Positions 1 to 64,000 of a stretch of DNA of 64,000 nucleotides are shown one piece after another. The DNA is from an uncultured Glaciecola sp. GTDB lineage: Bacteria; Pseudomonadota; Gammaproteobacteria; Enterobacterales; Alteromonadaceae. The notes beneath the pieces were generated by a model. The model worked only from the letters and a program-made list of their open reading frames with translations. It had not been told where the DNA came from and ran no database searches. The number at the start of each line of letters is the position of its first letter. The first letter of the stretch is position 1. The position numbers were made by a program, and so were the translations under genes. The stretch spans positions 124,001-188,000 of the forward strand of contig CAJQOP010000003.1 in the NCBI GenBank assembly GCA_905479945.1, read 5' to 3'.

Positions 1-1381
1 TGGCTAAGAGCGCCGACGTCAAAAGGTAATTCAGTTTTACTTTGGTCTTCTGTATCTCAACTTGAATATTGAGACTGTCAATTCGCGCATTTAAATTATC
101 AATACGAGCACGAACAACTTCTGAAAAATCGCCATCATCATTAGTGTAGGCTGTTGTTGATGCATCAGCCTGTTCCTTCGTTTGAACCAGGATGTGGTCT
201 TGGTAAAGAGCTTCACGCTTCAATAAGCGTTGATAGACAGACCACGTTGTTTGTAATTGTGAAAGTAGCTTTCTAAGTGCAAGAAGTTTGTCGGTTTTCA
301 TTGCTTCTGTTTCATTGACTGCTGCAGCTAAGCTGCTGTCCTGTTTAGTTTGCGTAAATAAGGGCACATCAAAAGACAATCCAATTGAAAAGAAATCAGC
401 TCTACTGCGGCCTAAAGTATCATCAGCGCGATACGCATAACTTGCGTTAACACCCCATTGCGGTTTGTATTGTTGTTTGGCAAGTTCAATCTTAGTTTTA
501 CTTGCCTGGACCCTTTGATCAATTGCCAAAATAGCAGGGTGAGCGCTAAGCAGTTGAGCGAGACCCTGGCGATCATTTAAGCTCAATAGCTTTTTTGCAG
601 ATTCCGATATACCTGCTACCTCCGGCTTATTCGGAGCAAGCTGCAAATTGTCATCATCAAATTGTGTTTGCGTATGCCAGTTTTTTTCAGTGTTTTTTTG
701 GGTAATTAGCCATTCAAGCAGCTGTCCACCAGCCTGCTCTTTTTTTAACAACAAAGAGTGTAACCTGTCTTCAAGACGCGTTAACTCAAGTTGGGCGCGC
801 ACAATATCCTGCTGACGCACTTTGCCTACCGCAGACGAATAACTGGCTTGCACAATCTCGCTCAGTTGCTCAAACAGAGCTCGGTCCTGTTCAATTAAGG
901 CAACAACCTGTTGTGAACGATAAACATCAAGCCAAAGTGCAGAAACCTTCATTCTTGTTTTTGCAATTCGGTCCTGGCGCAACAAAGGATGTTGCTTAGC
1001 TAATGCCTGTAAATGCTGACGCTGAATGCCAAGGCTCTGACCGCGCGGGAACATTTGAGAAACGCCGGCTTTTAGCTGCGTCATTGGTTCTTGATCAAAA
1101 GCAAAGCCGTCGGTAGGCAAGTTAGCGATACCAATTGAAACAACTGGGTTAGGTAAAGCAGTAACGGCTTCACTATTGAGCTCTATGGCTCTCTGCTGCA
1201 GATCACTGCGGGTTAACCAAGGATCATTTTCAACGGCGATAGCAACGGCACGCTGCAAAGTTAACTCACCTTTGCTTGATGAGCTTGCGGCGTTTAATTG
1301 GAACGATGCACTGCTCAATGCGAACAGCACCGAAATTATAACCGCCAAAGACTGCGCAGGATTGATGTTTGAAGGTCTCAT
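1..1381 (-). CDS. TolC-family outer membrane efflux protein (partial, 3' end outside window)
   Basis: Reading the minus strand from an ATG at 1381 gives an open frame of about 460 codons that leaves the window at base 1 without a stop. It begins with a signal peptide of about 31 residues and has no lipobox. Long amphipathic helices rich in Gln, Leu, Ala and Arg follow, as in the periplasmic barrel of outer-membrane efflux proteins. Motifs such as ALPNPVVSIG and the second-half counterpart YKPQWGVNASYAY fit the duplicated TolC repeat. The protein would be the outer-membrane channel of a tripartite exporter. The next gene upstream encodes a Met/His/Cys-rich secreted protein, which suggests a CusC-like metal-efflux role. 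That substrate is inferred; the RND and adaptor genes would lie beyond the left edge. Confidence 0.85.
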   Translation of the reverse strand, partial: MRPSNINPAQSLAVIISVLFALSSASFQLNAASSSSKGELTLQRAVAIAVENDPWLTRSDLQQRAIELNSEAVTALPNPVVSIGIANLPTDGFAFDQEPMTQLKAGVSQMFPRGQSLGIQRQHLQALAKQHPLLRQDRIAKTRMKVSALWLDVYRSQQVVALIEQDRALFEQLSEIVQASYSSAVGKVRQQDIVRAQLELTRLEDRLHSLLLKKEQAGGQLLEWLITQKNTEKNWHTQTQFDDDNLQLAPNKPEVAGISESAKKLLSLNDRQGLAQLLSAHPAILAIDQRVQASKTKIELAKQQYKPQWGVNASYAYRADDTLGRSRADFFSIGLSFDVPLFTQTKQDSSLAAAVNETEAMKTDKLLALRKLLSQLQTTWSVYQRLLKREALYQDHILVQTKEQADASTTAYTNDDGDFSEVVRARIDNLNARIDSLNIQVEIQKTKVKLNYLLTSALLA

Positions 1382-1535
1382 ATTATACTCGAATTCTATC
1401 TATTAAATTTTTAAAACGGTTGTTAGCGACAACTACATCGCTTCGCATTAAATAACACGCAGGCTGCTAAGCTCGTGATTTTGTGCATAGCATTAGAGCA
1501 TCGGTCTAAATGCGCTATGAAAACGCTAGACAGAT

Positions 1536-1958
1536 CTATGCTGCTATAGAATAGAGAGGTTTTGGGGGGCGTTGCTGACTAGGAATAAATACGTCCACTA
1601 AGCTACTAACAGGAGCAGCGGACTGGCTGTATTTTGCTGAAACAAATGGCTGGACATTAATATCAATAAGCACCGCGATGGAAAGCATAACCGATGGACA
1701 ATCACATTCCTGTTGGCAGCACTCATGATTCATTGACTCGTCTGACATGTCGCTGGAACTTACATACATGCTAGTCATAGCCATACTCATATTGTGTGGC
1801 GTTGTATCATCGACATCAGTTTTCATGTCCATTACCACATTGTGCGTCGCTTTACTGGTGCTGCCAAAACAAGACATTGAAGAGATCGCGAACGCCTCTC
1901 CCGTCTGAGCAATCAGTATGAAGACAATCATTGTGATACTAATGATCCGATTTAGCAT
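1536..1958 (-). CDS. secreted Met/His/Cys-rich protein, probably metal-related
   Basis: This is a 140-residue protein with a clear signal peptide (cleavage near Ala24). The mature part is strikingly rich in Met (clusters around residues 43-76), with several His and a Cys cluster HECCQQECDC at 78-87. Such residues bind Cu(I) or Ag(I). The C-terminal part is hydrophobic and ends in a Pro-rich tail. Small proteins of this kind often precede cus/cop-type efflux genes in Alteromonadales, and here a TolC-family gene follows on the same strand after about 150 bp. I do not recognise a named family with certainty. A periplasmic metal-binding or regulatory protein (CopL-like) is an inference from composition and context. 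Confidence 0.7.
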   Translation of the reverse strand: MLNRIISITMIVFILIAQTGEAFAISSMSCFGSTSKATHNVVMDMKTDVDDTTPHNMSMAMTSMYVSSSDMSDESMNHECCQQECDCPSVMLSIAVLIDINVQPFVSAKYSQSAAPVSSLVDVFIPSQQRPPKPLYSIAA

Positions 1959-2127
1959 GTTTTAAAAACACCTTTGATTTCGCGATGAAGTTTCTCGACC
2001 ACAATGAAGAGCAGTAAGCGCCTCACGCAATAAAGTAATCACAGTATAGTCTTTTTGCGTGTAATTTAAAAATTTGTTTGTTGAGAATGCTTGAACCAAG
2101 GTATTGGTTGCATTACAAAACTAGCTA

Positions 2128-2499
2128 TTAACCAAAATGGTTAAAGACGATTTTGTTACCATCAAAATCACGGAAATAAGCGCCATAAAAAACGTCAGGG
2201 ATACGCTGTCCGGGTTCACCATCGCAAGTGGCACCCAAGGCTATCGCACTTTGATACATTTCGTCGCACTTCTCTTTTGAACCCGGAGCAATAGCAAGCA
2301 TGTTGCCGTTCCCACAGTTCTGTACTTCTTTGTTATACGGAATACAAATTGCGAGCATGGGCTCTCCCATACTTTTACCAATAAATATAATCCGCTCCAT
2401 TTTTATTAGTGTTTTAGCGCCCATGGGTGCTAATAGTTCATTATAAAAAGCTTCTGACTTTTCTAAATCTGTTACGCCAATAGTTACATAGCTAAGCAT
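2128..2499 (-). CDS. VOC (glyoxalase/bleomycin-resistance) family protein
   Basis: The 123-residue protein shows the vicinal-oxygen-chelate fold pattern. It opens with MLSYVTIGVTDLEKSEAFY, the usual first beta strand and helix of the family, and ends with YFRDFDGNKIVF, the typical last strands with the conserved DxDGN turn. The length fits a single two-repeat VOC unit. An AGGA Shine-Dalgarno sequence precedes the ATG. Substrate cannot be deduced; members range from lactoylglutathione lyase relatives to antibiotic-binding proteins. The gene stands alone between the metal-efflux locus and a HAD phosphatase. Confidence 0.85.
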   Translation of the reverse strand: MLSYVTIGVTDLEKSEAFYNELLAPMGAKTLIKMERIIFIGKSMGEPMLAICIPYNKEVQNCGNGNMLAIAPGSKEKCDEMYQSAIALGATCDGEPGQRIPDVFYGAYFRDFDGNKIVFNHFG

Positions 2500-2633
2500 A
2501 TTGATTCCTTTTTTATTTTGGTTAATATTGTTTGTATTCTATAGACAAGTGACTGCATCTGCCTAGTTAAATTACGTCAGCAAGTAAACCCTAGCGGCCA
2601 ACTATTTTACGTCGAGTTTTTAAACATTTTTAA

Positions 2634-3467
2634 CTATAGAGAAAAACGCTCACGTAAAAAGTGAGCAATTCCGTCCTCATGATTATGCCCAATAACAGCA
2701 GTCGCTGACTCTTTAATTTGGGCTTTCGCATTTTTTGGTGCATAGCTTTCGTCAGCAAGCGCGAACATACTTAAGTCGTTATCACTATCGCCAAAACAAA
2801 TAAGCTTTGAGGCACCTAGTTGGCTTTTCAAATTGGTAACTGCTGTGCCCTTATTAGCTTGATAGTGATGAACATCCATCCATCTAAACTCACTGCCCTG
2901 CAATGCCGGGCCAGAGTAAGCAATGAGATTAGGATGTGCATTCAATTCTAACCACATCTCGTTAATACAATGAGCATCGCCAATCATACTAATATTAGTA
3001 ACCTGACTGTTACTAGGTAAAGCCTGTAAAGGAAAAAGTTTCGCTTTCGTTTTAGAGAAGTATTTATGAATAAGCTCTTTTTCTACGTTATGCCGTGTTT
3101 CAGCATGAAAAACAAAATGATGATGGCTTTGGTTTTCATAGCTCCCAAGCGCGTTAACAAAAGGAGTGATCCCCTGCGCTAGAGCGACATCAATAATGGT
3201 TGAGACTTCAGCACTACTAAGTAGATTTTCGAGGGTCAGCTGTTCATTTTTAGGGTCCCATATTGTCACCCCGTTATTGTAGATTTGGGGTAAATCAAAA
3301 TCATGACCATCTAAAATACTCTGCCCCGAGAGCATGGTACGCCCTGTTGCTACTGTGTAAGCTATATCGTTTTTGCGTAATAGCGAAAGCGTTTCTCTGG
3401 TAAAAGGTGATATTTCAGATGCATCGTTTAATAAGGTGCCATCTAAATCAAAACAAATAAGGTGCAT
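2634..3467 (-). CDS. HAD-superfamily (Cof-type, subclass IIB) phosphatase
   Basis: A 277-residue cytosolic hydrolase. Motif I is FDLDGTLLND at residues 6-15, with the nucleophile and acid aspartates at 7 and 9. Motif II is the ATGR segment near residue 40, and motif IV is CFGDSDNDLSMF near residue 225, which carries the Mg2+-binding aspartates. The large cap between motifs II and III and the overall length match Cof/YbhA-type sugar-phosphate or pyridoxal-phosphate phosphatases. The exact substrate is unknown. The start ATG follows a short AT-rich leader, and the gene appears monocistronic. Confidence 0.88.
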   Translation of the reverse strand: MHLICFDLDGTLLNDASEISPFTRETLSLLRKNDIAYTVATGRTMLSGQSILDGHDFDLPQIYNNGVTIWDPKNEQLTLENLLSSAEVSTIIDVALAQGITPFVNALGSYENQSHHHFVFHAETRHNVEKELIHKYFSKTKAKLFPLQALPSNSQVTNISMIGDAHCINEMWLELNAHPNLIAYSGPALQGSEFRWMDVHHYQANKGTAVTNLKSQLGASKLICFGDSDNDLSMFALADESYAPKNAKAQIKESATAVIGHNHEDGIAHFLRERFSL

Positions 3468-3763
3468 AAATAGTTTATAGCTCAGGATTACGGACTAATC
3501 ACTAGTCCTACGTTTAATATTATCGTTATGGATGTAAGTTACGTTTTACAGGGCAATTTAGTTTACATGTGGCACTTGCATTTTTAAGTGCAAATCGACA
3601 ATTTTGGCCACTTAGAGTCTATATAATAATTAAAGAATCAAAGTATATTTTATGTTTTTAAAAGCAAACCAAAAAAATAAACCTTCACAACAAACAAACC
3701 ATATTCAAGCTAGCATTGTATAAGTACAATAGAAACATACTTTATGGAATGAGAATAGACATC

Positions 3764-4348
3764 ATGAAAAAACACACCATTTTTGCAGTCGCCGCATCCG
3801 CTTTTCTATCATTGAGCAGTTTTGGTAGCTTAGCTGATATGACACTTGTGGAAGACCAATCGAGCATCAACTTTGTTTCGACAAAAAACCAGCACGTGTC
3901 AGAACAACACACGTTCGACCGTTTTTCAGGTGTATTAGACGAAAAAGGTAAGTTAACAATTACTATCGACATAACATCTGTAAATACTATTATTCCAATC
4001 AGAAATGAGCGAATGCTAAAGATGTTGTTTGATGCAAGCAAGTATACTACCGCAACATTTACTGCGAACGTTGCGCCAGAACTTACGCAGCTAAAAGCGG
4101 GCGAATTAAAACGTTCAACAATCGCAGGTGAAATGATGATCGCGGGAAACAAAGCCCCGGTGTCTTTCGATGTAGTGTTAACAGGCTTAAAAAATGGCGG
4201 GGTAAATGCAACAACCGCCAAGCCAACAATTATTAGCACTAGTGCATTTAATCTTGACGAGGGCGTAAGCGCGCTGCAGCAAATCGCGATGTTAAGCAGT
4301 ATTTCAAAAACAGTTCCCTTAAGTTTTAGCGCCACTTTTCAAAAGTAG
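3764..4348 (+). CDS. YceI family periplasmic protein
   Basis: I place the start at the ATG at 3764. An upstream in-frame extension exists, but only from 3764 does the protein begin with a normal signal peptide (MKKHTIFAV..., cleavage near SLA-D). The 194-residue product then shows the YceI lipocalin-like pattern: an early SSINFVSTK strand, the central TITIDITSVNT segment, MLFDASKYTTATF, and a GEMMIAGNKAPVSFDV strand pair. YceI proteins form a beta-barrel that binds isoprenoid or amphiphilic lipids; many are secreted and stress-induced. No partner gene is visible. The next gene converges from the other strand 27 bp away. Confidence 0.88.
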   Translation: MKKHTIFAVAASAFLSLSSFGSLADMTLVEDQSSINFVSTKNQHVSEQHTFDRFSGVLDEKGKLTITIDITSVNTIIPIRNERMLKMLFDASKYTTATFTANVAPELTQLKAGELKRSTIAGEMMIAGNKAPVSFDVVLTGLKNGGVNATTAKPTIISTSAFNLDEGVSALQQIAMLSSISKTVPLSFSATFQK

Positions 4349-4375
4349 CACTAGCTCAAGTAGCGTCAACTTAAC

Positions 4376-7369
4376 TCAGGCAGATGGGGCTTCCCACAGC
4401 TGCTTGAGTTCCTTAACAAATAGCTTGTCACCATCATTGATATTAGACACAAACAGCAAGAAGTCTGAGTCGTCTTGCCTCGTTATAGTTACAATTGTGG
4501 TGCCTTCATACTCCTCGTCAAACTTTACGTCTATCTTTTTGATGTCCTGAAAACTAGCCGTTTCCAAATTGAATACGTCGTTATCGTCACTCCAATACGA
4601 AAAGACAGTCTGCTCTGTAAATCCATTTCCATCATCGCGAACACTTAAAACAGCATCGCTGTAAAAGTAAACAATTTCTTCGTTCGGCGAAAATACGTCC
4701 TGACGGTATAAAAACTTCAAATCACGCTCGAAAATATCAGACTGTGTTACAACCTCATCACTAGGAAAAAGGCCTGAACCTCCTAAAATAGCTAAGGGTA
4801 AAATAGGTAGGAAAAGAACGAAAGCAAGTATCTGTCTTATTCGCCATTTGGAATTGTAGTCTTTCGCACCATCTTCACAAACGTAGGCCTTATTAATGTA
4901 GTTAACGAAAGGTATCAACAACAATATCGGCAGCAAAGTCATTAGGGTACCAATAGCAGTGTCATTTAAATGCAAAGAATAAGGCAAGACCAAAAACCCA
5001 ATTGCAAAAATCACCGCTATACCGATAGGTAAGACTTTGTTTGCACCATAGCGCGCAATGCTGTCGTCCTTCAGTTTATTGAATAATGGGTAATACCAAA
5101 AAACTGCAAATATGCCTCTAGCGATAGGCATGATGTCACTGTTTTCTTTAGTTTTGATGGCTTTCCAGTTTCGATAGCACCAGTAGTGCAGATAAAACCC
5201 CAAAGTACCAAAATTAAGCAATAAGAACTTAGCTTTAGTCATTGGATAGAAGTACGTGGCATCAAATTCTGGGCGGCGTTTAGATTCCATTCGCCAACTA
5301 ACAATGATGAACAAAACCGCTAGTGCATAAAAGCTGCCAATTCCCCACAACCAATTTTCCTCAGTACTTGATATTGTATCTTGAATCGCTGCTTCGGCAG
5401 CCGCAGCCTCGTCTTGCTGATTAATACGGTATTTAACAATACTCATATAGGCTTCGTCTCGTAAACGCTCTCGAGCGGCAAGGTAGTCCTCTATTTTGTC
5501 ATATGCAATATGATCAGTTTTGGCGCTATAGTTAAAGGTAACGGTGAGTGTATTGTCAGCAAAAACCTCACGTGATGTAAACATAAAAAAGTCGTTGTCT
5601 TCAACAAATTCTACATTATCAAATTCCCAGTTATCGCTTTCAAATTCGAGTTTCAATTGAAACCTAATATTATTTGGAAATCCAAACTGCAGCGGTGCGT
5701 CTCTATTAATCTGATTGGGTTTAAACACTGCGGAGCGAATATCATGAGGATAGAATTCAGCTTCAAAATGTTCATCTTCGATCCAAAATTTATCAATCGT
5801 ATAAGTTTCGCTGGTGGAAAACATGCCCGTTGTATCATCAGTGTATGTTTTTAATTCGCCCTCGCTGCTTAAACCTGAATGCGTGCGCTGATAATATATT
5901 TCATAATCATTAGAAATATTTTTTAAACCATCTTTTAAAAATTGCTTTTGCTTGCGAATTGCCTCGTTGCCTTGAAATCTGCTAGACACCGAGAATTTCA
6001 CTTCTTGCGGCGTATACTGAGGAATAGCGTATGTTTCAGTTATGTCTACTAAGGTTTTACTTTGATCAGTTTCCATAAGGGTTAGTCCACTTTCACCGGC
6101 ACCTAGCACTAATGCATAGGCATAGTTTGGCTGATAAATATGTGTTAAATCCCCTTTCTGATTGCTTAACGTGGGATCAAGCCATATACGTTCACCATTA
6201 TGCTTGAGCATAACGATAACGTGATCGAAAGCGGCTACTCTAGGTGGTAACTCTTTTACTAACTTAGTGTCGTCGGTGTTAACCAAGGCTGGCGTTGCTT
6301 CTATATTCATCGCTTTTAAGATTGCTATGAAAAGTAAGGCTTTGTCTTTACAATCACCATACCCTAAGTCCATAGTTTGCTCTGGAGCAGTAGGGAGATG
6401 TGAATTCTGTCCCATTTCAAGGCCAACATATCTTATCTTGTCTTGCGTAAATTTCAGTGCAGCAACAATTTGTTGCTCTGGCAGCTTGTATTCCTGCAGT
6501 ATTTTAGTCGCCAATTCTTTCACAGGGTCCGCTAGGCCATTGATCTTATATAAAGGCATTGCCCAATCGATCACATCTTTCCATGTTTGGGTTTCACTAA
6601 AGTAGACAACTCCGTAAGGATTATACCAACCGGGCGTTTCCGAAGGCTTATCAACAACAGTCGAATTGACAATTTTCAGAGTATATTCGGTAAAACCGTC
6701 GATTTGTTGCTCAGAAATAACCGGCTCAATATTTCTAGTAGTGACGTAAAGTGGTTTCGACTTTCCCCACAAGACGCGCAAATGTTGTTGATATACCGGA
6801 ACCGACCAAGACAAGCCTCTCGTAAAAGAGAAAATATTCTTATAGACTGGATTTTCACCAATACGTGAATAGCTATAATCCAAGGTATCGCCAACGCGTA
6901 AATCATTTAGCAATATATTGAGTGTTAACTCGCCGTTGTAAATTTGATTTTTTAGTTCAGTTTCACGATTCAAAATAGATATTTTTGCACTTTGCGTGCG
7001 ATCCAGCCTTACGCCATCACGAATGATATACAAAGAATGTAGAATTATTTTTTGATACTCAGGATCAAAGCTAATGTTTTGTTGCGAGTTTTCATCTAGT
7101 CCGGTTTCATTGACTATGCTTTCGACATACCTCGTATACACTTTCAGTTCAGCCTGCTCCTCCACTTTAACTTGATTGTCGAGGAGCCGATAGAAAACAC
7201 CATTGGTGATTTTTTCCGTCGGTATGACGCCGGTATTTGAGACGACTTGCTGAACAACCCAATTAGGAATTGGCTGTATATTGATATTTTTCGAACTAGA
7301 AGCAAAAGAGCATTGAACAAAAACGACGCAAAACAGCAAAGCGCTAACGCGCGATAATACAGAATACAA
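4376..7369 (-). CDS. DUF3857/transglutaminase-like membrane protein with a C-terminal membrane module
   Basis: A 997-residue protein with an N-terminal signal sequence. Residues of about 50-240 match the DUF3857 beta-rich domain. They are followed by a transglutaminase-like core with the full triad Cys340 (GYGDCKDKA), His383 (FDHVIV) and Asp398 (IWLDPT). A second beta-rich region runs to about 660, then a transmembrane helix near 672-690. Next comes a module with a motif like FLLLNFGTLGFYLHYW and several more helices (about 710-860), resembling DUF4234-type membrane proteins. A soluble C-terminal domain follows (about 880-997). The combination is longer than common DUF3857 proteins (about 650 residues). 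It is probably anchored in the inner membrane with the protease-like core in the periplasm. Function unknown. Confidence 0.85.
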   Translation of the reverse strand: MYSVLSRVSALLFCVVFVQCSFASSSKNINIQPIPNWVVQQVVSNTGVIPTEKITNGVFYRLLDNQVKVEEQAELKVYTRYVESIVNETGLDENSQQNISFDPEYQKIILHSLYIIRDGVRLDRTQSAKISILNRETELKNQIYNGELTLNILLNDLRVGDTLDYSYSRIGENPVYKNIFSFTRGLSWSVPVYQQHLRVLWGKSKPLYVTTRNIEPVISEQQIDGFTEYTLKIVNSTVVDKPSETPGWYNPYGVVYFSETQTWKDVIDWAMPLYKINGLADPVKELATKILQEYKLPEQQIVAALKFTQDKIRYVGLEMGQNSHLPTAPEQTMDLGYGDCKDKALLFIAILKAMNIEATPALVNTDDTKLVKELPPRVAAFDHVIVMLKHNGERIWLDPTLSNQKGDLTHIYQPNYAYALVLGAGESGLTLMETDQSKTLVDITETYAIPQYTPQEVKFSVSSRFQGNEAIRKQKQFLKDGLKNISNDYEIYYQRTHSGLSSEGELKTYTDDTTGMFSTSETYTIDKFWIEDEHFEAEFYPHDIRSAVFKPNQINRDAPLQFGFPNNIRFQLKLEFESDNWEFDNVEFVEDNDFFMFTSREVFADNTLTVTFNYSAKTDHIAYDKIEDYLAARERLRDEAYMSIVKYRINQQDEAAAAEAAIQDTISSTEENWLWGIGSFYALAVLFIIVSWRMESKRRPEFDATYFYPMTKAKFLLLNFGTLGFYLHYWCYRNWKAIKTKENSDIMPIARGIFAVFWYYPLFNKLKDDSIARYGANKVLPIGIAVIFAIGFLVLPYSLHLNDTAIGTLMTLLPILLLIPFVNYINKAYVCEDGAKDYNSKWRIRQILAFVLFLPILPLAILGGSGLFPSDEVVTQSDIFERDLKFLYRQDVFSPNEEIVYFYSDAVLSVRDDGNGFTEQTVFSYWSDDNDVFNLETASFQDIKKIDVKFDEEYEGTTIVTITRQDDSDFLLFVSNINDGDKLFVKELKQLWEAPSA

Positions 7370-7469
7370 ACTAAATCCCTTTCATTTCTGGTTACTACAT
7401 GGTGTCTCGCTATCGCCTTCTATACTGCTCTTATCACAGCAATAATAACGTACACAGTTTACTTTAATA

Positions 7470-8570
7470 TTATGGTTTAAACCTTAGCTTATTATTTACT
7501 CTGACTACAGGATTATTTATGCTAATTTGCATAAATTCATAGCCTCCTACTTCATTCAGCAATCTGTCGACATCCGACTTTTTTGTTGAGTCGAATTCAT
7601 TGTAACAAGCTAGAATTCGTTGAATTTTCCACTGCTGAAAAGTACCAATTGCTCTTTTTTCAGTAATATTTCCTATAGTAAATTCATGCTCCCCGATGGA
7701 TCGTGGTAACTCAATAGTGTCTGGATTTTGCTTCGACCATGCCTCAACTCGGCTCACTATGCTTTTCAATACGGGCCACTGTTCAGCAAACATTCGTCTT
7801 AAAATAGGCAGCAGAGTTTCTGGAATAACGTCGTCCGCCAAATACTCCCCCTCTACGTCCTTTGCTTGATTCATTCTTTCTACCCAAAGAGCGACATTTG
7901 GTGCTATTTTTTTCATCAATTTACCAGGCTCTGGATCACGATATAAATGCGCATAAAGTGGCCCCATTAAGCCAAAATCGCCAGTGCAGGGTTTATCTCC
8001 TAGCAAGTAATCATGTTTGGCGAAATGTGCGTCTAAGCATTTCAATACGTGGTTTTCGTACCAGTCCTCAATAGCTGGAATACTTTTTTGGGTAATACCC
8101 AACATTGGTACAAAACCTTTAAATTTAGCCCCTATTTTTTTACCCATAAAAGCTCGAATAAAGGCCGGCATGTTTGGCGCAACCACTTTACCAAACTCTT
8201 GATAAATAAACGGGAAGTTGTCTTTGTTCCAACGATAGTGCATCGCAGGGATAACTAACCATTCATCGCCCCAAGTTTCAAACAAATAAGAAACTAGTTT
8301 CTGCTTAGCACCTGCAGGAACAATCGAGCGCTCCGGATGCGCGGCTTCCATATGTTCGATAATAGTTGCCGTGTCTTGCAAGTATTCACCTGACGGTGTT
8401 TTCACAACTGGGATAAACCTAACGCCAGTATTAGGAATTATGATTTCTTTATATATTTTTAATGAAGAAAAAACCTCTTCGAAGGGCTTGTTTTTATAAA
8501 GTAAATAGGCTCTAGCCTTCCCTGTGTATAAAGAAAGGGGGGCACCATAAAGGGTATATTTTTTGTTCAT
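7470..8570 (-). CDS. glutathione S-transferase family protein
   Basis: Start chosen at the ATG at 8570, which has GGA seven bases upstream; a TTG four codons earlier is possible. The N-terminal 80 residues form the thioredoxin-like GST domain (YTLYGAPLSLYTGKARAYL, with the cis-Pro region near VRFIPVVKTPSGEYL). Residues of about 165-250 form the all-helical C-terminal domain with HDYLLGDKPCTGDFGLMGP, where the conserved Asp of the N-capping box is visible. At 366 residues it is much longer than a typical 200-230-residue GST; the extra C-terminal ~100 residues have no family I recognise. A thiol-transfer function is inferred from the fold only. The gene is divergent from an MFS exporter. Confidence 0.82.
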   Translation of the reverse strand: MNKKYTLYGAPLSLYTGKARAYLLYKNKPFEEVFSSLKIYKEIIIPNTGVRFIPVVKTPSGEYLQDTATIIEHMEAAHPERSIVPAGAKQKLVSYLFETWGDEWLVIPAMHYRWNKDNFPFIYQEFGKVVAPNMPAFIRAFMGKKIGAKFKGFVPMLGITQKSIPAIEDWYENHVLKCLDAHFAKHDYLLGDKPCTGDFGLMGPLYAHLYRDPEPGKLMKKIAPNVALWVERMNQAKDVEGEYLADDVIPETLLPILRRMFAEQWPVLKSIVSRVEAWSKQNPDTIELPRSIGEHEFTIGNITEKRAIGTFQQWKIQRILACYNEFDSTKKSDVDRLLNEVGGYEFMQISINNPVVRVNNKLRFKP

Positions 8571-8822
8571 TATTTTGTCCAAATTTAGGCCTTACAAATA
8601 AGACCTTATGAAGACTAAACAGCTTTCAGGAAAATGCTATTTCTTTGCCTTATACACAATTATAAAGGCATAAGGACTTACCTAGAAATTCACATCTAGT
8701 TGGCGAATATGATATTATTTATAACTCACAAATATTCATTTTCTTATTCGCTAATTCAGTGCAACAATTGATTTAAAGTTGCTAAGTATTTATGGCGATC
8801 AAACTTCTATATAGGCAAATAA

Positions 8823-10190
8823 TTGTCAAAATTTTCCCTCACGCAAATTGCACTTATTGCGGTTTGCGCTGGTTATTTAATTGCACCTTTGGGCATGGCT
8901 GCCGTTAACGTTGCCATTCCTGCGCTTGCCGCTGACTTAAACGCTAGCGCGACACAAGTCGGCTGGCTGCCAACCCTTTATATTTTAAGCAGTGTCGCGT
9001 TTATGCTGCCCTTTGGGAAGTTGGCTGATAATGTAGGTCGTAAGCGTATTTTTGTGGCCGGCTTGGCTTTGAACGCTGTCGCCGCGGGAATGTGTGCTAT
9101 TGCAACGCATATCGATTGGATCTTGTTTTGGCGGTTTATCCAAGGTGCCGCAGGGGCCATGATATTTGGCGTAGGCGTCGCAATAATTACATCGGTAACT
9201 CCATCGAACAAACGCGGCACCGCGCTCGGTACCGTTGCAGCATGCGTGTATATTGGACTCACATTAGCGCCTGCTGTTGGCGGTTGGTTAACTCAATTAT
9301 TAGGATGGCGCGCCGTATTTTATTTTCAGATCCCTTTGATCATTGCCCTATTAATTTTTATTAAGCTAAAGCTGCATGGCGAGTGGAAAAATGAATCACA
9401 TTCACGCTTCGATTGGCTCGGCTCTGGTATTTTTATCATCTTTGCCTGCACATTGGTTTATGGGCTAAGTAAGCTGCCGAGCCTTATGGGCATTGGTTTG
9501 GTAATAAGTTCTATTGGCAGTTTAGCGGTATTTGTTATTCATCAAAGCAACAGCAAGCACCCTTTGATCCGAGTGCAGATGTTTCGTGAGAGTAGAGTAT
9601 TCAGCTTGTCGCTATCAACATCGTTTTTAATGTATGCCAGTAACTTTGCGATTATCTTTTTACTAAGCTTATATTTGCAATACATTCGAGGCTTTACGCC
9701 CGCCCAAGCGGGTCAAATACTTCTATTGCAAGCGCTTTGCATGGCAGTTGTTGCGCCAATAGCTGGCAAATTATCCGACCGTTTTCAACCTCGTATTATA
9801 GCAACACTGGGTTGTGTAATAGTCACTGCTGGCTTTATTCTATTAAATCAAATAGACATCAACACTAGCGCTAGTTTCATCGGTGCCTCTCTTGCACTTA
9901 TTGGTCTTGGTTTTGGGCTTTTTTCGACGCCCAATAACAGCGCTATTATGGGCGCTGTCAGCGAAAAGGAAGTCGGGGTAGCCTCTTCCGCTATGAATCT
10001 ATCGCGTACTGTCGGTAATTTGGTGGGAATGAGCTTGGTTAACCTGATGATGCATCACTACATTGGTGACGCCACGTTCACCCCTGAACAAAATCCTGCG
10101 TTAATGAGCACGGTTTCGCTCGCGCTAATGATGTCTTTGAGTTTTGTGGTAGTTGCCTGTGTTTTGTCAGCAATGCGAGGACGGCAATAA
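8823..10190 (+). CDS. MFS transporter, DHA2 (EmrB/QacA-like) drug-exporter type
   Basis: A 455-residue, strongly hydrophobic protein with about 14 predicted membrane helices, the count of the DHA2 family. Motif A is present after the second helix as GKLADNVGRKRIF, and the following segment FWRFIQGAAGAMIFGVGVAI fits helices 4-5. The translation starts at TTG (8823); no ATG occurs in frame upstream near a ribosome site, and only a weak AGG lies before it, so the exact start is less certain. Proton-driven export of toxic compounds is the family role; the substrate is unknown. It is divergent from the GST-like gene, which hints at a shared detoxification context but does not prove it. Confidence 0.88.
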   Translation: MSKFSLTQIALIAVCAGYLIAPLGMAAVNVAIPALAADLNASATQVGWLPTLYILSSVAFMLPFGKLADNVGRKRIFVAGLALNAVAAGMCAIATHIDWILFWRFIQGAAGAMIFGVGVAIITSVTPSNKRGTALGTVAACVYIGLTLAPAVGGWLTQLLGWRAVFYFQIPLIIALLIFIKLKLHGEWKNESHSRFDWLGSGIFIIFACTLVYGLSKLPSLMGIGLVISSIGSLAVFVIHQSNSKHPLIRVQMFRESRVFSLSLSTSFLMYASNFAIIFLLSLYLQYIRGFTPAQAGQILLLQALCMAVVAPIAGKLSDRFQPRIIATLGCVIVTAGFILLNQIDINTSASFIGASLALIGLGFGLFSTPNNSAIMGAVSEKEVGVASSAMNLSRTVGNLVGMSLVNLMMHHYIGDATFTPEQNPALMSTVSLALMMSLSFVVVACVLSAMRGRQ

Positions 10191-10203
10191 GGGCAGCAAT
10201 AAG

Positions 10204-10413
10204 CTAAGTAGGACGTTGAATAATACTCACACTTTCATGTTCTTCTGAATATTCAATCACAACTTCACCCTGTGAAAGTTGGGCTATAATTTCATCGACT
10301 TTGTCTTGTAAGCTAATTTCAACTTCACCGTAGTCAGTGCCTTCTCGCAATACAAAGCTCTCTACTAAGCTTTTTAAGGTTTCTGCATCGATCGATTCAT
10401 AAGGAATAATCAT
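10204..10413 (-). CDS. yheU: YheU family protein
   Basis: A 69-residue acidic protein starting MIIPYESIDAETLKSLVESF and containing FVLREGTDYGEVE, the hallmark of the small YheU (UPF0270) family. Its start overlaps the stop of the upstream hydrolase by four bases (ATGA), so the two are translationally coupled. The same yheT-yheU order is known in enterobacteria, which supports the assignment. Biochemical function is not established. Confidence 0.92.
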   Translation of the reverse strand: MIIPYESIDAETLKSLVESFVLREGTDYGEVEISLQDKVDEIIAQLSQGEVVIEYSEEHESVSIIQRPT

Positions 10414-11501
10414 GCTTTCACTTCACCTTGTGTATTTATTTCAAGCTCGTTGGCTTCCTCCAAAGAATGCTTTTTTTTAAGAGGGTCTAGGCCTTGATAC
10501 TGTTCTTGCAAAAATGCAGATATACGCTCTTGTAACCAGAGCTTTGGCGCCCAAGGTGAACCATGCAAGAAACCAACATGGCCTCCTGTTTCACTTAATT
10601 CATAAGCAACAGAACTTGATAAATGCTTATCACTAGGAACCACTGCTTCAGTCATAAAAGGGTCATCTTTTGCATGTAGCACCAAGGTGTTTGTGCTGAT
10701 GTTCGTCATTAGGCGCAGTGCACTGCACTTTAAATAGTAATCATCGGCATCCTCAAATCCGTGTATAGGAGCGGTCACTTCTTGATCAAAATCTCTAAAT
10801 GTCGATAAGCCTTTTACTTGGTCTTGGTTTAGTCCTATAAGTTTAGTCATATCTAGCCGCTGCATTTTTTCTAGCAAGCTGCCTTTCATACTTTTCAACA
10901 GATAATGCTGGTATAGCTGAGAGAAACCGCGCTGCATTCGCAAGGCACACTCATCGAGTAACAGCGGCGCAGAGACCGCAACAGCAGCACAAATGATTTT
11001 TTGCCCAGCGGTTTCATTAAGCAATTTAAGCAACATATTACCGCCCAGCGAATAACCTATGGCGAAAATAGGTAAATTTGGATAACGCTTTTTGACATGT
11101 TCAAGGGTTTGCATAGGATCGACAGTTTCGCCGGAATGATAAGCTCTAGGAGTCAAATTAACATCATGACTGCAACCGCGAAAATGCATTAAGGCAACAA
11201 TAAAACCATCGTCTTTTAAACGATTAATTAAGTGCCGCGCATAATGAGAATTTGCGGAGCCCTCAAGTCCATGAAAAACGACTACAACACCCTTACCATC
11301 TTGTGTATTTGCGTTGTCAGGTAAGCACCATGCAATGTCTAAAAAGTCACCGTCAGGTGTGCTGATGCGCTCATTTGCTATATTAACTTCAGGCTTTTTA
11401 ATAAAATAGCGAGGCCAAATTGTTTGCATGTGCGCATTTCGAGCCCAATTAGGCGCTTTAAATGTGGACGGCATCACCTTTCCAAATTTGCTGCTAAACA
11501 T
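10410..11501 (-). CDS. yheT: YheT family alpha/beta hydrolase
   Basis: A 363-residue alpha/beta-hydrolase. The nucleophile elbow GYSLGGN lies near residue 152, the oxyanion-side motif VVFHGLEGSANSHYA near residue 75, the acid in HAKDDPF near 275, and the catalytic His in ETGGHVGF near 305. This set matches the YheT/ABHD1-3 esterase-like family. It overlaps the TIGR02444 gene by eight bases and yheU by four, forming a compact minus-strand operon with yheS. The substrate is unknown; lipid or ester hydrolysis is assumed from the fold. Confidence 0.92.
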   Translation of the reverse strand: MFSSKFGKVMPSTFKAPNWARNAHMQTIWPRYFIKKPEVNIANERISTPDGDFLDIAWCLPDNANTQDGKGVVVVFHGLEGSANSHYARHLINRLKDDGFIVALMHFRGCSHDVNLTPRAYHSGETVDPMQTLEHVKKRYPNLPIFAIGYSLGGNMLLKLLNETAGQKIICAAVAVSAPLLLDECALRMQRGFSQLYQHYLLKSMKGSLLEKMQRLDMTKLIGLNQDQVKGLSTFRDFDQEVTAPIHGFEDADDYYLKCSALRLMTNISTNTLVLHAKDDPFMTEAVVPSDKHLSSSVAYELSETGGHVGFLHGSPWAPKLWLQERISAFLQEQYQGLDPLKKKHSLEEANELEINTQGEVKA

Positions 11502-11982
11502 GCTTCCTCAGTACTTCAATAAGTTGTTGCTGTTCATGATCAATATTATCTGATTGCTGATTCAAATAACTTAACAAAGAAGCGCTCTGCGCTAATGCCG
11601 AACCAACGTATAATTTTTCGTTAATCAACAAAAAGGCAGCTACTATTATTTCCTGCTGCTGGGCCTCTAATGCTAGCTCTTGCTTTAACAAACTCTCATA
11701 AATATTGCTCTGTTCTTGCGCTGCTTTCACTACCGTTTCTACTTTCGCCATTCGACGCTGGTTTCTATGCGCTATAAGCTGTTGATCTGACAAAACCATT
11801 TTCGATTTTATATCAGCAATTGACTGCTGGCAAAGTAAAACAGCAAGCGAGTCGCAGTGCATGCAAAACAGCAGTAAATTAACGTTGTAGCCATAACTGT
11901 CTTGTAAGCGCATACAGGCGTTTTTGACTTCATCAATGCTATATCTACTGAGTGAATATTGCCAAAACGTTTCAGCCTTCAT
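11494..11982 (-). CDS. TIGR02444 family protein
   Basis: The long open frame can be extended upstream to 12048, but that would overlap yheS heavily. The ATG at 11982 overlaps the yheS stop as TAATG, a standard coupled start, and gives a 162-residue protein starting MKAETFWQYSLSRYS. That opening, with a following DSYGYNVNLLLFCMHCD segment, matches the TIGR02444 family, which is found beside yheS/yheT in gammaproteobacteria. The rest is a Gln-rich, helical protein. Function unknown. Confidence 0.85.
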   Translation of the reverse strand: MKAETFWQYSLSRYSIDEVKNACMRLQDSYGYNVNLLLFCMHCDSLAVLLCQQSIADIKSKMVLSDQQLIAHRNQRRMAKVETVVKAAQEQSNIYESLLKQELALEAQQQEIIVAAFLLINEKLYVGSALAQSASLLSYLNQQSDNIDHEQQQLIEVLRKHV

Positions 11983-13958
11983 TACGCCTGTAAGCTCTGT
12001 TCGAAGTTTGTATTCGCTGTTTCTAGCTCTTCTTGTGCGTCTAACCAAAGCAACTCAGCCTCTTCCAAATCACCTTTGTTGCTTGCTTGCATAGATAACA
12101 CTTTGGTAAGACGATTTTTGTTTTCTGCTTCATACAAGCTCGTATCACTTAGCTCAATTTCAAGTTTAGCTAACTGTTGATTACAAGTTTCCATGCGCTT
12201 CTCTTGTTTGCTAATGGCATCCCGAAAAGATTTAGTTGATTGACGAAATTCTGCAGCTAAGCGCTTACGTGTTTTTTTATCGACTTCGGTGCCTAGGTTT
12301 TGTAATGATGACGAACCGTCGGCATCTGAAGATTGGCCCTTTGATGACGCATCGCTTGTACTAATACTGTCAATATTTGCGCTTGCTTTGGTGCTGCTAA
12401 ACAACCATTTCTTATAGTCATCCAGATCACCATTGAACACAGTAACGGCGCCAGCATCAACTAAGTAGAATTCATCACATACGGAAGACAACAAGTACCT
12501 GTCATGCGATACCAATACCATTGCACCTTCAAAGGCTTGCAGCGCAAAGGTAAGTGCGTGCCGCATTTCCATGTCCAAATGGTTAGTGGGTTCATCCAAT
12601 AAAAGTAGATTAGGCTTTTGGAATACTACCAATGCGAGCACCAGCCGCGCCTTTTCGCCACCGGACATAGGTGCAACTGGTTTTAAAGCTTCATCGCCAT
12701 GAAAACCGAAGCCACCTAGGTAATCTCTAATTTGTTGCTCTGTTTGGGTTTTATCGAGACGAAACACGTGATCATAGGCAGAGCTCTGTAAATGCAACAG
12801 CTCCACTTGATGCTGCGCGAAATAGCCAATGGTTAACCCTGCTGAAGTTGCGTATTCACCGCGCAGTGGGCGCAACTCTTCGGCTAACAATTTAATGAAG
12901 GTCGACTTACCCGCGCCGTTTTTCCCTAACAAACCTATTCGACTGCCAGGAACCAAATTCATCTTCACTTGTTTTAAAATAATAGTATCGGCATAACCCA
13001 CTTGCACTTCTTCCATGCGCACGAGCGGATTCGGCAATTTTTCAGGTGTTTTAAAGGCAAACTGAAATGCTGACAGTTGAAGAACAGGCAAAATATCTTG
13101 CATTTTTTCAAGCTGTTTTACTCTGCTTTGCGCTTGCTTTGCCTTACTTGCTTTTGCCTTAAATCGGGTGATGAATGAGTTTAGATGCGCCTTTTTACGC
13201 TCTTGCTTTTCATATTCGCTTGCCTGTAAGCGCATTCTTTCTGCACGCTGACGCTCATAACTAGAATAATTTCCGGAATAACTTATCAGACTTTTTTGCT
13301 CAAAACTCACAATATTGTTTACGCAAGAGTCAATAAAGGACTTGTCATGAGAAATGAGTAACAAGGTGCCTTTATAGCGCTGAATCCAAGTTTCTAACCA
13401 AATTACCGCATCCAAATCCAAGTGGTTAGTGGGCTCATCAAGCAACAGTAAATCGGAGTCACAAAGCAAGGCTTGCGCGAGATTTAAGCGCATTCTCCAG
13501 CCACCGGAAAAACTACTGACTGGTAAACTAAGTTGCTCATTTTTGAAACCTAAGCCTGCAAGAATGGTCGAGGCTCTTGCTTCTACATCGTATGCGCCGA
13601 TCTGTGCGAGTAAGTCATGTAAATGACCAATTTTATCACCATCATGGGCAATCTCAGCATGTTCTAATTGTACTTGTAATTCACGCAGTTTCGAGTCGCC
13701 GTCTATCGCGTATTCAATTGCTGAACGGTCAGTTTCTGGGGTTTCTTGCGCCACGGACACAATATGCCAGCCCTTTGGCACTAAACAGTCGCCCATGTCG
13801 GCCTGAAGTTCACCTCGCACCAAGCCAAATAAAGTAGACTTTCCGCAACCATTAGGGCCTATCACGCCGACTTTATGACCTGGATATATTTCTATGTTAG
13901 CTTGTTTTATAAGTTCTTTAATGCCGCGCTGAAGCGATAAGTTCTGTAATTGAATCAT
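11982..13958 (-). CDS. yheS: ABC-F ATPase YheS
   Basis: A 658-residue soluble protein with two ATP-binding cassettes and no membrane segments. The Walker A motifs are GPNGCGKST (about residue 34) and GKNGAGKST (about 340). The signature motifs are SGGWRMRL and SGGEKARL, and both Walker B motifs continue as LLLDEPTNHLDL/M. The linker between cassettes is rich in Lys, Arg and Gln, as in ribosome-binding ABC-F proteins, and a coiled-coil tail of about 100 residues closes the protein. ABC-F members act on the translating ribosome. It is the first gene of the yheS-TIGR02444-yheT-yheU operon. Confidence 0.95.
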   Translation of the reverse strand: MIQLQNLSLQRGIKELIKQANIEIYPGHKVGVIGPNGCGKSTLFGLVRGELQADMGDCLVPKGWHIVSVAQETPETDRSAIEYAIDGDSKLRELQVQLEHAEIAHDGDKIGHLHDLLAQIGAYDVEARASTILAGLGFKNEQLSLPVSSFSGGWRMRLNLAQALLCDSDLLLLDEPTNHLDLDAVIWLETWIQRYKGTLLLISHDKSFIDSCVNNIVSFEQKSLISYSGNYSSYERQRAERMRLQASEYEKQERKKAHLNSFITRFKAKASKAKQAQSRVKQLEKMQDILPVLQLSAFQFAFKTPEKLPNPLVRMEEVQVGYADTIILKQVKMNLVPGSRIGLLGKNGAGKSTFIKLLAEELRPLRGEYATSAGLTIGYFAQHQVELLHLQSSAYDHVFRLDKTQTEQQIRDYLGGFGFHGDEALKPVAPMSGGEKARLVLALVVFQKPNLLLLDEPTNHLDMEMRHALTFALQAFEGAMVLVSHDRYLLSSVCDEFYLVDAGAVTVFNGDLDDYKKWLFSSTKASANIDSISTSDASSKGQSSDADGSSSLQNLGTEVDKKTRKRLAAEFRQSTKSFRDAISKQEKRMETCNQQLAKLEIELSDTSLYEAENKNRLTKVLSMQASNKGDLEEAELLWLDAQEELETANTNFEQSLQA

Positions 13959-14166
13959 TTATTGGCTTTTGCTTCTTAGTGGATTTTGCTAAACGGCTTA
14001 ACGCATAGGATATCATTCAAAAGTCCACGCCTAAAGCACAATAGAGCACAGTTGCCGAGCTTTACAGATTGAATTAGAGTTTTCATCGCTTTTTTTCAAA
14101 CCTTTTTGCACTGTTAGCAAAGCAAGCGAGTATAATAAGGTAACTATAAAAAACCAAGACAGCACT

Positions 14167-14370
14167 ATGAGTAACAAAAACCGTAAACGATTTATTGCTG
14201 GCGCCACATGCCCAACATGCAAAAGCCTTGACACACTCATGCTCTACTTTGAAAATAATGTCGAGAAACTGGCGTGTGTTAAGTGCGATTATAAAGAAGT
14301 ACAAGCGGAGCCAGAAGTTGTTAAGGCCACCCGCGCCTCCGAGAATGTAATTGGCGTTTTTAAACCCTAA
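14167..14370 (+). CDS. yheV: YheV family putative zinc-ribbon protein
   Basis: A 67-residue basic protein with two CxxC pairs, CPTCKS and CVKCDY, that would bind one zinc ion. The opening KRFIAGATCPTC is typical of YheV. It sits divergently next to yheS, as expected for this conserved neighbourhood. A longer minus-strand frame across the same bases is a shadow. Function unknown. Confidence 0.9.
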   Translation: MSNKNRKRFIAGATCPTCKSLDTLMLYFENNVEKLACVKCDYKEVQAEPEVVKATRASENVIGVFKP

Positions 14371-14408
14371 TAGCCAAGCAAAAAAATGCACCGTGTGCAT
14401 TAGATATT

Positions 14409-14425
14409 TGAGCAAAATTTGCTCA
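14409..14425. promoter_or_regulatory. 17-bp palindrome between yheV and the solute-binding protein gene
   Basis: The sequence TGAGCAAA-A-TTTGCTCA is a perfect 8-bp inverted repeat around a single base, lying about 90 bp before the TTG start of the next gene. A small hairpin (AATGCAC/GTGCATT) precedes it at 14385-14401. It could be an operator or a weak hairpin after yheV. There is no T-run, so a terminator on the plus strand is less likely. Role inferred only. Confidence 0.35.
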
Positions 14426-14512
14426 CTACCGAATAACATGCTAGGTTTGATTGATGTGTTCATGGACGAATATAGCCTTTAATAGGAGGTAACAAATTAG
14501 GAGGCAACGAAT

Positions 14513-15367
14513 TTGTCTTTAACAACACTTTTTACTTTTACCACTTCGCTTTCCCTCTTCATAACATCGGTAAATGTGCTCGCCAATGAACAAGCACTTG
14601 TGGTTTACACTGAAGAGTTCCCGCCCTATAATTTTTTATATAAAAATGAAATAACCGGCATCAATGTTCAGCTAGTGAAAAGAGCATGTAAAGAAATCGA
14701 CATTGAATGCGTGTTTGAAATCTATCCATGGAACCGAGCTATGCGTATGGCCTTAAAAGGCCCAAATACGGGTATCGTTTCAACTGCCAAAACCAGTGAT
14801 CGCGAAAAACACTTTAACTGGGTTGGCCCATTTATGTCGGGCCAAAACTGCATTTATAAACTCGCCAGTAGAGAAGATATTAATATTATCGATATAGCCT
14901 CTGTGAGTAATTATGTGATGGGGGCATCGACCGATTCAGCTTACGATAAAATTTTATCTACCTTAGGTTTTGAAGATGGTAAGAATTTAAAACGATATGA
15001 TGGCAAATACAGCAAGGTACGCCCCTTTGCAGCCCAAAGAGTTGATTTAATTGTTGCCTCTGCACACAGCATTGAAATGCAACTAGCGGTAGGCGACCTA
15101 AGTTTGAGCGATGTCGTTCCTGTAGCAAAAATTGATAATGCGATGCTAAGTGGAAACTACCTTGCCGTGCATCCCGCAATTGATAATGAAGTTGTTTCAA
15201 GGCTGCAAAGTGCCTTGGAAAAATTATTTTCTTCTGGCGCTGCCCAAGAGATTGAATTCGAGTACGTAAAGCCAATTAAAATGACAACGCCCTTAGGCGT
15301 AGATGAGCTGCTCTGGAATGCTTGTATGAAGGAGGATTCTCATATTAGCCTGCCCGTTAATAAATAA
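14513..15367 (+). CDS. periplasmic solute-binding protein, SBP family 3-like
   Basis: A 284-residue secreted protein. The start is TTG at 14513, supported by an ideal AGGAGG eight bases upstream. The signal peptide runs to about residue 24. The mature part opens with ALVVYTEEFPPYNFLYKNE, the usual first strand and ligand loop of amino-acid-type binding proteins, followed by NVQLVKRACKEI. The segment FEIYPWNRAMRMAL is typical of the transporter-substrate-binding proteins found in Alteromonadales. No permease or ATPase is adjacent, so it may act with a distant transporter or as a sensor component. Ligand unknown. Confidence 0.85.
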   Translation: MSLTTLFTFTTSLSLFITSVNVLANEQALVVYTEEFPPYNFLYKNEITGINVQLVKRACKEIDIECVFEIYPWNRAMRMALKGPNTGIVSTAKTSDREKHFNWVGPFMSGQNCIYKLASREDINIIDIASVSNYVMGASTDSAYDKILSTLGFEDGKNLKRYDGKYSKVRPFAAQRVDLIVASAHSIEMQLAVGDLSLSDVVPVAKIDNAMLSGNYLAVHPAIDNEVVSRLQSALEKLFSSGAAQEIEFEYVKPIKMTTPLGVDELLWNACMKEDSHISLPVNK

Positions 15368-15454
15368 AAAAGAGAGACAATAGTCTTTGCAAATTATCGA
15401 GTAAACAGCGCCTCTATTAGCGAGTTTGAGTTGCATTACACAATGGAGAGAAAA

Positions 15455-18400
15455 ATGGTAACAAGATGGCTAAAACATCAGTCTAGCAAGCAACTATTCA
15501 CCAAGAAAATAAGCCTTTTAGTTCTGCTAGGTCTAGCTTTCACGACAATAAATGCTAGTGCAAAAAAGCCTTCTTCTGAAACGAAACCTGAATGGCAAAA
15601 CCCCGAAATCTATAGAGTTAATAAATTACCCGCACGGGCATTTTATTACCCCGTTCAAGACCCTAATGCTACATTCACAAATACGCCATGGGAACTTCCC
15701 AATTATCAACTGTTAAACGGCTTGTGGAAATTTAATTGGGTAAACTCACCAAAACGAGCACCCGTTGGTTTTGCATCCAATGATTATGACGATAGTAAGT
15801 GGGATGAAATAAGTGTGCCAGCAAATTGGGAAGTGAATGGCTATGGCACCCCATTTTATCATTCTCATTATTGCTTTAGCCCCAACGCCAAACCGCCTGA
15901 ATTACCGCTTACTTATAATCCAGTGGGCTCTTATCGCAAAACAATTACTATTGATGAGTCTTGGGCTAAGCAGCGCATAATTGTTCATTTTGGTGCTGTA
16001 AAATCCGCTTTCTATTTATATGTGAATGGCAAACAAGTGGGTTACTCCGAAGACTCAAAAACCGCAGCCGAGTTTGATCTCACTAACTACGTAAACACAG
16101 GCGAAAATACCCTAGCATTAAAAGTGCATCGCTACTCAACAGGCTCATACTTTGAGTGTCAAGATATGTGGCGCGTAAGCGGCATCGAGCGAGACGTATT
16201 TTTATTCACGCAGCCCAAAGTGCACATAAGTGATGTTTATGCGCGCACAGATTTGTCCTCTGACTACAGCAAAGGCGTATTGGATTTGCGCGTGGATGTA
16301 AGTAATAGCGCTTCAAATAATGCGGCCGATTATGCCTTATTTGCAACGCTAACTAGCGCTGCTGGTGAACAAATACTCAGTAAACGCCTGCCAATAAAAA
16401 CCTTAAAATCAGGTAATAAAGTTACCTTGACTCATTTTGAGGAATTATCAAATGTTCTCCAATGGAGCGCCGAAACTCCGCATTTGTATAAGTTCTCACT
16501 TGCGCTTGTGAACAGCAGTGGCGATGCAATTGAGCATGTAGGACAGCATATTGGGTTTAGAAGCACCGAACTAAAGAACGGTAATATTCTTATTAACAGC
16601 AAAGCAGTCTTGTTTAAAGGTGTAAACCGACATGAGCACGACCCGGTTACTGCGCACGTCGTATCCCGTGAATCTATGCGTAAAGATCTTGAACTCATGA
16701 AAGCGTTTAATATTAACGCGATACGCATGGCACATTACCCAAGCGACCCTTATATCTATTATTTGGCCGACAAATATGGTTTTTATGTCATGGATGAAGC
16801 TAACATTGAGTCGCATGGTGTTGGCGCTGCAAACCAAGGGTGGTCATATGACCCGAGTACACATTTAGTTAATAAACCGGAATGGAAAGGCGCTTATATT
16901 GACCGCGTTTCAAATATGTACCATCGCACTAAAAACCATCCGTCGGTCGTTATGCGTTCTTTAGGCAATGAATCCGGCGACGGCGTTAATTTAGAGGCAA
17001 TTTACGATTGGTTGAAACTGCAGGACCCTAAGTTTCCAGTGGTTTCGGAACAAGCTCAATTGCGCCGCCATACCGACGTTTATGGACAAATGTATGCGCC
17101 TATTGAGGACATAGAGCGCTATGTCAAAGTAAAGCAAGACGTAACGCGGCCAGTAATTTTAATTGAATACCAGCATGCTATGGGTAACTCTTTAGGGAAT
17201 TTTGCTGACTATTGGGACACGTTTGAAAAGTATCCGCAGCTGCAAGGTGGTTTTATTTGGGATTGGGTAGACCAAACTTTTGCCATGGAAACTGCTGATG
17301 GACGAAATTTTTGGGCATACGGTGGCGATCTAGAACCACCAATGTCGATTACCGCCAAAAGCTTTTCAGCCAATGGTTTAGTGTATGCCGATCGCACACC
17401 TTACCCGTATTTATGGGAAGTCAAAAAAGTGCAACAAAATATAGGCTTTGACTGGGCGGATATTAGTGAACGCGAAGTGAAGGTAAGCAATAAACATTTT
17501 TTTGCTGGCTTGTCCGCCTATTCACTGCGCTGGGACTTGCTTGCTAACGGTAAAGTCGTCGAAAGCAAAGGCGGTTTATCCTTAAGTGCTGCAGCACAAA
17601 GAAATGAGGTGATGGCATTAGCAATTGCTACCGAACCTGCCGCTGGCGTTGAATACTTTGTTAACCTTTATGCGACTCTTAATGACGCTACTAACTTGTT
17701 ACCAAAAGGCCATATTGTCGCATCTGAGCAATTGTCATTACCCTACATTGCAACGATGAGTAACAATAAACCTAAAGCTAAATCACGAATTTCGCAGAGT
17801 AAAACGCAACTCAGCATATCAACGTCTGATATTAAGCTAACGATTAGTAAGACCTCCGGACTAGTCACAGCATTGGAAGTGAACGGTGACAATCTTTTAC
17901 TGCAAGCGGCGGTTCCTAATTTTTGGCGTGCCCCTATCGACAATGATTTTTCACAAGCAGGATATGGTGACAAATTTGGCGTATGGCAACATGCCGGCAG
18001 CACTATGCAACTTACTTCGTTAAAAATTGAAGACGACTCTACTACTGTAGTTACAGAGCACTATATTCCTGCGGTTGAGAGCCGTTTATTTACCACCTAT
18101 AGCGTAACGCGAAGCGGTGAAATTGACGTTGATGTTTATTTTTATGCCGCACCACATAAGCGTCAATCCGCGTTACCGAGATTAGGCACACAATTTGTAT
18201 TGAACAACGACTACAAGCAGGTGCACTGGTATGGGAGAGGACCTCACGAGAACTATATCGATCGCAAGGACTCAGCTTTTGTAGGGCGTTATGCGAGCAG
18301 TGTTAGTGATTTATATGAGCCCTATGTGCGTCCTCAAGAAAACGGTCATCGCTCTGATGTGCGAAGGGTCGCTTTTGTTAACGACAAAGGGAAGGGTATC

Positions 18401-18658
18401 GAATTCGTAGGTGCTCCTTTGATTGGTTTCAATGCGTCGCACACCAACATGCATGACTATGACACGAGTTCTCAGCAAGTATCCAAACGAAATATGCATC
18501 CTACTGATTTGCCGCAATATGATAAAGTATTTGTGAATATTGATTTAGCTCAAAGAGGTGTTGGCGGCACAGATTCTTGGGGCGCAAAACCTCTATTTGA
18601 ATACACTCTGCCGTGGTTAGATTATCGTTATCAATATAAAATCAGAGCGCAAAAATAG
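15455..18658 (+). CDS. lacZ: exported GH2 beta-galactosidase
   Basis: Start chosen at ATG 15455, preceded by GGAGAG at the right spacing; the frame is open to an earlier ATG at 15431. The protein of about 1067 residues shows the complete GH2/LacZ layout: sugar-binding domain (NGLWKFNW, SVPANWEVNGYGTP), immunoglobulin-like domain, TIM barrel with acid/base Glu in SLGNESGDG and nucleophile in LIEYQHAMGNS, then the beta-galactosidase small chain (WYGRGPHENYIDRK). Unlike E. coli LacZ it begins with a basic region and a hydrophobic segment ending in an Ala-rich signal-peptidase-like site, so it is probably periplasmic. It would cleave terminal beta-galactosides. Confidence 0.92.
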   Translation: MVTRWLKHQSSKQLFTKKISLLVLLGLAFTTINASAKKPSSETKPEWQNPEIYRVNKLPARAFYYPVQDPNATFTNTPWELPNYQLLNGLWKFNWVNSPKRAPVGFASNDYDDSKWDEISVPANWEVNGYGTPFYHSHYCFSPNAKPPELPLTYNPVGSYRKTITIDESWAKQRIIVHFGAVKSAFYLYVNGKQVGYSEDSKTAAEFDLTNYVNTGENTLALKVHRYSTGSYFECQDMWRVSGIERDVFLFTQPKVHISDVYARTDLSSDYSKGVLDLRVDVSNSASNNAADYALFATLTSAAGEQILSKRLPIKTLKSGNKVTLTHFEELSNVLQWSAETPHLYKFSLALVNSSGDAIEHVGQHIGFRSTELKNGNILINSKAVLFKGVNRHEHDPVTAHVVSRESMRKDLELMKAFNINAIRMAHYPSDPYIYYLADKYGFYVMDEANIESHGVGAANQGWSYDPSTHLVNKPEWKGAYIDRVSNMYHRTKNHPSVVMRSLGNESGDGVNLEAIYDWLKLQDPKFPVVSEQAQLRRHTDVYGQMYAPIEDIERYVKVKQDVTRPVILIEYQHAMGNSLGNFADYWDTFEKYPQLQGGFIWDWVDQTFAMETADGRNFWAYGGDLEPPMSITAKSFSANGLVYADRTPYPYLWEVKKVQQNIGFDWADISEREVKVSNKHFFAGLSAYSLRWDLLANGKVVESKGGLSLSAAAQRNEVMALAIATEPAAGVEYFVNLYATLNDATNLLPKGHIVASEQLSLPYIATMSNNKPKAKSRISQSKTQLSISTSDIKLTISKTSGLVTALEVNGDNLLLQAAVPNFWRAPIDNDFSQAGYGDKFGVWQHAGSTMQLTSLKIEDDSTTVVTEHYIPAVESRLFTTYSVTRSGEIDVDVYFYAAPHKRQSALPRLGTQFVLNNDYKQVHWYGRGPHENYIDRKDSAFVGRYASSVSDLYEPYVRPQENGHRSDVRRVAFVNDKGKGIEFVGAPLIGFNASHTNMHDYDTSSQQVSKRNMHPTDLPQYDKVFVNIDLAQRGVGGTDSWGAKPLFEYTLPWLDYRYQYKIRAQK

Positions 18659-18669
18659 GTGTTAATAGT

Positions 18670-18704
18670 AATAAGGGTGGCCAATTGACCACCCTTATTT
18701 AGTT
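18670..18704. terminator. bidirectional intrinsic terminator between lacZ and the fasciclin gene
   Basis: An 11-bp perfect stem (AATAAGGGTGG with its complement CCACCCTTATT) encloses an 8-base loop and is followed by TTTAGTTTT. It lies directly after the lacZ stop and just before the stop of the convergent fasciclin gene, so it can serve both. Confidence 0.85.
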
Positions 18705-18717
18705 TTACCGCATGGGA

Positions 18718-20916
18718 TTAGTTACCTGATAACGTTTCTGTAATCACAGTATCAATGACATGTATCACGCCATTAGTAGTGTATATATCAGTAGTAATCA
18801 CATTGGAACCTTGGATCTGAAGAGAAACCTGTTCTTGATCCACCTGCCACCAAATGTCACTTACACCTTGGCCATTGTTGTCACCAACCGCAGTGTCTCC
18901 AGCGAAAAAGTATAGAGGACGCCCTTGGTATGCCGCTTGCTCACTGCCATCGGCACGAGTAACTGTAGTCAAGCCGGCAACAGAAGACACATCACCATCA
19001 GTTACTAGCACAGGTGGCCAGTTCGTGGCGCAAGCGTCGTTACATGCACTTCCTGCAGTTCCCAAATCATTATCGAACACATACAGTGTAAATCCAGCGT
19101 TGCCTGCAGCTTGTCCTGCTATTAGTCTCTGGTTTACTGCATCATACGCTACTTCAGTGTTTTCATCATTTGCCGCTTGAGCGAAATTCACCAATGCCAC
19201 CGTAACGTCATTGTTCGCTAAAGTATCAACCGACGCGCCATTCGCAGCGAAAGCTGCAAGTGAAGACACTTCAGCATCACCAATAACGTGCTGCAGTAAT
19301 ACAGCAGTTAATGCATCGACGTCACCTAAAAGACCCGATAATACCGAGCTCTCGATTTTTGCGAAAGCAGCATCAGTAGGCGCGAATACTGTAAATGTTG
19401 CAGTTTCATCAGCCAGTGTATCTACCAAGTCAGCGGCTGTTAAAGCTGCAACCAATGTTTCAAAATCTGGATTTGCTAAGGCAACCTCTACAATACTCTG
19501 TGTAGGCTCACCCTTAGCTGTAGGAGGTAAAATAACCTGATCAATTACGTGTATAACGCCGTTGTCAGCTATTTGATTAGTAAGCGACACTGCTGATTTA
19601 TTGACGTAAAGAGTAGAATCTCTAAACGATAATACCGTGTCAGAATCGTTTGTCATAGTTACGTTACTATCGGCAGACTGCGCTATTGTAACCGCGGCAT
19701 CAGCTAAAACAGTGCCGCCTGAAATAACATGATAAAGCAAGATATCTCTTAGCGTATCAGGGTCATCGAGAAGTCCATCGATTGCTTCTTGACCTAATAA
19801 GTCAAACGCAGCGTCTGTCGGAGCAAAAACAGTAAATTCTGCATCACCATCAGCAAGGACGCTATCTAAACCTGTCGCTACCAAAGCAGCCACCAATGTT
19901 TCAAAACCGCCTGCAGCTATCGCAAGATCGACTACCGTTACTTCTGCTGGAGGAACAACTACGTCCGCTACAATCACCATATCGATAACGTGAATAATAC
20001 CGTTTGTAGTGTATATGTCTGTTGTCGTCACATTAGCACCGCCAAATGTGAGCGTATCTGTATCAGTATTTATGACGAGTGGGATCATGGCGCCAGAAGC
20101 AGTTGCTGGCGAAAGACCGTTCAGGCTAAAAGCATTAACCGAATCAACTGAACCTGGAACAACATGTTGTAATAATATGTCACTCAGAACGTCAGGATTA
20201 GCTAGTAAAGTGTTAATAGTTTCTTCACCTAGCATAGCGAAAGCTGCGTCGGTTGGCGCGAAAACCGTAAACTCCTGAGTTTCATCAGCTAAGGTCTCAA
20301 CTAAATCAGCTGCAGTCAATGCAACAACCAAGGTTTCGAAATCTGGATTAGCCAGCGCTACATCCACAATGCTTTGTGTGGGTTCACCTCGCTCTGAAGG
20401 CAGTGTTAAAACAGCGTCAATAACATGAATAATGCCGTTGTCAGTTATGATATCTGTAATAATGACCGTAGACAAATTGACCAACAAGTCTTCGCCAGAG
20501 AGTGAAAGCGCTACATCAGCGCCATTTACCGTTGTAACGGTTTGTCCGGCTGATGCAATAGCTCCAGCTGCATCGACTGTGGTGTCTAGCACGTGATAGG
20601 TAAGAATGTTACTTAGGGTGTCAGTGTCATCCAATAGAGCGTCAATTGTTTCCTGGCCAAGCAATGCAAAGGCATCGTCAGTTGGCGCAAAAACAGTGAA
20701 TGTCCCTGCTTCATTTGCAAGAGTTGCATCCAATCCAGTCGCTTGAAGTGCAGCAACCAAGGTCGTAAATCGCTCATCGGCAACAGCAACATCAACGATG
20801 GTAGTTACCGCGGCTGGTGGTAGTGGTATCGGTGCAGGATCGTCATCGTCGTCGCTACACCCCTGTAGTAAAGCAACACTCAACAGTGTGATCGTTAACG
20901 CAGTTAGTTTTTTCAT
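18718..20916 (-). CDS. lipoprotein with four fasciclin (FAS1) domains and a nested COG4315-like insert
   Basis: A 732-residue lipoprotein: signal peptide with lipobox LLQGC (Cys20), then an acidic linker. FAS1 domains occupy about 38-170, 180-316, 327-463 and 474-727. Each has the conserved FTVFAPTDAAF motif and closes with an NGIIHVID-type strand. In the fourth domain a segment at about 576-695 interrupts the fold. It carries Cys-containing SACNDACATNWPPVL and QGRPLYFFAGD, the signature of the secreted-repeat (Lipoprotein_15, COG4315) family. The closing FAS1 strand resumes afterwards (ITTDIYTTNG). FAS1 proteins mediate adhesion or matrix contact. Outer-membrane location facing outward is inferred. 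Confidence 0.9.
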   Translation of the reverse strand: MKKLTALTITLLSVALLQGCSDDDDDPAPIPLPPAAVTTIVDVAVADERFTTLVAALQATGLDATLANEAGTFTVFAPTDDAFALLGQETIDALLDDTDTLSNILTYHVLDTTVDAAGAIASAGQTVTTVNGADVALSLSGEDLLVNLSTVIITDIITDNGIIHVIDAVLTLPSERGEPTQSIVDVALANPDFETLVVALTAADLVETLADETQEFTVFAPTDAAFAMLGEETINTLLANPDVLSDILLQHVVPGSVDSVNAFSLNGLSPATASGAMIPLVINTDTDTLTFGGANVTTTDIYTTNGIIHVIDMVIVADVVVPPAEVTVVDLAIAAGGFETLVAALVATGLDSVLADGDAEFTVFAPTDAAFDLLGQEAIDGLLDDPDTLRDILLYHVISGGTVLADAAVTIAQSADSNVTMTNDSDTVLSFRDSTLYVNKSAVSLTNQIADNGVIHVIDQVILPPTAKGEPTQSIVEVALANPDFETLVAALTAADLVDTLADETATFTVFAPTDAAFAKIESSVLSGLLGDVDALTAVLLQHVIGDAEVSSLAAFAANGASVDTLANNDVTVALVNFAQAANDENTEVAYDAVNQRLIAGQAAGNAGFTLYVFDNDLGTAGSACNDACATNWPPVLVTDGDVSSVAGLTTVTRADGSEQAAYQGRPLYFFAGDTAVGDNNGQGVSDIWWQVDQEQVSLQIQGSNVITTDIYTTNGVIHVIDTVITETLSGN

Positions 20917-21144
20917 GGCATTTCCTTGATTTTGTATTTGCGAGTCAAAGTGATGGGTGTAATTACGACATTAATTATTGGATAGGTCACGTTTTCGAGT
21001 ATTAAATAAACGTAATCTTTGTAAATAAAACAATCTAAATAACTGAAATGTATGAACTTTTCTGCCATATTACAATTTTGTAATAAAAACAAAAATCTCA
21101 GCATTAACAATATGATGCTGTTCTGACTATTTTCAGCTAATGTT
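20917..21144. other. AT-rich divergent intergenic region
   Basis: The interval between the fasciclin lipoprotein and the GH43 gene is 329 bp. The part nearest the lipoprotein is AT-rich and holds no plausible gene: the minus-strand open frame here lacks any family features. It must contain both promoters, which I cannot pinpoint. The rest holds the 13-bp repeat listed next. Confidence 0.5.
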
Positions 21145-21183
21145 GGTGTCACGATGCGGTGTCACGATGCGGTGTGACGATGC
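21145..21183. repeat. 13-bp tandem repeat, three copies
   Basis: Three adjacent copies of a 13-bp unit, GGTGTCACGATGC twice and GGTGTGACGATGC once, followed by a decayed fourth copy beginning GGCGTGAC. It lies 60-100 bp upstream of the GH43 start. It is non-coding. Confidence 0.9.
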
Positions 21184-21245
21184 GGCGTGACTATTTTGCT
21201 GGCTTAAAGCGGATATCAATTAACAAGTTATTTTAAGGAAATAGG

Positions 21246-22883
21246 ATGAGTAAAAAATTTATTCAAAATCCAATTTTACCCGGCTTTAATCCCGACCCTA
21301 GTATTGTTGCTGTAGGTGATGATTTTTATATAGCAACTTCAACATTTGAATGGTATCCGGGTGTGCAAATTCATCATTCAAAAGACCTAATTAATTGGCG
21401 CTTAATTGCCCGCCCACTAAATCGACGGGCATTGCTCGACATGCGCGGCGAACCAGACTCTTGCGGCATTTGGGCACCTTGCTTAAGCTATAGCGATGAC
21501 TTGTTTCATTTAATCTATACCGATGTAAAACGCTTTGATGGCAACTTTAAAGATTCGCACAATTATCTGACCACTTGCGCTAAAGTTGAGGGTGATTGGA
21601 GCGATCCTGTTTATATGAATTCAAGTGGCTTTGACCCTTCTTTATTTCACGACGATGATGGCAAAAAGTGGTTCGTTAACATGATTTGGGATCACCGTCA
21701 CAATAACAATCGCTTTGGTGGTATTTATTTGCAAGAGTTCTGCAATAATAAAAAGAAGCTTATTGGCAGCATAAAAAACATATTTAACGGCAGTGCGTTA
21801 GGATCAACCGAAGCACCCCACCTGTATAAACGCAATGGCTATTATTATTTGGTCACTGCAGAAGGCGGTACTTTCTATAATCACGCAATGACGGTAGCTC
21901 GTTCGAAAAATATTAAAGGGCCGTATGAATGCGATCCTCAAGGTTACTTGCTGACTGCGAAAGACAATCCAGAGCTCCCTTTACAGCGCGCCGGACATGG
22001 CGATTTAGTTGACACAAAAAGCGGTGAATCCTACCTAGTACATCTGTGCGGAAGGCCCCTAAGTGGCGAGCGACGTTGTCCGCTTGGTCGCGAAACTTCT
22101 ATCCAAAAAACGCAATGGTCTGATGATGGCTGGATTCGTATAATTGGTGCAACAGGTGATGGCTTGCCTTCAATTGAAGTTGAAGCACCTAAGCTGCTAG
22201 AGCACCCTTGGCCGAAAAAAAATGAGCGCTGCAACTTTAATTCTAAACAGCTACCAATAGATTTTCAATGGCTGAGAACGCCGCATCCAGAGCGCCTAAT
22301 GAGCTTAACTGCAAGACCTGGGCACTTGCGCCTTATTGGCCGCGAATCAATTGGCTCGCTATACGAGCACTCGTTAGTTGCAAGACGCCAACAAGCCTTT
22401 ACTTATAGCGTTCAAACGAGTGTTGATTTCACACCAAGCAGCTTTCAACAAATGGCAGGTTTAACCTGCTATTACAACAGTCATAAGTTCCATTATTGTT
22501 ATATCTCTGCTGATGATACGGGTAACAGATACGTGGATATTATGAGTTGTTTAGGAGACCCTAGCCTAAATCTAACCTATCCCCTGCGCGAACAGCAGCT
22601 TATGCCAACTAAAGCAATTGAGCGTTTCACTATTCCAAATGAAGGAAATGTTTACCTTAGAGCTGAAATTGACCATCATAGTTTGCTGTTTTTTTTCTCA
22701 ACTGACGAAAACAACTGGACCGAATTACCTGTGAAACTAGACTACAGCATCATTTCTGATGAAGCGGGTACAGGTGATGGCGTTAATTTCACTGGTGGTT
22801 TTGTTGGTATGTGTTGTCAGGATATATCAGGACAGCAATGCATCGCTGATTTTGACTATTTTGAATACATAGAAAAAAACTAA
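21246..22883 (+). CDS. glycoside hydrolase family 43 (beta-xylosidase/arabinofuranosidase type)
   Basis: A 545-residue protein without a signal peptide, so cytoplasmic. It begins NPILPGFNPDPSIV, the GH43 five-bladed propeller opening with the catalytic base Asp. A second conserved Asp lies in FDPSLFHDDDG, and the general acid Glu in LGSTEAPHLYKRNGYYYL. The C-terminal part (about 325-545) is the beta-sandwich typical of GH43 beta-xylosidases, with HSLVARRQQAF and FTGGFVGM. An AAGGAAATAGG ribosome site precedes the ATG. The likely substrate is short xylo- or arabino-oligosaccharides. No transporter or other xylan gene is adjacent. Confidence 0.9.
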   Translation: MSKKFIQNPILPGFNPDPSIVAVGDDFYIATSTFEWYPGVQIHHSKDLINWRLIARPLNRRALLDMRGEPDSCGIWAPCLSYSDDLFHLIYTDVKRFDGNFKDSHNYLTTCAKVEGDWSDPVYMNSSGFDPSLFHDDDGKKWFVNMIWDHRHNNNRFGGIYLQEFCNNKKKLIGSIKNIFNGSALGSTEAPHLYKRNGYYYLVTAEGGTFYNHAMTVARSKNIKGPYECDPQGYLLTAKDNPELPLQRAGHGDLVDTKSGESYLVHLCGRPLSGERRCPLGRETSIQKTQWSDDGWIRIIGATGDGLPSIEVEAPKLLEHPWPKKNERCNFNSKQLPIDFQWLRTPHPERLMSLTARPGHLRLIGRESIGSLYEHSLVARRQQAFTYSVQTSVDFTPSSFQQMAGLTCYYNSHKFHYCYISADDTGNRYVDIMSCLGDPSLNLTYPLREQQLMPTKAIERFTIPNEGNVYLRAEIDHHSLLFFFSTDENNWTELPVKLDYSIISDEAGTGDGVNFTGGFVGMCCQDISGQQCIADFDYFEYIEKN

Positions 22884-23182
22884 GAAATAGGCTACCTGTC
22901 GACTTAAATAGACTGCAAATTGTTTGCCGTTTATCCTCCTATTTTTACGGGATAGTAGTCTTGTGAATTCATTTCGTCGCTGTGATTAAGGATTACTAAA
23001 TTACAAATGGAACCACAGTCAGACTTATTGAACCTATTTGAAGTAGAAAAAATGGGCTTATGCGAAAAACACTCAATGAAAGTCGAATACACCTGATCTG
23101 CGTCAACATAATCACAGTTCCTTCGTCAGCTTTGGTTCGATCTTGATATAGTAAAAACATGCTTTCACTTTATTAAGAAGAA

Positions 23183-24160
23183 ATGTTTATGACTCAATCG
23201 GATGCTCAAAAAAACACACCAGAACCAGCCAATACTGAAGAAGCAGCAGAAAAAAAGCAACACGTGTTGCATGAACTAGCTGAGCATCGACACAGTCCTG
23301 ATTATATCGCTAAGTCATTTCGCTCAGGCGAATATCCTTATAAAACAAAAATTTCTAAAAAAGCGTATTACATCCGAAAAAAAGAACTGCAAATAGAGTT
23401 ATTAAAAGTACAAAAGTGGGTTAAGGAAAGTAAGCAAAAAGTCGTCATTCTATTTGAGGGTCGGGACGCTGCGGGCAAGGGCGGGACGATTAAGCGTTTT
23501 ATGGAACATATGAACCCGCGAGGTTGTAGGGTTGTTGCATTAGAAAAACCCACCGGCACTGAAAAAGGGCAATGGTATTATCAACGCTACATACAGCACC
23601 TTCCGACCGAAGGGGAAATTGTTTTATTTGATAGGTCTTGGTACAACCGAGCGGGCGTTGAAAGAGTCATGGATTTTTGTGAGCCCAACGAATATTTGGA
23701 ATTTATGCGTCAAACACCAGATCTAGAACGTATGCTTGTGAGAAGCGGAATACGTCTTTACAAATACTGGTTTTCAGTGACGCCTACCGAGCAAGAAGCC
23801 CGTTTTATTAAGCGCGAAACAGATCCTCTAAAACAATGGAAACTCAGCCCAATTGATAAAGAGGCAATGCAGAAATGGGACGAATATACTGAAGCAAAAG
23901 AAGCCATGTTTTTCTATACAGATACGGCCGATTCACCCTGGATAGTGGTCAAATCAGATGACAAGAAGCGAGCTCGTTTGAACTGTATCCATCATTTTTT
24001 GGCGAGCCTACCTTACCCTAACAAAAACAAACATTTGATAAAAGGGGCCGACCCTTTGATTGTTGGCAATGCCGCTCACGTTATTATTGAAGACAAGCAT
24101 ATTCTAGGCAAGTCATTGCATCCGCAGCATAATGGAAATTCAACACATCGCAAAGTATGA
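23183..24160 (+). CDS. ppk2: polyphosphate kinase 2 family protein
   Basis: A 325-residue cytosolic kinase. The P-loop is FEGRDAAGKGGTIKR near residue 92. The Walker B region is VLFDRSWYNRAGVERVM near 150, and the lid segment includes PTEQEARFIKRETDPLKQWKLS. These motifs define PPK2, which uses polyphosphate to phosphorylate nucleoside mono- or diphosphates. Single-domain length and the GRDAAGKGG signature fit class I (NDP-phosphorylating), though the class is an inference. An N-terminal low-complexity Glu/Ala/Lys stretch precedes the domain. A second in-frame ATG two codons in is an equally good start. Confidence 0.92.
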   Translation: MFMTQSDAQKNTPEPANTEEAAEKKQHVLHELAEHRHSPDYIAKSFRSGEYPYKTKISKKAYYIRKKELQIELLKVQKWVKESKQKVVILFEGRDAAGKGGTIKRFMEHMNPRGCRVVALEKPTGTEKGQWYYQRYIQHLPTEGEIVLFDRSWYNRAGVERVMDFCEPNEYLEFMRQTPDLERMLVRSGIRLYKYWFSVTPTEQEARFIKRETDPLKQWKLSPIDKEAMQKWDEYTEAKEAMFFYTDTADSPWIVVKSDDKKRARLNCIHHFLASLPYPNKNKHLIKGADPLIVGNAAHVIIEDKHILGKSLHPQHNGNSTHRKV

Positions 24161-24218
24161 CTTGGGCAAAATCTAAGCTGGTAGATTAATGCTGAATACT
24201 AAGCGAGCTCAATTCAGC

Positions 24219-24266
24219 CACCGTTCAGTTGACTGAGCTATACTGTGAAGCACGGTGTGTTTTTTT
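24219..24266 (+). terminator. possible terminator after ppk2
   Basis: A CACCGT/ACGGTG stem encloses a smaller TCAGT/ACTGA hairpin and is followed by a run of seven T residues at 24260-24266. The branched loop makes it an imperfect terminator, but its place between ppk2 and the next gene fits. Confidence 0.45.
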
Positions 24267-24283
24267 AAGTCTTGGATCTTGTT

Positions 24284-24748
24284 ATGAATAAATCAAAAGC
24301 AATTTTTTTAGCGCTAATTTTTACCTTGTCACTGACTGGTTGCGCAAGTTCAGAGGGATATACTCATAGCTCTCGAAATCAGTTTGTCTCTGAATTTTAT
24401 GCAACTGTAGAAAGCGTTGAGAAAATTAAATTTGAGTCTCATGTTGGAGAAGGCGCGGCAATTGGCGCAGTTGATGGGTTTATGTCAAACCTCTACGGTG
24501 ATTCTAATGACAGGTTATTTGGTGCCATGGTTGGCGCGTTTTTTGGTGGCATCATTACTGCAATAGTAGAAGGTGATACAAACGGATACAAATATGGATT
24601 AGAAGACTTAGAAGGTGCATATATGAGTGTTATTTTAGAAAACAAAGACGCACTGCGAGGCGAATGTGTACTAGTCACTATTGCTGGAAATGTATCAATC
24701 TTAGCTCAGCCTGATAGCTATTGTGCAGAATATGATGACGAGTATTAA
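24284..24748 (+). CDS. small lipoprotein with glycine-rich membrane-like segment
   Basis: Start taken at ATG 24284, which gives a compact lipoprotein signal peptide ending LSLTGC; a TTG four codons earlier is unnecessary. The 154-residue product has a glycine-zipper-like middle region (AAIGAVDG..., LFGAMVGAFFGGIITA), reminiscent of SlyB/Pcp-type outer-membrane lipoproteins. The second half contains two Cys in GECVLV and DSYCAEY. I do not recognise the family with certainty; an envelope role is inferred. Confidence 0.65.
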   Translation: MNKSKAIFLALIFTLSLTGCASSEGYTHSSRNQFVSEFYATVESVEKIKFESHVGEGAAIGAVDGFMSNLYGDSNDRLFGAMVGAFFGGIITAIVEGDTNGYKYGLEDLEGAYMSVILENKDALRGECVLVTIAGNVSILAQPDSYCAEYDDEY

Positions 24749-24831
24749 CATCTGGCAGATGACGACAAGGGCAGCGCCCGGCCGCAGCATGCTATCGCAA
24801 TAGCTAAATTATTACTTAACACGCTACCTAA

Positions 24832-25068
24832 CTAATAATGTGGAGGTAAATCGTTACCTTGGTCGGGCTCAGAATTATTTACTTGAATAGTTTTAATTTT
24901 ATCCACTAATCCTTTCAGCAATTGCGTCTGCCGGTCAATGGCAAACTGCTGATTAGTTACAATGTCATTCAATTGCTCAACGCTATCTTCTTGGTAGGCT
25001 ATCTTAAACTCAAGCTGCTCTATAGCTACTTTCATTTGCTCGATAGTTTTTTCATTATGATCAGTCAC
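24832..25068 (-). CDS. slyX: SlyX family protein
   Basis: A 78-residue, almost fully helical coiled-coil protein (IEQLEFKIAYQEDSVEQLND) ending in the characteristic DLPPHY tail of SlyX. In many gammaproteobacteria slyX neighbours fkpA, and here fkpA lies about 1.1 kb away with one lipoprotein gene between. Function unknown despite the name. Confidence 0.92.
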   Translation of the reverse strand: MTDHNEKTIEQMKVAIEQLEFKIAYQEDSVEQLNDIVTNQQFAIDRQTQLLKGLVDKIKTIQVNNSEPDQGNDLPPHY

Positions 25069-25098
25069 AGTATTTTCTTCTCTCTATGTTGCTAGTTG

Positions 25099-26082
25099 TT
25101 ATTGTCCCTGAAAATCCCAATGTTCCAAATTTCCGCTGCTAGATACAGAAACGACTTCATTTTCTAAAAAACCAATACCGTAGACTACTGCCGACTGAGG
25201 CGCCGGACCATCTGAAGGAGCAACTCGCCACTCTTTAACTGTGCGCCCTGTTTGCACATCCCAAATCGCCAAGCGCTTTGCTGGTGATCCAGTTAGAAGA
25301 TATTGACCGTCTTTAGAAAACTTAGCGCTAGTGAATACCCACTGACGCTCTATAAAGTGGAGTTGGCTAATTGCTTTACCTGTTTGCGCATCCCAGATTT
25401 GGCTGTCATCTTGGCTATCAGACGTAAATAAAAACCTGGCTTCATCATCAATTGCCACTTTAGTTACTCGGTTTGCATGATTAAATACATGGATGATTTG
25501 ACCCGTGTCTGTGCTCCATAAATAGGCTTTATAGTCATTGCCGCCTGTTAACGCATACTTTCCATTTGGCGAGATATCAACCGTGTTAACTTTTTCCTCA
25601 TGCCCAAGAAATTCTAAACTACGGCCAGTTTCTGGCTCAAAATACATGACATTGCCGTTAGCTTTGCCTACGAGTATCCCACGGCCTTGGTTGCTAACTA
25701 CAATATCTCTAATTGTTGACTCATCTATACGCCAAAATCCGACGGGGTCCCCTGTTTGTTTATTCCAAAGCGCAAAATTCTCATTGTCTGCGGTTACCAC
25801 AAAAGATTCATCTGCTGAGATATGAATACTGGTAACAATGTTGCGCCCGTCTTCTTGATGCCGCCAACTAAAGAGGGTTTTATTCTCTTTCAGTGACCAC
25901 ACTGAAATATCCGAATTGACTCTTGAGATGACGGCAAAATCTCCCGAACTACTTATGTCAGCAGCATAAACTCCACTGTCGGAAATTGGCGACCTTGCCT
26001 TGGGTTTTGTTTCTGGAATAGAGCATCCAGTGCAAAAAAGCACCAAAACGCAACAAAATGGTAAAAAGACTGTCTTAATCAT
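25099..26082 (-). CDS. WD40-repeat lipoprotein
   Basis: A 327-residue lipoprotein with lipobox LFCTGC. The mature part consists of about seven WD40-like blades, for example VNTVDISPNGKYALTGGNDY and LWSTDTGQIIHVF, with repeated IWDAQTG/IWDVQTG motifs closing blades. It should fold as a single beta-propeller attached to the membrane and act as a protein-binding platform. It lies 30 bp upstream of slyX on the same strand and is divergent from fkpA. WD40 lipoproteins at this position are common in Alteromonadales; the partner is unknown. Confidence 0.88.
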   Translation of the reverse strand: MIKTVFLPFCCVLVLFCTGCSIPETKPKARSPISDSGVYAADISSSGDFAVISRVNSDISVWSLKENKTLFSWRHQEDGRNIVTSIHISADESFVVTADNENFALWNKQTGDPVGFWRIDESTIRDIVVSNQGRGILVGKANGNVMYFEPETGRSLEFLGHEEKVNTVDISPNGKYALTGGNDYKAYLWSTDTGQIIHVFNHANRVTKVAIDDEARFLFTSDSQDDSQIWDAQTGKAISQLHFIERQWVFTSAKFSKDGQYLLTGSPAKRLAIWDVQTGRTVKEWRVAPSDGPAPQSAVVYGIGFLENEVVSVSSSGNLEHWDFQGQ

Positions 26083-26181
26083 CTAAAAATGGGTTTCGCT
26101 TTTAGTTTCACACGTTTACTATTGGTGGAGTATATATTGATTATCAACAAACAGCATACTGCTGATTACGGAGAAAATAGA

Positions 26182-26967
26182 ATGAAAAAGGCTACATTAG
26201 CCCTAGCAGTGCTGTCAGCACTAGCATTAACTGCTTGTCAAAAACAAGAAACAACAGACACTACGCCAGTTGCAGAGACTGAAGTGCAAGCTGAATCGAC
26301 TGAAGTAACAAAAGAAGCTTACAGTACAGAAAAAGAAAAACAGTCATATGCCTTGGGCGCAAGCATGGGTTTGTTTGCAAAAAACAGACTCGACCAACAG
26401 AAAGATCTTGAGATTGAATATGATGAAGCAGCACTCAAAGCTGGTTTTGAAGACGGTTTAGCAGATCAAACAAAATACACAGTACCTGAACTTCAAGCCT
26501 TTACAAAATCTGCAGATATGATGCTGCAAGACAAGCAAAGAGAAAAAGAGATGGCTTCTTCAGCTACCAATATTGCAGAAGGTGCAGCCTACTTAGCAGA
26601 GAATGCAAAGAAAGACGGTATAGTTACCACTGAATCTGGCCTTCAATATGAAATATTGACCGCAGGTGAAGGTGCAAGCCCCGCTTCAGAAACATCTACT
26701 GTTAAAGTTCATTATAAGGGTACTTTGCTTGACGGTACCGAATTTGATTCTTCATATTCACGAAATGAACCAGCTACATTCCCGCTTAACCGCGTTATTA
26801 CTGGGTGGACTGAAGGTGTTCAACTGATGAAGGAAGGCGCTAAGTACCGCTTCCATATTCCTTCTGATTTAGCTTATGGTGAAAGAGCAACGGGCAAAAT
26901 AACGCCTAATTCAACACTTATTTTTGAAGTTGAATTATTAGAAGTGATTGAAGCAGAAACTAACTAA
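26182..26967 (+). CDS. fkpA: FKBP-type peptidyl-prolyl isomerase, lipoprotein form
   Basis: The open frame extends back to 26089, but the ATG at 26182 has GGAG eight bases upstream and begins a lipoprotein signal peptide (ALALTAC). The 261-residue product has the N-terminal helical dimerisation domain (KQSYALGASMGLFAKN) and a C-terminal FKBP domain with VKVHYKGTLLDGTEFDSS and YGERATGKITPNSTLIFEVELL. This is the FkpA/Mip architecture: a periplasmic isomerase and chaperone. The residue pattern of the active site (YKGTLLDG, FPLNRVITGW) is complete. Confidence 0.93.
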   Translation: MKKATLALAVLSALALTACQKQETTDTTPVAETEVQAESTEVTKEAYSTEKEKQSYALGASMGLFAKNRLDQQKDLEIEYDEAALKAGFEDGLADQTKYTVPELQAFTKSADMMLQDKQREKEMASSATNIAEGAAYLAENAKKDGIVTTESGLQYEILTAGEGASPASETSTVKVHYKGTLLDGTEFDSSYSRNEPATFPLNRVITGWTEGVQLMKEGAKYRFHIPSDLAYGERATGKITPNSTLIFEVELLEVIEAETN

Positions 26968-27109
26968 GTTAACTGCAGTAAAAATGCAGCTCTATTGGCT
27001 AAGATACTTATCTGATAGTGCTGCTGTTTAGCCGCTTGTTATGAACGGTGATGAAGATGTAAATTCATGTATATTAATGCGCGGTAAAGTTAGCGTTTTC
27101 AACACCTTT

Positions 27110-27349
27110 CTAAAGCGTAACTTCCTTCCCAGCTTGCCTTAGCGATTTACGGCCAATGTAGGCAGCTAATAATCCTATTACTGCAAAACTCAAAACATCA
27201 CTAGAAAAAGGTAATAGGTACCAAGCTAGCAAGGAATACCCAAAACTAAAAATACCTGTAATAAATGAAACAAAGCCGACAAACATCAATATTTGCTGCC
27301 ATGCAGTAACTGCTTGCGCATTCGTTCGGTTCTGATTTTGCATATGCAT
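27110..27349 (-). CDS. small two-helix membrane protein
   Basis: A 79-residue protein with two hydrophobic segments (about 20-40 and 45-65) separated by a short loop, and a charged C-terminus (IGRKSLRQAGKEVTL). I do not recognise a family. Composition and codon use look coding, and no overlapping alternative is better. Probably an inner-membrane protein. Confidence 0.6.
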   Translation of the reverse strand: MHMQNQNRTNAQAVTAWQQILMFVGFVSFITGIFSFGYSLLAWYLLPFSSDVLSFAVIGLLAAYIGRKSLRQAGKEVTL

Positions 27350-27681
27350 AACTTTGTTGCCTCATTTTTTTAATAACATGCCATTAGATCTTCCTTTTTC
27401 TTTTAGTAAACTAATACAATCGTTGTATAACGATATATACGGTAATACCTAATCTTTAGTTTACCAAATGGTAATTAAGTTCAGTTAAATTGCTTATTTT
27501 TTAATGCTAAATAGCATTGAAATGCATAAAGTTAGCGTTACCGGCTGTCGTATAGTTACATTCCGCTGTAACTATTACTTAGTTAAATGTATGTTTAATA
27601 TAAATTTTTATGAAAGTAAACATTTTTGTTAAATTAAAGTTAAATAAATAAAAATTTGAGAACAAATAAATATTAACCTGA
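27350..27681. other. AT-rich intergenic stretch with one hairpin
   Basis: No gene is visible. It contains a perfect 9-bp stem with six-base loop at 27552-27575 (ATAGTTACA/TGTAACTAT) that lacks a T-run, and a very AT-rich tract at about 27590-27670. A promoter for the downstream frames may lie here, but none is clear. Confidence 0.5.
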
Positions 27682-27906
27682 CTAAATGTTGTCGTTGCCA
27701 ACTCCATCTATCGATATTTATATACCTTTATTAAGAGTTGTAGACTAATCACACTTGCAGGAAATTCAGTAATCACATGTTATATTAATGCATACGACCC
27801 TGATGCAGGAGCATCTGCTAATTGTGAGCTACTAGAGCTTGACTCCACTCTCAAAATAGCGAAGATAGTCAGCCAGCTCAACAGACAAGTATTCATCACG
27901 CTATGA
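27682..27906 (+). pseudogene. open frame without a start codon, joined by ATGA to the next ORF
   Basis: Between stops at 27679 and 27904 the frame is open for 74 codons but has no ATG, GTG or TTG. Its second half (AYDPDAGASANCELLELD and IAKIVSQLNRQ) looks protein-like. Its TGA overlaps the ATG of the following ORF as ATGA. It may be the 3' remnant of a decayed gene once coupled to its neighbour, or coincidence. Confidence 0.3.
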
Positions 27907-28118
27907 TAAATGAAATTCGCTATCAGTTTTCCACGTCATCTATTGCTAATCGATTTCTAAATGAACTCAAGCATTGGTCAAAGGCCGATGTTAACGCTAA
28001 GTTGTTTAAAGCCTCATACTCTGTTGCAGTCTCATACGAATACGAAGTTGGAAAGTTTGACTATACCTGCTCAGATTTGGATGACTTGGCCAGCTTGCAT
28101 GGTGGTATTGAGATTTAG
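27903..28118 (+). CDS. small hypothetical protein
   Basis: A 71-residue ORF with normal amino-acid composition: a helical segment SSIANRFLNELKHW, then beta-like KASYSVAVSYEYE, and a final DYTCSDLDDLASLHGG. No clear ribosome-binding site precedes the ATG, but a start coupled to the preceding frame (ATGA) would not need one. Another frame overlapping it is less protein-like. Family not recognised. Confidence 0.5.
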   Translation: MINEIRYQFSTSSIANRFLNELKHWSKADVNAKLFKASYSVAVSYEYEVGKFDYTCSDLDDLASLHGGIEI

Positions 28119-28195
28119 TCACAATAAACTTGAATATCCTCGGCAAGTGTGAAAATTTGAGGAACAAAATACCAGACATTATAGGAAACCTTACT

Positions 28196-29917
28196 TTGCT
28201 GCCTTACAATCCTGTCCGTTTAATAAGAACAATATTTGTTGTTAGTTTGTGCGCCGTCACTGTCGGTTGTGGACAACAACAAGCTGCGTCTGCTTCTTCG
28301 ACTACTACTGCGACTAAGTCAAGCGCTAAGGCCGCAGTGGCAATGCCAGATAGTTTTAGTGCTGATGTTGCCAAAAATATTCTACAAAAAGGCGGTAATG
28401 CCGTTGATGCTGCTATTGCAGCTCAATTTGTGCTGGCTGTTACCTTGCCAGAAGCAGGTAATATTGGCGGCGGGGGCTTTATGTTGGTATATAAAGACCA
28501 AGTAGCTGATTTCATCGATTATCGAGAACAAGCGCCGCTGTCAGCGCATCGAGATATGTATTTAGATGAGCAAGGGAACGTGATCCCTTATCAATCTCTA
28601 ATTGGTGTGCTGTCTTCCGGCGTGCCTGGCACAGTTGCCGGTATGTGGTTGGCCCATGAGAAACATGGAAGCTTGCCGTGGAAAGAGTTAGTGCAACCCG
28701 CTGTGACGCTAGCGGAGCAAGGTTTTAAAGTGCACCCCAAACTTGCTAGCTCCATTGAAGGCCATATACAACGATTGGAAAAACGCGGATTTGAGGTCAA
28801 TTTTAAAGACTACTTTAGTTCGGCCAAAGCAGATGAGGTATTTAAACAAACTGAACTAGCAGGCACATTAAAGCGCATTCGTGATCAAGGGCGTGCTGGT
28901 TTTTATCAAGGTGAAACAGCCAAAATCATTAGTGATTTCATGCGTCAAAAACAAGGTTTAATCACTGAACAAGACTTACTTTCATATCAAGCTAAAAGCC
29001 GACAAGCTATTAAAACTAAATGGCGTGAATATGAGTTAATGACAGCGGCACCTCCTAGCTCTGGCGGTATAGCAATAATTCAATGGCTAAAAATGTATGA
29101 CTTGCTTACTAAAAACCAGACTAAACTGGCACATAATTCTGCACCTTACGTTCATTTATTAGCGGAAATAGGTAAACGCGTTTTTGCAGACAGAGCAGAA
29201 TACTTGGGTGATCCAGACTTCGTTGAAGTGCCCGTAGATGCATTAATCGCTGACGATTACCTTGCGATGCGAAGTCAAAGTATACTGCGAGACCGAATTT
29301 CCGTAACTGAAGACATCAAGCCAGGCTTAAAAGAAAGTGAGCAAACCACGCATTTTTCCATAATGGATAAATGGGGCAATGCGGTTTCAAACACGACTAC
29401 GATTAATATAGGTTTTGGCAGCAGCGTTGTAGTCGAGGGAGCTGGTTTTTTACTTAATGATGAGATGGATGATTTCAGCGCTAAACCAGGAGTTGCTAAT
29501 GTATTTGGCGCAGTAGGAGGGCAAGCGAATGAAATACAGCCCAAAAAGCGCATGTTGTCATCGATGACACCGAGTATGGTGCTTAAAGATAAGCAAGTAG
29601 TCATGGTAACAGGATCGCCTGGAGGCACTACAATCATTAGCTCTGTGTATTTATCTATTCTTAATGCACTGGAATTCGGATTGAGCGCTGAAGATACGGT
29701 TAACAAGCCAAGATTCCACCATCAATTACTTCCCAAGAATGTCATTCGCTACCACAAAGGCATAGAAGCTAAAGTCATAACAGATTTAGAAAGTATGGGA
29801 TACAGCATGAAAGAACGTCGATTTGGCGACATGCATGTGATTATAAGCATTGACGGTAATTTAGATGCCGCTTCTGAAGCAAATGGTCGCGGTAAATCAA
29901 TCGTGTTTGAAGATTAA
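28196..29917 (+). CDS. ggt: gamma-glutamyltransferase, predicted lipoprotein
   Basis: I prefer the TTG at 28196, with AGGA nine bases upstream, over the first possible TTG at 28130. It makes the signal peptide a normal length, ending in the lipobox VTVGC. The 573-residue product carries the whole GGT fold: NAVDAAIAAQFVLAVTLPE, GNIGGGGFML, and the autoprocessing site with nucleophile Thr in EQTTHFSIMD. The glycine-rich GSPGGTTIISS follows. The precursor would self-cleave at that Thr into large and small subunits and hydrolyse glutathione or other gamma-glutamyl compounds in the periplasm. Confidence 0.92.
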   Translation: MLPYNPVRLIRTIFVVSLCAVTVGCGQQQAASASSTTTATKSSAKAAVAMPDSFSADVAKNILQKGGNAVDAAIAAQFVLAVTLPEAGNIGGGGFMLVYKDQVADFIDYREQAPLSAHRDMYLDEQGNVIPYQSLIGVLSSGVPGTVAGMWLAHEKHGSLPWKELVQPAVTLAEQGFKVHPKLASSIEGHIQRLEKRGFEVNFKDYFSSAKADEVFKQTELAGTLKRIRDQGRAGFYQGETAKIISDFMRQKQGLITEQDLLSYQAKSRQAIKTKWREYELMTAAPPSSGGIAIIQWLKMYDLLTKNQTKLAHNSAPYVHLLAEIGKRVFADRAEYLGDPDFVEVPVDALIADDYLAMRSQSILRDRISVTEDIKPGLKESEQTTHFSIMDKWGNAVSNTTTINIGFGSSVVVEGAGFLLNDEMDDFSAKPGVANVFGAVGGQANEIQPKKRMLSSMTPSMVLKDKQVVMVTGSPGGTTIISSVYLSILNALEFGLSAEDTVNKPRFHHQLLPKNVIRYHKGIEAKVITDLESMGYSMKERRFGDMHVIISIDGNLDAASEANGRGKSIVFED

Positions 29918-29949
29918 ATTGATTGGAAGGGAAGTCAGAGTAAAAGCAA

Positions 29950-29978
29950 ACAGAACCTATAAATAGGTTCTGTTTTTT
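29950..29978 (+). terminator. intrinsic terminator after ggt
   Basis: A perfect 10-bp stem (ACAGAACCTA/TAGGTTCTGT) with a four-base loop is followed by a run of T residues. It lies 33 bp after the ggt stop. Confidence 0.88.
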
Positions 29979-30037
29979 AGAAATTTTTACATCTCGAACA
30001 TTTCAAGAAAAGACGTTAAGCCTGCCTGCTATTTCAA

Positions 30038-31042
30038 TTACAATTCAAAAATTTCATCTATCCGTTGAATCATTTCTTGAGTGAAGGACCCTTTCTCTAG
30101 CAATAATGAGGCTTTCGAAGACTCACTCGATGCACCCAACGCTTTGCGCATCATTAAACTAGCAACAACTGCATCCATAACTACTTGTGGTGCAAGTGCA
30201 CCTTTATTGTCACGCATCAATTCACTTACCAATGACTGATTCGCACATTGAATTTGTATCGGTGTATTGCTTTCAATGCAGTAGTCATCTCCATTTAAAT
30301 CGGTAAAGGTCACGTCATTACTCATTCTACAGGTCTTTTGTTGACCCGCCTCAATGGTAAAGGTAGTTAAATCGCCGCGTAAAAATGACTGCAAATTCCG
30401 ATACGCTTGAATTTTGCTCTCGCCATCAATTTGTACAGCGTTAAAATCAATAATGATAGTTTCATTGGTTTCTACCAATATATTTTCAATACCTGCATGG
30501 TCTTCACTGCCGCGCTGGCCTTTCCTGTCAAAAAGAACTTCAGTGTGTAAATTCGTAGATGCCTGCTTTAATACAATTGAATCGGGTGCACACTTGTGCC
30601 CGCAAAGCGCAACAAATTGACTTGGGTTTGCCAAACCTGACTGGCTTCCGTCTTCAAAGAAGGCAAGTAAATGATGATAGTAAACCACATAGTTTTTTAC
30701 ATCTGCATGCGAACCTGAAGCTAATGCGAAGTGCTGGTCAAGATAGTCTTTCGACAGCTGCGTCCCATTGTCCATGTCAAACAAGCTAGTCCACTTACTA
30801 TTTGCTGCTTGGATGAGTTGCTGGCTATCGATCACTGGAGCAATTTTGGTATTGGCAGCTAGCTGTTGAGTATTTTGCTGATCGATATAAGCAGTGGGTT
30901 GGCGCGTATAATCTGCGATCAGGTTTTCCATAGCTTGCCAAAAGACACTCACCTCAATGCCGCACGTTGGCAATACATCTTCGTTAATGAAGGTGTATAA
31001 GCCCTGATGGATTTGACTATATTTCAAAGCTGGCATATTCAT
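30038..31042 (-). CDS. half-length malate synthase G-like protein, predicted inactive
   Basis: A 334-residue protein that aligns by eye with only the N-terminal half of malate synthase G (about 720 residues). Matching landmarks are the opening LYTFINEDVLP...FW, the NSKWTSLFD segment, SGLANPSQFVAL, LHTEVLFD, DHAGIENILVETNETIIIDF, and AYRNLQSFLRGDL. Where malate synthases have Glu-Asp after DF/DC, this protein has Asn201-Ala202. The following region that should hold the catalytic Arg in a FVRNVGH-type motif reads IQIQCANQS. The second half of the barrel, with the Mg2+ ligands and catalytic base, is absent. It is therefore probably a stable pseudoenzyme rather than a fresh truncation. It is divergent from a large XRE-family regulator. 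Confidence 0.7.
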   Translation of the reverse strand: MNMPALKYSQIHQGLYTFINEDVLPTCGIEVSVFWQAMENLIADYTRQPTAYIDQQNTQQLAANTKIAPVIDSQQLIQAANSKWTSLFDMDNGTQLSKDYLDQHFALASGSHADVKNYVVYYHHLLAFFEDGSQSGLANPSQFVALCGHKCAPDSIVLKQASTNLHTEVLFDRKGQRGSEDHAGIENILVETNETIIIDFNAVQIDGESKIQAYRNLQSFLRGDLTTFTIEAGQQKTCRMSNDVTFTDLNGDDYCIESNTPIQIQCANQSLVSELMRDNKGALAPQVVMDAVVASLMMRKALGASSESSKASLLLEKGSFTQEMIQRIDEIFEL

Positions 31043-31163
31043 TGTTTTATTCCTCTAATTCTTGGCAAGTAACTTAAGTGAAAGTAAGTAAGCATTTAAA
31101 AAGGCATTTACTTAACTTGGGAATAAGCATAGAGTAATTTTTAAGATAATTTCACAATTAAAA

Positions 31164-31176
31164 TTACACAGTGTAA
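31164..31176. promoter_or_regulatory. candidate operator between the malate-synthase-like gene and its regulator
   Basis: TTACAC-A-GTGTAA is a perfect 6-bp inverted repeat with one central base in the 218-bp divergent intergenic region, 84 bp before the regulator start. The flanks extend the symmetry (AAAA and TTTT). It is a plausible XRE-type operator, by inference. Confidence 0.4.
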
Positions 31177-31260
31177 ATTTTACAAAAATGAATGCTATGT
31201 AAAAATGAAATACACAAAGTCATATTCATAAAGTACTTGTAGCTAATAAGAAGCATAGAA

Positions 31261-32799
31261 ATGAAAAACAGCAAATCATTGAGTCGAAAATCCCATTTAA
31301 TGGGCACCAAAATTCGTAACTTACGCAAGCGAAACAATCTGACAATGGAAGATTTATCTGCCCGCTGCATCAGAGTTAACGCTGAGATAGCGCCTTCAGT
31401 TTCTTATCTTTCAATGATTGAGCGCGGTAAACGCGTGCCTAGCGAGGACATGCTGACGGTAATAGCGTCTGTATTTCAAAAGCCAATGGATTGGTTCTTA
31501 GATGATACGCCTGAAGAGAAGTCCGTTACCCCTGTAAAGGGAAGCAGGGGTGGTATTAGCGGTATTGCCTTAGAGCCTAGCTTTCTGTTTTCAAATGAAA
31601 TTTTACAAATTGCGATACCAGAAATGTTGTCACAAACTGGCACTAGTGGTCGTCAATTCGCTCATTTACTTATTCGGGCTCATCAAGAACACCACCAGAA
31701 TCATTTCCCCGACTTAGAGAGAGCTGCAGAAGAAGTCGGCTTAAAGCGCATGCCCTTGACGGTTGATGACTTATTGGGCATTGCAAAGCAACAAGGCCTT
31801 GCTATTAAGTGGTTTAAAAAGTTACCAGCTGCGGTCGCTAAAGAACTCAACATGACCTCACCGAATAGCAGCAATAGTTTAGTTACCAGCTTTTTTGACT
31901 CACCAGGCACCATTTATGTAAATCAAATATTGAAGACATCTACTAACCGACTGAAGTACGATCTTGCTGTGCACATTGGGCATAGCGTCTTACATAATCG
32001 TGACGGCCTTAAAAGCGTATTGTTAACGGGCATTAATCACAACAACACATTATCAGCTGACGGTAATCAATTTAGACAGTCTTCAACGCTAGATGCACAA
32101 GATATTTTGCATGCATGGCGTGACTTCGAATCTAGTTTTTTTGCAGGTGCATTATTGTGTCCAAAAGTTCCGTTCAGACAACTGCTTGACCGCCAAGGTT
32201 ATGAAATAAAAACCCATGAGCAAGTGGGTGTCTCGGCTTCAGTTGCAATGCGCCGAATGACAGCCGTTTCTTCATATCGACATTGGCACTACTTTGATGC
32301 TTATGCACCGGGAAAACTCAAAGCTGTCTATCGCGGAAACGGTATTCCATTGCCTTGGGGTAATATGCGTGAAGTAGAGGATCCATGCCAACACTGGGCC
32401 GTATTTCGCATGATCAATGCGCCTATTCAAGGAACAAGCGCACAAATTTCGATTTTAAATGTCGGTGATGAACCTCGCATTTATTGCTGTGAATCGACCA
32501 ATGTGAAGGACATGGCAAACAACAATCATGTGCTGTGTACCGGCATTGATTTAAATCCCGCCATTGATGCCCAAGGTGGCGATTCAGCCTCAATTGCGGA
32601 GGATCTAAAACAGGCTTGCGTGAATGGTGGTGGCTCATCAGCAATACCAGCATCAATCAAATCGCAACTATCCAGTGTTGCGCGTATTTTGAACATCAAT
32701 TGGGTCGAGCGTGGCATCGAAACCGAAGCTCGCTTAATTTGTGCTCGCGGCGCTGTGTGCCCAAGAAAGCCTAGTTGCTATAGCAAATGCGGTGATTAA
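31261..32799 (+). CDS. XRE-family transcriptional regulator (DUF3612/RamB-ScfR-like)
   Basis: A 512-residue protein. Residues of about 17-80 form a Cro/CI-type helix-turn-helix (GTKIRNLRKRNNLTMEDLSARC, SYLSMIERGKRVPS shown here in part). A central region (about 110-420) has the layout of IrrE-like/COG3800 regulators, with AVHIGHSVLH at 236-245 where a metallopeptidase would have HExxH; the Glu is absent. The C-terminus ends in a Cys cluster at 494, 500, 506 and 510, comparable to the Cys-rich tail of RamB/ScfR regulators. Those regulate the glyoxylate and acetate genes in actinobacteria. Its divergent neighbour is a malate-synthase-like protein, which fits a related metabolic role. Confidence 0.8.
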   Translation: MKNSKSLSRKSHLMGTKIRNLRKRNNLTMEDLSARCIRVNAEIAPSVSYLSMIERGKRVPSEDMLTVIASVFQKPMDWFLDDTPEEKSVTPVKGSRGGISGIALEPSFLFSNEILQIAIPEMLSQTGTSGRQFAHLLIRAHQEHHQNHFPDLERAAEEVGLKRMPLTVDDLLGIAKQQGLAIKWFKKLPAAVAKELNMTSPNSSNSLVTSFFDSPGTIYVNQILKTSTNRLKYDLAVHIGHSVLHNRDGLKSVLLTGINHNNTLSADGNQFRQSSTLDAQDILHAWRDFESSFFAGALLCPKVPFRQLLDRQGYEIKTHEQVGVSASVAMRRMTAVSSYRHWHYFDAYAPGKLKAVYRGNGIPLPWGNMREVEDPCQHWAVFRMINAPIQGTSAQISILNVGDEPRIYCCESTNVKDMANNNHVLCTGIDLNPAIDAQGGDSASIAEDLKQACVNGGGSSAIPASIKSQLSSVARILNINWVERGIETEARLICARGAVCPRKPSCYSKCGD

Positions 32800-33067
32800 G
32801 CAAACCCCCTAAAATTAAGCATTTAAAAGTACGCACTGGTTTAGGAAAAACCAAACACCTTCGCGCAAATTAGGTCCTAATAGGATTTCGACATTTGAAT
32901 TTATTGGGCTCCTCACCCGATGGATTGTTAGGTGCCGCGTTAAGCTGCCTAAAAAACAAGCTATTAAATAGCCTAAAAAGTAGCTTATCAACAAAAATAG
33001 GATTATTGTGTAGATTGCAACTTAATCAAGCATGTCTTAAAAGCCTAACCTAAGCGGGAGAAAGCAA

Positions 33068-33625
33068 ATGAAACGTCAGTATTATATAAGCAGTGATCTA
33101 GACGACTTAAAATTGGTTGAGCAAGAGCTAATGTCTGAAGGTCTAACTACCCCACAAATTCATGTATTAAGCGCCGACGACGCTGAAGTAGAAAAACATC
33201 ATTTACATGCAATAGAAGCCGTATTAAAACAAGATGTAGTGCACTTGATGCGACTCGGTGCTGTGACAGGTATCATTGCCGCTAGTCTTCTATTGTTAGT
33301 GGTTTATTTGATGAATTGGCATACTTCTGCCGTTGGTTGGTTACCGTTTGCTTTTTTAGCTATTGTCATTCTCGGTTTCTGTACATGGATTGGCGGCTTT
33401 GTTGGAATACAAGTGCCTAATTATCAGTTCAAACGATTCGAAAAACTACTCGAACAAGGAAAACATGTATTTTTTGTCGACATTACTGATGATCAGCATT
33501 CCTCACTTGAAAAAGTAATAAAGTTACATGCTAACCTCAAGCACGCAGGTACGGGTGAAGCAACGCCTGAATGGGTAGTGAAAGGACAAGAGATATTTAG
33601 TAAATTTATGAAAGTGATGCCCTGA
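33068..33625 (+). CDS. two-helix membrane protein with soluble N- and C-terminal parts
   Basis: A 185-residue protein. Its N-terminal part (about 1-55) looks like a small alpha/beta fold (YYISSDLDDLKLVEQELMSEG). Two membrane helices follow (about 76-92 and 100-118) with a Gly-rich end (WIGGFVGIQVPNY). A cytoplasmic domain follows, with VFFVDITDDQ. Related proteins in Pseudomonas and Alteromonadales are often labelled putative magnesium-transporter or NAD/FAD-utilising proteins without evidence. A GGGAG-like site precedes the ATG. I do not assign a function. Confidence 0.75.
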   Translation: MKRQYYISSDLDDLKLVEQELMSEGLTTPQIHVLSADDAEVEKHHLHAIEAVLKQDVVHLMRLGAVTGIIAASLLLLVVYLMNWHTSAVGWLPFAFLAIVILGFCTWIGGFVGIQVPNYQFKRFEKLLEQGKHVFFVDITDDQHSSLEKVIKLHANLKHAGTGEATPEWVVKGQEIFSKFMKVMP

Positions 33626-33716
33626 ATCGAACACAACTCTTGCAAAAATGGGGTCATAGTTACTTAATTTACTGTAGGACTTGCAATATAGCAGGCCAAA
33701 TTCAAAGTGGCCCTTG

Positions 33717-33844
33717 TTAAGTGCGCGGCTAATTAAGTGCGCGGCAAATTAAGTGCGCGGCAAATTAAGTGCATAGCTAACTAAGCACGCAGCTAACTAA
33801 GTAGGTAGCTAACTAAGTAGGTAGCTAATTTAGTGTGCGCCAAT
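33717..33844. repeat. 16-bp tandem repeat, eight units
   Basis: Eight consecutive 16-bp units fill 33717-33844. The first four are close to TTAAGTGCGCGGCAAA or its GCTAA variant. Units 5-7 begin CTAAG, and units 6 and 7 are identical (CTAAGTAGGTAGCTAA). The eighth is diverged. The tract ends six bases before the greB stop. It is non-coding and has no spacers, so it is not CRISPR. Confidence 0.92.
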
Positions 33845-33849
33845 TGACT

Positions 33850-34329
33850 TCATTCCTTTTGATATTCAATTGAATTTATATACCATTCATTCACGCCTTT
33901 TGGCGTTTTAACCGTGAACACATCGTCTACTTCTTTTTTCAATAATGCGCGCGCCATAGGTGAATCTATTGAAATGTAGTCGCTAGCGTCACCATAAATC
34001 TCTTCAGGCCCGACAATACGAAAACGCATTGTGTCACCTGCATCATTTTCTATTTCAACCCAAGCACCAAAAAACACTTTACCTGCTTGTTCAGGCTTAT
34101 AATCGACAATGCTTAACTCAGGTAATAATTTTCGCAAAAACCGCACGCGCCAATCTATTTGCCGTAGAATACGTTTGTTAAAGGTGTAGTCAGCATTCTC
34201 GGAGCGATCGCCTAAACTTGCCGCCCAAGTAACTATTTTGGTAATTTTCGGGCGTTTGGTGTACCAAAGGTAGTCATGCTCGTCGTTGAGTTTTGTATAA
34301 CCTTCGCGAGTGATTAGTTTAGTTTTCAA
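33850..34329 (-). CDS. greB: transcription elongation factor GreB
   Basis: A 159-residue protein of the Gre family. It begins MKTKLITREGYTKLNDEHDYLW, and the N-terminal coiled coil contains the conserved acidic tip (DRSENADYTFNKRILRQID) with the Asp and Glu that enter the polymerase channel. The C-terminal FKBP-like domain includes FGAWVEIENDAG and the closing ISIDSPMARALL. The many basic residues and RFLRKLL pattern favour GreB over GreA. It stimulates transcript cleavage in backtracked RNA polymerase. It is divergent from tex, as in many gammaproteobacteria. Confidence 0.94.
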   Translation of the reverse strand: MKTKLITREGYTKLNDEHDYLWYTKRPKITKIVTWAASLGDRSENADYTFNKRILRQIDWRVRFLRKLLPELSIVDYKPEQAGKVFFGAWVEIENDAGDTMRFRIVGPEEIYGDASDYISIDSPMARALLKKEVDDVFTVKTPKGVNEWYINSIEYQKE

Positions 34330-34504
34330 CTAGTTACCTAAAGTTAATGAGAATTGAATTCAGTCCCTCTATATTAATGCATAAAGTGCTTTAACCGCTA
34401 TCACTGAATGCTATAATCACGACATAAAAGCAAAGCCTCTACACAAATGTCAGAAGTATGCAGAGCGCCTTACCCAATCAAATATTTCAATTATTGAGTT
34501 GTTC

Positions 34505-36889
34505 ATGATCATCGAAAAAATTGCGTCCGAGATAAACGCGTCTGTAAAACAAATTCAAGCCGCTGTGGCCCTATTAGATGAAGGATCAACCGTTCCGTTC
34601 ATAGCTCGTTATCGCAAAGAGGCTACCCAAGGCCTAGACGATACTCAGTTGCGCAACCTAGAGCAACGCCTAGGTTATTTACGCGAACTAGAGGCTCGTC
34701 GCAAAGTAATTTTAAAGTCAATCAATGAACAAGGTAAGTTGGACGATGCCTTAAAAGCTAAATTGCTTGGCGCCGACAACAAAACGACCTTAGAAGATTT
34801 GTATTTACCCTATAAACCACGTCGCCGGACCAAAGGGCAAATAGCTATTGAAGCTGGCTTAGAGCCTTTGGCCAATGAACTATACAATAATCCTGAGGCA
34901 CAGCCAGAAGCACTTGCTGAAAAATACATCAATGCTGATCAAAAAGTTGCCGATGCTAAAGCTGCTTTAGATGGCGCTAAATTTATCTTGATGGAACGAT
35001 TTGCGGAAAACGCTGATTTGTTACAGAGTGTTCGCCAATATCTTACTCGCAATGCCCACGTTAAAAGCCTTGTAGCCCCCGGCAAAGAGCAGGAAGGGCA
35101 AAAGTACAAAGACTATTTTGAGTACACTGAGAAGTACGCGAAAATACCCTCTCACCGAGCGCTAGCAATGTTTAGAGGCCGTAATGAAGGTGTTCTGCAA
35201 ATCAACATAGACGCCGACCCACAGCAAGAAGAAGGCACTCGTCGTTCACATGGCGAGGAACTCATCGAACAATCACTAAATTTACGATTAAGTGATAGCC
35301 CAAGGGATAAGTGGTTAACATCAGTTGTGCAGTGGGCGTGGAAGGTCAAAATATTATTACATATGGAAACTGAGCTATTTGGATCCCTTAGAGAAAAGTC
35401 AGAAACTGAGGCGATCAAGGTATTTGCGAAGAATTTGAATGACTTACTCATGGCGGCCCCTGCTGGACCGAAAGTGACTATGGGTTTAGATCCAGGCATT
35501 AGAACCGGCGTTAAATTAGCCATTGTTGACGCTACAGGAAAGGTTATTCATACAACGACAATGTTCCCACATGCGCCACAAAATCAATGGGATAAGTCAA
35601 AGCGTACTTTGGCCACTTTATGCCTACAACACAAAGTTGATTTAATTAGCATCGGCAATGGTACAGGTTCTCGCGAAACCGACAAATTAGTAGGCGAAAT
35701 GATGAAGGCCGCGCCTGAAATGAAAGTACAACGGATTATAATAAGCGAAGCTGGCGCCTCGGTTTATTCGGCATCAGAATTAGCCTCGAATGAACTACCA
35801 GGCATGGATGTTTCATTGCGCGGTGCAGTTTCTATCGCCCGCCGCTTACAAGATCCACTAGCTGAGTTGGTTAAAATAGAGCCCAAAGCCATCGGTGTTG
35901 GTCAATACCAGCATGATGTTAGCCAGAGCCAACTTGGTAAGTCGCTCGAAACTGTTATAGAGGATTGCGTAAACGCAGTAGGCGTTGATTTAAATACAGC
36001 AAGCCCGGCCTTGTTATCTCATGTGTCTGGTTTGAACAAAACGCTAGCCAATAATATTGTTTTATTTCGCGACGCAAACGGCGCATTCGCAGATCGAAAA
36101 GCATTGAAAAAAGTGGAAAGACTCGGACCCAAAGCATATGAACAAGCCGCTGGTTTTTTACGTGTGATGAATGGTAAAAACCCACTCGACGCCTCTTCTG
36201 TGCATCCTGAAGCCTATCCTGTTGTAGACATTATTGCTTCAAAAGCCAGTGTTGCGGTAAACGACATTCTAGGTAATTCAGACTTATTGCGCACGCTTAA
36301 GCCCGAGGAATTCGTTACCGATGAGTTTGGTTTACCAACACTAAAAGATATCTTAAAAGAACTAGATAAACCTGGACGTGACCCTCGGCCTGAATTTAAA
36401 ACTGCAAGTTTTAAAGAAGGCGTTGAAACAATGAACGACTTGAAAGAAGGCATGATTTTAGAGGGTGTTGTAAGCAACGTCGCTAACTTCGGCGCATTCG
36501 TTGATATTGGTGTCCATCAAGACGGCCTAGTGCATATTTCTTCCATGACCAATACCTATATCAGTGACCCGCGTGAAGTAGTTAAAACAGGCGATGTGGT
36601 GAAAGTGAAGGTAATGGAAGTAGACGTTAAGCGTAAACGCATTTCGTTATCGATGCGCATGGACGATTCACCTTCTGCTGCGAATAACACTGGCAAAGGC
36701 ATACCTAAACCACAAAGCAAAGCTCCTGCTGCGCGAAATGATGCTGCGCGAAATAATCATGGGCGTGATAATGCTGGGCGAAATAACCCAGGGCGAGACA
36801 GTGCAAGACAGAATAATAGTAAACAAAATAATGGTAACGCTATGATGGGCAATGCTTTTGCTGACGCCTTTGCCAAAGCGAAAAAATAA
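34505..36889 (+). CDS. tex: Tex-family RNA-binding transcriptional accessory protein
   Basis: Start taken at ATG 34505; an earlier TTG adds two residues. The 794-residue protein has the Tex N-terminal helical region ([19 protein letters not shown]) and a YqgF-like domain ([17 protein letters not shown]). A helix-hairpin-helix part follows ([20 protein letters not shown]), then an S1 domain (about 650-720, [19 protein letters not shown]). After S1 comes a low-complexity tail of seven near-regular five-residue repeats of the type (A/G)R(N/D)(N/D)x, coded by a 15-bp repeat at 36731-36835. Tex binds nucleic acids and affects transcription. The stop overlaps the next start as TAATG. Confidence 0.94.
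36731..36835 (+). repeat. 15-bp coding tandem repeat in the tex tail, seven units
   Basis: Seven consecutive 15-bp units stay in frame and encode [30 protein letters not shown] and KQNNG. The first five keep the GCGCGAAAT/GGGCGAGAT-like core; the last two are diverged. Confidence 0.88.
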
Positions 36890-37719
36890 TGATGAACGGG
36901 GTGGCTAAGTTCACAAGCGCAATAGGCGATCGCTTAGCGAAGTTCTTAACGAAGCCCACCCCACATTACGAAACCTTTTCAGTACTCAGCAAAAAGCAGC
37001 TCGAAGCAGACCTTCGTCCAGGCGACTTACTGTTAGTTGAAGGCAATAGTCGTATTAGTTCGGCAATTAAATTTTTAACCCAGTCGACTTGGTCGCATGT
37101 GTGTATTTATATTGGTGAACACCCAGGACTTCAGCCTATTTTAGAGGCGGATTTAGTTGAAGGTGTGATTACAGTTCCAATCGATAAATATGATGGATTC
37201 AACTTAAGAATTTGTCGACCTATTAAGCTAACAGCTGACGATACGCAAAAGCTACTAAGCTATGTTATTGAGCGAATAGGTCATCAATACGATACCAAAA
37301 ACATCTTTGACCTGATGCGCTATCTGCTGCCTACACCGCCTATTCCACAGCGATACCGCAGAAGAATGTTGGCCTTTGGCAGTGGCGATCCAACAAAAGC
37401 TATATGCTCAACCTTAGTCGCCCAGGCATTTCAATCTATTCACTATCCTATATTACCAATACAGTCAGAACAGGGTAATCAGTTGCCACAAAACGACACT
37501 CAAAAAGTCGCAAAAAAGCAGAGAAATTACAAAGAAGAGCTTATTTTATATAGGCGTCATTTCAGCCACTACACGCCGAGAGACTTTGACCTATCACCTT
37601 ATTTTGAAATCGTAAAACCGACCATATTTGCCGGATTTAACTATCAAGATATCCAGTGGCAACAAGATGAAGATGAGTTAACAGGGCTTATTCCCGCAGT
37701 TAAGGATAAACCGCTGTAA
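36889..37719 (+). CDS. YiiX/YaeF-like permuted papain-fold protein
   Basis: A 276-residue protein without a signal peptide. The segment RPGDLLLVEGNSRIS followed by STWSHVCIYIGEH gives the His, and GDPTKAICSTLVAQAF gives the Cys, in the reversed order typical of permuted NlpC/P60 papain-like (YiiX/YaeF) proteins. It should be a thiol hydrolase or acyl/amide-modifying enzyme, substrate unknown. Its start overlaps the tex stop (TAATG), so it is translated with tex. A second ATG follows at once. The C-terminal 70 residues are variable and charged. Confidence 0.8.
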   Translation: MMNGVAKFTSAIGDRLAKFLTKPTPHYETFSVLSKKQLEADLRPGDLLLVEGNSRISSAIKFLTQSTWSHVCIYIGEHPGLQPILEADLVEGVITVPIDKYDGFNLRICRPIKLTADDTQKLLSYVIERIGHQYDTKNIFDLMRYLLPTPPIPQRYRRRMLAFGSGDPTKAICSTLVAQAFQSIHYPILPIQSEQGNQLPQNDTQKVAKKQRNYKEELILYRRHFSHYTPRDFDLSPYFEIVKPTIFAGFNYQDIQWQQDEDELTGLIPAVKDKPL

Positions 37720-37736
37720 CAAAAGATTATTGCAAG

Positions 37737-38555
37737 TTACGCAATTGAACTTAAATTATTCTCAGTTTGGCTGCTAATTTCTGCGTAAAAGCGATTAACC
37801 ACTGTTGCAGCAAGTTGTGCCGATTCGCTTAGTTTAGGGGGGGTTTCCAATGCTTTTGAAGCGCTCTGATTGCCGGGTATTGCGCCAACAGATTGTTCTT
37901 TAGCTAACTCACTGCGCGCTGTTTGCTCTTTCTGCGTTGCTTCGCTCGCTACTTTGTAATCTTGCGCGGAAGGCTCTGCAGGAGCTAAAGCAGCCGCTTT
38001 GACTTGCCGCATTTTTTGAATTGTTTCAGTTGGCGTTTTTTCAGTTGAAACATCAATGGATACTTCGCCACCTATCGCATACCGTTTGCCATCTGGACCT
38101 GTTTCGTACTCGTATGATGGCGCACCAGCATACTGTCCACCAGCAGCCGCATGCGCTTGTTCATGCGCGCGAACTTCACGATCCCTGTCTTTTAATTCCT
38201 TTGTGTTCTTATCATCAATTTGTTCTTGCTGTTGTTCTTGTTTTGATTCCGCGCCTTCTTTGCCAGCGCTTTGCTCATTCGCGTTATCTTTATTTGCGTC
38301 AGCTGTTGAGGCATCGGCGAATGCTTGATTCACAGTAGGGCGGTCATAAGTCGGGTTTTGAAAAAGATTGCTTTGATTAGCTGCTTGGTTGCCGCGCTCA
38401 CCGTCATTACCCAAGCCCTTTTGCGCTGCGCTTCTTTCTCCCTGAGTAATCGAGGGAATGGTTTCTCGCAACAGATTATCACGGCGCACAGAGTCCGTAC
38501 CTACAGGGTTTGTAGGTGAGCTAAAGCTATTCGGGATCGGCGTTATAATATTCAT
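37737..38555 (-). CDS. SprA-related/CJM1_0395-type putative metalloprotease
   Basis: A 272-residue protein. A long Asn/Gln/Glu/Lys-rich, probably disordered N-terminal half leads into a conserved core. There [20 protein letters not shown] holds HExxH-like HEQAH, followed by [18 protein letters not shown] and [30 protein letters not shown]. This core is characteristic of the SprA-related family, annotated elsewhere as putative metalloprotease CJM1_0395. No signal peptide is present. The HEQAH motif suggests zinc binding, but activity is not established. The next gene upstream on the same strand encodes a flagellar-like small protein. Confidence 0.82.
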
Positions 38556-38655
38556 TGCTTTTTCTAATGTTACTCACTGTTGTTGATTAGCTTTCTGGTG
38601 TTACAACTTTAAGTGCCGCCAACGTTGCTATAAAGACGGTTTTTTATAAAACATA

Positions 38656-38913
38656 CTATGCATAAGTGTCGATTATACTGCCGAGCGTCTCGTCAGCTGC
38701 TTTAATTACTTTCGCTGAAGCTTCGGCTTGCAAACTGCCTGATATCAGCTCCACAGCGCTTTTACTTATATTCACTGTACTCTCACGATCCGGATTATTC
38801 GCGGAAGACAAATCTACTGAAGCACCTACAACCTTCTCAGCGCCTTGGTTATAGCCTTGAACGCCAGCATAAAATGCACTCGCTACATTGCTATTATCAA
38901 CCCTATTTATCAT
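38656..38913 (-). CDS. small protein with flagellar rod/hook-like C-terminus
   Basis: An 85-residue protein with an N-terminal Ser/Asn/Gly-rich stretch and a C-terminal segment LQAEASAKVIKAADETLG that resembles the final helix of flagellar rod and hook proteins (the ANxKVIKTADEMLGTL pattern). No other flagellar gene is nearby. It lies about 100 bp upstream of the SprA-related gene on the same strand, so they may be co-transcribed. Function unknown; the resemblance is by eye. Confidence 0.65.
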   Translation of the reverse strand: MINRVDNSNVASAFYAGVQGYNQGAEKVVGASVDLSSANNPDRESTVNISKSAVELISGSLQAEASAKVIKAADETLGSIIDTYA

Positions 38914-39031
38914 ACTGACTTTGCCTTTTTACTAAGCGCTGCATCAACCCGTATCTAGGTTATCGACTGCATTCTGGATATCTTTAGGAAAAAAATCACT
39001 TTTTAATAATTAAATTTTTACCTGATATAAA

Positions 39032-39856
39032 TCATTTAGTTACCTTCGCAACCGAGGCAATGAAATCAACGATATGCTGGCAAAAAACCTTAGCATCAGT
39101 TAGAAAAGGTGCATGCGAAGCGTGCTTAAAAACCAGGCTCTTACTTTGCGGCTGCAGTTTCTGTATCTGATTGACGGCATCATGAGGAACCAGGCTGTCT
39201 AGTCTTCCATAAAGTCGCAGTGTCGGCACTTCAATATACTGCAGTTTATCTCTGATGTCTGCGTCCTGAAGAATAGTAAGCCCTGCAGATAATGCTTCTA
39301 TATTGGGTGCAGGGTAAACCTCAATAGCTTTCGTAATGTCTTTTATCAGTTGCTTGGCATTATCAACACCCATCATTTGGATCGCTAGAAACCGAGTCAG
39401 CGTTTGATTATGGTTTTTCGTCAATTGCTGCATAAACATTTGTAAAACCTGCGGCTTAATGCCCGGCCATTCTTGCGTCATTTGAAACTTCGGCGTTGAT
39501 GCAATTGTTATCAAACCAATGATATTTGGATGGCCTTGTGAAGCAAGATATTGGCCCACCAAACCGCCTAGTGACCAAGCAATTACAATGCTATTTTTTG
39601 CTAACTCCGCTCCAATATTTATTGCAATTTGCTCAAGATCGTAAGGTTGCGGAATCAGGTCATGCTTATCGCCATGACCGGGCAAGCTAATATTTTGAAC
39701 GTTAAAGCGAGAGCTTTCCTCTCCAAATTGACTTTTCAATTGAACGTCAAGCTCATTTATAGTCTGCGTAAAAGCCCCAGGATTCATGCCCCATCCATGA
39801 ATTAAAGCAATGTTTAGTTCTGTACTTTTAGGCAAGCTATTCTTATGTTTCGACAT
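39032..39856 (-). CDS. bioH: pimeloyl-ACP methyl ester carboxylesterase BioH
   Basis: A 274-residue alpha/beta-hydrolase. The oxyanion region is IALIHGWGMNPGAF, the nucleophile elbow AWSLGGLVGQYLAS, the acid in RLYGRLDSLVPHDA, and the His in FKHASHAPFLTD. The HGWG and WSLGG motifs are typical of BioH, which removes the methyl group from pimeloyl-ACP methyl ester in biotin synthesis. It is divergent from comF, the arrangement seen in E. coli (bioH-gntX). Confidence 0.9.
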   Translation of the reverse strand: MSKHKNSLPKSTELNIALIHGWGMNPGAFTQTINELDVQLKSQFGEESSRFNVQNISLPGHGDKHDLIPQPYDLEQIAINIGAELAKNSIVIAWSLGGLVGQYLASQGHPNIIGLITIASTPKFQMTQEWPGIKPQVLQMFMQQLTKNHNQTLTRFLAIQMMGVDNAKQLIKDITKAIEVYPAPNIEALSAGLTILQDADIRDKLQYIEVPTLRLYGRLDSLVPHDAVNQIQKLQPQSKSLVFKHASHAPFLTDAKVFCQHIVDFIASVAKVTK

Positions 39857-39891
39857 GTTACTCTTTTCTTTTAATTTACGACTTTGCGCTT

Positions 39892-40623
39892 ATGAATATT
39901 CGACAAATGCTGACATCAAACCATCAAAATTGTTATCTATGTCACCAGAACAGCACTGAGTTAGTATGTACTTACTGCCACAAAAACCTAATAAAGGTAA
40001 AGTTTGGTTTGCATTCACAAAGTACTAGTGTGCCAACCGATTTACTTAGAAGTCCGATTGTACTGAAAAACTTGGAAACACCTAATTATGATCACCTTTT
40101 CTCGATTGATAACTACGTTTGGCCGCTCAATCAATTAGTCCTAGACATGAAATTCGGCCGTAAACCTATCGCAGCAAAAGTGCTTGCACACTTGTTCACG
40201 CACTTCGTCATTCCTGCACTGTGCGCTAAACCGCTAGATAATAAAAATCACTCGCAGCCAAATAGTGTGCCGGAACTGCTGGTGCCTGTGCCCTTGGCAA
40301 GCAAACGATACTGGCGGCGCGAATACAATCAGGCACAGCTGCTATGCGAAAATTTGAGCGCTGAAACAGGTATTCCAACAAAAAGTATTTTAAAGAGGAC
40401 CCGCCACACAAAGGCGCAAACCGAGTTAGACAAACAACAGCGCATAGACAATGTGCATAACGCTTTTGATTGCCTCACCAAACTCAACTTAAGACATATT
40501 GCTGTTGTAGACGATGTGATTACAACCGGCGTTACAATGAATGCGGTCTGCGAGGCGATTAGTAAAATTAATCCTCACGTAAAAATATCAGTATGGACGA
40601 TGGCTATCACGTTGCTTGACTGA
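39892..40623 (+). CDS. ComF family phosphoribosyltransferase-like protein
   Basis: A 243-residue protein. An N-terminal zinc-ribbon holds two CxxC pairs (CYLCHQN, CTYCHKN), followed by the ComF phosphoribosyltransferase core with LVPVPLASKRYWRREYNQAQLL and the PRPP-binding motif HIAVVDDVITTGVTM. The E. coli counterpart is GntX, beside bioH and nfuA. ComF proteins take part in DNA uptake or nucleotide use, but the exact role is not established here. A strong hairpin follows downstream. Confidence 0.9.
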   Translation: MNIRQMLTSNHQNCYLCHQNSTELVCTYCHKNLIKVKFGLHSQSTSVPTDLLRSPIVLKNLETPNYDHLFSIDNYVWPLNQLVLDMKFGRKPIAAKVLAHLFTHFVIPALCAKPLDNKNHSQPNSVPELLVPVPLASKRYWRREYNQAQLLCENLSAETGIPTKSILKRTRHTKAQTELDKQQRIDNVHNAFDCLTKLNLRHIAVVDDVITTGVTMNAVCEAISKINPHVKISVWTMAITLLD

Positions 40624-40664
40624 GCGAATTAAACTGAATTCGAGGCAAATCAAGCCCAATAAAA

Positions 40665-40706
40665 AGCACTCACTTTGCTACTTAAAATAGTAACAAAGTG
40701 AGTGCT
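40665..40706 (-). terminator. intrinsic terminator of the M14 peptidase gene
   Basis: A 13-bp perfect stem (AGCACTCACTTTG and complement) plus an inner TACT/AGTA pair gives a long hairpin. On the minus strand it is followed by TTTTATT, which suits the M14 gene ending at 40771. On the plus strand the T-run is missing, so its effect on comF is less clear. Confidence 0.75.
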
Positions 40707-40770
40707 GTAATATTGCTGAGGCATAAGCTAAGGCATAAGCTAATGAAACACTATCTAATCCTGATTGAGC

Positions 40771-43377
40771 TTAGTTAATTAGCGGAGACATATACAAGCT
40801 ATTTGCCATTAGCTTGCTAGTACCGTCCCAATATCCGCGGAAGTGAATGTTATCAACAAAACCAATAACAACGCCGCTGCCAATTGGCTTAACAACGATT
40901 GCCGTTGTATTACCAATTAACTTTTGTAGCTCATCTGCGGTGTAACCAGCAACTAAAGGTTTATTTTGATAAGTAGCAACTTCATTAACCGAATTGTCAG
41001 CTTTTTGTACGACCATATTATTTGTTTTAAATAAGGGTAATTGCTTATTTTCATAACCAAACATTAGTGGATGACTCAAATCGACGTTTGCCCGATACAC
41101 AGAGCCTGCAATCAGCTTTTTCGCAGCCAAGGCGCTCTTATCATCAAACTTGAGATTATCGGTACTAAAAGCGTCGTCTATTTTGCTCTTGGATAACACC
41201 TCGTTATCAATCCATTTTTTCTTACTAAACCAACGGACCGCGGATTTTTGGCCAATAAGTACACCGCCTTTTTTCACCCAATCTTTGATTGACTGAACCG
41301 TGTCATCATTAACCGATGAGTAAGTTCCAGAAGCGAAAACAATATGAGTGTATTTGGATATATCTTGATTATTCAAATCTGACAAATCTAATAAAGTTGC
41401 TGGCAAGCCTAACCTGGTATCAAAGTAATGCCATATTTCGCCCACTTCATATTGCGATGTGCCTTTACCACCAATAAGTAATACCTTTGGTAGCGTAACT
41501 GGCGCGAAAAGTCGACTTCCTAGGTCAATGCCTTTTGAGGTAAGTCCGGAAGTAACATTAAAGATATCAATATTAAGGTCTTTCGCTTTTTCAGCTAACA
41601 ACTCGGCTAAATTACTCGGCTGTTTAAGTGCATTTGGAATAACAATAGCACCTTTAGAGAAGTCTCTTGATACCGAGGCGCTTGATGCAGGCGCCCCAGC
41701 AGCGCTAATTTTTGCTGTAAAATCGGCACCCGCCACTCTTACTTGAACATCATTAGTTAGTAAATACTGTAATAATTTAGGGGCTTCATAATCATGCCAC
41801 TCAAAGGTAAATGCATAAGCGTTCGATTCCAGTGCGGTATGTGCAACAACGTGCTTAACTTCCTTCGCCGTATCTAGTTTTCTGCTTTCAGATTTATTCA
41901 AAGCTGAATAATTGAAATTGAAAGCTAGTGGCAGGTTCCAGTTCGAAACGTCATAAAAAGTATTGTCGGTAAAACGCTGGCGTTCAGAAAATAAGGAACG
42001 GATAAGGCGATATTGTGGCTGGTCGACAGGCACTAGTAAGGCATTATTGGCGCTCAACGCTAAGTCTTTAACTTTGACATCTTGGGTCACAATTGAATAT
42101 TCAATTTGATGTGATTTTAGAATAGTTTGCGCTCGTTCAAACCTGCTTTGATCTAAATTCCCCTGAATAACGAAAGCATGGATTTTGTCGTCCTTAATCA
42201 GTTTTTTAGTGTCTGAATAGAATTGTTTTTGATATGCCAGTATAGCGTTCTTATTTGCCATTGATCCGGCAAAGGTCGAAAGCGATGTAGTAACTTGATT
42301 TTGGATTGTATCAGGAAAACTCAAAACGCCATTAATGGAGTCTTGTAAGTGGCCACGGCTGCTTGCTTGTTCAAACAAAATGCCAATACTTCCATGCGCG
42401 TCAGGGTAAGTTGAGCCTTTACCATAGTAAAAATCATCAAAGCTTTCTTGAGTAAAGTATAATTGCTTTTGTTCGTCTAATGCCTGCGCATGAAAGTCAC
42501 CCAAAGCCGCAGTTAGCGTCACATTAGTATCTGGGGTCCAAGGGTTTTTACGAGAGGGAATTCCAGGCTGAAAGAAATATGTGCTATCGGTACCCATTTC
42601 ATGAAAATCGGTCAATACATGTGGACGCCAATGATGGAATTCAGCAATACGAGCCTGACTTTCAGGATGCGTGAGTAACAACCAATCGCGGTTCAAATCA
42701 AACCAGTAGTGGTTTGTTCGACCTGATGGCCAATGTTCTCTATGTTCGCGGTGAAGTTTATCACTCACCAAGGTTTTGCCTTTATGTGAATTTGCCCACT
42801 GTGCAAAACGTGATAAACCGTCAGGATTCAAAGATGGATCTAGCAAAATAACGTTTTCGCCTAGCAGTTTTTGAACATCCGCGCCGTTCGAAGCAGCTAA
42901 ATGATAGGCAACTAACATCGAAGCATTTGCCCCTGAAGGTTCATTGCCATGAACGCTATAACCCATATTGATAAACAATGGCGCCTTGGATGGGGTCGCT
43001 TTGCCTGAGTCTACGCGAGATACATGATCGCTGCGCAATTGCTCAATGTTATTTTGATTCTCTACGCTAGTAATGGTTAGCAATAATAGAGGGCGGTGTT
43101 CATGGGTACGGCCAATTTCTTTTATACTTACGCGGTCCGATGCCTCGGCCAAGGCGTACATGTAATTAACCAATTGATCATGACGCACATGCCAAGTGCC
43201 GACTGGATAACCAAGCACATCGGCTGGCAATGGGATCGCACTATTGTAGTTTTGGTTTTCGGGCAAGTAATCGAGATCACTGCTTTTGGCAAAAGTCTGT
43301 GTAGCAAAGATGGAGCAGGCGATTAGGCCAAATATCTTCAAAAACTGACGGCGGAAGCAGTGGTGAGGACTAAGCAT
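40771..43377 (-). CDS. secreted M14-family zinc carboxypeptidase
   Basis: An 868-residue protein with a Tat- or Sec-like signal peptide (RRQFLKIFGLIACSIFATQTFA). The N-terminal peptidase domain carries the zinc motif GYSVHGNEPSGANAS (HxxE), PSLNPDGLSRFA, a later zinc-binding His in LTDFHEMG, and a probable catalytic Glu in GILFEQASSRG. A long C-terminal part (about 500-868) contains a class I glutamine amidotransferase-like fold (VLLIGGKGTSQYEVGE, HIVFASGTYSSVND), a common appendage of large M14 proteins. It should hydrolyse peptides in the periplasm or outside. It lies between comF and nfuA on the opposite strand. Confidence 0.9.
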   Translation of the reverse strand: MLSPHHCFRRQFLKIFGLIACSIFATQTFAKSSDLDYLPENQNYNSAIPLPADVLGYPVGTWHVRHDQLVNYMYALAEASDRVSIKEIGRTHEHRPLLLLTITSVENQNNIEQLRSDHVSRVDSGKATPSKAPLFINMGYSVHGNEPSGANASMLVAYHLAASNGADVQKLLGENVILLDPSLNPDGLSRFAQWANSHKGKTLVSDKLHREHREHWPSGRTNHYWFDLNRDWLLLTHPESQARIAEFHHWRPHVLTDFHEMGTDSTYFFQPGIPSRKNPWTPDTNVTLTAALGDFHAQALDEQKQLYFTQESFDDFYYGKGSTYPDAHGSIGILFEQASSRGHLQDSINGVLSFPDTIQNQVTTSLSTFAGSMANKNAILAYQKQFYSDTKKLIKDDKIHAFVIQGNLDQSRFERAQTILKSHQIEYSIVTQDVKVKDLALSANNALLVPVDQPQYRLIRSLFSERQRFTDNTFYDVSNWNLPLAFNFNYSALNKSESRKLDTAKEVKHVVAHTALESNAYAFTFEWHDYEAPKLLQYLLTNDVQVRVAGADFTAKISAAGAPASSASVSRDFSKGAIVIPNALKQPSNLAELLAEKAKDLNIDIFNVTSGLTSKGIDLGSRLFAPVTLPKVLLIGGKGTSQYEVGEIWHYFDTRLGLPATLLDLSDLNNQDISKYTHIVFASGTYSSVNDDTVQSIKDWVKKGGVLIGQKSAVRWFSKKKWIDNEVLSKSKIDDAFSTDNLKFDDKSALAAKKLIAGSVYRANVDLSHPLMFGYENKQLPLFKTNNMVVQKADNSVNEVATYQNKPLVAGYTADELQKLIGNTTAIVVKPIGSGVVIGFVDNIHFRGYWDGTSKLMANSLYMSPLIN

Positions 43378-43643
43378 ATAAATTCCTTTGGTTCTGTCTT
43401 ATTTTTATTATGTTCTTTAGGGTCTGTTGCCCTACTTTTCACGTATATTCTAACGATTTAAATTCGTATTAACTATAATTACAAAATATTATGGGTGTAT
43501 CCTAATACGGAAAACATGTTTGACCCAAGTCGATAAATCAATTTTTCATAAAATAGTTGTAAAAAGACGAATACCCGACTGTTTTACTCAAGTAATTTTG
43601 TTATTATAAAGCAATTATTAAATTTTCACTTGTAGAGGTCATC

Positions 43644-44222
43644 ATGATCGCGATATCAGAAACAGCGCAAATTCACTTCGGTAAACTTTTATCACAACAA
43701 ACCGAGGCAACTAACATTCGAGTATTTGTGGTAAACCCCGGCACTTCGACTGCTGAATGCGGTGTTTCATACTGTCCTGCTGAAGCAGTTGAAGAAACCG
43801 ATATCACACTGCCCTTCAACGGATTTAATGCTGTAGTTGACCAAGAAAGTGCGCCTTATTTAGCCGAAGCTGAAATTGATTTTGTGACCGATCAAATGGG
43901 TTCACAACTCACATTAAAAGCGCCTAACGCGAAAGCAAAAAAATTAACTGATGATGCAAGTTTAGTAGAACGTATTAATTACATGATAGAAACAGACATT
44001 AACCCAGGTTTAGCAAGCCATGGTGGTCAAGTCTCGTTAGTCGAAGTTACCGAAAACGGCACCGCCGTTCTGCAGTTTGGTGGTGGTTGCAATGGTTGTT
44101 CAATGGTTGACGTTACTCTTAAAGACGGCATTGAAAAACAAATGTTAGCGCAATTTGAAGGCGAAATAACTGCCGTGAAAGACGCGACTGAACACGAAGC
44201 AGGCGAACATTCTTACTACTAA
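43644..44222 (+). CDS. nfuA: Fe-S biogenesis protein NfuA
   Basis: A 192-residue protein. Its N-terminal half is a degenerate A-type (HesB-like) domain ([32 protein letters not shown]). Its C-terminal Nfu domain carries the cluster-binding motif [18 protein letters not shown]. This two-domain arrangement is NfuA, which carries a 4Fe-4S cluster to target enzymes under oxidative or iron stress. It belongs to the bioH-comF-nfuA neighbourhood. Confidence 0.95.
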
Positions 44223-44353
44223 TTAAGTTGGGTTAGAGGCAATTACAAAAAAAGTGCCGATAGAAAGTATAAGATGAGGTAGGATATACAATAGTTCGCG
44301 ACAGTTCATCGCCACGGCACAATAAACCGCAGTAGCTACGGAGTAAGTTCAAA

Positions 44354-44638
44354 ATGAAAAGCTGGATTGATAAGGTTACTCAAGAACCACTTCGACATTG
44401 GCAGCGCTTTATTAAAGGCTTCTGCATATTTATGGTGGGCGTTGCGCTATGGTATTCAGAGTTAGGTTTGCTTTATTTAGGCGTTTCTGAGGGTTTTGTT
44501 AGCAACTACAGCGATCCTTCAAAAATAATAGCGCTCGCGTTTTTAGCGAGCGGCACTATTATTGCTGCCATCGGTTACTTTCAAATACTCATTTGCCGAC
44601 TGCTACCTAGTAAAGCTGGAGTTTCTAAGACTCAGTAG
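44354..44638 (+). CDS. small two-helix membrane protein
   Basis: A 94-residue protein with a basic N-terminus (LRHWQRFIKGF), two hydrophobic helices (about 22-47 and 60-83) and a polar tail. GGAG precedes the ATG at the right distance. Its last 36 bases overlap the end of the convergent rhombotail lipoprotein gene. Family not recognised. Confidence 0.65.
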   Translation: MKSWIDKVTQEPLRHWQRFIKGFCIFMVGVALWYSELGLLYLGVSEGFVSNYSDPSKIIALAFLASGTIIAAIGYFQILICRLLPSKAGVSKTQ

Positions 44639-45460
44639 TGCACTTGGCACCCTTCTGATACAGAATACTCCAACAAGCACAAACAACGACAACCACATTA
44701 CACCGCCGCTGTAGCCTTCGCGACGTTCAACCTTAGCGACTTTTTCTTCTTTTACCCGTGTCTTAAAGCGACCTAATTCTGCGTCAAGATTTGTAGTCAT
44801 ATCTTCAACCGCAAAGGTAAATCCTTCCAATGATTTTTCAGCTAAGGTACTTTCGATACCAACGGCTGTTGAGCGTTTCTTAAGTTTATTTATACCCGGC
44901 GCTCTGAATAACATCTTCTTACTTTTTACGTCAAACACAGCTGTATCGACAAAGGTTTGAACTGAATTTTCATTGCCCGGTATAATATACATGCCAACGA
45001 TAGTCCAATAGAACAAAGCGGCATTGTTTTCCATTGACTGAGTTACTTGGTCGTAAGACACCAAAGCCATGATATCTACATCGTACAATCGTGAGACCTG
45101 CTCAAGTGTTGTGAAACCGCCACCTCCCTCTAAATAGTTACTCGGGATGAGCTCAATGTTATCGATATAGTCATATTGTAGAAATGAAGTTTTAACTTTT
45201 TCTAGCAAGGCGATTTGATCACTATTACTGATGCCGTCTCTGGCCCAGTTTTTTGAAGGAACAAAAGCTAATCCAACTTTAACCGGTAAGGTCAATGTAG
45301 GAATTTCAGCAACATGCTCAGCTCTACTGCCTTCTTTTGGGTATAAAAAATCAAGCAAACTGCTAGATACAGTATTTTTATTGCCACTGGGGTATAACAA
45401 TGATGAACATGCAGTCATCAACAATATACTGACAATTACTAGCGTTAATTTAAGTTTCAT
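44603..45460 (-). CDS. rhombotail lipoprotein (rhombosortase-target type)
   Basis: A 285-residue lipoprotein with lipobox LLMTAC. The body has VGLAFVPSKNW, LYDVDIMALVSYDQV, ALFYWTIVGMYIIPG and KMLFRAPG, which fit the rhombotail lipoprotein family (TIGR04179). The C-terminus has YSGGVMWLSLFVLVGVF followed by Arg-Arg, that is a Gly-Gly motif, one membrane helix and a basic tail, the sorting signal cut by rhombosortase. The protein would be anchored at both ends until cleavage. A rhombosortase gene is not seen in this window. Confidence 0.78.
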   Translation of the reverse strand: MKLKLTLVIVSILLMTACSSLLYPSGNKNTVSSSLLDFLYPKEGSRAEHVAEIPTLTLPVKVGLAFVPSKNWARDGISNSDQIALLEKVKTSFLQYDYIDNIELIPSNYLEGGGGFTTLEQVSRLYDVDIMALVSYDQVTQSMENNAALFYWTIVGMYIIPGNENSVQTFVDTAVFDVKSKKMLFRAPGINKLKKRSTAVGIESTLAEKSLEGFTFAVEDMTTNLDAELGRFKTRVKEEKVAKVERREGYSGGVMWLSLFVLVGVFCIRRVPSALLSLRNSSFTR

Positions 45461-45725
45461 TTAGCATCCTTACTTTGTTAATCAAGCTGCAAAAAATCAG
45501 CGACGAAAATAACGTATGATTTTCAAAAAACTACTCATATGACTTAAGGTAGGTAAAATAAGTTCACTTGCACAAAATATTGATAGCATTATTTTGATAG
45601 CATTACGATCCGTAAACTTCAGCTCTATTTTCTATGTGAAGCACTACCTTATCGCTGCACTCAGCATCCACATGCCCTATAATGTCAAAATGAAAAGTGA
45701 CATCTTTATAAATAAGTGAGAAATT

Positions 45726-46475
45726 TTGTTAGCATTTGAGTTCAACAAATTTAACGGTATTATTATCAACAGCGCTGAACTACCCGAAGATAAAGATTTG
45801 TTTTTAGACCAGTTAAGTGCCCTATTGAACCATGCCAAGCAACAGAAAAAGGCAGTGATCTGGTTAACTTTATCTATTGATTTAGCTCATTTAATATCAG
45901 CAGCCACTGCCCAAGGCTTCACTTTCCACAATTGCTTGCCCTGCGAAGTCACCTTGATTTTTAAGGTTCAGCCAGAAAATTTTGCACCTTTTGTGCCAAC
46001 ACATTCGCTAGGAGCGGGTGGTTTAGTGCAAAATTCAAAGGGCGAAATATTAGTTATCCGCGAACATAAAGCCACTACGTATAAGTTACCTGGTGGCCAC
46101 ATTGAACTAGGTGAAAAAATTGAAGATGCCGTCATTCGAGAGGTGCTGGAAGAAACCGGCATTCAGACCACTTTTAGTGCCATTTTAGGAATGGCCAGTA
46201 CTCACCCTTACCGATTTGGAAAATCCAACATCTACATAGTGTGCAAGCTTGAACCAATAACAACCGAGATTAATATTCAAGATACGCATGAAATTGACGA
46301 TGCCAAATGGGTATTGCCCGAGCATTATTTGGCAGATAGCAACAATAGCGTAGTCAATAAATATTTGATTAAGTCATTACTAAACGCAACGGGCTTAGGC
46401 AAATCAACGCTGGATTTGAGTCAATTTTCAAAACTAAAGCATGAAGTTTTTTTGGCCGATAATGAGACCAAATAA
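45726..46475 (+). CDS. Nudix hydrolase with N-terminal NUDT6-like domain
   Basis: A 249-residue protein. The Nudix box GGHIELGEKIEDAVIREVL and the following EETG match the GX5EX7REUXEEXGU consensus completely. Residues of about 1-90 resemble the pre-Nudix domain of NUDT6-like proteins (FNKFNGIIINS, AAAQGFTFHNC-like pattern). The start is TTG at 45726; the site before it is weak, but no better in-frame start exists. A nucleotide-diphosphate substrate is expected; which one is unknown. Confidence 0.87.
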   Translation: MLAFEFNKFNGIIINSAELPEDKDLFLDQLSALLNHAKQQKKAVIWLTLSIDLAHLISAATAQGFTFHNCLPCEVTLIFKVQPENFAPFVPTHSLGAGGLVQNSKGEILVIREHKATTYKLPGGHIELGEKIEDAVIREVLEETGIQTTFSAILGMASTHPYRFGKSNIYIVCKLEPITTEINIQDTHEIDDAKWVLPEHYLADSNNSVVNKYLIKSLLNATGLGKSTLDLSQFSKLKHEVFLADNETK

Positions 46476-46501
46476 TCGTATTGTAACTATCTGTGGTCTA
46501 C

Positions 46502-46942
46502 TCAGCTCTTTTTACACTTAAAGAAGGCATTAGATTCTAATGTCATCACTGTCAAATTATGCTGGTTTACAATTTCATAATTAACACAAATTAAGCCAAC
46601 TCCTGGCTTACTCTCAGACAGTCTGCACTGGGTCACACAACCTCTAACACTCAGTATATATCCAGGATACACAGGCTTTAACCACTTCAAATTATTAATG
46701 CCGGGCGAGCCTAGTGAGCCATGCTCCGCCGGTAAATTGTCAATCAGCATACGCATAAACATCGCAGCAGTGTGCCATCCACTTGCACATAAGCCGCCAA
46801 AAAGAGATTGTTTTGCCGCCTCATCGTCTAAATGGAAGAACTGCGGATCATATTTGCTGGCAAACTCCTTTATTTCACCTATCGTTACCTCATAAGCACC
46901 AAACTCAGATGTTTGGCCCGTTTGAAAATCTTCAAAATACAT
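46502..46942 (-). CDS. MaoC family dehydratase
   Basis: A 146-residue single hot-dog domain protein. It opens YFEDFQTGQTSEFG and contains EIKEFASKYDPQFFHLDDEAA, the conserved Asp/His pair of MaoC-type hydratases, followed by LFGGLCASGWHTAAM. It probably hydrates enoyl-CoA or a related thioester, or is a paralogue. It lies just downstream of the MATE gene (about 30 bp), suggesting one operon. Confidence 0.87.
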   Translation of the reverse strand: MYFEDFQTGQTSEFGAYEVTIGEIKEFASKYDPQFFHLDDEAAKQSLFGGLCASGWHTAAMFMRMLIDNLPAEHGSLGSPGINNLKWLKPVYPGYILSVRGCVTQCRLSESKPGVGLICVNYEIVNQHNLTVMTLESNAFFKCKKS

Positions 46943-46972
46943 ATGCTGTCCTTTATTTTAAAACGCTGACTC

Positions 46973-48319
46973 TCATTTAAATATTCGTTGTTCTGGCCCG
47001 CGGAGAAGAAACACATACCAAGTGCCAAGTATAGCCCCTCTGAACGCAAGAAAGCTCAAAAGGGCAATCCACAAACCTTCATTTCCTAAATCGGAAATAA
47101 ACCACCAAACCACAAAGAAACCAATCCCCGCACTAACAATCATTGAATCTCGCATTGCTTTACCATTGCTAAGTCCGACAAAAACCCCATCAAATAGAAA
47201 ACACCAATGCGCTATAACGGGCAGCAGAATCATCAAGCCTAAATAGCTTGCCGCATTATCCTGCAAAATCACTTGATTGGTTAATAGTTGGATAATTTGA
47301 ATACCAAATTTCCAAAAAACAAAACTATACAAGATCGCGAATAAACTAGACCAAAACAATCCGACCTTAACTTGATGCGATAAGGCTACTTTGTTCTTTT
47401 TACCTTTTTGTTCGCCAACTAAGGCTTCAACCGCATTTGCTACGCCATCTAAACCGAGTGCAATAAGCGCAAAAAATTGCATGAGAATAGCGTTGGTTGC
47501 CGCTACCTGCGCCCCCATACTAGCGCCTTTGAAGGTGATAAAAGCCAAAGTTAATTGCAGCGCAATATTACGAAACAAAATATTATTATTTAAAGTAAGA
47601 AGTGGTTTAAGTGCCACCCAATTGAGCCAACTTAACTGTAGTGACTTAATGTTTACCATGCTGCTTGCGGCTAATAGTGAAAAAGCCAGTAGCGAATATT
47701 CAGCAACAACGGTAGCTGCGGCAACGCCTTTAACGCCCCAATCAAACACGAAAACGAAGAGTAAGCTAAAAACAATATTGATCAGGTTTACGACAACCTG
47801 CAGAAGTAATACTGTTTTGGTTTTTTGCTGACCGATTAACCAGCCGACCAAGGCCATATTTGCTAACGCAGCCGGCGCCCCCCAAATTCTAACAGAGAAA
47901 TAAGCTTGAGTGCTTTGTGCAAGTAAAGGAGAGGATTGGGAAAAATACAGTCCTGCGTTCAAAATTTGGTTTTGTAAAAATACAAAAATAACGCCAAGAG
48001 CTAAGCCAAAAAATACACCTTGGGTGAGCACTTTGGTGCGTTTTTTTTGTTCATCAATATCGGTACTACTGCGGCCAGCTTGCGCACTTAACCCAGTAAT
48101 AGACATTTTTAGAAAACCACATATCCAATACAGTTGTGTAAGAATTAAGGTTCCAATTGACGCACCCGCTAAATAGTGTGTGGCATCCATATGGCCCAAA
48201 ATAGCAGTATCGACCAGCCCCAGTAAAGGTGTCGTAATATTAGCTAAAATCAACGGGATTGCTAAGAATAACAAGTGCCAAATAGTAGATTTTTCTGCGC
48301 TGCTTTGCGTCTGCTGCAT
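46973..48319 (-). CDS. MATE family efflux transporter (DinF-like)
   Basis: A 448-residue membrane protein with about 12 helices. The opening IPLILANITTPLLGLVDTAILGH is the classical MATE first-helix motif, and GLDGVANAVEALVGEQKGKK in the second half fits DinF/NorM-type transporters. It exports drugs or other cations, driven by Na+ or H+; the substrate is unknown. The DinF subfamily is often, but not here visibly, LexA-linked. Confidence 0.9.
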   Translation of the reverse strand: MQQTQSSAEKSTIWHLLFLAIPLILANITTPLLGLVDTAILGHMDATHYLAGASIGTLILTQLYWICGFLKMSITGLSAQAGRSSTDIDEQKKRTKVLTQGVFFGLALGVIFVFLQNQILNAGLYFSQSSPLLAQSTQAYFSVRIWGAPAALANMALVGWLIGQQKTKTVLLLQVVVNLINIVFSLLFVFVFDWGVKGVAAATVVAEYSLLAFSLLAASSMVNIKSLQLSWLNWVALKPLLTLNNNILFRNIALQLTLAFITFKGASMGAQVAATNAILMQFFALIALGLDGVANAVEALVGEQKGKKNKVALSHQVKVGLFWSSLFAILYSFVFWKFGIQIIQLLTNQVILQDNAASYLGLMILLPVIAHWCFLFDGVFVGLSNGKAMRDSMIVSAGIGFFVVWWFISDLGNEGLWIALLSFLAFRGAILGTWYVFLLRGPEQRIFK

Positions 48320-48486
48320 GTCCTTAAAAATTACCTTTTTGGCGTTTAAATTAGTGTTAATATTAATACTCTACGCAAGTTATTCTGAGCTTAGGAAAAT
48401 CAACATCGTTCAGCAGCCCTCTTGCGAGATTAAAGAGCTTACAATTAGGCTCAAGAGAAGACTACCGTCATAACTGAGAGCGAGCA

Positions 48487-49587
48487 ATGTTTAACGTAAT
48501 TCTGATCATGCTGATCACTTTTAGCCTTTGGGGCACTTCTGTTAATGCTGTCGAAGTCCAAAATCATACCAAAGCAAAAGCAGCCCTTACCCCAAGCAGC
48601 GACTTCAGCTTCGTTATTTTACAATATCATCATGTGAGCAGTGACACACCAAGAGTAACCTCAGTTTCACCCGAAGAGTTTGAAGCTCATATGGCTTATT
48701 TAGCTAAAAACCATCATGTTGTTTCTTTAGAAAGTGCGCTATATAGCATTAAAAATCGCACAGCGCTTGCGAACAAATCTGTTGTCATAACCTTCGACGA
48801 TGGCTATAAGAACATTCTTGAGAACGGGCATCCAATTCTTAGAAAGTACGGTTTCGAATATACGATATTTATTAATCCTGACCAAATTGGTGTCATTAAT
48901 ACTCAGTTAACGTGGAAGGATGTTGAAAAAATGAGTAACGAGGGTGTTACCTTCGCCAATCATACCCTTGAGCATATACATTTACTTGATCGCAAAAGCC
49001 AAGAGAGCAAAAGTAAGTGGTTAACCCGTATCAAAGAAAACATCACAGAAGCCGAAAACCAGTTAACGCACCAGCTTGGTTATTCGAAAAAGTGGCTGGC
49101 GTATCCCTTCGGAGAGTTTAATGTCAGCCTTAGAAATATGCTGGCTGACATGGGCTACACGGCATTTGGTCAACACTCCGGTGCGGTAGGTCAATACAGT
49201 GATTTACTATCACTTCCGCGTTTTCCGGCTGCCGGTCGTTATTCAAGTTTGGACACCTTGCGCACTAAAATGAATAGTTTAGCTATGCCTGTAACAAAAG
49301 TCAGCCCCCTCAAGTACCTTATAGGGTTAGAGCAAACACTTGGTAGCGTGCATGTTGACATCTTGTTAGACGATATCAACTTGGGCACAGTAGCTTGTTA
49401 TTTTAAGGGTAGCTCCTTACCTATTTTAAAAACCAACACAGGCTTTAGTTTTGACATCGAAGGCGCATTTTACGCAGGCAGAGCAAGGGTTAACTGTACA
49501 GCCCCGAGTATCAAGCAAAGCGATAGGTTTTATTGGTACTCGATACCCTTCTTCACACCCAAAGAAGATGGGACGTTTTTAGATTGA
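48487..49587 (+). CDS. polysaccharide deacetylase family protein
   Basis: A 366-residue secreted protein. The NodB-type core has the catalytic pair in VVITFDDGYKNILENG and the metal-binding FANHTLEHIHLLD. A further motif WLAYPFGEFN follows, and the C-terminal third has no recognised domain. The length and signal peptide (cleavage near VNA) suggest a periplasmic or surface enzyme that removes N-acetyl groups from a polymer such as poly-GlcNAc. Substrate not determined. It is divergent from the MATE gene. Confidence 0.86.
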   Translation: MFNVILIMLITFSLWGTSVNAVEVQNHTKAKAALTPSSDFSFVILQYHHVSSDTPRVTSVSPEEFEAHMAYLAKNHHVVSLESALYSIKNRTALANKSVVITFDDGYKNILENGHPILRKYGFEYTIFINPDQIGVINTQLTWKDVEKMSNEGVTFANHTLEHIHLLDRKSQESKSKWLTRIKENITEAENQLTHQLGYSKKWLAYPFGEFNVSLRNMLADMGYTAFGQHSGAVGQYSDLLSLPRFPAAGRYSSLDTLRTKMNSLAMPVTKVSPLKYLIGLEQTLGSVHVDILLDDINLGTVACYFKGSSLPILKTNTGFSFDIEGAFYAGRARVNCTAPSIKQSDRFYWYSIPFFTPKEDGTFLD

Positions 49588-49712
49588 GCTTGATTTTGAT
49601 AACTATTAGCATAAATAGCTGCTGCCCTGCATTACTTATGAGTGACTGCTGAATTAAGTCTCAAGTAAATAAGAGCTGACTTAATTAGATTATGGTTTAG
49701 CCAGATGCCGGA

Positions 49713-50333
49713 TTAAATTAGTAAGGTCATTCTTGAGAAAAGTTGCTGTGTCGCCGCAAAGGTAGATTGTTGAGTTACCTTAAAACCTGCCTTTAAATAA
49801 CAGTCAACGGCATTAGTATTCAAGGCCTCTGCATCCAAAATAAGTTCAGTTTTGGATAACTCCGCAGCCACGCTTGCCGCATGTTCTATTAATGAACTCG
49901 CAACACCCATTTTTCGATAGCCGGTAGCAACTGATATATGACCGAGGCAAAGCTGATGTTGCTTAGGCGGCGCAAAACAATCGTCTAAAGCATCTTTGTA
50001 AGCCAATAAATGAATAATTTGCTCTGTAGTTAGAAAGCTTCTAAATGAAGAAAGTGTCCCCTGCTGAAATTCAACTGCCATATTGGCGTACCACGTAGCG
50101 CAAATACCGGCTATTGCACGTTCACTGAATGCCGCAGTCGATTTATCAGCTAACTTAACTATATGGTGGGAATTAGCACTAAACTGCCCATAGGGTTGTT
50201 TACAGGCCTTTTCAAGATAGGATAAACATTCTGTATCTCCACCGAAAAGAAAGCTGAGCAATTTAGGTTCAGAAGCAAAGATAAGCGCAGCAATCTCAGA
50301 CGACTGCCTTATTTCCCCAAGGCTAATAAGCAC
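49713..50333 (-). CDS. GNAT family N-acetyltransferase
   Basis: A 206-residue protein with the acetyl-CoA-binding signature: LCLGHISVATGYRKMGVASSLIEHA (motif A region, RxxGxA form), ELILDAEALN and AVDCYLKAGF in the second half. The N-terminal ~90 residues are variable. The acetyl acceptor is unknown. It lies 12 bp downstream of the SCO gene, possibly part of its operon. Confidence 0.82.
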   Translation of the reverse strand: MLISLGEIRQSSEIAALIFASEPKLLSFLFGGDTECLSYLEKACKQPYGQFSANSHHIVKLADKSTAAFSERAIAGICATWYANMAVEFQQGTLSSFRSFLTTEQIIHLLAYKDALDDCFAPPKQHQLCLGHISVATGYRKMGVASSLIEHAASVAAELSKTELILDAEALNTNAVDCYLKAGFKVTQQSTFAATQQLFSRMTLLI

Positions 50334-50345
50334 GAGTTACCCCTA

Positions 50346-51005
50346 CTAGCCTTGCTGGAGCAATATAGGAACGTCTTCCTTCAGTTCTTGCATATCGCTA
50401 ATTGAGAGTTCTCCGGGTTGCTGTTTAGGTTTAAAGCGGCCAACAACATTACCATCAGGGTTAATTACAACAATCGACGCGCTATGATCAACAAGATAAT
50501 TAGGGTTGGTAATATCATCGCTCATCGCATACATCATGCCCATACTTCTGACTAATGGGAAAAGTTGATCATGTGGGCCAGTGCTAGCAATAAAGTCGGC
50601 ATTAAAATAATTAATGTACTCATTCAGGCGCTCACTTGTGTCCCGTTTAGGATCAACCGATAAAAACCAAACCTGCAATGGCACTGATTTATTGCTCTGC
50701 TCTAACTCTGGATAAATTTTATTTATTTCAGCTAAGGTGACCGGACAAATATCAGGACAAAAGGTATATCCGACAAAAGCTAAGGTCCATTTACCTTTTA
50801 GGTTTTCAAGTGTCATAGTCTGCTTGTTATGGTCCGTTAGCGTAAAGTCGTGCAAAGCACGTGCCTGCGGATACCAGCTCATGTGCTCAGTTTGTTCACT
50901 AAGCGGTTTTCTCATGCTGTCAGGAGGCGATATGGTGATAGCAAGGTAAACACCGAGGGCTAATGTGACTAACGCAACAACGCCAAGCCATTTATTTTGA
51001 TTCAT
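50346..51005 (-). CDS. SCO1/SenC family copper chaperone
   Basis: A 219-residue membrane-anchored protein with one N-terminal helix and a thioredoxin fold. The copper-binding motif CPDIC is in GYTFCPDICPVTLAEI. A conserved His lies in YLVDHSASIVVI. Sco proteins deliver copper to the CuA centre of cytochrome c oxidase subunit II, and the oxidase genes lie a few kilobases upstream. It is the last oxidase-related gene of the assembly operon. Confidence 0.92.
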   Translation of the reverse strand: MNQNKWLGVVALVTLALGVYLAITISPPDSMRKPLSEQTEHMSWYPQARALHDFTLTDHNKQTMTLENLKGKWTLAFVGYTFCPDICPVTLAEINKIYPELEQSNKSVPLQVWFLSVDPKRDTSERLNEYINYFNADFIASTGPHDQLFPLVRSMGMMYAMSDDITNPNYLVDHSASIVVINPDGNVVGRFKPKQQPGELSISDMQELKEDVPILLQQG

Positions 51006-51079
51006 ATTGATGACAATCCATTCAAGATCGGGGCTAAGGTCTACAAGCTATTGTGTAGACCTTAATTTGGTATAAAAGT

Positions 51080-51982
51080 TTACAAAGGAATGTAATGATC
51101 CGCTAATAAAACAATGAACAGGATCATAAGATGCCAAATGGAATACTTAAAGGTGTCCATTGCGGTTTTTTCAGTCGCGTAATACTTCAATTTAATTGCG
51201 TAATACATAAAGCCTGCGTTAAGGATAGTAGAACCGACTAAATAGATAAGGCCACTCATATCAACCAAATAAGGCAATAGGCAAACGAGACAAAGCAAAA
51301 CAGTATACAAAAGCACGCAGGTTTTAGTAAACGCGATACCGTGAGTAACCGGCAGCATTGGAATCTCGGCTTTTGCGTAATCTTTTTCGCGATGGATAGC
51401 CAAAGCCCAAAAGTGCGGTGGCGTCCAAGTAAATACGATGAGTACTAGTAATAATGGGTAAGCATGAATATCGCCAGTAACCGCAGTCCAACCCAATAGT
51501 GGTGGCGCAGCTCCAGCTAAGCCACCAATGACGATATTTTGTGGCGTAGCGCGCTTAAGATAGGAAGTATAAATGACTGCATAACCGACTAAACCTGCCA
51601 AGGTAAGCCAAGCCGTTAGCATGTTGACGAATAATGCCAAACCAACAAAACCAATCGTTCCAATAACGAAAGCAAATACTAATGCTCTTCGCGGCGATAC
51701 TTTACCTTTGGCAACAGGTCGGTTAAATGTTCGTGCCATCACACTGTCAATTTTACGATCAACTACGTGATTAATAACCGCGGCAGAAGACGCCAACAAA
51801 CCAATACCTAGCATTCCAAACACAAGGACCTGAGGGTCAATCCATGTTTCTGTGGCTAAACACATGCCAACCAATGCGGTGAGAAGAAGTAACATAACCA
51901 CACGTGGTTTGGTCAATTCATAATAATCGCGCCAAGTGGCTTGATTGCGAACAGATTTAGAAGCAGTAGCTTGTTGACTCAT
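51080..51982 (-). CDS. cyoE: heme o synthase (protoheme IX farnesyltransferase)
   Basis: A 300-residue membrane protein of the UbiA prenyltransferase family. The conserved motif [19 protein letters not shown] (two Asp, farnesyl diphosphate-Mg2+ site) is at about residues 66-84, and the second Asp-rich loop region is present. [13 protein letters not shown] and [12 protein letters not shown] are typical of CyoE/CtaB. It turns heme b into heme o, the precursor for heme a. A strong AGGAG site precedes the ATG. It follows cox15 on the same strand. Confidence 0.95.
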
Positions 51983-52024
51983 GCGCTTCTCCTTAAAAAA
52001 TAAATAGTAGTATACTCGTTCATG

Positions 52025-53008
52025 TTAATACTTTCGATACATAGTGTAAGTTAAAAGGACCATAACAAGAAGCAGACATGCTGCGACGACGTTATGTAAA
52101 ACGGCTACTGTCAAAGGTAAGCTATAAACTACATTGCTAACACCAAGTAATACTTGGGCGCCTAAAACAAGAGTCATCATTGTAGCCAGCCTTTTTACAA
52201 AGCCTGACGATGAGCGGCTATAAATCGTAACTGCTAGCCAACACAGATAAATGAAGGTGATAACAGCACCTATTCTATGCATCGCGTGCATAGTAGCGCG
52301 CTCTTGATACTCATGCACGCCAAACTCATAGTTTGTAGCTGCTGGCATACTAAAAGCGCCCATTATGTCCATATTACCAAACCAATCTCCCTCGCAAATA
52401 GGTAATTCAGTGCATGCGAGTGAAGCGTAATTTGCGCTTGTCCAGCCACCTAATGCAATTTGCCAAACAAGTATGACGATGCCAAAAGCAGCAAATTTGG
52501 CATATCTTCTAATACCCGACTCCCCGCCAGGTATTCGATAGGGGGTTAACCGCAAATATAAAAGGAATAAACATGAGAGCAACGTGAAGCCACCAAGTAA
52601 GTGTCCCATGACCATTACTGGTAGGAGGTTTAACGTGACTGTCCACATCCCAAGTGCAGCTTGAAAACAAACCAGCAACAATATTATGAACGGCAGTTTA
52701 ATTGGACCTCTGGCGCCCTTTAGCTTCTTGACTAAAGAAGCCATGAAGATGACAAAGATGAAAAAAGCCAAACCCGCCGTAGAGTAGCGATGAATCATTT
52801 CGTTCCATGGTTTTTCTGCCTCGGTTTTCAGATCAGGGAGCGCTTGATTAGCTTGCTCTACTAAAGCATCTGATTGAGGAACTAATAAGGTGCCGTAACA
52901 TTCAGGCCAATCGGGACATCCCAAACCAGCATCCGTTAAGCGTGTATAGGCGCCAAGCACTATAACCAACAGCGCCAAAAAAATACTCGCCAACACCAAC
53001 TTCTTCAT
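52025..53008 (-). CDS. ctaA: heme A synthase (COX15/CtaA)
   Basis: A 327-residue membrane protein with about eight helices. It contains GAYTRLTDAGLGCPDWPECYG, the conserved COX15 opening, and EMIHRYSTAGLAF and ATMHAMHRIGAVI, whose His residues bind heme. It oxidises heme o to heme a. It is followed by cyoE and preceded by a CxxxC thioredoxin-like gene, which fits the assembly operon. Confidence 0.93.
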   Translation of the reverse strand: MKKLVLASIFLALLVIVLGAYTRLTDAGLGCPDWPECYGTLLVPQSDALVEQANQALPDLKTEAEKPWNEMIHRYSTAGLAFFIFVIFMASLVKKLKGARGPIKLPFIILLLVCFQAALGMWTVTLNLLPVMVMGHLLGGFTLLSCLFLLYLRLTPYRIPGGESGIRRYAKFAAFGIVILVWQIALGGWTSANYASLACTELPICEGDWFGNMDIMGAFSMPAATNYEFGVHEYQERATMHAMHRIGAVITFIYLCWLAVTIYSRSSSGFVKRLATMMTLVLGAQVLLGVSNVVYSLPLTVAVLHNVVAACLLLVMVLLTYTMYRKY

Positions 53009-53025
53009 TAGTTTTGCATCCTATT

Positions 53026-53589
53026 TTAACCGATGCGTGACAATTTCAACAGTTTGCGTAGATCTGCCAAGATGTCGCGACTGTCCATAATTGCTTGCTC
53101 TCGCTCAAGCGTACTATCAAATTTGAGTATTACATTACCGAGCGTATCTACGATAAAAATACCATTATTGCCTACTTGTTTAAACAAATTATTAACATAT
53201 GCGCTATCGGATTCTAGTATTTTGCCAAAATTATTTGCTTCTAGGTTTTCTGCCGCTTTCTTGTCACTTACTTCAGACACTATAAATACAGCGTCCACCC
53301 TGTCCACCGCCTTGCCTACCGCAGTGCGTACTTGAGTAATACTGAATATCGCATTTTCACAAGCAGCGTCACAATTCTCAGGTACAACATATGCTAAGCG
53401 CCAGTGCGGCTCTTCGCCCTCAATAACAAATAGAGGCCCCGCTTCAATAATAGGGCTTAGTAACTGACCTCTGTTCGTAGAGCCTTTATTAAACCATTCA
53501 TTTTCAAGCGCTAACTTGGCCAAAATAACGGGTAATGTAAATACCAGTATCAGTGCTAAAGCCGTTAGTTTTTTTGATTTCTGCTGCAT
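53026..53589 (-). CDS. oxidase-cluster protein with a Sco-like CxxxC motif
   Basis: A 187-residue protein with one N-terminal membrane helix. A thioredoxin-like extracytoplasmic part follows, in which CDAAC (in PENCDAACENAIFSI) resembles the copper-binding CxxxC of Sco proteins. GNNGIFIVDTLGNVIL resembles the late strand of peroxiredoxin-like folds. It lies between SURF1 and cox15, overlapping neither, and is probably an assembly factor for the oxidase. The family is common in gammaproteobacterial cox clusters; direct evidence for copper binding is lacking. Confidence 0.78.
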   Translation of the reverse strand: MQQKSKKLTALALILVFTLPVILAKLALENEWFNKGSTNRGQLLSPIIEAGPLFVIEGEEPHWRLAYVVPENCDAACENAIFSITQVRTAVGKAVDRVDAVFIVSEVSDKKAAENLEANNFGKILESDSAYVNNLFKQVGNNGIFIVDTLGNVILKFDSTLEREQAIMDSRDILADLRKLLKLSRIG

Positions 53590-53590
53590 G

Positions 53591-54376
53591 TTAATTCTCT
53601 TTATAATTTTTAGTTTGTAATTGTTTCATCAAGCTTAGAAGATAAATAGTAAGCGCTGCGATCCCTAGACCGAACCACTGGGCAGCGTAGCCTAGGTGCT
53701 TTTCTGGGCTCATGACGACCGCTTGCCAATTGCGCACAAATTCAGATTCTGAGTCTGGTGCAAGATTGACAATAAAGGGATATAACGTCGCTTCAGGCAA
53801 CATTGAAGATTGACGTAAATGCGATTCGATTTGGCTCAGGTCTATTTGCTGCAGTAATGCAGGAAAATTGCCATACTGGGTATTGGTTTCAGTAATCATT
53901 TTATTGTGAGATGGATAATTTATGCTGCCTTCATAATTTCTATTATGTTGTTCAAATTTCAAAATCAAGTTGTTAGGGATAGAAGGCAAATCTCCCCTAA
54001 TTCCATTGCCGCGTAACCAACCCAAATTTACTAACAATATGTCACCTGTTGATGTCAATATTGGTGCAACAATTTGATAGCCAGTTCTACTTTCAACTAT
54101 TTTATTGTCGATAAAAAATAACTGCTCAATATTACCAGTTCCTTTGAAGCGAACTGGAAAATCCTGAATGTTGGCCTTTTCGGGATCAGTACTTGAGTAT
54201 TTATCCATGAGTTCACTCAAACTAAACGGCTGACTTGAGCGGCGCTCTTGAATTTGCGACAAACGTTCATCCTTTTCGGCTTTTCGTTCCAATTGCCAAA
54301 AACCCAAGCCAAACATGATGACAACGCTTAATAAAGTGATTATGGTAGGGAGCAGAGGGAGCTTTCGAATCCACAT
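53591..54376 (-). CDS. SURF1 family cytochrome oxidase assembly protein
   Basis: A 261-residue protein with two membrane helices at the ends (about 8-28 and 225-247) and a large periplasmic loop, the SURF1 topology. The motif GFWQLERKAEKDERL follows the first helix, and AAQWFGLGIAALTIYLL lies in the second. SURF1 helps insert heme a. It heads the minus-strand assembly operon and is divergent from the twin-membrane protein gene. Confidence 0.92.
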   Translation of the reverse strand: MWIRKLPLLPTIITLLSVVIMFGLGFWQLERKAEKDERLSQIQERRSSQPFSLSELMDKYSSTDPEKANIQDFPVRFKGTGNIEQLFFIDNKIVESRTGYQIVAPILTSTGDILLVNLGWLRGNGIRGDLPSIPNNLILKFEQHNRNYEGSINYPSHNKMITETNTQYGNFPALLQQIDLSQIESHLRQSSMLPEATLYPFIVNLAPDSESEFVRNWQAVVMSPEKHLGYAAQWFGLGIAALTIYLLSLMKQLQTKNYKEN

Positions 54377-54448
54377 TTTCGTTTATTGACCTTTCCAAAA
54401 CCTTTGATACACATTAAAATGTGTGAACTAATAAATAGGGAGTATGAA

Positions 54449-54658
54449 GTGTTATTCGTTAAATTGACAGTGGGTGGTTTGCTAATTTTTATGGTATTCA
54501 GCCTTTTTCAGGCAATGATGATCATGCTAAAAGATGATCCAGAAAAAAACATGAGTAAATATATCGGTAGAAGAGTACTTGCCTCAGCACTTATTGTAGC
54601 ACTCATTTTAATTGCCATTGCCACGGGTATAATTCAACCCAACCCAAAACCCTACTAA
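54449..54658 (+). CDS. DUF2909 twin-transmembrane protein
   Basis: The open frame extends to 54386, but a GTG at 54449 with GGGAG six bases before gives a 70-residue protein (MLFVKLTVGGLLIFMVFSL) of the usual DUF2909 length. It has two membrane helices separated by a charged loop (DPEKNMSKYIGRR). Genes of this family typically sit between the coxC and surf1 blocks. Function unknown, probably oxidase-related by position. Confidence 0.85.
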   Translation: MLFVKLTVGGLLIFMVFSLFQAMMIMLKDDPEKNMSKYIGRRVLASALIVALILIAIATGIIQPNPKPY

Positions 54659-54686
54659 CTCTCATTCATTATTTACTATTTATAAA

Positions 54687-54748
54687 CTCAAGCTGTTTAT
54701 GCGCTCAAGCTGTTTATACGCTCAAGCTGTTTATTCGCTCAAGCTGTT
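54687..54748. repeat. 17-bp tandem repeat, three full copies and part of a fourth
   Basis: CTCAAGCTGTTTATNCG is repeated three times with the variable base G, A or T, then an 11-base partial copy (CTCAAGCTGTT). It lies between the DUF2909 gene and coxC's terminator and encodes nothing obvious. Confidence 0.9.
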
Positions 54749-54814
54749 CTCCATCTTTCGCTATCTTATAGCGAGCGACTGCTAGCAGCGTCTTCGTAGA
54801 CTGCTCTATAAATT

Positions 54815-54844
54815 AAAAGGCCATTTCAATTGAAATGGCCTTTT
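54815..54844. terminator. intrinsic bidirectional terminator after coxC and the DUF2909 gene
   Basis: A 30-bp perfect palindrome gives a long hairpin whose arms begin AAAAGG. On both strands the closing arm ends in TTTT and is followed by more T-rich sequence. It sits between two converging genes. Confidence 0.85.
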
Positions 54845-54849
54845 CGTTT

Positions 54850-55749
54850 TTATAAAATATAGACGAAGAAGAATAGCATTACCCAAACCACATCGACAAA
54901 ATGCCAATACCAACTACCTGCTTGGAATGCAAAATGCTCTTTCGGTGTAAAGTGGCCTTTTAAGCATCTAAAAAATAGCACAATAAGTATAATCGTTCCC
55001 AGCGTAACATGCATACCATGGAAGCCAGTCAGCAAAAAGAAGGTGTTTCCGTAAACGCCTGAATCAAGTGTTAAATCGAGGTCACGGTAAGCATGAACAT
55101 ATTCCATCATTTGTAAGGCTATAAAAATAGAGCCTAAAACGATGGTTAAACCCAATAGAACGAGAAGCTGAGTACGTTTAGCTTTTTCTAGACCAACATG
55201 TGCGTAATGCAGCGTTACCGATGAAGCAAGTAGTAAAGCGGTGTTATATAATGGCAATCCAGTCCAAGGCATTGCCTGTGTGGATGGCTCACCAGTTGTT
55301 ATAGCGTCTGCTGGCGTAGTAAGTAAAGGCCATGTCGCTTGAAAACCGTTCCACAACACGTCGTTGGTGCTCGCGTTGTTCGAAGACCCACCCAACCAAG
55401 GTATACTGATGGTGCGAGCATAGAATAGAGCACCAAAGAAGGCGGCAAAGAACATCACTTCAGAGAAGATAAACCAAGCCATACCTTGTCGATATGAACG
55501 TCCCAGTTGCTGGCTATACAAACCACTCATCGACTCATCAATTTGGTTTTTAAACCAACCGGTAATCATAACGATCAGTAACACTAAACCGGTCATGAGA
55601 ACATAAAAGCCGTAACCACTTTTATCTCGGGTACTTTCAATAACAAAGTTACCAGCACCAACTGCGATTAAGAACAAAGCCACTGCGCCAACAATTGGCC
55701 ACACACTTTGCTCGGGAACGTAATATTTTTCGTATTGCTCTTGAGCCAT
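54850..55749 (-). CDS. coxC: cytochrome c oxidase subunit III
   Basis: A 299-residue protein. I start it at ATG 55749, preceded by GGAG, rather than four codons earlier; this leaves an 11-base gap to ctaG. It has seven membrane helices and the subunit III motifs WFIFSEVMFFAAFFGA and HGMHVTLGTIILIVL, and ends FAFQAGSWYWHFVDVVW. It is a core subunit without redox centres. It closes the coxB-coxA-ctaG-coxC operon. Confidence 0.95.
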   Translation of the reverse strand: MAQEQYEKYYVPEQSVWPIVGAVALFLIAVGAGNFVIESTRDKSGYGFYVLMTGLVLLIVMITGWFKNQIDESMSGLYSQQLGRSYRQGMAWFIFSEVMFFAAFFGALFYARTISIPWLGGSSNNASTNDVLWNGFQATWPLLTTPADAITTGEPSTQAMPWTGLPLYNTALLLASSVTLHYAHVGLEKAKRTQLLVLLGLTIVLGSIFIALQMMEYVHAYRDLDLTLDSGVYGNTFFLLTGFHGMHVTLGTIILIVLFFRCLKGHFTPKEHFAFQAGSWYWHFVDVVWVMLFFFVYIL

Positions 55750-55760
55750 TTTATTCTCCA

Positions 55761-56417
55761 TTAGCTATTATTCATTGCAACGACAACCGCTGGTTGTACT
55801 CTTGCAGATATATCGTACAAAGTGTACTGCAAAGTAAGAACAGTTATGTTCTTTGGAAGCTGCGGGTCAACATAAAATTTCATTGGCATTAATGCTTCTT
55901 CACCCGATTTTAACGGTTGATGTTTAAAGCAAAAACACTCTGTTTTGTTAATATAAAGTGCTGCTGTGCCTGGTGATACTGACGGTATTGCTTGAGCAAT
56001 AATGTCTTTATCAGAAGGGTTACGCACATAAAATTCGACTTCGCCCATCTGTCCAGGATGTACTCTAATATCTGCCACCTGCGCCTTGAATTCCCAGGGC
56101 ATGTCAGAATGAGTACGAGTAATAAATTCAACTTTAACCATTCGAGAAGTATCAATTTCAACCGACTCATATATAGCCGCTTGGTCTGACGGTTTGCCAT
56201 TAAGGCCGGTTAGATCACAAAACACATCGTAAAGAGGCACTAATGCAAAACTAAAACCCAACATACCAACAACCACAAACACGAGCTTCTTAACTGTTTT
56301 AGCATTTTGCGCTGCAAGTTCGGCTCTTGTTTTATGCGTAATAGGGCTTGATAGTTCATCATTAGAAGAACTATCCGCCGCTGCATTGCCTTTTTCAGAC
56401 TCAGGTTGGTTTGACAT
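55761..56417 (-). CDS. ctaG: cytochrome c oxidase assembly protein CtaG/Cox11
   Basis: A 218-residue protein; the first possible GTG is two codons upstream of the ATG at 56417. One N-terminal helix anchors it (FVVVGMLGFSFALVPLYDVFC), followed by an immunoglobulin-like domain with the copper motif CFCF in TECFCFKHQPLKSGE. It delivers copper to the CuB centre of subunit I. It sits between coxA and coxC, the usual position. Confidence 0.95.
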   Translation of the reverse strand: MSNQPESEKGNAAADSSSNDELSSPITHKTRAELAAQNAKTVKKLVFVVVGMLGFSFALVPLYDVFCDLTGLNGKPSDQAAIYESVEIDTSRMVKVEFITRTHSDMPWEFKAQVADIRVHPGQMGEVEFYVRNPSDKDIIAQAIPSVSPGTAALYINKTECFCFKHQPLKSGEEALMPMKFYVDPQLPKNITVLTLQYTLYDISARVQPAVVVAMNNS

Positions 56418-56439
56418 TGTCACAACTCAATCATTAACG

Positions 56440-58050
56440 TTATTTTATTACTGGTGGTGTTTCAAATGTATGATAAGGCGCCGGAGATGGGATTTCCCAT
56501 TCAAGACCTTCAGCTCCTTCCCACACTTGGTCAGAAACCGGCTCACCAATCTTCTTACAAGCTTTGATAATAAGCACTAAGAAAATAAGCTGTGATAGAC
56601 CAAACGCAAAGCCACCAATACTTATCCACTTGTTGAAGTCAGCAAACTGCAGCGCGTAATCTGGAATACGACGCGGCATGCCCGCTAATCCAACAAAGTG
56701 CATAGGAAAGAACAGTACATTTACAGAGACCAATGAACACCAAAAATGCCATTTGGCAAGAGTGATATCAAACATTTTACCTGTCCACTTTGGTAACCAA
56801 TAGTAAACCGCTGCCATAATCGAGAACACTGCACCCGTTACTAGAACATAATGGAAATGGGCAACAACAAAGTAAGTATCATGGTATTGGAAATCCACTG
56901 GCACAATAGCCAACATCAATCCTGACAAACCACCAATAGTGAACAGCACGATGAACGCAATAGCAAACATCATAGGCACTTCAAAGCTTAATGAGCCGCG
57001 CCACATAGTAGCTACCCAGTTAAATACTTTCACACCAGTAGGAACTGAAATAATCATGGTTGCAAACATAAAGAACATTTCTGCAGCCACCGGCATTCCT
57101 GTGGTAAACATGTGATGAGCCCATACTATGAACGATAACAATGCAATTGATGCCGTTGCATATACCATAGAAGCGTAACCAAATAATTTCTTGCGAGAGA
57201 AGGTAGGCACGATAGCTGAAATGATACCAAAAGCAGGAAGAATCATAATGTAAACTTCAGGGTGTCCGAAGAACCAGAATATATGCTGGAACATCACAGG
57301 ATCACCACCGCCAGCAGCATCAAAGAAGCTGGTACCAAAGAACTTGTCAGTCAATACCATTGTAACTGCGCCAGCCAAAACAGGCATAACTGCAATTAAT
57401 AGGAATGCTGTAATCAGCCATGTCCATACGAACAAAGGCATTTTCATATAAGTCATGCCAGGTGCACGCATATTCAAAATAGTAACAACCACGTTGATAG
57501 CACCCATAATTGATGAGGCGCCCATGATATGCACTGAGAATACAAACAAGGCAGTACTGTCACCGCTGTATGTGGTTGATAGTGGTGCATAGAATGTCCA
57601 ACCAAATGCCGGACCGCCGCCATCCATGAACAAAGAACCAAGGAGAATTAGGAAAGCAAATGGCAATATCCAGAAGCTCCAGTTATTCATGCGTGGTAAA
57701 GCCATATCTGGCGCACCAATCATCATAGGAACCAACCAGTTAGCAAGGCCTGTAAAGGCCGGCATAACTGCACCAAACACCATTATCAAACCATGCACTG
57801 TGGTCATCTGGTTAAAGAAGTGAGGATCTACTATTTGTAAACCTGGTTGAAATAGTTCAGCACGAATGACCATAGCCATTGCACCGCCAACCAAAAACAT
57901 AATGAACGCGAACCAAAGGTACAAAGTACCAATATCTTTATGGTTAGTCGTCAGCACCCATCGCATAAGCCCTTTTGGAATATGGTGATCATGATGCGCA
58001 TCGTGGCCATCATCTGAAGCGGGTGTATCGTGTATTGTCTCTGTACTCAT
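56440..58050 (-). CDS. coxA: cytochrome c oxidase subunit I (aa3 type)
   Basis: A 536-residue membrane protein with 12 helices and the heme-copper ligands: the low-spin heme His in [17 protein letters not shown], the copper ligand and cross-linked Tyr in [15 protein letters not shown], the His pair in [10 protein letters not shown], and the late heme ligands in [15 protein letters not shown] strong AGGAGG site precedes the ATG. It reduces O2 to water and pumps protons. Confidence 0.96.
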
Positions 58051-58062
58051 CTTGATGACCTC

Positions 58063-59217
58063 CTATTGACCGTTAATAAATGCGTTGACGTCTTTCGCCT
58101 GAACCAAATCGCCCGTGTTGTTACCCCATGCATTTCTTTCATAGGTAACAACGGCCGCGATTTCAGACATAGTCAATTGCTTGCCAAAGGCAGGCATTGT
58201 GTTTTTACCATTAATTATGTAATCGATGTGTGTTGGAATATGCTGCTTTTCGATTGCAATTTTACTACCGGCAAGTGCAGGAAACATAGGGGGTAAACCA
58301 CCACCGTTTGGCTGATGGCAAGCAACACAAGCGGTGTCATATACTTTCTTACCCAGCGTCATCGATTCTTCCATACTCATGTTCATCGACAGTAAACGCT
58401 GCTCTTCTTCTTTTGCTCTTATCGCAGCGGTTTCTTGCTCTTGTATCCAAGCATCAAATTCAGCGGGCTCTTTTGCAATAACAACAATCGGCATGAAGCC
58501 ATGGTCTTTACCACATAGCTCAGCGCACTGGCCACGATAAACACCAGGTTCATTTACGTTAGCCCAAGCTTTGTTAATGAAACCTGGGTTCGCATCTTTC
58601 TTGACAGCAAAATCAGGCACCCACCAAGAGTGGATTACATCATCCGACGTTACGAGGAATCGAACTTTTTTGCCCGTAGGAATGACTAAAGGGCGGTCAA
58701 CTTCCAATAAGTAATTTTCGCCTTTCGCAAATTTATTGTTAATTTGCTCTCGCTGCGTTGCGAGTAAAGAAAAGAATTCAACCTCAGGATTATCTTGATA
58801 CTTGTAATGCCATTTCCACTGCGAACCAGTAACCAATATAGTCACTTCAGCTTCACTGGTATCTTCCATTGCAATGAGAGTCGTTGCAGCAGGCCAAGCC
58901 ATAGCGATAAGGATAATAAAAGGTATGACTGTCCATATCACTTCAACCTTTACATTCTCATGAAAATTAGCAGGTTTTGCACCTTTTGATTTTCTGTGCA
59001 TGACCATTGAGTAAAACATGACGCTAAAAACTAGTACGCCAATAACAACGCAAATCCAAAACATCATCATGTGTAGGTCATAAACCTGCGTACTGATATC
59101 CGTTGCACCTGGACGCAAATTTAGGTCGGACCGCTCCGCAGCAGTCAGTGTCTGTGCTATTGCGGAATTGCTGAACGCTAACATGGCGCCAATAAGCAAT
59201 GTTGATATTCGCTTCAC
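58063..59217 (-). CDS. coxB: cytochrome c oxidase subunit II with cytochrome c domain
   Basis: A 384-residue protein starting at GTG, seven bases after AGGAG. It has a signal peptide and two membrane helices. The CuA-binding domain contains SWWVPDFAVKKDANPGF and GQCAELCGKDHGFMPI, with the two Cys, His and Met. A C-terminal cytochrome c domain follows with CVACH and a methionine ligand in NTMPAFGKQL. This fused caa3-like arrangement lets the subunit take electrons from the soluble carrier directly. It is the first gene of the oxidase operon. Confidence 0.96.
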   Translation of the reverse strand: MKRISTLLIGAMLAFSNSAIAQTLTAAERSDLNLRPGATDISTQVYDLHMMMFWICVVIGVLVFSVMFYSMVMHRKSKGAKPANFHENVKVEVIWTVIPFIILIAMAWPAATTLIAMEDTSEAEVTILVTGSQWKWHYKYQDNPEVEFFSLLATQREQINNKFAKGENYLLEVDRPLVIPTGKKVRFLVTSDDVIHSWWVPDFAVKKDANPGFINKAWANVNEPGVYRGQCAELCGKDHGFMPIVVIAKEPAEFDAWIQEQETAAIRAKEEEQRLLSMNMSMEESMTLGKKVYDTACVACHQPNGGGLPPMFPALAGSKIAIEKQHIPTHIDYIINGKNTMPAFGKQLTMSEIAAVVTYERNAWGNNTGDLVQAKDVNAFINGQ

Positions 59218-59551
59218 TCTGATACTCCTCTCACTTCTTTGACATCAGGGCTTTAAGCTTCTGATCCGATGTAAAGACTTCGGTTTGTTTGTTATTTGGA
59301 TGTAAATCAATGGGCAATGATTAAACAAAGTCCCTACTTAGTCTAGTGTTTTCTTAAAATTAGCCGGAATATGTGTAAAACAAAAGAATTTTGGCGAATA
59401 TGTCTACGATATTTGCGACTTTAGTACGAATTATCTGTTAATTGAAGAATAGAACTTGGTAAAAATATAGAAACGGAGGCGTCAATTGAAGTTATAATTG
59501 AAGCGAGCTGTATTAATCGACTAGCGATAGATGTGTTAATAAATGGATACA
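59218..59551. other. upstream region of the oxidase operon
   Basis: The 386-bp gap between coxB and lexA. I find no gene here; it must contain the coxB promoter, which I cannot define by eye. The part next to lexA holds its terminator. Confidence 0.5.
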
Positions 59552-59577
59552 AAAAAGCCACTAAATAGTGGCTTTTT
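59552..59577 (-). terminator. intrinsic terminator of lexA
   Basis: A stem AAAAAGCCACT/AGTGGCTTTTT with a four-base loop, 27 bp after the lexA stop. On the minus strand the arm ends in a T-run. Confidence 0.85.
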
Positions 59578-59603
59578 ATTTGATTTTTTCGTGCGGTCTC
59601 GGA

Positions 59604-60224
59604 CTACATCCAGGTGGAGTTTCGAATAACACCTACAGCAATACCTTCAATATTAAAAGGTTGCGATGCTAGGTCCACTTTGATCGGAGAGAAAGCTTCG
59701 TTTTCTGCATGCAGCAAAACTTGGCTACCGCGTTTTTCAAAACGTTTTACCGTGACATCTTCATCGACCCGAGCCACAACAACTTGTCCGTTATGAACAT
59801 CTGTAGTTCGATGCACAGCTAAAATATCACCATCCAAAATCCCAATATCTTTCATGCTCATGCCATCAACCCTGAGCAAAAAGTCAGCGCTTGGTTTGAA
59901 AAGATCTGGGTCGACCTTGTAATGACACTCTACATGTTCGGTCGCCAATATAGGTTCACCGGCAGCAACCCGGCCAACAAGTGGCAAGCCTTCTTCAGCT
60001 TCATCATCAAGTGCACAATTTAGTCTAATGCCTCGAGAAGTCCCTGGAATGATGTCTATCACGCCTTTTTTTGCAAGCGCTTTTAAATGTTCTTCTGCAG
60101 CATTTGCCGACTTAAAGCCTAAATGGCGCGCAATTTCAGCGCGAGTAGGCGGCATTCCACTATCGATAATAGTGGTTTTAATTAGATCGAGTACTTCTTG
60201 TTGCCTTGGAGTTAGTGGACGCAT
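59604..60224 (-). CDS. lexA: SOS repressor LexA
   Basis: A 206-residue repressor-protease. The N-terminal winged helix is [19 protein letters not shown] with [19 protein letters not shown] as recognition region. The self-cleavage Ala-Gly is in VAAGEPILA; the catalytic Ser lies in [11 protein letters not shown] and the Lys in [10 protein letters not shown]. Cleavage after RecA activation lifts repression of SOS genes. The upstream region carries one good and one weaker LexA-box-like site (60232-60267), so it is autoregulated. Confidence 0.97.
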
Positions 60225-60231
60225 AAACAGC

Positions 60232-60267
60232 CTGTTTTTCTATACAGTTAGATCAGAGTATATACAG
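60232..60267 (-). promoter_or_regulatory. LexA (SOS) boxes upstream of lexA
   Basis: Read on the minus strand, CTGTATAGAAAAACAG at 60247-60232 matches the CTGT-N8-ACAG consensus fully. Four bases further upstream, CTGTATATACTCTGAT at 60267-60252 keeps the left half but has lost the ACAG half. Two such boxes in tandem before the start mirror the E. coli lexA promoter. Confidence 0.75.
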
Positions 60268-60500
60268 GATATAAAAAATCGCAATGCCCTATTTAGCAGA
60301 AACTGAATATTAATGAGTCTTCAATAGCGCTTTTTTATAGCACTTTTGCATAGAACTAAGGCAATGACATAAAATACTATTGCCAATGACAATGTTAATA
60401 TCACAGAAGCCATATTGTCTGGCGTTACCAGCTAAGGTTAAGCATCAAAGCACGTCGAGGGAATCACTAGTTTGAGTTCGCAGGGAACTCATACAGCAAT

Positions 60501-61838
60501 TCACCTTACTTTTGGCGGCAGCTTGCAACCAATCAATGCATAGTAAAAAATGAATAAATAGCAGGGTAACATCATCCAATAAGCAGCTTGATTGCCAAAG
60601 GCCGTTGAAAAGCCTCCGTAAACTAATGGAAGTAATGCACCACCTGCAATGCCCATAATGAGCAAAGCCGATCCTTTTCCAGTCAATTCTCCGAGCCCTT
60701 TCAATGCCAATGGCCAAACAGCCGGCCAAACAATCGCGTTAGCAAAACCTAATAGTGCGATAAAGGCAATTGTATTTGGGACTAGCCCAAGTCCCAACCA
60801 ACCCCACAACATTTCAGATACGAAAGTATTTGTGCTCGACGAAAACACAACCGCAATTGATAACACCATGCCTAGCACAGCAGAGCCCAGCAAGGCTTGA
60901 CGCTCGGTCATAACACGCGGAATAAGCGCTAGTCCAAGGATATAACCAATGACCATGAAGGCCATAGTAAAAGAGGTTAGCGTAGTTGCATTCGCCAAAC
61001 CTAATTTTGAACCGAAAAGCCCGATAGTATCGCCAGCGATAACCTCTACACCAACGTATACAAATAAGGTCATGGCACCCAATATGAGAGCGGGGAAATC
61101 TGTTAATTTGGCTTGTGAACCATCAGTAGCAATATCGTCACTGCCTTCATTTAAGTTTAATTCAGGCAAGCCAGACTTTAGCAATGCAAGCGCAAGAACA
61201 GCCAAAACAGCAGCCATTCCTAGATAGGGATAAATTAAACCATTAGCAAGTGCAGTGATTTGTGTCACGCGTTCTGCTTCAGAAAGCGCTGCGATCGACT
61301 TAGCAGTAACATCGCCAAAGTCACCCAAGACTAATGCGGTAAAAATCATTGGTGCAATAACACCGGCCAACTTGTTCAATATTCCCATAATAGAAATCCG
61401 CACAGCCGCTGTTTCTTCAGGTCCAATTCTAACGATATAAGGATTAGAAGCTGTTTGTAACAGGGTTAGGCCGGTTCCTAAACAAAATTGCGCAGCAAGA
61501 AACAATCCAAATAACTGGGTTTGGGCTGCAGGGATATACACTAAGCAACCAACCGCAATAAGACCAAGCCCGACTGACATTGACTTACGATAGCCAATTA
61601 TATCGAGTACTTTTGCCATGGGCAAAGCCATAACAACATAGGCAAAATAGAAAGTTGAAGCGATTAAAATGGCTTGAATTTCGTTTAAGTCACAAACAAT
61701 TTGAAGGAAGGGCACCAAAGCGCCATTCAACCAAGTAATAAAACCAAAGATAAAGAACAAGCCACCAATGATCATCATGGGCAACAGGCTGCTATTGCTC
61801 GATGGATTCAACGTAGAGGATTGAGCTGAATTTTTCAT
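60501..61838 (-). CDS. nagP: N-acetylglucosamine permease NagP-like (MFS, FucP family)
   Basis: A 445-residue membrane protein with about 12 helices. The opening FFIFGFITWLNGALVPFLQI and STFYFAYVVMALPMAKVLDIIGYR are typical of FucP-type sugar/H+ symporters, and LGTGLTLLQTASNPYIVRIGP is a conserved signature. Its place 9 bp downstream of nagA indicates N-acetylglucosamine uptake, as in the NagP transporters of Shewanella and Xanthomonas. Substrate inferred from context and family. Confidence 0.9.
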   Translation of the reverse strand: MKNSAQSSTLNPSSNSSLLPMMIIGGLFFIFGFITWLNGALVPFLQIVCDLNEIQAILIASTFYFAYVVMALPMAKVLDIIGYRKSMSVGLGLIAVGCLVYIPAAQTQLFGLFLAAQFCLGTGLTLLQTASNPYIVRIGPEETAAVRISIMGILNKLAGVIAPMIFTALVLGDFGDVTAKSIAALSEAERVTQITALANGLIYPYLGMAAVLAVLALALLKSGLPELNLNEGSDDIATDGSQAKLTDFPALILGAMTLFVYVGVEVIAGDTIGLFGSKLGLANATTLTSFTMAFMVIGYILGLALIPRVMTERQALLGSAVLGMVLSIAVVFSSSTNTFVSEMLWGWLGLGLVPNTIAFIALLGFANAIVWPAVWPLALKGLGELTGKGSALLIMGIAGGALLPLVYGGFSTAFGNQAAYWMMLPCYLFIFYYALIGCKLPPKVR

Positions 61839-61847
61839 GAAATGTCC

Positions 61848-63041
61848 CTAATTTTGTTCGCGCTGCTGCGACTCTTCAGCCACAACTCCTGACACCTGCT
61901 TACCGTTAATCCAGCAAGCTTGGGTATGTATGTTGTTGTCGAGAAGTACAAAGTCTGCTCGGTTTCCTAATGCTAATTCGCCATATCTTGATAGGCCGAG
62001 TAACTTGGCTGGAACTCGGCTCGCCATATTGAGTACGTTCGCCAAAATGCTGGTGCTGCTTGAAACAGAAACGCGAACTTGTAACAAGTGCAGCATGTTT
62101 CTGACGGCGCTTGTCATATCCAAACACGAGCCAGCCAAGCTGCCATCATCCAATATGAGCTTGCCACCGACCTTTGTAATAGTTGAATCTAACCAAGGCA
62201 GCGTTTGCAAATCAGAACCCACATGCGCCATAGCATCCGTCACTAACATTAATCGTTCAGCACCAATACACTGGTATGCAAGCATGCAATTTTGCGGGTG
62301 AACATGGTGCAAATCGGCAATTAATCCAGAGAAAATGCGCGCGTCACTAAGCGCGGCAGATATGAGTCCAGGCTCTCTTGCAGTTAGTCCTGACATTGCG
62401 TTAAATAGATGTGTTGAGCAAGTAGCGCCTGCGTCGATGGCGGCAAGTGCTTGATCAATAGTCGCGCCGCTATGTCCTAATGAAACGACAACGCCCTGTT
62501 TGACCAAGTCTTTAATAACATCATTCGGCACATTCTCTGGTGCTAGTGTTACCAATACTTTACCTATATCTGGGCGAGTAAACGTCGCTAGATCAGAGTC
62601 ACTAACTGTTCTAACATGGCTACTAGGATGAATGCCTTTTTTAGCTTGGCTTAGGTGCGGGCCTTCATAATGAATGCCAACGATGCCTGGGATTGACTCA
62701 GCAATGGCATCAGCTACCGCATTTGCTGCTTTGAACATCTTGTCTGGGCTGTCTGTAATCAATGTGGGTAGCATAGCGGTGGTGCCGAACTTAGCATGGC
62801 CCTGCATCATTTTGCTCAACGCTGTAGGACTTTGCTCATAATTGAAAAGAACTCCGCCGCCGCCGTTGACTTGAGTGTCGATAAAGCCCGCACAAACCAA
62901 ACCATTTAGTTGAGCGTCTGCCGTAAACTGGCTTTTTTGGGAAGTCTCAATATGACTGATTTTGCCGTTATTAACGCTCATATGCATATTTGTATGCATT
63001 TTCTGACCGTCGAATAACTGCTTGGCGAAATATGTTTTCAT
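61848..63041 (-). CDS. nagA: N-acetylglucosamine-6-phosphate deacetylase
   Basis: A 397-residue amidohydrolase starting at ATG 63041; a TTG one codon earlier is unlikely. The metal-binding and catalytic motifs are all present: GFIDTQVNGGGG, HYEGPHLSQAKKG, LGHSGATIDQA, CSTHLFNAMS, ADLHHVHP and LVTDAMAHVG. It converts GlcNAc-6-P to glucosamine-6-P and acetate. With nagP just downstream it forms a GlcNAc-use operon. The deaminase and kinase genes are not in this window. Confidence 0.95.
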   Translation of the reverse strand: MKTYFAKQLFDGQKMHTNMHMSVNNGKISHIETSQKSQFTADAQLNGLVCAGFIDTQVNGGGGVLFNYEQSPTALSKMMQGHAKFGTTAMLPTLITDSPDKMFKAANAVADAIAESIPGIVGIHYEGPHLSQAKKGIHPSSHVRTVSDSDLATFTRPDIGKVLVTLAPENVPNDVIKDLVKQGVVVSLGHSGATIDQALAAIDAGATCSTHLFNAMSGLTAREPGLISAALSDARIFSGLIADLHHVHPQNCMLAYQCIGAERLMLVTDAMAHVGSDLQTLPWLDSTITKVGGKLILDDGSLAGSCLDMTSAVRNMLHLLQVRVSVSSSTSILANVLNMASRVPAKLLGLSRYGELALGNRADFVLLDNNIHTQACWINGKQVSGVVAEESQQREQN

Positions 63042-63246
63042 CAAAGTGCCTATGCTGTTTGTGTGACTTAATGCAACCCAAGCGTCGCGTCAGGGTCAAG
63101 CACCATAGCAACAGAAATTTACTCAACATCCAAGTAGAATCTTTGCAATAATAGCGCATTAGCTCGTGAATTTAACTCAAAAAGTTAATAGCATGAGTGC
63201 ATTTTACATTATCCAAAAGCTGCTTTATGAAGGTGAACAAAAAGCT

Positions 63247-64000
63247 ATGAAATACATCTCACTAAAATCGACCGGATATGCATTGGCGTTTGTTATCGCA
63301 TTCGTGTTCTCCATTGCCTACTTAGGGCTACCTAGCGCGCCTGACTCGCGGGCGTATTTAGCTAACGCCGGCAACTATGATGTGGAAGTCATCCGCGACG
63401 CACTTGGCATTCCTCATATATACGGCAAGAAAGATGTTGATACCGCGTTTGGTTTGGGCTACGTGCAAAGTGAAGACGATTTTCAAACGCTGCAATCCAT
63501 GTTGCTAGCAACTCGCGGTACCTTAGCTGCTGAGATAGGCTCTAAGGCAGCCGAGACCGATTTTGTGGTTCAATTTATGGGTGTCTGGGACACTGTTAAT
63601 GCAAATTATGATGAGCAAGTACCAGAAAAAATCAAACAGATTGCCCAAGCCTACGCGGATGGTGTAAACCTTTATGCAGCCCAGACCTCAGGACATGTTA
63701 GTCGCTACTTATTACCTGTAACTGCGAAAGATATTATTGCCGGGTTTACGTTCAAAACACCCATGTTTTATGGATTTGATAAAATACTCGGTAACTTGGT
63801 TAACCCTGCAAACCCACATGAATTTTCCTCATCGCAGAATGCTCTTATTTGGCAGCCCGCCAAAGCACTGCCGATTGGAAGTCAGGGTATCGCTGTGGCC
63901 CCGCATCGTTCACAAGACGGGCTCACCCATTTATTGATTAATAGTCACCAACCACTCACCGGTCCAGTAGCTTGGTATGAAGCACGCCTGCATAGTGAAG
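63247..64000 (+). CDS. penicillin acylase family protein (partial, 3' end outside window)
   Basis: An open frame runs to the window edge; the visible part is about 251 residues from ATG 63247, which has GAAGGTGA upstream. An in-frame ATG at 63193 is possible. It has an N-terminal membrane or signal segment (TGYALAFVIAFVFSIAYLG). The acylase A-chain motif DVEVIRDALGIPHIYG follows, then FGLGYVQSEDDFQTLQ. The probable self-cleavage Ser, the N-terminal nucleophile of the B chain, is in LPIGSQGIAVAP, followed by LLINSHQPLTG. It is a periplasmic Ntn-hydrolase of the penicillin G, AHL or aculeacin acylase type; substrate unknown. Confidence 0.88.
   Translation, partial: MKYISLKSTGYALAFVIAFVFSIAYLGLPSAPDSRAYLANAGNYDVEVIRDALGIPHIYGKKDVDTAFGLGYVQSEDDFQTLQSMLLATRGTLAAEIGSKAAETDFVVQFMGVWDTVNANYDEQVPEKIKQIAQAYADGVNLYAAQTSGHVSRYLLPVTAKDIIAGFTFKTPMFYGFDKILGNLVNPANPHEFSSSQNALIWQPAKALPIGSQGIAVAPHRSQDGLTHLLINSHQPLTGPVAWYEARLHSE

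Follow-up and report, generated by a model that had tools for sequence, protein, structure and literature searches.

Many structures have been solved for malate synthase G (MSG), a classic enzyme, but we know of no function assigned to its insertion domain, domain III. RamB of Paracoccus denitrificans, a class 2 ScfR regulator, binds CoA thioesters and activates a divergent ms-icl operon, as set out in the available part of its description (PMC10370305), and MtPrpR, a member of the IsaR group (PDB 6cyj and 6cz6), is an acyl-CoA-binding regulator according to the accessible portion of PMC6765138. Neither a stand-alone insertion domain nor a DUF3612 regulator was found described in the open-licence PMC literature. 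Here we analyse a locus within 64,000 nucleotides from an uncultured Glaciecola sp. (the window), at which a truncated MSG gene diverges from the gene of a DUF3612 regulator (Table 1).

Table 1. Features of the locus, in window positions
Feature	Position	Strand	Basis or remark
Terminator-like 12-pair stem-loop, downstream of MSG-like gene	29948..29975	-	consensus scan only; 3 found in region against 1.2 expected
Half-length malate synthase G pseudoenzyme, 334 aa	30038..31042	-	
Insertion domain second segment, hairpin FTDLNGDDYCI, about aa 244-258	30269..30313	-	sequence comparison and predicted model
DFNA, aa 199-202	30437..30448	-	active MSG has DCEDS motif there
MSG insertion domain (domain III), first segment, about aa 95-192	30467..30760	-	PF20658 match at aa 98-159
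Shine-Dalgarno-like AGAGGA of MSG-like gene	31051..31056	-	direct reading
Putative operator, 36 bp, three direct repeats AATTNYACA, 14-bp spacing, between regulator and MSG-like gene	31148..31183	+	0 mismatches
Divergent regulator, 512 aa: XRE helix-turn-helix, weakly IrrE-like middle, DUF3612	31261..32799	+	
Helix-turn-helix, PF01381, aa 18-79	31312..31497	+	38.4 bits, cut-off 23
DUF3612 domain, PF12268, aa 334-508	32260..32784	+	357 bits

The half-length protein and its regulator

The window protein is a half-length MSG relative without an active site, its catalytic half missing, as had been proposed from the DNA letters. PF20658 matches it at 60.6 bits (gathering cut-off 24.8), the Pfam search returned no match to PF01274 or PF20659, and it fails as an active MSG against NF002825 and TIGR01345 (146 and 128 bits, curated cut-offs 565 and 989) and also fails NF006511 (PRK08951; 154.6 bits, curated cut-off 173). 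The predicted fold is that of the N-terminal half of MSG and, on structure superposition, ends at GlcB residue 422; since the Mg2+ ligands of MSG are residues 434 and 462, as given in the accessible part of PMC5207166, these ligands and the active-site loop are absent. One barrel strand remains (aa 193-225), with 64% identical positions among six half-length orthologues. When the domain was used in a structure search MSG entries filled the list, and no other fold was among the matches listed. A search for a complete malate synthase elsewhere in the genome had been suggested, and a complete MSG is present, the only PF01274 match of an assembly that is 90.5% complete. The gamma-glutamyltransferase gene convergent with the MSG-like gene (28130-29917, + strand) clusters with no gene of the other pair loci and is therefore placed outside the system.

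The regulator carries at its N-terminus the XRE helix-turn-helix of the ScfR/IsaR acyl-CoA regulators, and at its C-terminus DUF3612; DUF2083 was not among Pfam matches up to E 1. The original prediction had likened it to regulators of acetate and glyoxylate genes, a likeness to which structure prediction points, as the best match of residues 128-512 is MtPrpR at 13-15% identity, from a low-confidence model (pLDDT 65). Its sequence profile retrieved only helix-turn-helix chains from the PDB, MtPrpR not among them. Four cysteines, Cys376 and Cys494-x5-Cys500-x5-Cys506, are all present in 21 of 21 alignment rows, in a spacing other than the C-x2-C-x4-C motif of ScfR/IsaR regulators. We infer, and consider it strongly indicated, that the DUF3612 protein works in the ScfR/IsaR manner by sensing acyl-CoA, perhaps with an Fe-S cluster.

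The putative operator

The triple-repeat pattern gave a mean of 0.02 matches in shuffled window sequence. Of 101 pair loci, some of them from repeated genomes, 95 contain a site with 0 mismatches and another 4 a best site with one; the site is degenerate in G076 (4 mismatches) and has 3 mismatches in G302. A whole-genome scan of 60 genomes found 25 sites with 0-1 mismatch, 17 of them at the pairs and 8 elsewhere, each of the latter upstream of a second, domain-only MSG gene (G000, G003, G005, G008-G011 and G055). The operator also precedes a second domain copy in G225, and all 15 further second copies fetched, from 14 other genomes. None of the remote loci for isocitrate lyase or malate synthase that were examined has it, and regulation of distant aceA or glcB through the same operator is rejected on that ground. 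In Shewanella, the accessible part of a network model assigns aceBA to five other regulators (PMC3223726).

Matches with 2-3 mismatches turn up at other loci as well, both in genomes with the regulator and in genomes without it, and a reversed-pattern control also gives some. Two-repeat half sites gave 46 matches in 14 genomes, 40 at the same places as full sites; of the other 6 one is exact, and the reversed control produced 8. Judged by sites with two or three repeats of this motif, the circuit would consist of the regulator and MSG-domain genes only. The conservation and position of the repeats strongly suggest that the regulator binds them and controls itself and the MSG-domain gene or genes.

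A gene for an AMP-binding, acyl-CoA synthetase-like protein adjoins the second domain-only copy in three genomes, in differing orientations (L108:7538-9154, L109:8214 onward and L113:5296-7020). A conserved gene beside second copies was considered and rejected, as this ligase is confined to G009, G010 and G225 and other neighbours differ. In G766 the short MSG-domain gene beside the regulator is tandemly duplicated (L285:3708-5242, + strand), each copy with its own operator.

Conservation of the pair

The regulator is found in 17 of 60 relatives (window genome included), and a divergent MSG-family gene accompanies it in all 17. Scanning a genome collection, from which the best 80 of 551 relatives were kept as named loci, we found an MSG partner beside the regulator in 80 of these 80; locus and genome sets overlap in at least G005, G008, G009, G010, G012, G034 and G510. 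Over 394 order-level genomes the regulator exceeds the cut-off in 95, and all 95 have a divergent MSG-family partner: the gene is full length in 25, partial in 5 (four open frames of 338-416 aa and one of 453 aa) and short in 65, with little more than the insertion domain. The MSG search of these genomes listed 150 matches, with at most eight candidates scored per genome, and every truncated frame among the matches listed (89 of 89) lies in a regulator genome, though weak truncated frames of genomes lacking the regulator may fall beyond the 150; one listed short frame (G691) has a stop codon inside the match. The pairing with the regulator, proposed for Alteromonadales, is conserved and reaches beyond that order to Vibrio and Marinomonas.

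A class-level sample of 369 genomes contains six with the regulator. In G000 and G315 a truncated MSG partner lies beside it, in G225 the regulator is followed by aceA and then glcB, and in G302 and G410 the locus runs to the contig edge. G076 has a divergent regulator before aceB then aceA, without MSG (L103:9116-13688); with its degenerate operator this arrangement is possibly an old form of the system. Partial MSG forms of 247-403 aa recur in G000, G003, G005 and G008-G012.

Origin of the truncated genes

The gene neighbourhood separates the two kinds of partner: among the 80 named loci (best 80 of 551), and within the fetched flanks, all 18 full-length partners adjoin isocitrate lyase and none of the 62 truncated ones does, the f4 neighbours having been called isocitrate lyase by clustering with profile confirmation for G034, G038, G046 and G225. 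G315 is an exception, keeping isocitrate lyase beside a short domain. One of the 18 full-length partners is in two split frames. In Marinomonas phaeophyticola (L219:3692-5904, - strand) the paired MSG occupies two overlapping frames and the next frame, isocitrate lyase, is intact, reflecting either a recent break or a sequencing error.

The short proteins comprise the MSG insertion domain, and most retain a C-terminal piece matching its second segment (FTxxxGxDYxxx); the intervening barrel strand is deleted or replaced and no part of the active site is recognisable. In a tree of the insertion domain, 27 of the 28 fragments given cluster with regulator-linked MSGs and not with ordinary GlcB, with limited support: over 94 columns the decisive branch has support 55 (47 rows), rising to 97 once the G302 MSG is included, while X_G225 falls outside and H_G005 forms a long branch. 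In this tree the full-length MSG paired with the regulator in Alteromonadaceae bacterium M269 is joined by five of six half-length proteins (support 92). On the regulator tree, built from 64 of 97 regulators after near-identical ones were dropped, the partner must have switched between full and truncated no fewer than four times, and the starred branches force three switches for the full and short labels; several long branches are unsure and G076 is taken as an intact operon. As to direction, gain and loss fit these changes alike.

Substitution rates show that the MSG fragments, as judged from their coding sequences, are under purifying selection. For five half-length orthologues dN/dS is 0.09-0.16 in 6 of 10 pairs, none including the window copy, which has no value of its own because its four pairs are saturated (pN 0.15-0.18 versus pS 0.81-0.84). 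Second copies give 0.07-0.22 (ten pairs), Shewanella 0.04-0.11 (ten pairs) and Vibrio 0-0.03 (nine of ten pairs). Compared with the window copies, those of the four nearest genomes are 70-75% identical for the half-length gene and 91-92% for the regulator. A fresh pseudogene or sequencing truncation is rejected, as partial forms recur across genomes and dN/dS is well below 1 where computable. The original view of a retained pseudoenzyme is upheld by the six unsaturated pairs; it had also been considered that relatives at this locus might be full length and the window gene a sequencing truncation, and while some relatives are full length, the half-length form is common to several genomes and therefore no such artefact.

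The insertion domain is the part that the regulator-linked MSG family always keeps, and the half-length form represents one intermediate stage in a broader pattern. The distribution of isocitrate lyase, the truncated partners and the restriction of the operator to MSG-domain genes indicate that a glyoxylate-shunt operon was apparently converted several times into a circuit of regulator and freed MSG domain.

Role of the freed domain

Most likely the domain serves as a non-catalytic effector that binds a protein, perhaps one of the shunt enzymes, with a partner and a ligand that we infer. The ancestral target of the regulator would have been an operon of the glyoxylate shunt (glcB-aceA, aceA-glcB or aceB-aceA). 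Derived lineages would have the domain gene as the only target left, the regulator sensing acyl-CoA and controlling its own gene and that of the domain. As the genome scan showed no operator elsewhere, the freed domain protein may be the output of this circuit; being small and non-catalytic, it would act on a protein that it binds, for which enzymes of the glyoxylate shunt, above all isocitrate lyase, are the likeliest candidates. An acyl-CoA signal could then adjust the shunt post-translationally, the shunt enzymes themselves being under other transcriptional control. An isocitrate-lyase-sized frame is present in 17 of 17 regulator genomes (of the 60 relatives) and in 36 of 36 genomes picked for a short domain without full-length MSG among the matches listed, and in G315 the lyase adjoins the domain; this is weak evidence because PF00463 is over cut-off in 51 of the 60 relatives anyway. 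G076, where the regulator stands with aceB-aceA and MSG is missing, counts against the explanation, as the regulator can do without the domain. The explanation as a whole, a shunt-operon origin and a regulator circuit whose output, the freed domain, binds a shunt enzyme, is one that we favour tentatively, as somewhat short of probable. We hold more hesitantly to a general proposal, that the MSG insertion domain is a signalling module tying regulator-linked MSGs to the acyl-CoA regulator or to isocitrate lyase and was repeatedly freed as a stand-alone regulatory protein, which in Vibrio, Shewanella and Glaciecola would form a closed acyl-CoA circuit with the liberated domain as sole output. A role as helper of a full-length MSG was rejected, as G028 and G049 have the domain with type A synthase only; the 36 genomes whose single MSG-family match is a short domain, among the matches listed (at most eight candidates scored per genome), also count against it.

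The main rival to a protein-binding effector is feedback, with the insertion domain as a co-repressor or anti-activator whose partner would be the regulator; the operon MSG would once have reported its own level to the regulator and the freed domain would retain that job. This would suit the presence of the freed domain with the regulator in all 89 cases among the matches listed and the operator at all second copies examined. At equal barrel divergence, moreover, full-length MSGs paired with the regulator show smaller differences in the insertion domain than unpaired ones (0.285, 0.343, 0.421 and 0.421 against 0.354, 0.449, 0.504 and 0.575, for barrel bins 0.15-0.20, 0.20-0.25, 0.25-0.30 and 0.30-0.40), a modest effect in 20 paired and 51 unpaired MSGs whose pairs are not independent, with kinship ignored and 6 pairs in the first unpaired bin. 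However, a circuit without detectable output would hardly be kept for feedback alone, and the G076 regulator goes with a type A synthase, which has no insertion domain. We regard feedback on the regulator as possible but rather unlikely.

The remaining readings are far less probable. The original prediction had the protein act as a sensor, with what is left of the MSG active site binding acetyl-CoA or glyoxylate, which would be in keeping with a regulator resembling acyl-CoA regulators and with the well conserved barrel strand of the six half-length orthologues; but the Mg ligands and active-site loop are absent, the part conserved is the insertion domain, outside the active site, and most family members, having shed nearly everything else, retain no recognisable part of that site, so we consider this reading improbable. 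A decaying fragment kept by chance beside a selected regulator would explain why the half-length gene evolves faster than the regulator, but dN/dS well below 1 in every computable pair, recurrent domain boundaries, second copies with operator and several apparent truncation events have already nearly refuted it, and we consider it very improbable. Least credible is a split enzyme, the half complementing another fragment to give active malate synthase: its MSG-like predicted fold would permit this, but the complete MSG is the sole PF01274 match in the 90.5% complete assembly, and G028 and G049 combine the domain with a type A synthase only. The protein-binding effector is the reading we tentatively favour.

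Comparison with known systems

In many bacteria a piece of MSG persists as a separate non-catalytic protein tied to one gene switch, which suggests that it has a regulatory task in its own right. Several times, it appears, evolution has run a domain-deletion experiment in reverse and kept essentially the insertion domain beside one regulator, and the function of this domain is therefore directly testable. A candidate operator is also now available for a DUF3612 regulator.

The annotation of many small 'malate synthase' proteins is called into question. The domain-only proteins are members of the NCBIfam model NF006511/PRK08951 (190 positions), whose name 'malate synthase' misleads, as members lack the catalytic region: 4 of the 7 domain-only proteins given pass, with 178-295 bits against 173 (Vibrio L240, Shewanella L202, G040 and G028), and the second copy of the window genome (122 bits), G315 (85) and G225 (44) lie below the cut-off. 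Public plasmid records hold small proteins without a catalytic domain beside a DUF3612 gene (L268:5385-5873, L269:5248-5826 and L267:5275-5829), annotated 'malate synthase' in V. parahaemolyticus and Pseudoalteromonas and 'hypothetical protein' in V. tritonius. Compared with domain III of MSG (PF20658), the window fragment is that domain with the rest of the N-terminal half, but stand-alone, non-catalytic and beside its own regulator.

MtPrpR is the best structural match of the regulator, whose four invariant cysteines are candidate cluster ligands, but identity is low, a sequence-profile match is lacking and the cysteine spacing is C-x2-C-x4-C there and C-x5-C-x5-C in the window regulator. 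The nearest known system is RamB, where an ScfR-type regulator likewise diverges from genes for malate synthase and isocitrate lyase, a repeated-box operator lying between them, as far as the available part of PMC10370305 describes it, and the same layout is found at the regulator-linked loci of Marinomonas, G034, G038 and G046. It differs in having DUF2083 in place of DUF3612 and, in that same part of the source, two boxes with an 18-bp spacer in place of three repeats at 14-bp spacing, whereas the targets in the present family are mostly fragments of an enzyme, with isocitrate lyase gone from the locus.
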